From the NCBI GenBank assembly GCA_016219595.1, contig JACRLY010000048.1:1-32010 (forward strand): a DNA stretch of 32,010 nucleotides. The letters are read 5' to 3'. The first letter of the stretch is position 1. Each line of letters starts with the position of its first letter. Origin of the DNA: Ignavibacteriota bacterium (GTDB lineage Bacteria; Bacteroidota; Ignavibacteria; Kapaibacteriales; UBA2268). Below, in pieces: positions 1-32,010 of the stretch. Below the pieces are notes generated by a model. The model had not been told where the DNA came from. It saw only the letters and a program-made list of their open reading frames with translations, and did not search any database. The position numbers were made by a program, and so were the translations under genes.

Positions 1-1
1 T

Positions 2-1282
2 GAAGGAATGACAGATATTCCTCTCACTTTCTTTTTTATTCTTACATTTTGGAGTATTATTAAGCTAAGAGAAGCCGGAGAAAGAAAGAAAATTATTTTA
101 TTTGCTTCAATCTTTACCATTGGTTTCGCTTGTGCATTAATGACAAAAATTGTAATATCATTTCTTCCTTTATTATTTATTTTACCATTATTTTTTGATA
201 AGGGCAATAAGAAATGGTATATGGTAATTGCTTCGATTATAGCTATAGCACTTGCCTCTCCATGGTATATTTATATGAGTATTCAACATGGAGCTACTTT
301 TTATAAGGCATTGCTCGTACCTCATATTTATTCTGTTGTTGAAACAAATAGTCCGAAGCTTGGACCTCTATATTTTCTTAACCAATTATTAGTGTCTAAT
401 CCATTTATTTTATTTTCCTTCATATTAATTATTTTATTATTATTCAAAAATACAAGAACAAAATTGCTTGAATCAGTAAAAATTCACAACATATTATTTG
501 CATCTTTACTTTGGTTTCTGATAACATTTATAATTCTTTCATTAGCGAAAACAAAAATGATGCATTATTCAGTTTATATGGTACCACCGGCGATTTTGAT
601 TTCAGTAGTTTTTATTGAAAACATGAATTTAATAATAAAGAATGGTAGATTAATTTGGGTTTTATTTATAATTTTAATTGTATTAATTGCATGGTCATTC
701 AATATCAGTATAAGACAAGATTTCAAAATAATATTTACTGATTTTCACTTTTCAACCAATGTATTAGTACTAATTTCTTTTATTTTGATTTCATTGGTTA
801 TAATCGTTTTTCTAAAGGGTAAAATAATCCAAAAATTAACAGTTAGATTTATTACACCTTTTATATTTATTTGTACTATTGTGTTAGTGGCAAATATTAT
901 TGTTTTGAATTCTTATTACAGGTTAGGGCACTCTTATGGAGCAAAAAAGGCTTCAAGTTATGTATTAAAATCAAATGATGTTTCTTTCATATATTTATAT
1001 CACGAAGCAACATCATCGGAATCATTAAATCCTCAGCTTGCATGGTACACAAAGGGAATTATGAACAATTGGGTGAAGGGAAAATCATGTAAAATATACT
1101 CTTTGCCATTAAATACAAACATTAGTGATACTTTAGATAAAATGAAATCATTAAAGGAAAATATTGTTATTTATTATAAGCCGAAGGAAGAAGAATTTAC
1201 GAAAATTGTTTGTGATAATGTTTCAAAAGAATGGACTAAAATTACATATTGTGACAGGTATATCGTTTTCAGAAGGAAGTGA
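2..1282 (+). CDS. ArnT/PMT-like membrane glycosyltransferase, 3' part (5' end outside window)
   Basis: The reading frame is open to the left edge. The first Met (base 8) lies inside the stretch E-G-M-T-D-I-P-L-T-F-F, which matches the conserved loop before a membrane helix in GT39/GT83 (PMT_2) glycosyltransferases, so the true start is upstream. About 425 residues remain: eight or more hydrophobic helices, then a soluble tail from about residue 310. The family transfers sugars from polyprenyl-phosphate carriers to lipid, glycan or protein acceptors on the outer face of the inner membrane. The catalytic first-loop Asp would be outside the window, so activity cannot be judged. The stop codon overlaps the next gene's possible GTG start, suggesting one transcript with the methyltransferase. 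The acceptor is unknown. Confidence 0.8.
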   Translation, partial: EGMTDIPLTFFFILTFWSIIKLREAGERKKIILFASIFTIGFACALMTKIVISFLPLLFILPLFFDKGNKKWYMVIASIIAIALASPWYIYMSIQHGATFYKALLVPHIYSVVETNSPKLGPLYFLNQLLVSNPFILFSFILIILLLFKNTRTKLLESVKIHNILFASLLWFLITFIILSLAKTKMMHYSVYMVPPAILISVVFIENMNLIIKNGRLIWVLFIILIVLIAWSFNISIRQDFKIIFTDFHFSTNVLVLISFILISLVIIVFLKGKIIQKLTVRFITPFIFICTIVLVANIIVLNSYYRLGHSYGAKKASSYVLKSNDVSFIYLYHEATSSESLNPQLAWYTKGIMNNWVKGKSCKIYSLPLNTNISDTLDKMKSLKENIVIYYKPKEEEFTKIVCDNVSKEWTKITYCDRYIVFRRK

Positions 1283-1290
1283 ATAAATTT

Positions 1291-2163
1291 ATGAATTTTA
1301 ATAAAAATATTTTAATATGCCCGGATTGCGGTTCGGATTTGAATGATGAAGCAGGCAAACTTGTTTGTTTGTCATGCAAAAAGGAATATGGAATTAAAAG
1401 TGGAATACCTCATCTATATCCAAACAATTTCATTGCCAATGAAAGGAATATGGATTATGTCGAGCATTATAAATTCGATGGTGAATACTATGATTATTTC
1501 GAAGGCAGAAGCTGTAAGGCTACGGGACATGACGAAAGAAGACTGAGGGAATATATTCTTTCAAAAATTCCTAAGACATCCAGGAAAATACTCGATGTCG
1601 GGTCAGGCGGCGGATGGCTTGCTAAAGCTCTTTCAAAAAGTAATGTAGAATTAGTATCATTTGATATTTCACCGAATAATGTAGAAAATATTTTGAAATT
1701 AAATCCATTTGAATATCATATAGGAATTGTGGGAGATGCTTTAAATCCTCCATTCAGAAAGGGTATATTTGACTGCATTATATCTGCTGAAGTTATAGAA
1801 CATACCGTAGAACCTAAATTATTTATACAAGGATTGCTCCCTCTTTTGAAACCGGGCGGTGCATTAATCATCAGCACACCCTATAAAGAAAAAATTCAAT
1901 ATTCAATATGTACACATTGCAACAAGCCTACACCACACAATGCACATTTGCACTCATTTGACGAGTACAAACTAAGAGACCTTGTAGATGAAAATAAGGT
2001 TGATTATAACTATTTTACGTTTGGCAATAAGTTGCTTCATCATGCAAGAACTTACGTGCTGCTGCAGTATTTACCTTTGAGCTTATGGAAAATTGTTGAC
2101 AAGATTGCGAATTTAATAATTAACAGAAAAGAGCATATTGTTTTATTTTACAAATTAAATTAA
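1291..2163 (+). CDS. class I SAM methyltransferase with N-terminal zinc ribbon
   Basis: The N-terminus has a Trm112-like zinc ribbon: C-P-D-C-G, then C-L-S-C, then a G-I-P-H-L-Y motif typical of these small domains. A type-11 methyltransferase domain follows, with motif I I-L-D-V-G-S-G-G-G near residue 100 and L-K-P-G-G-A-L-I-I-S-T-P in the late strands. A later C-T-H-C / H-A-H-L-H-S segment resembles a subset of methyltransferases from surface-polysaccharide clusters, and the glycosyltransferase upstream fits that. Two starts are possible: GTG at 1279, overlapping the upstream stop, or ATG at 1291 with AGAAGGA about 13 bases ahead. I chose ATG because GTG would sit only one base from the Shine-Dalgarno. 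The substrate is unknown. Confidence 0.8.
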   Translation: MNFNKNILICPDCGSDLNDEAGKLVCLSCKKEYGIKSGIPHLYPNNFIANERNMDYVEHYKFDGEYYDYFEGRSCKATGHDERRLREYILSKIPKTSRKILDVGSGGGWLAKALSKSNVELVSFDISPNNVENILKLNPFEYHIGIVGDALNPPFRKGIFDCIISAEVIEHTVEPKLFIQGLLPLLKPGGALIISTPYKEKIQYSICTHCNKPTPHNAHLHSFDEYKLRDLVDENKVDYNYFTFGNKLLHHARTYVLLQYLPLSLWKIVDKIANLIINRKEHIVLFYKLN

Positions 2164-2195
2164 TACAATAGGTACAATTTCAAATCAACTTTATT

Positions 2196-3125
2196 CTATT
2201 TCCTAATTGACTTTAATTTTTCGAATAATTCTTTTTCTTCGGGAGACAAATTGGTTGGAATATTTATTAATATCTTAGCGTATAAATCTCCTCTTTCGGC
2301 AGGATTATTATATTTCGGCATACCCTGGTTTTTTAATTTCAGTAATGCACCGTTTTGTGTCCCTGCAGGTAATTTCAAATTGATAGTCGCACCAAAAGTT
2401 TTAAGTTTTGATGTGCCTCCTAAAATTGCTTTGTATAAATCAACAGGAACTTCAATATAAAGGTCATCTCCTTTTCTTTCAACCTTATTGTGTGGCTTGA
2501 TATGGATTTTAATAATCAAATCACCAGTAATGCCTCCATGCTTTCCTGTAGAACCTTTCCCAGTGATTTTAAGAATTTGTCCATCTGATACACCCGGTTT
2601 TATTTTCAGGTCGATTTTCTGCTCGTCAATTTCAAGGATTCTCTGTGTACCGCTGAAGGCTTCAGCTAAAGTAATATCAATGTCAATTATTGTGTCAGTA
2701 CCTTTTTTTGGAGTTTGCCTGAATCCTGTATTCTGTGAGAATCCTTCACCGAAAATATTTTTAAAAAAATCAGATACATTACCTGATTCAAACATATCTC
2801 CAAAATTTCCGAATCCTTTCGATTTTCTTCTTCCGGAATCTGGTCTTGAACTGAACCATTCTGACCAGTCGAAATCCTGAGTATTACCTCCTGTTCTCCT
2901 GAATGAATTCCATGATGAACCGAGATTATCATACTTTTTTCTTTTTTCCGGATCGCTCAATACTTCATAAGCTTCGCTGATTTCCTTGAATTTATTTTCA
3001 GCATCTTTTCCTTTGTTTCGGTCAGGGTGGTATTTAACAGCAAGCGAACGGAATGCTTTTTTGATTTCATCAATCGATGCATTCTTATTAACACCAAGTA
3101 TTTTATAATAATCTTTAAAATCCAT
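2196..3125 (-). CDS. cbpA: CbpA-type DnaJ co-chaperone (J domain, no zinc finger)
   Basis: This 309-residue protein has a J domain at residues 4-70 with H-P-D at 33-35, the motif that stimulates the DnaK ATPase. A Gly/Phe-rich linker follows to about residue 140, then the two beta-barrel substrate-binding domains ([11 protein letters not shown] and [12 protein letters not shown]). The four CxxCxGxG zinc repeats of true DnaJ are absent, which places it in the class II/CbpA group. It likely acts in the cytosol with DnaK, and some members also bind curved DNA. It stands alone between the convergent methyltransferase and phosphofructokinase. It could be annotated simply as a DnaJ C-terminal domain protein. 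Confidence 0.88.
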
Positions 3126-3163
3126 TGCTATTTCTTAATTTAAAATTATAAATTGAAATTTAC

Positions 3164-4372
3164 TTACATATACCTGTGAACAGGTCCCTGGTGTTTAATG
3201 AATTTTGGTTTATACTCGCCGCCTTTTCTGCCAAAGCAAACACCAAGTGCCTCGTAAAATTCTATTTCGTTTGTATCAATAAATCTTTGCCTTATTGCTT
3301 CATAAGTCGGGATATAAATGATTTTGTCATGCTCTACATCGACAACTGTTACACCTGAAATACTATTTACAAGCAACAATACTGCTGCTCCACCGCCTTG
3401 CTTTCCGAAAGCTACGTCATAACTTGTAGTGCCACCAGACCTGACGAGATGACCAAGAGCTATTTCCCTGATTTCGGGATACTCGTAAATGCCCTGAACA
3501 TATATTCCTTCCTTTTTGAGAACATCTTCCCAGTCTGAATCCTGCTTCATATAAAATTCAAGCTGTTTCCTGATGTATTGACCAACACCTGTTAGTTTTT
3601 GGTGACCGAATGAATCCTGAACAGATAAATCCGTAAAATATCTGCCTTCTTTGTCTTTAACTCCTTCGGCAGCGACAATTATATAAGTTGAACCTTTTAC
3701 ATCACTTGATACTAACCTGTTAATATAAGTCTCTTTGAAATGCTGGTAAAGTATTTCGTAATCAACATTTATTTCAGGTATGAGAATGGCATCGGCATCT
3801 GCACCTATGCCTCCTCTGAATGCAGTGTGTCCTGCATATCTTCCGAATACTTCTATTACCAAAGCCCTGTTGTGAGTTAATCCTGTAGTTCTCAATTCTG
3901 CAGTAAATCTTGAGATTCGATTAATAGTCGAATCGCCGCCTACTGAATAAGATTGAAGGTCAAGGTCCATCGTTTTCGGGACATGGACACAGCTTATTCC
4001 CTTACTTACCAAATCAACGACAACAGAACCTGTATCATCACCTCCTGCAATTATGAGACCATCAATGCCGTGCATCTTCAAGCCGGCTTTGATTTTTTCA
4101 TATTTCTGCTCATCTTTGATTTTTGAAATTTTCACACGGGAATGGCCTGCCTCAGAGCCGGCAACTTCAGAGCTAATCTTGTCTGCCCTTGCCTTGTCAA
4201 TGACAACCGGTACGAGAGTAGTCAGATTGTAAAGTCCTGCATACCCATTCGGAATGATGCATATTTCAATTCCGAGATGATGTGCCATTCGTGCAGCTCC
4301 GTTAATAACGGCATTCAATCCGCCGCAATCACCACCACTGGTTATAACACCGATTTTTTTGATTCCGTTCAT
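3164..4372 (-). CDS. 6-phosphofructokinase with pyrophosphate-type active site
   Basis: This 402-residue protein belongs to the PfkA superfamily and phosphorylates fructose-6-phosphate in glycolysis. The N-terminal phosphate-donor loop T-S-G-G-D-C-G-G-L-N lies at 11-20. The donor-discriminating motif at 110-114 is G-G-D-D-T, and the catalytic segment at 132-138 is P-K-T-M-D-L-D. In characterised family members Asp in the first position and Lys in PKT go with pyrophosphate use, while ATP enzymes carry G-G-D-G and P-G-T. I therefore infer a reversible PPi-dependent enzyme. The usual D-N-D is D-L-D here, although the catalytic Asp is kept. The sugar-phosphate segment E-V-F-G-R-Y-A-G-H-T-A is intact. 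The gene follows cbpA at 38 bases on the same strand but is transcribed first. Confidence 0.85.
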   Translation of the reverse strand: MNGIKKIGVITSGGDCGGLNAVINGAARMAHHLGIEICIIPNGYAGLYNLTTLVPVVIDKARADKISSEVAGSEAGHSRVKISKIKDEQKYEKIKAGLKMHGIDGLIIAGGDDTGSVVVDLVSKGISCVHVPKTMDLDLQSYSVGGDSTINRISRFTAELRTTGLTHNRALVIEVFGRYAGHTAFRGGIGADADAILIPEINVDYEILYQHFKETYINRLVSSDVKGSTYIIVAAEGVKDKEGRYFTDLSVQDSFGHQKLTGVGQYIRKQLEFYMKQDSDWEDVLKKEGIYVQGIYEYPEIREIALGHLVRSGGTTSYDVAFGKQGGGAAVLLLVNSISGVTVVDVEHDKIIYIPTYEAIRQRFIDTNEIEFYEALGVCFGRKGGEYKPKFIKHQGPVHRYM

Positions 4373-4553
4373 AAATTTTTAACCCTTAAAGGAATTTATT
4401 TTCAGTAAACACTTAAGATACAAAACTAATAAATGATTTGGAAATAGTGGGTAATTTGAAGCAATACAAATTAATGACCCTTTTTTAATTTTTTATTCCA
4501 CTTCAATCAGATATTTTTGAATTTCTGTTTATTTACAATAATTTATTAAGATT

Positions 4554-5381
4554 ATGAAGAATAATCCTATAGGTGTATTTGATTCGGGGATTGGCGGTTT
4601 GAGTGTACTAAAACAGTTCATTCGCTTTCTGCCTTTTGAAAGATACGTATATCTTGGCGATACGGCACGAGTACCTTATGGCAACAGGTCGCCTGAAACA
4701 GTGAAAAGATATGCAAGGGAAAGCACGAAGTTCTTGCTCGACCGAGACGTTAAGTTGATTGTAGTTGCTTGTAACACTGTGTCTGCAGTAGCCCTGGATG
4801 TTGTCAGTGAGTTGTCAAATGTCCCTGTAATTGGTATGATATATCCTGCGGCAGTAGCGGCATTAAGAGCATCAATTAATAAGAAAATCGGGGTAATCGG
4901 AACGAGAGCGACAATTAACAGCAATGCTTATACTGATGAGATTCATAAGTTAAGCAATGGTGATAAAATTAATGTCATTTCACAGGCGTGTCCTTTGTTT
5001 GTTCCGATAATTGAAGAGGGCTGGCTTGACCATCCTGCAACCAAGTTAATAATCGAGGAATATATTTCAACTCTAAAAGCCGAAAAAATAGATACACTGG
5101 TTTTGGGTTGTACTCATTATCCATTGCTTAAACAATTATTAACAGAGATGATGCCCGGTATATCATTGATTGATTCGGGTGAACACGCCGCAGTAATGGC
5201 TGTCAGGATGTTAGCCGGACAAGAAAGATTAGTCGAAGAAAAAGAAGTTTATGTTCAAAAACCTGAAATCGAATTTTATGTTACAGATATCCCTTCGACA
5301 TTTTATGATATAGCACAAAGTTTTTTGGGATTTAAAGTGGAAAGTCCACAGATAGTAAGTATAGGGAGTTTGATAAAATAG
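4554..5381 (+). CDS. murI: glutamate racemase
   Basis: This 275-residue protein interconverts L- and D-glutamate for peptidoglycan synthesis in the cytosol. Hallmarks of the Asp/Glu racemase fold are present: G-V-F-D-S-G-I-G-G-L-S-V-L at 7-19 and both catalytic cysteines, Cys73 in V-A-C-N-T-V-S-A and Cys186 in L-G-C-T-H-Y-P-L-L. The D-T-A-R-V-P-Y-G motif at 36-43 is also typical. Length is normal. The short-chain dehydrogenase begins two bases after the stop, so the two genes are almost certainly co-transcribed. The ATG start gives the family's normal N-terminus. Confidence 0.95.
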   Translation: MKNNPIGVFDSGIGGLSVLKQFIRFLPFERYVYLGDTARVPYGNRSPETVKRYARESTKFLLDRDVKLIVVACNTVSAVALDVVSELSNVPVIGMIYPAAVAALRASINKKIGVIGTRATINSNAYTDEIHKLSNGDKINVISQACPLFVPIIEEGWLDHPATKLIIEEYISTLKAEKIDTLVLGCTHYPLLKQLLTEMMPGISLIDSGEHAAVMAVRMLAGQERLVEEKEVYVQKPEIEFYVTDIPSTFYDIAQSFLGFKVESPQIVSIGSLIK

Positions 5382-5382
5382 T

Positions 5383-6150
5383 ATGGATTTAAAGGGAAAG
5401 ATAATTTTAATAACAGGTGCTTCTGCGGGAATAGGAGAAGCATGTGCAGAGGTGTTTGCCGAAGAAGGAGCAATGCTAATCCTTCTTGCAAGAAGGAAAA
5501 ATAAGCTCGATGAATTATCGAAAATAATCAAAGAAAAAAATAAAGTTGAAATTCTGAATATCGAATGTGATGTCAGAAATAGAAAAGATGTAGAAAAATG
5601 TATAAAAGAATTACCTGACAAATTTAAAAACATTGACATTCTGATTAATAATGCAGGACTGGCAAGAGGTATGAATAAGATTCAGGAAGGAAGCTTTGAT
5701 GATTGGGATGAAATGCTCGATACGAACATCAAAGGATTACTCAATGTTTCAAGATTCGTATTGCCGGGAATGGTTGAAAGAAAATCAGGTCATGTTGTGA
5801 ATATCGGTTCATTAGCAGGCAGGGAAGTTTATCCTAACGGAAATGTTTATTGCAGTACAAAACATGCTGTGAAAGCATTATCGAAAGGAATGATAATTGA
5901 TTTAAACGGTACAGGAGTAAAAGTTACAAACCTTGACCCCGGGCTTGTGGAAACCGAATTTTCGGAAGTAAGGTTTCGTGGAGATACTGAAAAAGCAAAG
6001 AAAATATACCAGGGATATACTCCGCTTACATCAAGGGATATAGCAGAAGTGGCATTATTTTGTGTAACCCGCCCACAGCATGTGATGATTCAGGATATAA
6101 TGGTAACACCGACAGACCAGGCAACTGCATTGATATTGAATAAGAAATAG
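5383..6150 (+). CDS. short-chain dehydrogenase/reductase, YdfG-like
   Basis: This 255-residue classical SDR has the Rossmann cofactor motif T-G-A-S-A-G-I-G at 11-18, N-N-A-G near residue 88 and the catalytic Ser plus Y-x-x-x-K (S-L-A-G ... Y-C-S-T-K) near 138-155. The A-R-R-K-N-K-L segment after strand 2 fits NADP(H) preference. Overall pattern, including the D-P-G-L-V-E-T-E-F-S segment, resembles YdfG-type 3-hydroxy acid/serine dehydrogenases, so an NADP-dependent oxidation of a beta-hydroxy acid is plausible. The exact substrate cannot be read. The gene starts two bases after murI, suggesting translational coupling, and ends ten bases before the convergent toxin gene. Confidence 0.88.
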   Translation: MDLKGKIILITGASAGIGEACAEVFAEEGAMLILLARRKNKLDELSKIIKEKNKVEILNIECDVRNRKDVEKCIKELPDKFKNIDILINNAGLARGMNKIQEGSFDDWDEMLDTNIKGLLNVSRFVLPGMVERKSGHVVNIGSLAGREVYPNGNVYCSTKHAVKALSKGMIIDLNGTGVKVTNLDPGLVETEFSEVRFRGDTEKAKKIYQGYTPLTSRDIAEVALFCVTRPQHVMIQDIMVTPTDQATALILNKK

Positions 6151-6160
6151 AAGTAGTTAT

Positions 6161-6496
6161 TTATTCGAAAAATAGTTGTAATTCTTTTTTAAAACTATTT
6201 ATATCATTATCAGATAATCTTCCCAATTTTTTATTGATAATAAAATTGGAAATAGTTGCAAATTTCATTCTGATTAATGATGGTTTTGGTAGTGATGCTT
6301 TTTCCCAATCTTTAATTAAATAATCTCCAATTTTGTAATCAGTATTCAAATTACTGGTTATGAAAGCAATAATAATATCATTTGATTTATTATATTCTTT
6401 TGGAGAAATTATTAATCCGGGTCTTTTCTTTGATAATGATAAATCAGTAAATGGAAAAGGAACAAGAACTATATCCCATTGATTATAAAGTATCAT
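6161..6496 (-). CDS. MazF/PemK-family toxin
   Basis: This 111-residue protein begins with the typical family signature: G/W-D-I-V-L-V-P-F-P-F-T-D-L followed by K-K-R-P-G-L-I-I-S. The conserved Arg and Pro of the RNase active-site loop are present. Family members are ribosome-independent mRNA interferases held inactive by a cognate antitoxin. The N-terminus overlaps the antitoxin gene by 14 bases, the classic antitoxin-first arrangement. The C-terminal half (residues 60-111) is less conserved but in place. It is convergent with the SDR gene. Cleavage specificity cannot be predicted. Confidence 0.85.
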   Translation of the reverse strand: MILYNQWDIVLVPFPFTDLSLSKKRPGLIISPKEYNKSNDIIIAFITSNLNTDYKIGDYLIKDWEKASLPKPSLIRMKFATISNFIINKKLGRLSDNDINSFKKELQLFFE

Positions 6497-6680
6497 ACAC
6501 AGAATCTTCTTTGTTATCCCACTCTTTAAATGAATTTTCGGAAAGTCTCATTGAATCGTAAGAATCAAATACTTCCATATCATCAATCAATGTTACTATT
6601 GCTTTTGAGTATTTAATATTGCCTGGTTTTTCAAGTAATATGATATTACCTTCGTCATATATTGCTTTTATAGTTGTCAT
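6483..6680 (-). CDS. antitoxin partner of the MazF/PemK toxin
   Basis: This is a 65-residue protein directly upstream of, and overlapping, the toxin gene. Residues 1-33 read like the small beta domain of AF2212/DUF104- or DUF2281-type antitoxins (M-T-T-I-K-A-I-Y-D-E-G then L-L-E-K-P). The tail S-F-K-E-W-D-N-K-E-D-S-V-Y-D-T-L is an acidic Trp-containing strip typical of MazE-like toxin-neutralising ends. Inference: it binds the toxin through the tail and represses its own promoter through the N-terminal domain. Assignment rests mostly on position and the tail. Confidence 0.78.
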   Translation of the reverse strand: MTTIKAIYDEGNIILLEKPGNIKYSKAIVTLIDDMEVFDSYDSMRLSENSFKEWDNKEDSVYDTL

Positions 6681-6750
6681 ACATTATTCCAATAATTTTT
6701 TTATAAATAACATATATCGTGATAAATTATTGTAATATTAAATGGTAATG

Positions 6751-7104
6751 TTAGAAGTAATGGCTAATAATTAAATAAATAAATAAAATTATTTGCGGAG
6801 AGGGCGAGATTCGAACTCGCGATAGCCTTTTACAACTATGTCCCGATTGCAATCGGGTTGCTTCAGCCATAATAATCTTTTCAATATAATTTTTGTTCTT
6901 ATAACTTTTCAGTTTCTTTTCTAATTTAAGTGACTCAATTCTACTTGCACATCCCTTAGTATATACAATATTCCATGGTCCTTTTCCTTTTGTGTATTTC
7001 GATTGTCCTGAATTGTGCCGATGTAATCTTTCTTCAAGATTTTGAGTTTGACCAATGTAATATTTTCCAGTGGATTTGCTTTTTAGTATATAAACTATGT
7101 ACAT
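6751..7104 (-). CDS. GIY-YIG nuclease with tRNA-derived C-terminal tail
   Basis: This 117-residue protein has a complete UPF0213-like GIY-YIG domain in residues 1-80: V-Y-I-L, Y-Y-I-G-Q-T, the catalytic Arg in E-R-L-H-R-H-N and the metal-binding Glu in S-R-I-E-S-L-K-L-E-K-K-L. From about residue 82 (M-A-E-A-T-R-L-Q-S-G) to about 107 (V-R-I-S-P-S-P) the reading frame runs through a damaged copy of the 3' part of tRNA-Ser, so the tail is translated tRNA sequence. The start codon lies 18 bases beyond the tRNA-Ser(GCU) 3' end on the same strand, so the gene may be read from the tRNA promoter. Single-domain GIY-YIG proteins of this kind are common but poorly characterised. DNA cleavage is inferred from motifs only. 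Confidence 0.85.
   Translation of the reverse strand: MYIVYILKSKSTGKYYIGQTQNLEERLHRHNSGQSKYTKGKGPWNIVYTKGCASRIESLKLEKKLKSYKNKNYIEKIIMAEATRLQSGHSCKRLSRVRISPSPQIILFIYLIISHYF
6794..6869 (-). pseudogene. partial tRNA-Ser copy (3' three-quarters, altered anticodon arm)
   Basis: Reading the minus strand, this begins at GGCTGAAG of the D arm and ends with CCTCTCCGCA. The acceptor 3' strand, T arm and long variable arm are identical to the intact tRNA-Ser at 7125-7213. The anticodon stem-loop is replaced by the palindrome CCCGATTGCAATCGGG (16 bases, 6842-6857), which would fold as a 5-bp stem with only six loop bases. The 5' acceptor strand is missing, so it cannot form a tRNA. It lies inside the 3' end of the nuclease gene. 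Confidence 0.85.
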
Positions 7105-7169
7105 AAAAATACAGTATTAATCTGCGGAGAGGGCGAGATTCGAACTCGCGATAGCCTTTTACAACTATG
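6794..7169. repeat. 47-bp direct repeat bracketing the GIY-YIG gene
   Basis: Bases 6794-6840 and 7123-7169 are identical over 47 bp. The sequence is the tRNA-Ser 3' end from two bases beyond the discriminator back into the variable arm. The repeat period of 329 bp is almost exactly the nuclease gene plus its short leader. This resembles the attachment-site duplication left when an element enters a tRNA 3' end, but no integrase is present. Confidence 0.9.
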
Positions 7170-7213
7170 ACGGTTTAGCAAACCGTTGCCTTCAGCCACT
7201 CGGCCACCTCTCC
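7125..7213 (-). tRNA. tRNA-Ser(GCU)
   Basis: The minus strand folds as a class II tRNA: 7-bp acceptor GGAGAGG/CCTCTCC with discriminator G, D arm GCCGAG...GGCTGAAGGC, anticodon stem ACGGT/ACCGT around loop TTGCTAA (anticodon GCT), a long variable arm (AGTTGTAAAAGGCTAT) and T loop TTCGAAT in a GCGAG/CTCGC stem. The long variable arm and G discriminator are serine identity elements. CCA is not encoded (the 3' flank reads CAG). It decodes AGC and AGU. Confidence 0.95.
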
Positions 7214-7299
7214 GTTTGACTAAAATTAGGATTTCAAAAATACGATAAAATGAAAGATTTAAAAAATTTTATTTCAAATTATCAATTTAAACAATAGCC

Positions 7300-10200
7300 C
7301 TAACTATTTTGGTTTTCAAGAAGTTTTTTCCTTAAATAAAATACTTTAAGCTCTTTTTTCCTTGCCCTGCCAACCATATATCTATATTGAATGAAATACA
7401 TGCATGGAACAACAACAAGGGTTAAAAAGGTAGCGAAAGTTAATCCGAAAATTATAGCCCAAGCCAAAGGACCCCAAAATGAAGCACTGTCCCCGCCAAT
7501 GAAAATCTGTGGTCTGAATTCTGATAATAAAGTAGCAAAATTTATATTAAATCCGAATGCAAGAGGAACTACACCTAAAGTAGTTGCACTTGCAGTCAAT
7601 ATAACAGGGTTGAATCTGATTGAACCACCCTGGATTATTATATCCCTGATTCTGCCTTTTTTCTGCCTAAGCAGCTCAATAAAATCAATCAGTATTATTC
7701 CGTTTTTAACAACAATTCCGGCAAGAGCAACAATTCCTATTCCTGTCATTACTACCGAAACCGTAAATCTGAACAATATGAATCCGAGAAACACACCTAT
7801 AGTACTAAGCAGAACCTGTGTAATAATAATAAAAGGTTTGATAGTTGAATTAAACTGAGTAACCAGAATTAACAGGATTAATGCAATAGAAACAAAAAAT
7901 GAGGTAACTATAAAATTCCCAGCTTCCTGCTGGTCTTCCTGCTGCCCGGTTAATTTTATTTCATATCCTTTTGGCAAGGGGAGAGAAGCAGTAATTTTTT
8001 CTATCTGGCTATTAATCTGAATAGCATTGTAGCCCGTTAAAACATTAGAACTCAGGATTATAGTCCTTTTCTGATTTTTTCTTTTAATACTTTCAAAAGA
8101 ATAAATATAACTAACATCTGCCACTGCAGATATGGGTATTTGCCTGAATGAACCTGTTGCCATATCCCTAAATGAAATTGGCATATTCAACAGTGAATTT
8201 AAATCATTCCTGTATTTCGGGTCGAGTCTGATTTGAATTGAGTATTCGTCTTTATCATCACGGAATTTCGATGCTTCTTTACCGAAGATTGCAGTTCTGA
8301 GAGCCATACCTATCTGACCGCTGGATAAGCCTTCATTGTTTGCCCTCGACCTGTTTACAGTCAATAAAATTTCAGGTTTATTTTGCTGAATATCAGAATT
8401 TAATTTTTCGATACCTGCAATATCTGCATCAGAAATCCTCTGCCTAACTAATCCTTCAATATTAATTAACTCATCTAATTTATCTCCGCTGATTTCAATA
8501 TTAATCGGTTTCCCGGTCGGTGGACCATTGTTTTCTTTTTCGACCAATATTTCTGTTCCCGGCAAATTTTTAATATTAGTTCTTATTTCATCTAAATATT
8601 TTTGGGTTGATTTGCCGCCTCGCTTTGCAAAATCAACAAATGCTATGGTGATTTTTCCTTTATAAGGAATGACTGCCCGATCCGGATTATTAGGGTCTCC
8701 GGCGCCAATGCCGACATTTGCAATAACAGATTTTACAATTGGATTATTATGCCCGATTAGATTATAAACTTTATTCTCAACAATTTTCGTAACGGAATCA
8801 GTCACCCTTGCATCGGTACCGATAGGAAGCTTTACATATACATATACGAAATTTGGTTCAGCTTCCGGAAAGAAATTAACTTTTGGAGGGAACATACCGA
8901 ATAAAATCATTGTAAATATAAACATCCCAATCATTCCATAAATTATATAGTATGGATTTTTGCCTCTTAAGGCAAATCTTAATGTAGATTTGTAAAGACC
9001 GATAATATATGGGAAAAGCCGTTCCTGGAATCCTTTAATTAATATCGGTGTTACAATATATTTGTTCAAGTATCCCAAGATAACAAACAGGAATAATAAA
9101 TTACCGATTGCATGAAATTTCAATAAATGGAATAATATTCCGAAAACAAAAATTACTATTGAAATTTTATGTATATTTTTCGGATTGCGGTATAATGTTC
9201 TATCAACATGCATATATTCTGCTGCAAGAACTGGATTTATTATAAATGCAACAAATAATGATGCGAGTAGCGTGATTATCATGATTACAGGCAGAAAATA
9301 CATGAATTTACCGACAATACCCGGGAAAAATAATAAGGGTATAAATGGAGCTAAAGTTGTCAATGTACCTGTCAATACCGGAATAAAAACCTCACCGGCA
9401 GATGTTTTTGCTGCATTCCTGATTTCAAGATGTTCCTTTGTGTAAAGTCTGTGAGTGTTTTCAATAACGACTATTGCATCGTCCACAACAATACCGAGAG
9501 CAAGGAGGAATGTAAATGTAACAACGACATTGAAAGAAAATCCAAGCATAGGCATTAATAAAAATGCCAGGAATGACGAAAGCGGTACCGATAATCCAAC
9601 GAATATAGAATCGCGGACTCCAAGGAAAAACATTAGAACCAGAACAACAAGTATAAAACCTATAATTACACTGTTCACCAAATCATCGAGGTTAGTTTTT
9701 GTCGAGACAGACCTGTCACCCGTAACAATAATTTTTGCCCCTTGCGGCATTTTTGTTTTTTCATACTCCTGAACAAGAGTGTTAATTTTCTCAGAAGCTT
9801 CAATTAAATTTTCACCGCTTCTTTTAATAACACTAAGTGTAATTACCGGCTTGCCGTTCAACCTGGCAAAATTCTGTTGTTCTTTAAAATCGTCTCTGAC
9901 ATCAGCTACGTCCCTGATATAAACAGGATTACCTTTTGCCGTTTTAACGACAATATTTTTTATATCATCAGTATTTTTAAATTCCGATTTTAATCTTAAA
10001 TCCCTTCTGATACCGCCAAGTACTATTTCCCCGGTTGAAAAATTAACATTTTCTGCACTAATAGCCCTTTCGATATCGCTGAATGAGAGTCCGGAGGCTG
10101 TCATTTTGAATAAATCAACATTAACCTGGAATTCACGTTCGGGAGCGCCGATAATATCAACTCTTGTAATTTCTTTGAATGCTTCGATTTTTTCCTGTAA

Positions 10201-10686
10201 ATCGTCTGCATAGGTTTTCAATCTGTAAGGCTCCATATCTCCGACAATGTTTACAAACATTATCGGGAATTCAGAAAATTCAATTTCCTGAATCATAGGT
10301 TCTTTCTGAAGGTCATTTGGCAGGTCCGATTTACTTTTGTCAACAGCATCTGTAACTCTTTGCTTGGCGACAGCAGGAGTTACATTTGTTGCAAATTCGA
10401 CAATAATCACAGAAACATCAGGCAATGACTGACTTGTTACTCTTTTTATTCCTGTAACTGATTTCAATTGCTTCTCAATTTGACGCGTAATAAGCATTTC
10501 GATATCGGAAGGAGTGGTACCGGGATAAATTGTTTGAACAACAATCGTTGGTATAACTATGTCAGGAAATTGTTCCTTCGGAAGATTAACATAGGAAACA
10601 AATCCCATAATAATAATAGATATAGCAAGTATATATACCGGTATTTTATTTTCAATTGACCAATTTGTCGGTTTAAATGACTTCAT
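7300..10686 (-). CDS. RND multidrug/metabolite efflux permease (AcrB-like)
   Basis: This 1128-residue inner-membrane permease belongs to the HAE-type RND family. The N-terminal helix is followed by the porter-domain start P-K-E-Q-F-P-D-I-V-I-P, and the proton-relay Asp pair is in G-I-V-V-D-D-A-I-V-V-I-E-N (TM4). A second TM set near the C-terminus includes G-I-V-V-K-N-G-I-I-L-I-D. It exceeds the usual 1030-1050 residues, mainly because of extra hydrophobic stretches at about 505-560, between TM6 and TM7, a form I associate with Bacteroidota pumps. It is the last gene of the tolC - adaptor - RND operon, 98 bases after the adaptor. The substrate cannot be predicted; HAE-type motifs argue against a heavy-metal CzcA pump. 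Confidence 0.93.
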   Translation of the reverse strand: MKSFKPTNWSIENKIPVYILAISIIIMGFVSYVNLPKEQFPDIVIPTIVVQTIYPGTTPSDIEMLITRQIEKQLKSVTGIKRVTSQSLPDVSVIIVEFATNVTPAVAKQRVTDAVDKSKSDLPNDLQKEPMIQEIEFSEFPIMFVNIVGDMEPYRLKTYADDLQEKIEAFKEITRVDIIGAPEREFQVNVDLFKMTASGLSFSDIERAISAENVNFSTGEIVLGGIRRDLRLKSEFKNTDDIKNIVVKTAKGNPVYIRDVADVRDDFKEQQNFARLNGKPVITLSVIKRSGENLIEASEKINTLVQEYEKTKMPQGAKIIVTGDRSVSTKTNLDDLVNSVIIGFILVVLVLMFFLGVRDSIFVGLSVPLSSFLAFLLMPMLGFSFNVVVTFTFLLALGIVVDDAIVVIENTHRLYTKEHLEIRNAAKTSAGEVFIPVLTGTLTTLAPFIPLLFFPGIVGKFMYFLPVIMIITLLASLFVAFIINPVLAAEYMHVDRTLYRNPKNIHKISIVIFVFGILFHLLKFHAIGNLLFLFVILGYLNKYIVTPILIKGFQERLFPYIIGLYKSTLRFALRGKNPYYIIYGMIGMFIFTMILFGMFPPKVNFFPEAEPNFVYVYVKLPIGTDARVTDSVTKIVENKVYNLIGHNNPIVKSVIANVGIGAGDPNNPDRAVIPYKGKITIAFVDFAKRGGKSTQKYLDEIRTNIKNLPGTEILVEKENNGPPTGKPINIEISGDKLDELINIEGLVRQRISDADIAGIEKLNSDIQQNKPEILLTVNRSRANNEGLSSGQIGMALRTAIFGKEASKFRDDKDEYSIQIRLDPKYRNDLNSLLNMPISFRDMATGSFRQIPISAVADVSYIYSFESIKRKNQKRTIILSSNVLTGYNAIQINSQIEKITASLPLPKGYEIKLTGQQEDQQEAGNFIVTSFFVSIALILLILVTQFNSTIKPFIIITQVLLSTIGVFLGFILFRFTVSVVMTGIGIVALAGIVVKNGIILIDFIELLRQKKGRIRDIIIQGGSIRFNPVILTASATTLGVVPLAFGFNINFATLLSEFRPQIFIGGDSASFWGPLAWAIIFGLTFATFLTLVVVPCMYFIQYRYMVGRARKKELKVFYLRKKLLENQNS

Positions 10687-10784
10687 ATTTATCCTGTTTA
10701 AAATGAATCCTTACAAGGAATTTCAAAAAATTTTCTTTTTTTATATTATTAACAATAATGTAAATGTACAGCAATAGTATAATT

Positions 10785-11987
10785 CTAATTTTTAACTGTT
10801 ATAGCCTGACCTTCTGCAACATCGAAAGCTCCTGCAGTAATTATTCTGTCCCCGGGTTTTAATCCGTCTAATATTTCAATTTTGTCTTTATACGATAAGC
10901 CTGTTTTCACAAAAACCTTTTTAGCTCTATCACTGTTCTTACCGTTTTCTGCAACGAACACAAAACTTTTATCACCGGATTTCTGAACAACTGCCAAAGG
11001 AGCAAGTATTGTATTCTCTTTTGATATATCATTGATAGAAACACTGCAATATTCGTTTGGTCGAAGACCGGCAGTCTGATTTGGAATTTTTATTTCGATT
11101 TTGAAAGTTCTGTTAGTCATATTTATAAGTTTGGTAATGACAGAAATTTTAGCTTCGATGGTTTTATTTAAATCAGGAAAGCTGATTAAAACAGGGTCCC
11201 CGGCACTCATAGAAGCAATATAATTTTCCGATACATCAGCAGAAACTTTTATATTCGACATGCTTGTAAGACGAATTACCGGTAAACCTGGATTTACTAT
11301 TTCGCCTTCTTTGGGGACAATACCGTCAATTACACCTGAAAATGGTGCAGTGATTTTCGCATAGGTAATCTGTTGTTTGATTGAAGCCACCCTTTTCTCA
11401 ATCTGGTCTTTTTGGTTCTTAGCCTGTAAGTATTGAACTTCAGAGCTGGCTTTTTGCTCCCACAATCTTTTTTGTTTTTCATACATAATTGTTGCGAAAT
11501 CCAGGCCGTTTTGAGCTTCATCAAGATTCTTTTTTAACATATCATCATCTATCTGAATTAAGATATCCCCTGTTTTAACTACTGAACCGGTTTGCACATA
11601 AACTCTTATAATTTGGCCTGCCATTTTAGCACTGATATTAACTGCCTTTTCGGATTCAACAATACCCTGAACATCAATAAATCTTTTGAACAGCTCAGGT
11701 TTAATTTCCTGGACATTAACATTTACTAAATTACTTTCATCTTTATTTGAAGTACTTTCAGAAATTTCTGTTTCCAATGTTTTGATTTTGTCTTGTATCT
11801 CTGAAAGTTGAGATTTAAGCTTTGCAAGTTCCATTTTTTTTGATTCATAAGCATTAGCTTGTTTCGAGCAGGACAGAGTAGATATAATTAATACAGCCGA
11901 TAAACAAAGCATTAATGTCTTGAATAAATTCGAGGAATTTATTATCCTCAAATTAAAATCTTTTAAATTTAATGTAATTTTTTTCAT
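10785..11987 (-). CDS. RND efflux periplasmic adaptor lipoprotein (MFP)
   Basis: This 400-residue adaptor bridges the permease and the TolC channel. I chose the ATG at 11987 because TAAGGAG lies six bases ahead; an ATG at 12032 would add 15 residues before the signal. A basic/hydrophobic signal ends in a lipobox L-S-C, followed by a coiled-coil stretch K-L-K-S-Q-L-S-E-I-Q-D-K (about residues 45-75) and then the biotinyl-lipoyl-like half motifs (V-N-I-S-A-K-M-A-G-Q-I, A-P-F-S-G-V-I-D-G), alpha-hairpin, beta-barrel and membrane-proximal domains. The C-terminus keeps I-L-D-G-L-K-P-G-D-R-I-I-T-A-G. It is probably anchored in the inner membrane facing the periplasm. Gene order with its neighbours is canonical. 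Confidence 0.92.
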   Translation of the reverse strand: MKKITLNLKDFNLRIINSSNLFKTLMLCLSAVLIISTLSCSKQANAYESKKMELAKLKSQLSEIQDKIKTLETEISESTSNKDESNLVNVNVQEIKPELFKRFIDVQGIVESEKAVNISAKMAGQIIRVYVQTGSVVKTGDILIQIDDDMLKKNLDEAQNGLDFATIMYEKQKRLWEQKASSEVQYLQAKNQKDQIEKRVASIKQQITYAKITAPFSGVIDGIVPKEGEIVNPGLPVIRLTSMSNIKVSADVSENYIASMSAGDPVLISFPDLNKTIEAKISVITKLINMTNRTFKIEIKIPNQTAGLRPNEYCSVSINDISKENTILAPLAVVQKSGDKSFVFVAENGKNSDRAKKVFVKTGLSYKDKIEILDGLKPGDRIITAGAFDVAEGQAITVKN

Positions 11988-12041
11988 AACAATCTCCTTA
12001 TGTAATTCTATAAATTTCTTCTTTAAGTACATTAAATAATT

Positions 12042-13412
12042 TTACTCATTTAACATTCCGGTAAATTTTTTATCAATATTTCCAATTAAATTATCTAAAT
12101 CAGCACGTGCAGAAAGATAATCGAATACAGCCTGTGACCTGTTATTTCTCGCTTGTATCAAAGCAATTTCAGCATCGTTAATTTCTACCTGGCTTCCAAC
12201 ACCTTCCTTATATCTAATTGTAGAAATTTCATAACCTCTTTCAGCCTGGGCAACGTTTTCATCCTGGGCATTCATCCTTTCTTTTGCAGTTGTCAGTTGC
12301 AGGTAAGCTGATTTTACCTGCAGTTTGGTAGCATCCTTCAATTGAGAATACCTGTCCTGCAATGTAAGGTAATCGATATGAGCTTGTTCAACTCTTGCAG
12401 AAGATTGAAATCCCTGGAATAAGGATAAGGAGAAATTCAATCCTACCATTGAACTTTGTGAATTTATAAATTTGAAATTATTGGATAATCCGTTGAACAT
12501 ATAATTAAAAAATGCAGAAACAGTAGGATAATATTCTGATTTCCTGATTGTAATTATATCTTCGGAAACATCTTTTTGAATTTCCAGTGCTTTTAAATCA
12601 TAATTATTTTGAATCGATTGATTTAATAATTCATCTTCTTTATAACTTTCGTCATTTATGAAAGATTTCAAATCACCTTGTATTTCAATTTCCTCTTTGA
12701 TGTCGATAGCCATAATCATCTTCAGTGCATTCAAAGCATTAATATAACCGTTTTCTGCCTGCATGACAACCGGTTTAAGATTTTCCATACCAACTTTAGC
12801 CCGTATAAAATCATATTCAGGTATCATCCCTTCATTAAAAGCAGCAGATACGCTTTTCAAATTATCCTGTGATTTTTCCAAACTAACTTTCATTGTATTC
12901 CAGAATTCTTTTGCAAGTAAAACGCCATAAAATGTTTTCTTCGTTGTGAGTAAAATTTTTGAAACAGAACCCTTAAACATTTCATAAGAAGCACTTTCAT
13001 ATATCTTTGAAGTACCGATTCCTTTGAAAACAGCCGAATTGAAAAGTATTTGATTTACAGAAAGACCTGCCTGGTAATTATTATTTGCACCGAATTGAAT
13101 TCCAACGAAATCATTGATTGTGTCTCCAAAGAAAGCCCCGGGTACATAAGAGACAGGAATCTTTATATTCCTTATAAAATTTGCGTTTATTGAAACAGAA
13201 GGCAAGGCATTACCTAATGCTTCGTTGACCATAGCTTTTGATTTGCTTATATTCAATCTTGATGCGTTTACATCGTAATTATTTTTGACTGCGATAGAAA
13301 GCGCAGAATCGAGTGTAATCTTTTTCACTTCTGTATGCAGTGATGAAACTGCAAATAACAATATAATAATAATATTAATTTTCAGTAATCTACTTATTGT
13401 TTTTATTTTCAT
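12042..13412 (-). CDS. TolC-family outer membrane efflux channel
   Basis: This 456-residue protein has an N-terminal signal sequence (about residues 1-28) and the duplicated OEP helical architecture. The first repeat starts I-T-L-D-S-A-L-S-I-A-V-K-N-N-Y-D-V; the second carries L-F-Q-G-F-Q-S-S-A-R-V-E-Q-A, and a typical end motif Y-x-x-G-V-G-S-Q-V-E-I-N-D-A-E lies near residue 405. It forms the trimeric outer-membrane/periplasmic tunnel for the RND pump downstream, with only 54 bases to the adaptor start. AAAGGCG lies just before the ATG. As the first gene of the operon, its promoter must lie in the gene-free stretch at 13413-13925. No local TetR-type repressor is adjacent. Confidence 0.92.
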   Translation of the reverse strand: MKIKTISRLLKINIIIILLFAVSSLHTEVKKITLDSALSIAVKNNYDVNASRLNISKSKAMVNEALGNALPSVSINANFIRNIKIPVSYVPGAFFGDTINDFVGIQFGANNNYQAGLSVNQILFNSAVFKGIGTSKIYESASYEMFKGSVSKILLTTKKTFYGVLLAKEFWNTMKVSLEKSQDNLKSVSAAFNEGMIPEYDFIRAKVGMENLKPVVMQAENGYINALNALKMIMAIDIKEEIEIQGDLKSFINDESYKEDELLNQSIQNNYDLKALEIQKDVSEDIITIRKSEYYPTVSAFFNYMFNGLSNNFKFINSQSSMVGLNFSLSLFQGFQSSARVEQAHIDYLTLQDRYSQLKDATKLQVKSAYLQLTTAKERMNAQDENVAQAERGYEISTIRYKEGVGSQVEINDAEIALIQARNNRSQAVFDYLSARADLDNLIGNIDKKFTGMLNE

Positions 13413-13925
13413 TTCGCCTTTTTCTCTTTTGTTAAGAATAAACTTAATTGTACTTCAAAATGATTGACACGGATTTCACCCGGTAAAGCATATAAAATCA
13501 ATTGGACTTAAAATTGAAACAAAATCTTAAGTTTATTAGTTCTTATATACCACTTCTAAATTTTTGTTGTTATTACGCTGATTGCTGCAATTTTGAATAA
13601 TTTAACACTCAGGAAATTTATTACGATAAATTATTTAGTTTGTTTCAACATTTAATATGAATTGAAAAAAGTAATACATATTTACATAAATCACCTAAAT
13701 ATAATCTTTGAACAGATTGCATATAAAACCAACCCAAAAAACGATTAAACTTAATTTTTATTTAGTAAAAGCTAAATTATTTTATTCTTATTAATTATAG
13801 TATTTATTTTAAGAAAAATCAAGGTGTAATATTACCAAATTTGATTATAAAACTCAATTAATGTGTGTTCGAAAGATTATAAAGTCAAGTAAGAAATAAA
13901 AAATAAATAGTTATTGAAACTCCTT
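13413..13925. other. gene-free 513-bp interval
   Basis: I see no credible coding frame, RNA gene or strong hairpin here. It is very AT-rich. It must hold the promoter of the minus-strand efflux operon (start codon at 13412) and the 3' flank of the T9SS protein gene (stop at 13926). No clean Bacteroidota-type -7/-33 promoter or repressor palindrome could be fixed by eye. Confidence 0.5.
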
Positions 13926-15449
13926 TTAATTATCAATTAATAGAATTTTTGAAAATTTGATTTGAGACGAAATTATATTTAAGCAGTAAATTCCATTTTT
14001 TAAATCGGGAAGAATAAATGAATAATTTCCCGGAATTGAATTTTCCGCAACTTTACTGAATACCTGATTTCCAAGAATATCATAAATCTTTATTTCAACA
14101 TTTGAATTATTTTCTATTGATAAATTCACTGTTTTACCTGAACTTACAGGATTTGGAGTTATAATTATACTTTCATCTTTCAAAAAAAATTGCTCAGTGA
14201 CAGAATTAAAACTACTACTATCTTTGGCAAAATAAATATCACCGTTATCTCTTCTTGAATCCTGCCAACAGAGGTATCTTGTTCCATCGGAAGCAAATTT
14301 AACATTGACAAATTCTTTTCTTCCGTTTGAATTAAATATTTCAGCATCAGAGAAATCGGATTTGGGAAATTCTCCAAAATAGTAATGCATCCCTTTATCT
14401 GAAGTTTGATAAACTATTGCAACATCTGAATTATCATCAATTGAAATATTCGGATAATCAACAAAATTTGAAGATTCTCGGCTTAATTGAATATTCCCTG
14501 ATGCAGCATTTGAATCTTTAGGAAGCATAGCATAGTAAATTCTTGAAATGCCGGAAATATCCCTGTTATCACGCCATACCAAATGCAGATTTTCATTCAT
14601 ATCGAGTGCAACATTAGGTCCGGTAACAGGGCAGGCGTTAATTGTCCATTCTCCATCCTGAATTAAAATAACATCTTCGAATGTTTCACCTCCATCCATA
14701 GAACGGCATACCCATATATCTCTGCGGTTATTAATATTTGAGCGAAATGCAATATATACATGCCCTTCGGGGCTGACTTCTATTTCTTGCTTGCAACACT
14801 CACAAGTACCTCCGATACCTGCTATCATTTTATTTACTTTTTTATTTTTTGACCATGAATTACCGCCATCAGTAGACATAGTCATATATAATTGTACATT
14901 CGAAGATTGCTTTCTTTGAGTTTCCCTGGAATCAAGAAATGAAACATATAATTTATTTAAAGAGTCAACGGCTATCGAGCAAAAATCCTGGGCATATTTC
15001 GAAGAATCATCTGAATCTATAACATTTTTTGGCTGTGTCCAGGTCAATCCCTTATCTGAAGATTGAATATACCAAACATCAGGTTGGTTATTAATTCGAG
15101 ATTCCAGCCAAATCATGTGAATTGTTCCTTTTGTATCAATTACGAATTTAGCAGCTCTTTGAAAATTTGAGTTAACAGATGCACCTTGTGTGATTTTTGT
15201 AGCAGGGAAAAATGTATTCCCCTTGTCTGTCGAATGGGTAAAGTAAATATCACCGTTTCCGCCGCTGTTTGCTTTTATCCAGCTTATATATATATTGCCA
15301 TCCCTGCCGATTTTCATAATCGGAGAACGTTCTACCGAGCCGGAAACATCATTATTGACCATAACAGGAATGGTATAATTCTGACAATAACAATTGTTAT
15401 AAAAGATAATAATTAATAAAACTAAAAAATAATTTATCCTGAATTTCAT
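13926..15449 (-). CDS. secreted Asp-box (sialidase-like fold) protein with T9SS sorting domain
   Basis: This 507-residue exported protein has a signal peptide (residues 1-22, ending N-N-C-Y-C-Q) and repeated Asp-box (BNR) motifs S-x-D-x-G-x-T/S-W: S-T-D-K-G-N-T-F, S-S-D-K-G-L-T-W, S-T-D-G-G-N-S-W and S-M-D-G-G-E-T-F. These predict a six-bladed beta-propeller. A Cys cluster C-E-C-C sits mid-protein. The last ~80 residues are a type A Por/T9SS domain (I-I-T-P-N-P-V-S-S-G-K, then I-K-I-Y-D-I-L-G-N-Q-V and L-K-N-G-I-Y). It would cross the outer membrane by type IX secretion. Asp-boxes are structural and no sialidase catalytic set is evident, so glycosidase activity is not claimed. AAGGA lies before the ATG. 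Confidence 0.88.
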   Translation of the reverse strand: MKFRINYFLVLLIIIFYNNCYCQNYTIPVMVNNDVSGSVERSPIMKIGRDGNIYISWIKANSGGNGDIYFTHSTDKGNTFFPATKITQGASVNSNFQRAAKFVIDTKGTIHMIWLESRINNQPDVWYIQSSDKGLTWTQPKNVIDSDDSSKYAQDFCSIAVDSLNKLYVSFLDSRETQRKQSSNVQLYMTMSTDGGNSWSKNKKVNKMIAGIGGTCECCKQEIEVSPEGHVYIAFRSNINNRRDIWVCRSMDGGETFEDVILIQDGEWTINACPVTGPNVALDMNENLHLVWRDNRDISGISRIYYAMLPKDSNAASGNIQLSRESSNFVDYPNISIDDNSDVAIVYQTSDKGMHYYFGEFPKSDFSDAEIFNSNGRKEFVNVKFASDGTRYLCWQDSRRDNGDIYFAKDSSSFNSVTEQFFLKDESIIITPNPVSSGKTVNLSIENNSNVEIKIYDILGNQVFSKVAENSIPGNYSFILPDLKNGIYCLNIISSQIKFSKILLIDN

Positions 15450-15474
15450 CCTATTCCTTATTATAATGTTTATA

Positions 15475-15490
15475 TTGAATATATATTCAA
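15475..15490. promoter_or_regulatory. perfect 16-bp palindrome upstream of the T9SS protein gene
   Basis: TTGAATATATATTCAA is a perfect inverted repeat 26 bases ahead of the start codon at 15449, inside the divergent spacer shared with the DUF4919 gene. Position and symmetry suit a dimeric regulator, but an AT-only core can arise by chance in such DNA. Confidence 0.3.
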
Positions 15491-15665
15491 CATATTAATA
15501 ATTTAATAGACTAAATTAATAAAATAATTATATAAAACAACTTTTATGAACTTGATATTTGTATAACTCAATGCAGGGTATTAAATCAAATATTGACACA
15601 AGTTCATAATTATTTTCTAATTTTGAAATTATAACCTTTTTTAAAAAAATAATTACTTAATAAAT

Positions 15666-16301
15666 ATGAAAACAGTAGTAATAATAATAACGTTGTTATT
15701 TATTTTAAATATTAATTTATCAGCAATTCAAACAAAAAAGCCGGACTTAAAAAAATTGCCAAAATATGAGAGCCTGCTTAAGAAAGTATTAAAAGGCAGC
15801 AAAGAAATTAATTTTTTTGATTTGAGAATGAGTTTTACCCAGTCAAAGAATTATAAACCTGCAAATCCTGAACTGGATTCAGTTAGAAAGAAAATGATAC
15901 AAAATTTGAACAGTAAGGAATATGAACAGGCAATTATTCTTGCAGATTCAATCTTGAAACAGGAATTTATTGATATGTATGCTCATTATACCTGCTATTA
16001 CGCTTATACTGCTTTAGGTGATTCATCAAAAGCATTCTATCATGAATTTCTAATGGACAGGTTACTTAATTCAGTTGTAGAATCAGGCGATGGCAAAACA
16101 AAAGAATCCGCTTTCCTAATAATTAATTCGAATGAAGAATATTTCCTTATTTATATTTATAAGCTGAAAGTTACAGATAAATCATTTACGAATTTAAACG
16201 GCGAACCTATTGATGTGTTCAAAGCAGTTGATTCTGAAACTAATGACTCATTTGAATTATACTTTAATACGAGCATGATGATTGAACAGCAAAAGAAGTA
16301 A
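15666..16301 (+). CDS. secreted/periplasmic DUF4919-like protein
   Basis: This 211-residue protein has an N-terminal signal sequence (residues 1-20, I-I-T-L-L-F-I-L-N-I-N-L-S-A). The rest reads like DUF4919 proteins of Bacteroidota: an early Y-E-S-L-L-K-K segment, a helical middle with a TPR-like feel (Y-A-H-Y-T-C-Y-Y-A-Y-T-A-L-G-D), then V-E-S-G-D-G-K-T-K-E-S-A-F and a final L-Y-F-N-T-S. The GDG-K-x-x-x-A-F signature is the strongest support. No function is known. It is divergent from the T9SS protein gene and 86 bases ahead of the CNNM gene. Family assignment is from memory of the pattern. Confidence 0.7.
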   Translation: MKTVVIIITLLFILNINLSAIQTKKPDLKKLPKYESLLKKVLKGSKEINFFDLRMSFTQSKNYKPANPELDSVRKKMIQNLNSKEYEQAIILADSILKQEFIDMYAHYTCYYAYTALGDSSKAFYHEFLMDRLLNSVVESGDGKTKESAFLIINSNEEYFLIYIYKLKVTDKSFTNLNGEPIDVFKAVDSETNDSFELYFNTSMMIEQQKK

Positions 16302-16387
16302 TCAAAATAAACAATTCACAATTTTATTAATCATTATTTCGTATATTTAATTATTATGTATTACAATAGAGGGATTATTCTCTTTTG

Positions 16388-17437
16388 ATGGAATTTTTAC
16401 TTATTACGGCTTCATTGTTACTTGGAGCCTTAACAGCGACTGTCTCTGCAATATTATCATCTTTATCCCCGGAGAAACTCAACGATATAATCGGTAAGAA
16501 AGATAAACCTTTTTTCAGGCTTCATTACCTGAGAAATCACATAGAGAATATTATCGGCGGATATTTTATCATTGAAAATCTATTTTATACAATTGGATTT
16601 ATTTTATTCGGATTAACCATACAAAAATATTACGCTGACTGGATATACTTTGTCATTGGTTTTGTTATTATTTTCAATCTGACGATATTCTTAAGAACAT
16701 TTTTTTATGCAATAGGCAGGCGATGGTCTGACAATCTGGCAATACCATTATCAGGAATTCTATATCTACTTGCAATGGTTTCTATTCCTTTAACAAGAAT
16801 AACCCGGTATATAATAATTAATATCGGTGGTAAATCATCAGAGGAAGCATCCCGCGAAGAATTGAATGCTCTGGTTGAATCTGCGCGGGAGGAAGGTTCG
16901 ATTGATACAGACGAATACCGCATTTTGAAAAACATAATGAATTTCAGTGAAGTTCTTGTTACCGATGTTATGACACCGAGGACTGTAGTATTTAGCTGTG
17001 AAGCCGATAAAACTGTCGGCGAAATTGCTAATCTTCCTGAAATCCGCATCTATTCCCGCTTCCCAATTTGGGAAGGTGAATCTCTCGATGACGGAGTTGT
17101 TGGCTATGTAATGTCGAAAGATTTGCTTTATGCGGCATACAACGGGTTCACTTCTAATAAATTAAGAGACTATGTAAGAAAAGTACATTTTATCCCTGAA
17201 AACGCAGAATTAGACAAAGCATTGGAAAAATTTCTCGAAGCAAGACAACATTTATTTGTTGTAGTTGATGAATATGGTGGCGTAGAGGGATTATTGACTA
17301 TGGAAGATGTGCTTGAAACAATCCTTGGAGTAGAAATAGTAGACGAAGCCGACAGGATTGTAGACCTGCGTGAACTTGCTAAAAACAGGAGAGATAAGCG
17401 TATAGCAATGTTAACCTCAAAAAGCGATATTTCTTGA
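16388..17437 (+). CDS. CNNM/CBS-domain membrane protein (HlyC/CorC-like)
   Basis: This protein of about 349 residues starts with a DUF21/CNNM membrane domain (three to four helices in residues 1-140), followed by the family linker E-L-N-A-L-V-E-S-A-R-E-E-G-S-I and a CBS pair (D-V-M-T-P-R near residue 195, V-V-V-D-E-Y-G-G-V-E-G-L-L-T near 300). CNNM proteins are linked to Mg2+/divalent cation export and CBS pairs bind adenine nucleotides. The C-terminal CorC_HlyC domain is missing: the protein ends soon after the second CBS motif, as in shorter family members. ATG at 16388 is preferred over the in-frame TTG one codon earlier. tRNA-Pro follows. Confidence 0.85.
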   Translation: MEFLLITASLLLGALTATVSAILSSLSPEKLNDIIGKKDKPFFRLHYLRNHIENIIGGYFIIENLFYTIGFILFGLTIQKYYADWIYFVIGFVIIFNLTIFLRTFFYAIGRRWSDNLAIPLSGILYLLAMVSIPLTRITRYIIINIGGKSSEEASREELNALVESAREEGSIDTDEYRILKNIMNFSEVLVTDVMTPRTVVFSCEADKTVGEIANLPEIRIYSRFPIWEGESLDDGVVGYVMSKDLLYAAYNGFTSNKLRDYVRKVHFIPENAELDKALEKFLEARQHLFVVVDEYGGVEGLLTMEDVLETILGVEIVDEADRIVDLRELAKNRRDKRIAMLTSKSDIS

Positions 17438-17479
17438 TTTTATCAGGAAATTTGTGCAATTTTGTAATCCTTAAAATTT

Positions 17480-17554
17480 CGGGGCGTGGCGCAGTCCGGT
17501 TAGCGTGCCTGGTTTGGGACCAGGAAGTCGGAGGTTCGAATCCTCTCGCCCCGA
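17480..17554 (+). tRNA. tRNA-Pro(UGG)
   Basis: A full cloverleaf is present: acceptor CGGGGCG/CGCCCCG with discriminator A, D arm GCGC...GCGT, anticodon stem CCTGG/CCAGG around TTTGGGA (anticodon TGG), and T arm with TTCGAAT. The C1-G72 pair and A73 are proline identity features. CCA is not encoded. The gene starts 43 bases after the CNNM gene stop. Confidence 0.95.
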
Positions 17555-17603
17555 CAAAATCCCAACTTTTTTATCTTTTAACTGAATTCCAAAAATTATA
17601 CAT

Positions 17604-18059
17604 TTATCCAATTTTCATTTGAAAAAGATAAAAGGTATTATTTTTATTCCGAATAAAGTAGAAATTTTCAGATAATCTTTCGAACTCACCATACTGACCG
17701 TCCATTTGGTCAATCTGGTATAGTTCTGTTAAATAAGATGGCGAATTTTCAGGGTCACGAAACCACTCCCACCAGTTTCCTAAATCTGTCCTGTCGCCGA
17801 TTGAATTTATTCCCCAACTGTAGCAGACATCGCTGACATAGTAATTATTTTGTTTCAATGCTTTTCCAAGTCCACCATATCCGTCAGCAAGCCAATTACC
17901 ACCTGTTGAATGATGAATAAAAACCAATCTTACCGGGTTTGTCGGTGGAGTCGGGTCATCCTGCAAAATTTTTTTGGTTTGAGATGATAATGTAAGTGTT
18001 GATAAAACAATAACCACAAAGATTAAAATGAACAAATGACGGAGTAAACGCATAACCAT
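17604..18059 (-). pseudogene. secreted protein, 3'-truncated remnant beside tRNA-Pro
   Basis: The start is well fixed: AAGGAGG five bases ahead of the ATG at 18059. A signal peptide (residues 2-25) precedes V-R-L-V-F-I-H-H-S-T-G-G-N-W-L and G-D-R-T-D-L-G-N-W-W-E-W-F-R. I associate these motifs with longer (roughly 300+ residue) exported proteins of unknown function in this phylum. Homology seems to stop near residue 128 (D-G-Q-Y-G-E-F-E-R-L); the last ~23 residues look unrelated and the frame ends only 50 bases from the tRNA. I therefore read it as a truncated gene. A genuinely short protein is possible. Confidence 0.55.
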
Positions 18060-18281
18060 AGATACCTCCTTGTTTTTAATTGTAAAACGATTCAAAAGAA
18101 ATTTAAGATATTTTTTGCCAAAATCACAATATAATTTTCTGTATCTGTCATAAAAATAATAAAGATTTAGAAACTTGTTGCAATCCGCATATTAATTTTT
18201 TATTTTAATTTGATTTATTACACCGAAAATAATTATTAGCTGTATTTTATATATTTCTTAATCATTGATTATAGTTAGATA

Positions 18282-19280
18282 TTGAAATTAATTGATAAAT
18301 ATAACAGGATTCATAATTACCTGAGATTATCTGTTACCGGCAGATGTAATCTGAACTGTGTGTACTGCAATCCAACATCGGGCACCATGTTTTATGAACA
18401 TAATGAAAATACTTTATCAAATTTGGAAATACTAAGATTGGTAATGCTTTTTCTGAAGTATTTTGAATTCAACAAAATCAGGTTGACCGGAGGCGAACCA
18501 TTCGCGAGAAAAGATATTATAGATTTGATTGGATATTTATCGAAATTAAAAAATGAATTTCCATTCGAGCTATCAGCTACAACAAATGGAACTTTATTAA
18601 ACGGGAACCTGGAAAAATTAAATAAACTTGGATTAGACAGATTAAATTTTAGTCTTGATTCTTTAAAACCTGAGAGATTCAATGAAATAACCGGAAAGAA
18701 TCAATTGCATAAAGTTCTGAATGCTATTGATGATGCTGAGAATTGTGGTTTTGAGAAAATAAAAATCAATACAGTAATAATCCGGAACCTAAATGATGAT
18801 GAAATACAGGATTTCATCGAATATTCGATTACAACCGGAAGAAATGTTCGGTTTATAGAATATATGCCATTTTCAAATAATGGATATGATAGGGAAAGTT
18901 TTTTATCATCACTTGAATTATTTAATATTATATCTAAAAATTATAAATTGATTCAATCAAATTCTAAAGAAAATTTGGTTGCAAAAGATTTCCGGGTAAA
19001 TAACACAAATGCATTGATTAGTTTTATCAGCCCGATATCAGACCATTTTTGCGGACTATGCAACAGGTTGAGGATTACATCTGAAGGTAAATTGAAACTG
19101 TGTCTGTTTTCAGCTCATAAATCAGAAATTGATCTACTCAATTTAATTCGTAACGATTATTCAGATAAACAAATAACAGAATCAATTTCAAATTCATTAC
19201 TCGAAAAAGAATATTTACATCCTGAGATTGATGAATTGATAAAACTTAAGAATAATAATATCATTTCTCTTGGAGGTTAA
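18282..19280 (+). CDS. moaA: GTP 3',8-cyclase (molybdenum cofactor synthesis)
   Basis: This 332-residue radical SAM enzyme makes the first Moco intermediate from GTP together with MoaC. The N-terminal 4Fe-4S motif is Cys22-x3-Cys26-x2-Cys29 (C-N-L-N-C-V-Y-C), and the SAM-binding G-G-E-P is at 70-73. The second 4Fe-4S site uses Cys257, Cys260 and Cys274 (F-C-G-L-C-N-R-L-R ... L-K-L-C-L-F). The C-terminal double glycine, needed for activity in MoaA, is the very last pair (S-L-G-G). The start is TTG: an in-frame TAG lies two codons upstream and no ATG would leave the L-I-D-K-Y-N-R-I-H-N-Y-L-R motif intact. It is the first gene of the Moco operon. Confidence 0.94.
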   Translation: MKLIDKYNRIHNYLRLSVTGRCNLNCVYCNPTSGTMFYEHNENTLSNLEILRLVMLFLKYFEFNKIRLTGGEPFARKDIIDLIGYLSKLKNEFPFELSATTNGTLLNGNLEKLNKLGLDRLNFSLDSLKPERFNEITGKNQLHKVLNAIDDAENCGFEKIKINTVIIRNLNDDEIQDFIEYSITTGRNVRFIEYMPFSNNGYDRESFLSSLELFNIISKNYKLIQSNSKENLVAKDFRVNNTNALISFISPISDHFCGLCNRLRITSEGKLKLCLFSAHKSEIDLLNLIRNDYSDKQITESISNSLLEKEYLHPEIDELIKLKNNNIISLGG

Positions 19281-19318
19281 AAAATAATTAAGAATCAGCA
19301 ATTTAGAAATTTAGTTTA

Positions 19319-19586
19319 ATGATGAAGATGATAACACATATTGACAGTGATGGAAAAGCAAAGATGGTTGATGTCTCCGGAAAGGTTTAAAAATAGTATT
19401 GAAATTATTTCAGAAGTTAAAACTGAGAATACAACCGGTGTTGAAATGGAAGCTCTTACTGCAGTGTCAGTAGCAGCCTTGACAATATATGATATGTGCA
19501 AAGGAATAGATAAATCAATTATCATTTCCGATATAGAATTGATTTCGAAATCAGGTGGAAAAAGCGGTGAGTACAGAAAACAATAA
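19319..19586 (+). pseudogene. moaC: moaC with internal deletion and frameshift (cyclic pyranopterin monophosphate synthase)
   Basis: Two pieces of MoaC sit in different frames. The piece at 19319-19390 encodes the family N-terminus ([18 protein letters not shown]) and stops at TAA. From about 19382, in the frame ending at 19586, comes the C-terminal half: [12 protein letters not shown], then [23 protein letters not shown] and K-S-G-G-K-S-G. Against a normal ~160-residue MoaC, roughly 70 residues are gone, including the K-G-D-V / A-A-K-R-T / I-P-L-C-H-P segment with active-site Lys and His. The Asp and Lys of Y-D-M-C-K remain. It lies between intact moaA and MOSC genes, where moaC belongs. Confidence 0.85.
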
Positions 19587-20028
19587 TGGAAGAATAGCAG
19601 CAATATCAATCAGCAAAAAAAGAGGTATTCCTAAATCGAATATTTCATCAGCTATACTGATAGAAAATCGCGGAATAGATGGGGACATTCACGCTGACGG
19701 CACTTACAGGCAAATTTCTTTGCTTTCTTTGGAAAGTATTGAAAAGATGAAAAAGATAACACCGGTAAAACTCAGACCGGGTATTTTTGCAGAAAATCTC
19801 ACCACTGAATCAATTGATTATGTGAACATTAGAATTGGTACAAGAATAAAAATCGGAAATGATTCATTATTGGAAGTAACGCAAATCGGCAAGGAATGCC
19901 ACAACAGGTGTGCTATTTATGAGTCTGCCGGGAATTGCATTATGCCTGACGAAGGTGTATTTGCAAGGGTTATCAAAGGTGGTAAGATAAAAGTGAATGA
20001 TATAATCGAGGTATTGGCTGATGAATAG
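19567..20028 (+). CDS. MOSC-domain protein
   Basis: This protein of about 153 residues is almost entirely a MOSC domain: [28 protein letters not shown] and the conserved Cys segment [15 protein letters not shown] domains occur in Moco sulfurases and in stand-alone proteins of Moco clusters, where the conserved Cys is thought to handle sulfur or Moco. Two GTG starts are possible, at 19555 and 19567; AGGTGG sits about eight bases before the latter. The start overlaps the moaC remnant and the stop overlaps moeA by eight bases, so translation is coupled. The exact role is unproven. Confidence 0.85.
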
Positions 20029-21256
20029 TATATTAACCTATGAAGATGCCTGCGATATAATAAAAGAGCATTTCAAATTTATTAATTTGAAAATAACAGA
20101 AGTGAATATTCCTGATTCAGTCGGCAAACTATTGGCTGAAGATATTATTTCCGATATAGATATGCCATCATTCGATAATTCCCAGATGGATGGATATGCA
20201 GTCATGTATAATGAAAATATCAGAGAATGGAATATTACAGGTGAAATTTCAGCGGGTAATTTTAAAGATATTGAAGTAAGTGGGAATCAAGCAGTATCAA
20301 TAATGACGGGAGCAAGGCTTCCCAGTGGTGCTGATACGGTAATACCGGTAGAAAATGTTATAGCTGAAACTGGTATGATTAAATTAATAGAAGGGATTAT
20401 TTTAAAAAAAGGAAGCGATGTACGCTTTAAGGGAGAGGATATTAAAAAAGATGCAGTGGCGATTCCCTCCGGCACATTGATAAATACAAGCAATATACCA
20501 TTAATAGCTTCCTGCGGATATAATAAAATTAAAGTATTCGAATCATTAAAAATCGGATTTTTTGCCACTGGCGATGAATTGGTGGATATTAACACAATAC
20601 CTGTGAATGACCAAATTCGTGCATCTAATCTATATTCTCTTACAACATTGATAAAAGAATTAAAAATGACTCCAGTTAATATGGGTATTGTTAAAGATGA
20701 CAAATCTCAAATTAAAGATACTGTTAATAAAGCAATCGAAAGTGAATTTGATATATTAATTACAACCGGAGGAGTTTCAGTAGGAAAATATGATTATCTG
20801 AAAGATGTAATTGAAGGTTGTGGTTTTGAAACTGTTTTTTGGAAAGTAAAAGTTAAACCCGGGAAACCTCTTTTGTTTAGTATTTATAGAAAATCAGACA
20901 GGAATATTTTATATTTCGGATTGCCAGGTAATCCCGTTTCTGCTTTCACAAGTTTCTTATTATTCATTAAACCATTTATTTCTGAATTATATAAATATGA
21001 ACCGCAAAAAAGATTCAAAGCAATACTTGAACAGGAGTTGACAAAAAAAGACAAAAGAAAAACTTTTGTAAGAGGTATAGCACTCATAAATAATTCAACA
21101 CTCAACACTCCTCTTTGCTCTGTTCGTAAAGCCGAAGGGGGTACTCAGTCTTCAGGAGATATGTCAAGTTTAAGCAATGCAAACTGCCTGATTATTTTCG
21201 AAGAAAATGTAAGTAAATTAAATTCCGGAGAAATTGTCGAATGTATAATGATATAA
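20021..21256 (+). CDS. moeA: molybdopterin molybdenumtransferase
   Basis: This 411-residue protein inserts molybdenum into adenylylated molybdopterin. Domain order is normal: N-terminal region with M-D-G-Y-A-V near residue 57, the P-V-E-N-V hinge, the central MoCF fold with T-G-D-E-L and T-T-G-G-V-S-V-G-K-Y-D-Y, then L-P-G-N-P-V-S-A-F and the C-terminal beta barrel. The C-terminal loop (N-S-T-L-N-T-P-L-C-S-V-R-K) is a little longer than usual but in frame, and S-S-L-S-N-A-N-C-L matches the family end. It overlaps MOSC upstream and mobA downstream (16 bases), so it is part of one operon. Confidence 0.94.
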   Translation: MNSILTYEDACDIIKEHFKFINLKITEVNIPDSVGKLLAEDIISDIDMPSFDNSQMDGYAVMYNENIREWNITGEISAGNFKDIEVSGNQAVSIMTGARLPSGADTVIPVENVIAETGMIKLIEGIILKKGSDVRFKGEDIKKDAVAIPSGTLINTSNIPLIASCGYNKIKVFESLKIGFFATGDELVDINTIPVNDQIRASNLYSLTTLIKELKMTPVNMGIVKDDKSQIKDTVNKAIESEFDILITTGGVSVGKYDYLKDVIEGCGFETVFWKVKVKPGKPLLFSIYRKSDRNILYFGLPGNPVSAFTSFLLFIKPFISELYKYEPQKRFKAILEQELTKKDKRKTFVRGIALINNSTLNTPLCSVRKAEGGTQSSGDMSSLSNANCLIIFEENVSKLNSGEIVECIMI

Positions 21257-21876
21257 CAGGGATAATTCTTGCAGGCGGCAAAAGCACGAGGATGGGGCAG
21301 GACAAATCTTTCCTGAAATTCGGCTATCACACTGTGATTGAACATGACGCAGAATTAATGAAATCCATATTTCATGATGTTATAATTATTACAAATGAGC
21401 CGGATAAATATAAAATACTTGGATTCAAATGTTATGAAGATATATTTAAAGGTATTGGTCCTTTGGGAGGAATACACAGCGGATTAACTAATTCCGAAAA
21501 CGAATTGAATTTTGTAATTTCCTGCGATATTCCTTTTATTACAAAAGAAGTAATTGAATTTATTATTAGTCAACAAGAAAATTATGATGCCGTCATTACA
21601 AAGGCGGATGGATATATTCAACAATTATGTGGTTTGTATAGAAGAAAATTAATTCAACAAATATTACAATTAGTTCAAACAGACTCAGAAGTAGAAACAA
21701 GAAATAATATACAACACAAAAGAAAATGCAAGGTTTTAAGTCTAATAGAAATGGTAAATGCCAGGATTATTGATTTTGAAACAGAGTATGAAAATTATAA
21801 ACCGGGTACTTTTTTCAATATAAATAAGCCTGATGATTATGATTTAGCAATAAAAATGTTGAATGATATTCAATAA
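21241..21876 (+). CDS. mobA: molybdenum cofactor guanylyltransferase
   Basis: This 211-residue NTP-transferase begins with the signature I-I-L-A-G-G-K-S-T-R-M-G-Q-D-K and has the metal-binding S-C-D-I-P-F-I motif near residue 97. MobA attaches GMP to Mo-molybdopterin to form the bis-MGD cofactor of DMSO-reductase family enzymes. That implies the organism has, or had, such an enzyme; none is in this window. The start lies inside the end of moeA. C-terminal half has G-T-F-F-N-I-N-K-P-D-D, typical of the family. It is the last Moco gene; a lipoprotein gene follows after 24 bases. Confidence 0.92.
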   Translation: MYNDITGIILAGGKSTRMGQDKSFLKFGYHTVIEHDAELMKSIFHDVIIITNEPDKYKILGFKCYEDIFKGIGPLGGIHSGLTNSENELNFVISCDIPFITKEVIEFIISQQENYDAVITKADGYIQQLCGLYRRKLIQQILQLVQTDSEVETRNNIQHKRKCKVLSLIEMVNARIIDFETEYENYKPGTFFNINKPDDYDLAIKMLNDIQ

Positions 21877-21900
21877 ATAGACATTTTTCATTTGAGTAAA

Positions 21901-22893
21901 ATGAGATTAATAAAAGTAAAATACTGTATTATACTTATTTTATTATTTCTGAATAGTTGCGGTACTTTATTTCAGGGCTATTTTTATAATACTAAGATTT
22001 ATGTACCTGATAATACACATGTCTATGACACAAGTAATTATGAAATTCCTGTATTTCGTGAACCTGTCTATAAAACCGATGATACAGCAAAATATATTGA
22101 ACTGCGTACTTCTGATAACCAGTATTTAACTTTTGTATTAGATTCTCATTATAAACAGTTCGTTGCAAAGCCAAAAGTAAATTATCTTACTTTACTATCT
22201 GATGCATATATGAGTATATTTTGTTATGGTATTCCCATTCTTGTTGATTTCGCCAATGGTAATATGTTCAAATTTGACGATATAAATCTCTCAAAGGATG
22301 ATTTCAACCTGGTGGTTGCTGATACTATGAACTTTGTAAAAATTAGAGATATTAGATATAAAAATAAAATAGAAAAAGACTCTGCTTTAAGTAAGGACCA
22401 AGGTTTTATTATGAAGGATTCAAGACTTTCTTTATTTATTGGATTCGGAACAAATTCTTTGGGTTGGGTTGTATTCTTAATACCATCTCACGGAGCCATA
22501 GGTTTTAAATGCAAAGTTGTTAACGGTCTTGATATTTCATTCAAAGCCGATTATAATGTTTTCGACGAGGAATACAGTGCAAAGTATTCGGGTGGGGTAT
22601 TTCGTTTTACTGTCGAGCCAAGATATTATCCATTTAAGGACAATTCATGGTATTTATCAGCAGGCATGAATTATTTCAGTACACAATTTGAAAAATCATT
22701 TTTAAGACATGATATTATTGGTCCGGTCTTTTCGCATATGTACGGAGTATCTGTAGGAGCAGGATATGGTGGTAAATGGTGGTTTATTGACGGAGCATAT
22801 TCTTTTGGGTTTGAAAGAATAAGGTTAGAGGGGGAGAATCCTTTTAACTTAAATTACTTCACACTTGGATTTTATTTTAATTTACCTCTTTGA
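21901..22893 (+). CDS. outer-membrane lipoprotein of unknown function
   Basis: This 330-residue protein has a lipoprotein signal (M-R-L-I-K-V-K-Y-C then L-F-L-N-S-C, with lipidated Cys about residue 21). The ATG at 21901 is preferred to a TTG three codons earlier. Residues 25-175 are polar and unlike any family I can name. From about residue 178 the pattern becomes alternating aromatic/glycine strands (F-I-G-F-G-T-N-S-L-G-W, V-S-V-G-A-G-Y-G-G-K-W-W, F-T-L-G-F-Y-F-N-L-P-L), suggesting a small beta-barrel or surface beta-sheet ending in an outer-membrane-like C-terminus. It follows mobA closely but no link to Moco is evident. Confidence 0.7.
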   Translation: MRLIKVKYCIILILLFLNSCGTLFQGYFYNTKIYVPDNTHVYDTSNYEIPVFREPVYKTDDTAKYIELRTSDNQYLTFVLDSHYKQFVAKPKVNYLTLLSDAYMSIFCYGIPILVDFANGNMFKFDDINLSKDDFNLVVADTMNFVKIRDIRYKNKIEKDSALSKDQGFIMKDSRLSLFIGFGTNSLGWVVFLIPSHGAIGFKCKVVNGLDISFKADYNVFDEEYSAKYSGGVFRFTVEPRYYPFKDNSWYLSAGMNYFSTQFEKSFLRHDIIGPVFSHMYGVSVGAGYGGKWWFIDGAYSFGFERIRLEGENPFNLNYFTLGFYFNLPL

Positions 22894-22918
22894 AAATCAA
22901 GAAACTAAATTCTAATTA

Positions 22919-23447
22919 TTAATTAGTAGTTAAATAATTAAATATAATTTCTATTCTTTTGGTAATTGTTTCTAAAGTTTCACTGTTTCGTCTATTCATA
23001 AAAAAAAGTAATTCTCCGTGAACAGATAATTTAAAAGCTCACATCTATTATATCGTCGAAAAAAGTATAAATACTTTCGATACTTGATTTTCTCGTTGAA
23101 ATCAGTTTTGGTTTTTCTAAAAAGAAAAGTTCGAAAATTCCGGGATACATACAGAAAAACTTTATATATGAATTAGTTATTGAAATTAATTTTTTCCTGC
23201 TGTTTTTGATACCATTAGTTTGTTCAACAATATATTCTTTACATTCTAATTGGAAATCTTCTATACAGGCAAAGATAAGGTCTCTCACATCTTTGAAATA
23301 ATTATATATAGTAGCATAAGAGTATCCCGACCTCTCTGCAACATTCCTTGTGCTTACAACCACAACACCTTCACCCTTAATCAGTTCTTTGGCTGCATCA
23401 ATAAAGTAGCGTCTCATTCTTACATCCTGTATCTCATTTCTTGTCAT
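22919..23447 (-). pseudogene. TetR/AcrR-family regulator interrupted by a frameshift
   Basis: The first 138 codons (23447 to 23031) encode a TetR N-terminal HTH (S-T-R-N-V-A-E-R-S-G-Y-S-Y-A-T-I-Y-N-Y-F, residues 32-51) and part of the ligand domain. The frame then hits TAA at a TTTT run. Skipping one base reopens a frame of about 39 codons (F-K-L-S-V-H-G-E-L-L-F-F-M-N-R-R-N ...) to a stop at 22919-22921, which matches TetR C-terminal helices and brings the length to about 177, near normal. So it is a one-base insertion, a sequencing error, or a +1 recoding site. The target is unknown; neighbours on the strand are a cupin and a TauE permease. Confidence 0.8.
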
Positions 23448-23467
23448 AATATTTCTTATAAATTAAC

Positions 23468-23515
23468 AATATTAATAATATTAACAATGCTAATATAACT
23501 AATATTATTAATATT
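23468..23515. promoter_or_regulatory. 15-bp inverted repeat ahead of the TetR gene
   Basis: AATATTAATAATATT at 23468-23482 is the exact reverse complement of AATATTATTAATATT at 23501-23515, with an 18-base spacer. Each arm is itself nearly symmetric. It lies 21 bases ahead of the regulator's start codon and 33 bases after the cupin stop, a natural place for an autoregulatory operator or, if transcribed, a weak hairpin. AT-only composition lowers confidence. Confidence 0.4.
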
Positions 23516-23547
23516 TCAAAATTATTCAAAATTTTTGAAATACGGGA

Positions 23548-23919
23548 TTAATCTCCTGTTGGTTTAATATCAACTGTTTCGACCATTAGTACGACAGCTT
23601 TTTGTAAAGCTCTCGGTTTATGCATAATTCCTTTGGGTATTGTCACTCCTTGGTTGGGATTCAATTCAATTATTCTGTCCTTGAGGTCAATGAATAATGT
23701 TCCTTCGATAACAAAGAAAAACTCATCATCGTTATCGTGCTTGTGCCAGTGAAATTCACCTTCTAGGATTCCAAGCCGAACTAAAGAGTTGTTCACTTGA
23801 GTAAGTGTTTGGTTGAACCATTTCTCTTTATTTTCATCTACTATTGAATTTACATCAATCAATTCGAGATGCTTGTATTTTAATTCGAGATTTATATTGT
23901 AAGTTGTTTGCGTTTGCAT
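23548..23919 (-). CDS. single-domain cupin
   Basis: This 123-residue protein is one small beta-barrel. Cupin motif 1 reads W-H-K-H-D-N-D-D-E-F-F-F-V-I-E-G (metal-ligand His57, His59 and Glu64, approximately) and motif 2 P-K-G-I-M-H-K-P with its His. The metal-binding set is therefore complete. GAAGGAAG precedes the ATG by five to six bases. No catalytic role can be assigned; such proteins range from isomerases to sensors. It lies between the TauE permease (66 bases upstream) and the TetR gene on the same strand, so it may share a transcript with the permease. Confidence 0.85.
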   Translation of the reverse strand: MQTQTTYNINLELKYKHLELIDVNSIVDENKEKWFNQTLTQVNNSLVRLGILEGEFHWHKHDNDDEFFFVIEGTLFIDLKDRIIELNPNQGVTIPKGIMHKPRALQKAVVLMVETVDIKPTGD

Positions 23920-23944
23920 TTTATCTTCCTTCTTAATGAGAAAA

Positions 23945-23975
23945 CCCCCGAACCCCCTTTGAGAAATGGGGCAGC
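23945..23975. repeat. short GC-rich imperfect palindrome between TauE and cupin genes
   Basis: In very AT-rich DNA this stretch reads CCCCCGAACCCCCTTT followed by GAGAAATGGGG, giving a C4-5/G4 stem with TTT/AAA and a small loop. It could be an intergenic REP-like element or an attenuating hairpin between the two genes. Dispersed C5TTT..AAAG5 palindromes are something I associate with this phylum, but only one copy is visible here. Confidence 0.4.
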
Positions 23976-23985
23976 TAATTATGTA

Positions 23986-24936
23986 TTAAAGTTCAAAAAT
24001 TAGTCTGATATAATTCAAAGCCAGTGCAGTAATAGATATACCAAGTATCCATTTGATTATTTTCGGTGATACATATTTTTGCAATCTTGCACCGCAGTAC
24101 ATACCGGCAAAACCACCGATGCCGAACAGAAAGCCAAGCAACCAATCCGGGGCAATAGAAATGCCGGGATAAAAATTGGATAATATCTGGTAGTAAAGTA
24201 CACCTGCAATTGATGTGATAAACGTTCCCATTAATGCAGCACCTGCGACAGTATAAACAGGCAAACCGAAAAATGCGACAAAAATCGGTGCCATTATTGC
24301 CCCTCCACCGATACCATAAGCGCCCCCGACAATTCCGACAATGAAACTAACAATCAGAATTTTATATGATGATACATCATATGTTTCTCCATAAAAATCA
24401 TAAATAAGATGATTGATGTTAAATTTCTTTACTGATACTCTGGGTAGTTTAACTTTATTTTCTTGTGATGAATTATTTTTATATTTCTTCATCAGCTCCT
24501 GGAATTTTTCTTCTGATGATAGTATTCCGTTGTTCTTTTTCTTTTTAATTACTTCGAGAAAAACCTTTACCCCTATATAGAGTAAAAGAAATCCGACAAA
24601 TATTTTGAAATGAGTAGGATTAGGAAGATAATTTATTCTCAGGAAAGCACCAATGAAAACTCCCGGCAGTGTCCCGAAAATTACAATCCAGGTGAGGGGC
24701 CATACCATTCTGCCTTCTTTAATATAACGGTACACTCCACTCGGTATGGCAACAATGTTATACAATTGGTTTGTTGAACTGACAGCTGGACTCGTAAATC
24801 CAAGCACACTTACCTGGAACGGCAAAATTAAAAATGCACCGGACACTCCTCCCATCGAAGTAAAAAAAGAAATAACAAAAGCAACAAGGGGAGGGATAAA
24901 GGGACTGACAGTAATGCCTGAAATTTCAAAATACAT
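23986..24936 (-). CDS. TauE/SafE-family permease (UPF0721)
   Basis: This protein of about 316 residues has seven to eight membrane helices in two repeats, each starting with a Gly-rich motif: F-F-T-S-M-G-G-V-S-G-A-F-L-I-L-P near the N-terminus and G-I-V-G-G-A-Y-G-I-G-G-G-A-I-M-A-P in the second half. That is the TauE/SafE pattern, implicated in export or uptake of sulfite, sulfonates or other small organic anions. A polar loop of about 60 residues between the halves (K-K-K-K-N-N-G-I-L ... L-P-R-V-S-V-K-K) is longer than in minimal members. Start is ATG at 24936, or GTG at 24945 overlapping the upstream stop. The substrate is unknown. Confidence 0.87.
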   Translation of the reverse strand: MYFEISGITVSPFIPPLVAFVISFFTSMGGVSGAFLILPFQVSVLGFTSPAVSSTNQLYNIVAIPSGVYRYIKEGRMVWPLTWIVIFGTLPGVFIGAFLRINYLPNPTHFKIFVGFLLLYIGVKVFLEVIKKKKNNGILSSEEKFQELMKKYKNNSSQENKVKLPRVSVKKFNINHLIYDFYGETYDVSSYKILIVSFIVGIVGGAYGIGGGAIMAPIFVAFFGLPVYTVAGAALMGTFITSIAGVLYYQILSNFYPGISIAPDWLLGFLFGIGGFAGMYCGARLQKYVSPKIIKWILGISITALALNYIRLIFEL

Positions 24937-24941
24937 ATTGT

Positions 24942-25268
24942 TCACTCTTCATTATTTTCATTGTTCTGTTCATCAGATTGAAGAACTTTTGGAGGTTTAT
25001 CCGGCTTAAGCATACCTAGTACATTCTCGGCATAAGGTATTATTCTGTCAGCAGATTCCAGCTTAATTATTTCTGTTTTGAGCAATTCATTTCCATTACG
25101 GTAACTGTTATAAATTTTTTTCATAGCCTGCATCTCCTCAAGCTGAGAATCAACATATAAAACATTGCTTACATATAAAACCATTAGAATGGCAGAAAAT
25201 AAAATCAAGCCGAAAAGCTTCCACCTGCTTATTCTCTTCTTTTCCTTATGGTTCCCGTTCTCTGTCAT
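24942..25268 (-). CDS. FtsL/DivIC-like bitopic membrane protein
   Basis: This 108-residue protein has a basic N-terminus (residues 1-17), one membrane helix (about 19-40, L-F-G-L-I-L-F-S-A-I-L-M-V-L-Y-V), a predicted coiled coil (about 44-75) and then A-D-R-I-I-P-Y-A-E-N-V-L-G-M-L-K-P. The last piece closely resembles the FtsL/DivIC motif (R-I-E-x-x-A-x-x-x-L-G-M-x-x-P), pointing to a divisome-type protein with the coiled coil in the periplasm. The end is acidic and Asn-rich. It sits six bases after gcvT and touches the TauE gene, not a dcw cell-wall cluster, so the assignment is structural rather than contextual. Confidence 0.6.
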   Translation of the reverse strand: MTENGNHKEKKRISRWKLFGLILFSAILMVLYVSNVLYVDSQLEEMQAMKKIYNSYRNGNELLKTEIIKLESADRIIPYAENVLGMLKPDKPPKVLQSDEQNNENNEE

Positions 25269-25274
25269 AATTTC

Positions 25275-26360
25275 TCAGACAAAAGGAATCTTCACTACTT
25301 CTGCCGGGAAAGTTTTACCTCTTGCTTCAATCTCGATTTTACTTCCGGGTTGAGAAAATTCAGTTGAGACATATCCCATCCCGATTGGTTTATTGAGAAT
25401 TGGTGATATGTTACCACTTGTTACATGACCAATTTCTTTTCCGCCGGCAAATATTTTGTAATGATGTCGTGGTATGAATTTTTCAACATCAACCATGAAA
25501 CCGACAAGTTTTCTCTTTGGACCTTCTTCTTTTGTCTTAACTATTACTTCTTTGCCGTTGAAATCACCTTTATTTACTTTTGTTATCCAGCCGAGATTTG
25601 CCTCGATTGTATTAGTGGTTTCATCAATATCATTTCCATAGAGGCAATAGCCCTTTTCCAATCTTAATGTATCTCGTGCAGCTAAAGCTACGGGCTCAAT
25701 ACCAAACTCTGCACCTGCCCTGAAAATTTCATCCCATATTAGTTTTGCAGTTTTGAGATCACCCCTGAAATAAGTCTCAAAGCCAATTTCACCTGTATAT
25801 CCTGTTCGAGACAGTATCATTTCAACTCCTGCAAGTGAACCGTTTTTAAAATTATAATATTCAATTTCAGATAAATTCACATTTGTGAGTTTTTGCAAAG
25901 TCTCGATTGATTTTGGTCCCTGTATGGCAAGAAGATTTACTTCATCAGTAACATTTTTCAAATCAACATCAAATCCTTCAGTATTTTTTTGGCACCAGGC
26001 AAAATCTTTGTCAATATTAGCTCCATTGACAACAAGCATGAACCAGTCACCCATGCAATAGACGAGAAGATCGTCAACAATCCCTCCATCGGGCAGACTG
26101 AATGCCGAATACTGAATCTTACCGGGAATTAGTTTGGACGCATCATTTACAGTAATTTTCTGAACGAATGAGAGTGCATCTTTTCCTTTTATCTCAAACT
26201 CACCCATATGTGATACATCAAAAACACCTACTTTCTGCCGAACAACATTATGTTCGTGTATAATGCCCTTCGGATATTGAATCGGCATTTCATAACCGGC
26301 AAATTCCACCATCTTGGCGCCAAGCTCTTTATGAATCGCATTAAAAATTGTGTACTTCAT
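25275..26360 (-). CDS. gcvT: glycine cleavage system aminomethyltransferase (T protein)
   Basis: This 361-residue protein has the normal length for the T protein, which transfers the methylene group from the aminomethyl-lipoyl H protein to tetrahydrofolate and releases ammonia. The N-terminus is typical: M-V-E-F-A-G-Y-E-M-P-I-Q-Y, then V-G-V-F-D-V-S-H-M-G-E. The catalytic Asp lies in N-G-A-N-I-D-K-D near residue 110. R-D-T-L-R-L-E-K-G-Y-C-L-Y-G and the late V-T-S-G-N-I-S-P motif are present. The H and P proteins are not in this window. No glycine riboswitch is visible in the 120-base leader. It heads a minus-strand run with the FtsL-like and TauE genes. Confidence 0.95.
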   Translation of the reverse strand: MKYTIFNAIHKELGAKMVEFAGYEMPIQYPKGIIHEHNVVRQKVGVFDVSHMGEFEIKGKDALSFVQKITVNDASKLIPGKIQYSAFSLPDGGIVDDLLVYCMGDWFMLVVNGANIDKDFAWCQKNTEGFDVDLKNVTDEVNLLAIQGPKSIETLQKLTNVNLSEIEYYNFKNGSLAGVEMILSRTGYTGEIGFETYFRGDLKTAKLIWDEIFRAGAEFGIEPVALAARDTLRLEKGYCLYGNDIDETTNTIEANLGWITKVNKGDFNGKEVIVKTKEEGPKRKLVGFMVDVEKFIPRHHYKIFAGGKEIGHVTSGNISPILNKPIGMGYVSTEFSQPGSKIEIEARGKTFPAEVVKIPFV

Positions 26361-26480
26361 CTTTTTCCCTAAAATTTGTCAAAATAAACTTTATAACTTC
26401 TAAAAATTCTTTCATTTTTTCAAATATATAGTAATATTTTTGAGAGAATTGTATTTTGGTTTTCAATTTAATTAATCTTT

Positions 26481-27296
26481 ATGATATTAAAATCAATAAA
26501 TAAAATTTATATATCAACTCTGATTTCAATGAGTTTACTGTTAATTCAATCAATTCCGATACAATGCGAATCACCATACAAGCTGGATTGGACAAAAGAT
26601 GGAATAATCATTGGTTCATGTATTGGATTAGGTGCTGTTTCATTTATTCTTGACCACAATGTCAAACCACTTACAATCGATGAATTCAATAATCTCAACA
26701 AAAACGATATTAATGGTTTTGACAGATTTGCCACAGAAAAATATTCAGATAATATTTCGAAATTGAGTGATTATGCATTGGGAACTGCAATTGCTTCACC
26801 TTTAATACTTGTATTATCCGACAAAATTATAGAAGATTGGTTTTCTATCGGGATTATGTATGGTGAAAACCTGATGTTCTCCGGCTTTTTGTCATATCTT
26901 GCCAAAGGAACAACACAAAGAGTAAGACCTTATGCTTACAATTCCGAAATTCCAACTGTATGGAAATTAAATTCAGATGTAAAAAAATCCTTCTTCTCTG
27001 GACATACAAGTATTGCATTTTCATCCGCTGTGTTTTTATCAGTTGTTTACAGTGATTATTTCCCTGATTCAGATTACAAACTCTATGTATGGGGTGGCTC
27101 ACTATTACTTGCTTCAGGAATAGGAATAATGCGAATTGAATCAGGTAATCATTTTCCGACTGATGTAATTGTTGGAGCAATAGTCGGAAGTGCATCAGGA
27201 TATTTAATACCTTATTTGCACAGAACCGGAAATAAAGATGATGGAATGAATTTTCAAATCGAATTTGACAGGGTAGTGTTTAGTTATAAGTTTTAA
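26481..27296 (+). CDS. PAP2-family membrane phosphatase
   Basis: This 271-residue protein has a signal or first helix (residues 8-27) and further hydrophobic segments. The three acid-phosphatase motifs are complete: Lys142-x6-Arg149-Pro150 (K-G-T-T-Q-R-V-R-P), Ser173-Gly-His175 and Arg218-x5-His224-x3-Asp228 (R-I-E-S-G-N-H-F-P-T-D). Family members dephosphorylate lipid phosphates such as undecaprenyl pyrophosphate, phosphatidylglycerophosphate or lipid A on the periplasmic side. Which lipid applies here is unclear. It is divergent from gcvT and its stop overlaps the convergent DUF2442 gene by four bases. Confidence 0.9.
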   Translation: MILKSINKIYISTLISMSLLLIQSIPIQCESPYKLDWTKDGIIIGSCIGLGAVSFILDHNVKPLTIDEFNNLNKNDINGFDRFATEKYSDNISKLSDYALGTAIASPLILVLSDKIIEDWFSIGIMYGENLMFSGFLSYLAKGTTQRVRPYAYNSEIPTVWKLNSDVKKSFFSGHTSIAFSSAVFLSVVYSDYFPDSDYKLYVWGGSLLLASGIGIMRIESGNHFPTDVIVGAIVGSASGYLIPYLHRTGNKDDGMNFQIEFDRVVFSYKF

Positions 27297-27535
27297 TTTG
27301 AATATTTCTTGCTCTCGAGATAAAGAGTTTCTGGAGCAATATCCTGTTCGTGGGGCCAAGTAACAGTACCATTATCGATTTTCAATCTTGAGAAATAATT
27401 CCAATCTCTCAGCTCATTAAAATAATCACTTTTGCAGTATTTTGAAATATCAATAACTCTTATTTCTCCATTATGATAATGAAGCTCAATTGATAATGGT
27501 TTTAATGGTATTGCTTTATTTAGTTTAGGTGTCAT
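27293..27535 (-). CDS. DUF2442 protein
   Basis: This 80-residue protein reads like DUF2442: an early strand pair (L-S-I-E-L-H-Y-H-N-G-E-I-R-V-I-D) and the characteristic end W-P-H-E-Q-D-I-A-P-E-T-L-Y-L-E-S. DUF2442 genes are usually paired with DUF4160 genes, as here with a six-base gap, and have been proposed to form a toxin-antitoxin-like module; that function is not established. The protein looks complete, in contrast to its partner. Confidence 0.8.
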   Translation of the reverse strand: MTPKLNKAIPLKPLSIELHYHNGEIRVIDISKYCKSDYFNELRDWNYFSRLKIDNGTVTWPHEQDIAPETLYLESKKYSN

Positions 27536-27541
27536 ATTTTA

Positions 27542-27806
27542 TTATTTTAATGGTTCAATTTTAAATAATTTTTCTCCAGAAACAGCAAGTGTCCAGTCAG
27601 CAGTTAATTCATCCCTGTGAATTTCCAGCCATGCATGAACAAGTTTCAATTTATTTCTCGGAAACTTTCCTTCTAAAATCTTGCCGTCTTTAATTGTAAT
27701 TATTGCTTTTTTTTCTCCATATTCTATATGTATATGAGGTAATTTATGTCTAATATTATCATAGAAATACATATAAACAATTATTAAACATTGATATTAC
27801 TGGCAT
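27542..27806 (-). pseudogene. DUF4160 protein gene with frameshifted N-terminus
   Basis: The main frame from ATG at 27772 gives 76 residues of DUF4160 (M-Y-F-Y-D-N ... L-P-H-I-H-I-E-Y-G-E-K-K-A). Family proteins normally start M-P-x-I-S-x-F, then about six residues, then M-Y-F. Upstream, ATG at 27806 encodes M-P-V-I-S-M-F in another frame, and the main frame read backward from 27772 gives I-I-V-Y directly before M-Y-F. The two pieces fit a normal gene that lost about five bases after the S-M-F codons. The 27772 ATG could still yield an N-truncated protein. The partner is the DUF2442 gene downstream. Confidence 0.7.
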
Positions 27807-27888
27807 CTCCAAACCTATATTGTATAAAAATCCAGACAAATTTATTAATATTGAGCATTTTTACAAAATTTCATTTTTCCGCGAAACA

Positions 27889-28401
27889 CTACCTCACCTC
27901 TAAATACTCTCTCATCTTCTCAAATTTCTTTGGTCCGATTCCTTTTATTTTCATTATGTCACTTGGTTTATTAAATCTCGTTGATTGCCTGTATTCGAGT
28001 ATTGCTATTGCTGTTTTCTCTCCGATACCCGGGAGTTTCATCAATTCAACTTTTGATGCTGTGTTCAGATTGACTTTTCCTGTTGGCATTTCCTTTTTCT
28101 TTTGTGAGGAAAAGAAATCTTTTTTTACAACAGTGTCTGCTGTAGCTAATTCTGAAAATGAACTGTCTTCGACATCGCTTCCGATGTAAGTTGTACGCTG
28201 AACTTCAGCAAGGCTGTCAAGTGAATGATAAACTATATCGGCAATTTCGTCTTGTAGTTTGTCATGTACTTTATTATCATATAAATTCTGAATAATCACA
28301 CCGCCAAGCAAGCCAGTCACTATAAAGAAGACGACAACCAGTTCGCTTTTAGTAACACCGAATGTGCTTTGCAGTTTGGATATTATGGAATTTAAATTCA
28401 T
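27889..28401 (-). CDS. ComEA-like helix-hairpin-helix protein
   Basis: This 170-residue protein has a membrane anchor near the N-terminus (about residues 21-40, L-V-V-V-F-F-I-V-T-G-L-L-G-G-V), a polar linker and a C-terminal double HhH domain: V-N-L-N-T-A-S-K-V-E-L-M-K-L-P-G-I-G-E-K-T-A, then I-M-K-I-K-G-I-G-P-K-K-F. This is the ComEA pattern: a membrane-tethered, periplasmic double-stranded DNA-binding protein used in natural transformation. No other competence gene is adjacent, and small HhH proteins can have other DNA roles. It is a stand-alone gene with 76 bases to the permease behind it. Confidence 0.82.
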   Translation of the reverse strand: MNLNSIISKLQSTFGVTKSELVVVFFIVTGLLGGVIIQNLYDNKVHDKLQDEIADIVYHSLDSLAEVQRTTYIGSDVEDSSFSELATADTVVKKDFFSSQKKKEMPTGKVNLNTASKVELMKLPGIGEKTAIAILEYRQSTRFNKPSDIMKIKGIGPKKFEKMREYLEVR

Positions 28402-28477
28402 TTAAATTAATACATAGATCAATTATATTTTCAACCAAAAAACAAATTTAATGAAAATTATCATTACTGCATATTTA

Positions 28478-30460
28478 TCACTTTCCCATCTTTATCGGCA
28501 GTATCACATTCGTTATTCCCAGCACCTGCAATTTTCTCTGTATTGCAAAAGCAGTTTCATTGTGTAATAACCTGTGATAGAATTTCTCTGCCCTAAATGC
28601 AAGCTTTCCTGAAAATACTGTGGATTTAGGGTATTCCCTGGAAATTACATCAATTATCTCAGGCGCTTTTTCGACAACATCAGTCGCTGTTTCCAATCTG
28701 TATTCGGCATGAAATTCCATGCTTTCAGCCAGCTCGACATATTTTCTCAAAGAATTTTCAGTTACTTGCTTTAAGTGCTCTATTGATTCCTCTCCTTTGA
28801 ACATCCCCTGGTCGATTACTGCTACAGAAACAAATACAAAATTCTTATATAAATTCGGGAATGAGCGAATAATTGATAAGAATGTGTGAATACCAAAACC
28901 ATTATACCCGCCGACAAGCTGAATTGCTGTCATTTCCTTTTTATCCATCTTGTATTGTTGTGGTTTGTATTCCGGTTTTATATCAGCTATATCGTCTTCT
29001 AATCTTTTAATATCTTCTTTGACCTTTTTATAATGTCTCCTGATTAAATAGCAGAGTCCAATTAATACAGAAGTAATTAATAGCGTTAACCAGCCGCCCT
29101 CCATGAACTTTTCAAAAACTGTAATTGAAAGAATGGTAACACAAAGAATCAATCCTGTAAGATGAATGCTAATCTGACGCTTCCATTTCTTGTCTGTCTT
29201 TCTCCTTTTGAAATAGAAACTGGACATACCAAATTCTGAAATTGAAAAAGTAAGAAAAACATTGATTGAATACATAATGACAAGTGCCTGGATAGAACCT
29301 TGAGTATATAGTAAAAGTAATAATGATGCTATACCTATCATCACAATTCCGTTACGCATAGTAAGGCGGTCCGAATAAGCGGCAAATCTTCTTGGAAGCC
29401 AGGAATCAACAGCCATATTTGCCATAACACGCGGAGCATCAATGAAACCCGCCTGTGCCGCAACAAAAAGTAATGCCCCTTCGGAAAATATAGTGATAAA
29501 TGCAAGTATTGAGCCGATTTTCCAGTTGCCATAAAGAGTATCAGCCAGAACTGAATTTAATGTTTTTCCGCTAGTAACTTTCACTTCAACCAATAAATAA
29601 CAAAGAAGAAGTCCGCTTGCAGCTAATGCAAGCGATGATGCCATATAAAACATTGTCCTTTTACCGGTTCTTACTTTCGGGTCACGCATTATCTGCAGAC
29701 CGTTTGAGACAGCTTCAATACCCGTATACGTTCCTCCTCCTAAAGAGTATGCACGAATGAAAATCAGGAAAATTCCAAGGAACCCGATTGTTCCAATATC
29801 ATTGGTGAAATTTGAATGAACATTAGCCATCACCGGTTTTAATTCCCAAAAGTGGCTTGTTATTCCGTATCCTAACATAAAAACATGTGTTAAAACAAAA
29901 ATTATAAATATTGGAGCTAATATTGATATTGATTCTTTGACACCTCTAATGTTCAGAATAGTAAGAATAATAATTAAAATTGCAGCAAATATTATTTTAT
30001 ATTTTTGGTATTCAATCGGTAGGTAGCTGAAAATTGCATCTGAGCAGGAAGCTATTGATACTGTAATTGTCAATATGTAATCAATGACTAATGCACTTCC
30101 CGAAACAACTCCTGCTCTTTCGCCGAGCATATGAGTCGCTACTATATACCCACCGCCTCCATGTGGGAAATGTTCAATTATTTTTGAATAAGCGTATGAA
30201 ATTATAATGATAGTAAATGCTGTCGCTAATGCCAGGAATATTGCGAGGTAAAAATGAGTTCCAATTGTTCTGAATGCTTCTTCAGGACCATACGCTGATG
30301 ACGATAATCCGTCTGCACCCAGTCCAATCCATGCAAAGAACGGAATAAGTGCCAATTTATGGAAAATACCGGGGTCATTCAAATCTCTTGGTTTGCCAAA
30401 AAGTTTTCTGACAATTTTTTTGGTTAACGAGTCTTCCTCTTTTGTAATGAAGTTGTTCAT
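28478..30460 (-). CDS. APC-superfamily permease, KimA-like (possible K+ importer)
   Basis: This 660-residue protein has about 12 helices over residues 30-480 and a cytosolic C-terminal region of about 180 residues. The first helix G-A-D-G-L-S-S-S-A-Y-G-P-E matches the KimA (YdaO) signature D-A-L-S-S-V-A-Y-G-P-E, with the Asp and Tyr linked to K+ binding kept. TM3 has D-Y-I-L-T-I-T-V-S. KimA proteins are K+/H+ symporters that are often mis-annotated as amino acid permeases. C-terminal length and the H-T-F-L-S-I-I-R segment differ in detail from the Bacillus protein. It follows a sensor-like gene and an OmpL-like porin gene on the same strand. An amino-acid substrate remains possible. Confidence 0.72.
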   Translation of the reverse strand: MNNFITKEEDSLTKKIVRKLFGKPRDLNDPGIFHKLALIPFFAWIGLGADGLSSSAYGPEEAFRTIGTHFYLAIFLALATAFTIIIISYAYSKIIEHFPHGGGGYIVATHMLGERAGVVSGSALVIDYILTITVSIASCSDAIFSYLPIEYQKYKIIFAAILIIILTILNIRGVKESISILAPIFIIFVLTHVFMLGYGITSHFWELKPVMANVHSNFTNDIGTIGFLGIFLIFIRAYSLGGGTYTGIEAVSNGLQIMRDPKVRTGKRTMFYMASSLALAASGLLLCYLLVEVKVTSGKTLNSVLADTLYGNWKIGSILAFITIFSEGALLFVAAQAGFIDAPRVMANMAVDSWLPRRFAAYSDRLTMRNGIVMIGIASLLLLLYTQGSIQALVIMYSINVFLTFSISEFGMSSFYFKRRKTDKKWKRQISIHLTGLILCVTILSITVFEKFMEGGWLTLLITSVLIGLCYLIRRHYKKVKEDIKRLEDDIADIKPEYKPQQYKMDKKEMTAIQLVGGYNGFGIHTFLSIIRSFPNLYKNFVFVSVAVIDQGMFKGEESIEHLKQVTENSLRKYVELAESMEFHAEYRLETATDVVEKAPEIIDVISREYPKSTVFSGKLAFRAEKFYHRLLHNETAFAIQRKLQVLGITNVILPIKMGK

Positions 30461-30538
30461 ATTTATTTCTTAGCTCTAATTGTCAAATTTAATTATATAT
30501 TCACTTATTAATAAAGCAATAAAATCTTATTATAATAA

Positions 30539-31303
30539 TTATTGGATTACCTTGTTATAATTTATCTCGAGTAACTCAACTGACTTCAAAATTATTTCAA
30601 GTTCATCATCCGAGTTAATATCTGAATGTATGTTTAATTTTTTCAGCAATTCATTTATTTTAGAAACTAAAAAGGATAGAGAATTTGAAATATAAAAAGG
30701 GAAATACCAAAAATAACCGAAAGCTAAAATTATAAAACACACTGAAATTATGACCATGTTTCTCTGATACTCATCGGCAATTTTCGCTGCCGCATCGTTC
30801 TTTCTTATAATCGCTTTCCAATTTACATAATAGATATTATTTATCGATTTCTTTAAATCATCATATTTTATAAGAAAATTTTCTAATTCTTTATCGTTTA
30901 ATATTCTTGTAAATGAAATATTAGATATTACATCAGCAAGAATATTGTAATTTCTTTTTAAACTGTCGACAAATTCTTTTTCTTTAAATTCAGTAATATT
31001 ATTTTCTTCGGCAGTGAGATTTTTTTCTAACTTTGATTGGTAAATGCTTATATTTTTCTTCACTTCATTTTTATCGTAATTAGAATTGACCATCTGAAAA
31101 TTGCTCAGAATTAAAATGTGATTTATATCATCGAGAGCATCAAGCATGTTTTTTGTATATGCAATAGATTTATTGTTGTCCTTAAGAATATTTTTAGAAA
31201 CGTCATCTAATTTTTCGATATAGTATGAACAAAAGAAAGTCAGAGAGAAAATAATTACAAACAAAAAACCTATACCCAAAATTATTTTCTTATGCATTTT
31301 CAT
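30539..31303 (-). CDS. membrane sensor protein lacking kinase domains (KinB-like sensor module)
   Basis: This 254-residue protein has helix 1 (about residues 6-27), a helical periplasmic domain (28-180) and helix 2 (about 181-205), then a short cytosolic segment S-N-S-L-S-F-L-V-S-K-I-N-E-L that looks like the start of a HAMP linker. The periplasmic K-D-N-N-K-S-I-A-Y-T-K-N-M-L-D-A-L-D segment resembles sensor modules of KinB-type histidine kinases, some of which I recall beside kdp potassium genes in Bacteroidota. No HisKA or ATPase domain follows, and the frame ends at 30539 with the permease gene 78 bases on. It may be a truncated kinase or a stand-alone regulator. Confidence 0.6.
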   Translation of the reverse strand: MKMHKKIILGIGFLFVIIFSLTFFCSYYIEKLDDVSKNILKDNNKSIAYTKNMLDALDDINHILILSNFQMVNSNYDKNEVKKNISIYQSKLEKNLTAEENNITEFKEKEFVDSLKRNYNILADVISNISFTRILNDKELENFLIKYDDLKKSINNIYYVNWKAIIRKNDAAAKIADEYQRNMVIISVCFIILAFGYFWYFPFYISNSLSFLVSKINELLKKLNIHSDINSDDELEIILKSVELLEINYNKVIQ

Positions 31304-31397
31304 TTTACACCTTTAGTTTATTAATAGTACTAAAAATATTTCATCTGAATTTATTTATGTAACAAATATTTTCGAATTATATAATTCAATAATAAAT

Positions 31398-32010
31398 TTA
31401 AAATCTAACAATCAAAGAACCGATAATCCTGTTCTCACTTGTAACAAGGTCTGCTTTGAAGCCAGTCGGGTCGCCGATTGGAGGATTCCAACCGTTAGGT
31501 GAAGTCAATCCACCAGGTCCGGCAAAATATGGGACACTTGCTTGTCGGTGAACAAATTCCAATCCCCAGGTTACATGTTCATTTGGCATGTATTGAATAC
31601 CCATGGAAAAATCCCATGCGTCGAATTGGTCTCCCGGATTTTGAGTTAAAACTCCGGTTCCTGTCGGAAGCAATGCTAAATATCTTCCGGGATTATGAAG
31701 CTGTCCACCACCAAATGTCCATGCGAAATGTTCATCTGCTCCAAGCCAGATTCTATGATAAAACATCCAGCTTAAAAAGTTCTGTTCCGGAGTTATTGAA
31801 TCTCCACCAAATGGAACGACACCACCACCATTTTCAAATCCAATATCACCTGTCAAAGAGAATGCTGCTTTCGGTATAAAACTTCCCGGTTTATTTCTAT
31901 ATCGAATTAACAAACTGTTATCACTATGAAATCTTAATCGTCCGGGTGTATTTGGAGTGTCCCATCCTGTATAAGCACTTGCTAATATCGAAATCCATTC
32001 TTCAGGACGA
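31398..32010 (-). CDS. OmpL-like porin (bbp2-type beta-barrel), C-terminal part
   Basis: The frame is open at the right edge: upstream of the first internal TTG (31913) it continues as R-P-E-E-W-I-S-I-L-A-S-A-Y-T-G-W-D-T-P, so the start lies outside. About 203 residues are visible. Alternating aromatic/polar strands, W-L-G-A-D-E-H-F-A-W-T-F-G-G-G, M-G-I-Q-Y-M-P-N-E-H-V-T-W-G-L-E-F-V-H-R and a terminal I-I-G-S-L-I-V-R-F with C-terminal Phe mark an outer-membrane barrel. R-Q-A-S-V-P-Y-F-A-G-P-G-G is typical of the OmpL-like bbp2 group. It is first on the strand before the sensor and KimA-like genes. Substrate is unknown; K+ is suggested only by neighbours. Confidence 0.75.
   Translation of the reverse strand, partial: RPEEWISILASAYTGWDTPNTPGRLRFHSDNSLLIRYRNKPGSFIPKAAFSLTGDIGFENGGGVVPFGGDSITPEQNFLSWMFYHRIWLGADEHFAWTFGGGQLHNPGRYLALLPTGTGVLTQNPGDQFDAWDFSMGIQYMPNEHVTWGLEFVHRQASVPYFAGPGGLTSPNGWNPPIGDPTGFKADLVTSENRIIGSLIVRF

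Follow-up and report, generated by a model that had tools for sequence, protein, structure and literature searches.

We describe a family of tRNA-associated GIY-YIG units that is widespread in several phyla, one member of which lies beside a tRNA-Ser gene in a 32,010-nt stretch of DNA from an Ignavibacteriota bacterium that was analyzed as a whole (hereinafter the window). As the best reading of these loci, held at about even confidence, we propose that they are tRNA-gene-specific homing-like units that leave an intact tRNA on one side, with both the cutting and the mobility predicted from comparisons of the loci. In its favor are the recurrence of the units, their tandem arrays, the existence of tRNA loci in filled, empty and remnant states, the position of the hairpins within tRNA loops, selection on the nuclease and nuclease lineages that follow the tRNA. 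Such a family of tRNA-targeting selfish units is apparently undescribed so far; a search of the open-access journal literature found no published description of GIY-YIG/tRNA units.

The GIY-YIG unit beside tRNA-Ser in the window

On the minus strand of the window, an intact tRNA-Ser(GCU) (7213-7124 according to ARAGORN; 7125-7213 as an Rfam RF00005 match of 59.9 bits) is followed by a 19-nt linker, which runs from the tRNA 3′ end to the nuclease start codon (7105..7123), and by a 117-codon ORF (7104-6751) coding for a GIY-YIG nuclease of 117 aa (PF01541, E=4e-16), whose catalytic domain occupies codons 1-78 (6871-7104). Behind this domain lies a broken second copy of the tRNA-Ser (6869-6795, minus strand; 75 nt), which starts in the D-loop, extends to the acceptor, has one base missing and is half-recognized by ARAGORN as 'tRNA-???'. 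Its 47-nt 3′ end is identical to that of the intact tRNA-Ser and the unit is 329 bp long, which together exclude chance as the source of the repeat. Thus, the original prediction of an intact tRNA-Ser(GCU) followed by a small GIY-YIG gene is confirmed by ARAGORN, Rfam and PF01541, and that of an exact 47-bp match within a 329-bp unit by the alignment. The second copy had been described as the tRNA 3′ region, which holds for the exact 47-nt 3′ end; however, the copy spans the D-loop to the acceptor, and a perfect palindrome, CCCGATTGCAATCGGG (6842..6857, strand unassigned), stands where the anticodon stem was. The T-loop of the intact tRNA-Ser, GTTCGAATC (7137..7145, minus strand), corresponds to the site (GTTC|GA) at which nine independent relatives bear a hairpin.

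The sole ORF inside the unit is the GIY-YIG gene, in agreement with the earlier claim that it holds no integrase or transposase. This ORF passes through the broken copy, which is translated as MAEATRLQSGHSCKRLSRVRISPSPQ. The last ~26 codons of the gene had been taken to be tRNA-derived; codons ~79-103 indeed are, but the ORF continues for 14 further codons before its end. Of the 66 GIY genes that have a tRNA copy downstream, just 4 have ORFs entering the copy by at least 45 nt, in mixed frames, with all three used. Given these counts, the translated tail of the window ORF is accidental, an incidental by-product. The notion that the gene carries its target as its own coding tail is therefore not supported, and a coding tail as a functional part was rejected for lack of conservation.

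Two further features of this neighborhood are worth recording. Matches below the gathering score to Rfam RF04351 (Plastid-psbl-rps4 3'UTR) lie on the plus strand, antisense to both tRNA-Ser copies (7125-7178 and 6796-6839), so that this Rfam family probably contains an antisense tRNA-Ser. A PemK/MazF-like toxin gene and a small upstream ORF, the latter likely its antitoxin, occupy 6161-6680 on the minus strand, between a conserved SDR gene and the GIY-YIG unit.

Recurrence beside tRNA genes in several phyla

When the window protein was used to scan named genomes, 15 relatives were recovered, in Bacteroidota, Ignavibacteria, several Patescibacteria and Omnitrophota; for 12 of them, a tRNA gene (Ser, Val, Met, Asp, His, Gln, Pro or Arg) is found no more than about 130 bp away. 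A profile of the tRNA-linked nucleases has matches in 252 of the 395 genomes sampled from the phylum of the window (E 1e-6), with up to 14 nuclease copies per genome, frequently arranged in tandem with 306-370 bp per repeat, single-contig genomes included. Taking the best 110 loci among these matches, we found a same-strand intact tRNA within 300 bp of the nuclease domain at 80, a figure that describes this subfamily, since the loci are the top matches of a profile built from tRNA-linked members. An intact or partial tRNA on the same strand is found within 300 bp at 88 of the 110, and tRNA sequence flanks the nuclease on both sides at 67. The background at the same loci, more than 800 bp from the nuclease, is one tRNA in 206,641 bp, and as an internal control only 1 of 29 other small GIY-YIG genes of the order of the window is near a tRNA (Fisher P 3e-12).

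The expectation of a recurring family directly beside tRNA genes is thus supported by the 80/110 loci, and the recurrence spans more than 25 anticodons in more than 80 loci. Any single unit resembles a short tandem duplication, and the window unit could, on its own, be read as a chance duplication of tRNA-Ser that caught a neighboring gene and is unique to this assembly; the recurrence across these anticodons and loci, single-contig genomes among them, refutes this reading, which we regard as practically negligible. The same recurrence, including arrays in single-contig genomes, rules out an assembly artefact.

Carriage on phages or plasmids was considered and rejected: no relatives of the window ORF were found in phage records at E 1e-3 and plasmid records yield two matches only, weak and partial, both of which count against a homing-like unit. 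A scan of viral contigs with one relative gave no match. PADLOC matches to known anti-phage defense systems are weak and confined to the GIY domain, with no convincing model.

Broken tRNA copies and their hairpins

Across the family, the intact tRNA stands either upstream (as in the window) or downstream of the nuclease, with the broken copy on the opposite side, in line with the original prediction that an intact tRNA is left on one side of the unit. The broken copy is usually of the same tRNA as the intact one and bears one or two short hairpins (e.g., TCCCGAAGGGA and CTCCTACGGAG). These copies are truncated on the nuclease side and freely variable. Among 21 clean hairpin cases, namely those in which no tRNA base is lost, 20 inserts fall within a loop (D, anticodon or T), against an expectation of 32% (P 2e-9). 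The T-loop inserts, found in tRNAs for Ser, Cys, Glu, Ala and Arg, lie in 9/9 cases at GGTTC|GA, with a distance of exactly 18 nt to the 3′ end of the tRNA; likewise, the D-loop site GGATA|GA is common to four different Arg tRNAs and the site TTG|AAAA to three Ser(UGA) loci. At some loci, including the window, an arm is replaced by the hairpin and not inserted into.

The palindrome core of CCCGATTGCAATCGGG recurs in the tRNA-Asp array of the window genome and in G008, G010 and G051-G053. Compensatory tRNA evolution behind the altered anticodon stem was rejected, as the CCCGAT..ATCGGG core also stands in place of the stem in the tRNA-Asp copies of the window genome. The idea that these palindromes form a family confined to the tRNA units was likewise rejected because similar hairpins are found elsewhere. 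Short hairpins (TCCCGAAGGGATCCCTTCGGGA or TCCCGATNNNATCGGGA) occur in the loops of unrelated dispersed hairpin repeats (L239 and L252 in G482, L116 in G052, L099-L109 in G010).

The original prediction mentioned neither the hairpin of the broken copy nor the many further tRNA targets nor the nuclease-less tRNA arrays in the same genome. Behind the tRNA-Asp of the window genome (G000:C12:19650-20020; L067 about 1400-1760, minus strand) are three tandem 99-bp broken units, which lack a nuclease gene and whose anticodon stem is replaced by TCCCGATTGRCATCGGGA. In G051 and G052 (L111 480-1250, L114 650-1100), broken tRNA-Ala(UGC) copies that carry the same palindrome are arrayed in tandem beside a tRNA-Ile/tRNA-Ala pair, which is probably in an rRNA operon spacer. 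In G010:C31 (L007 1050-1400), five tandem ~78-bp units of the tRNA-Ser 5′ half, whose anticodon arms are all palindromic, are located upstream of an intact tRNA-Ser that bears a GIY unit on its 3′ side. Altogether, hairpin-bearing broken copies without a nuclease were found in relatives for Ala, Met, Arg and Asp tRNAs.

Since many broken copies lack a nearby nuclease and hairpins also occur in unrelated repeats, hairpin formation may be independent of the nuclease, and the hairpins may be placed by a process of their own or by one acting in trans. Taken further, slippage of replication at tRNA hairpins, or template switching there, could have produced the hairpin-scarred arrays, with the nuclease as a surviving passenger; the nuclease-less arrays in the window genome and its relatives and the hairpins found elsewhere speak for this. 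Against it, the nuclease adjoins tRNAs much more often than by chance in several phyla, and its lineages track the tRNA (see below). We consider such an origin improbable.

Fold, selection and lineages of the nuclease

The window ORF displays a GIY-YIG catalytic domain with its key residues, the invariant ones being Y5, Y16, G18, R26 and E62, and Pfam detects only GIY-YIG and the related T5orf172. Its AlphaFold model (pLDDT 91) has UPF0213 (1zg2) as the best fold match, followed by Slx1; the sequence profile ranks the relatives likewise, UPF0213 before SLX1, and the closest solved relatives by sequence are 1zg2 and 1ywl (1e-15 to 1e-14). It thus belongs by sequence type to the UPF0213/COG2827-like proteins with a single small GIY-YIG domain. 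A separate DNA-binding domain is absent: homology is confined to the one catalytic domain of about 78 codons, and the rest of the ORF is tRNA-derived or short.

With a median dN/dS of 0.23 over 57 pairs of tandem and near copies, the nuclease is under purifying selection. For 49 of 88 proteins, the best relative from a different taxonomic family is found at a tRNA for the same amino acid, whereas 1000 shuffles gave 11.6 on average and at most 27; copies at other loci of the same genome share a mean of 44% identity, with 0/44 at the same anticodon. From these comparisons, nuclease lineages track tRNA identity across taxonomic families. Part of this tracking is vertical inheritance, as 20 of 46 same-tRNA pairs share a neighboring gene; the other 26 do not. 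In several units (L171, L222, L140, L152, L160 and L223), the nuclease start codon lies 1-2 nt past the tRNA 3′ end, which leaves no room for a ribosome site; the nuclease mRNA may be leaderless once the tRNA has been cut out.

Selection on the nuclease, the transcription shared with the tRNA that is implied by ORF starts 1-2 nt past the tRNA end and the persistence of nuclease-less tRNA arrays could also be accommodated by loci that serve the host, in which the broken copies give rise to tRNA-like RNAs (with decoy, regulatory or dosage-control functions) and the nuclease has been domesticated as their partner. However, the distribution within genera is patchy, the broken copies, truncated on the nuclease side, vary freely, and the presence of up to 14 copies per genome that diverge between tRNA loci is parasite-like; a host-serving role is accordingly one that we doubt.

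The affinity to UPF0213 and to the branched-DNA nuclease SLX1, in both sequence and fold, raises another alternative, namely a REP-like system in which a structure-specific (Slx1-like) nuclease acts on DNA hairpins, the hairpin-bearing tRNA copy takes the role that the REP palindrome has for RAYT and the tRNA serves as a ready-made set of hairpins. YGTC-tagged hairpins flank other small GIY genes of the order (1.89 per kb vs 0.20 in the background); they are of the CGTC REP kind, for which a 2013 survey reported no known dedicated transposase (PMC3733652), and hairpins occur in the loops of both broken tRNAs and such repeats. Against it, a generic hairpin enzyme has no need of lineages that follow tRNA identity, tagged hairpins stand on both sides of only 6/29 non-tRNA GIY genes in a strict test and the wider repeat-flanked set (about a third) was judged by eye. 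We consider a REP-like system rather unlikely as an account of the tRNA units. TGTC-tagged hairpin repeats of the CGTC REP type flank non-tRNA small GIY-YIG genes at L018, L020, L022, L023, L034, L060, L064 and L065, and small GIY-YIG nucleases as the partner of CGTC-tagged REPs are a lead rather than a result.

Filled, empty and remnant sites

Both filled and empty tRNA loci, the comparison that had been suggested at the outset, were found in two genera, that of the window and that of G482. The three other genomes of the genus all preserve the stretch to the left of the window unit (4659-6146) in collinear form, at 79-82% identity, and each has a single intact tRNA-Ser(GCU) near it, without a nuclease or second copy. 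In the empty site of G052, the tRNA-Ser is oriented as in the window, with about 18 bp between its end and the neighboring gene. As the corresponding interval of the window also contains the PemK/MazF-like gene and its small ORF, the unit is not the sole local change.

In the genus of G482, the tRNA-Glu directly abuts its terminator in at least three species (empty), the unit separates the tRNA-Glu from its terminator in two, with the broken copy next to the terminator (filled), and one species retains a hairpin-bearing broken copy without a nuclease (remnant); a contig end in another species suggests the same remnant state. The intact tRNA-Glu is identical between filled and some empty species and is, therefore, not protected by recoding; immunity through recoding of the intact tRNA, considered as a candidate, was thus not seen for tRNA-Glu.

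A proposed homing-like mechanism

Each unit consists of a single-domain GIY-YIG gene, a linker and a fragment of the host tRNA gene that bears one or two hairpins, and it adjoins one intact tRNA, either 3′ of it (as in the window) or 5′. In the homing-like mechanism that we favor, the nuclease is predicted to recognize its own tRNA gene and to nick or cut the DNA in a loop region, i.e., the T-loop (GTTC|GA), the D-loop or the anticodon loop, upon which recombinational repair via tRNA homology would install the unit. One flank would thereby keep a complete tRNA, and the other would be left with a copy that is marked by a hairpin and no longer usable; arrays could arise from repeated rounds or unequal crossing-over.

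The closest precedent for such a mechanism is SegB of the T6 phage, a free-standing GIY-YIG enzyme that is reported to cut within tRNA genes with a preference for RAWTSGAAC and to drive tandem amplification of the tRNA-segB unit (PMC13096335). By our own reading, this motif is the complement of the tRNA T-loop GTTCSAWTY. A nuclease that cuts its tRNA gene should also cut the adjoining intact copy in its own host, which is a point against the homing-like unit; the problem would ease if the donor allele is cut inefficiently, as the same paper reports for such homing enzymes (PMC13096335). Further points against it are the intact tRNA-Glu that has not been recoded, the many hairpin-bearing broken copies without a nearby nuclease (Asp in the window genome; Ala, Met and Arg in relatives), the hairpins in unrelated repeats, the share of the target tracking that is due to vertical inheritance and the lack of a separate DNA-binding domain, by which the protein differs from known homing GIY-YIG enzymes.

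In a broader, joint reading, tRNA-gene parasites would form a large class, so far undescribed, whose tRNA-specialized single-domain GIY-YIG nuclease breaks loops and installs itself with a hairpin-scarred copy, and this class would belong to a wider alliance of small GIY-YIG nucleases and hairpin repeats that also supplies the partner of CGTC-type REPs; we put this forward tentatively, as a possibility short of the homing-like reading itself. If the homing-like reading is true, tRNA genes of several phyla host a minimal selfish unit without an integrase or transposase, with a nuclease that has diversified by tRNA species, and would offer a bacterial counterpart to the phage SegB. It would account for many oddly annotated GIY-YIG proteins and pseudo-tRNAs, provide many natural nuclease-target pairs for studying the choice of DNA by a very small GIY-YIG domain and suggest a candidate partner for palindromic repeats reported without one.

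Comparison with known systems

Like integrative elements of tRNA 3′ ends, the window-type units adjoin an intact tRNA and have a partial tRNA copy at the far end; unlike them, they lack a tyrosine or serine recombinase, are only about 300 bp long (306-370 bp), use both the 3′ and 5′ sides of tRNAs and bear a hairpin in the far copy. REPtrons, in which RAYT transposases are combined with GTAG REPs, resemble them in the small nuclease gene flanked by hairpin repeats and in having short non-autonomous relatives elsewhere (PMC3733652). However, the window unit has no HUH/Y1 transposase and its flanking repeat is a copy of the tRNA gene; the flanks of tRNA-associated GIY-YIG genes in general are tRNA-derived, hairpin-bearing copies, whose mobilization is only a candidate feature.

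The UPF0213 proteins with solved structures (BH0048 and EF2693) are the closest solved relatives by sequence (1e-15) and fold, whereas most other small GIY genes sampled in the order of the window are located away from tRNAs (1/29 near). SegB of T-even phages is similarly encoded among tRNA genes and is reported to cut inside them and to cause tandem arrays of tRNA and nuclease (PMC13096335), but it is a phage protein, whereas the bacterial nucleases are domains of about 75-85 aa on chromosomes, with lineages that correspond to tRNA identity, and the bacterial units carry a tRNA copy broken by a hairpin. With free-standing GIY-YIG homing endonucleases, the units share the catalytic domain with its key residues and presence or absence at the same locus in relatives, the difference being that the window nuclease has no separate DNA-binding domain. 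Sequence-specific cleavage of the cognate allele without the gene would be a further, candidate likeness, to which the tracking of tRNA identity by the nuclease lineages points indirectly. Among tRNA integrative elements, REPtrons and homing enzymes, it is the free-standing homing enzymes that the window-type unit, judged by these likenesses, would appear to resemble most in how it works.
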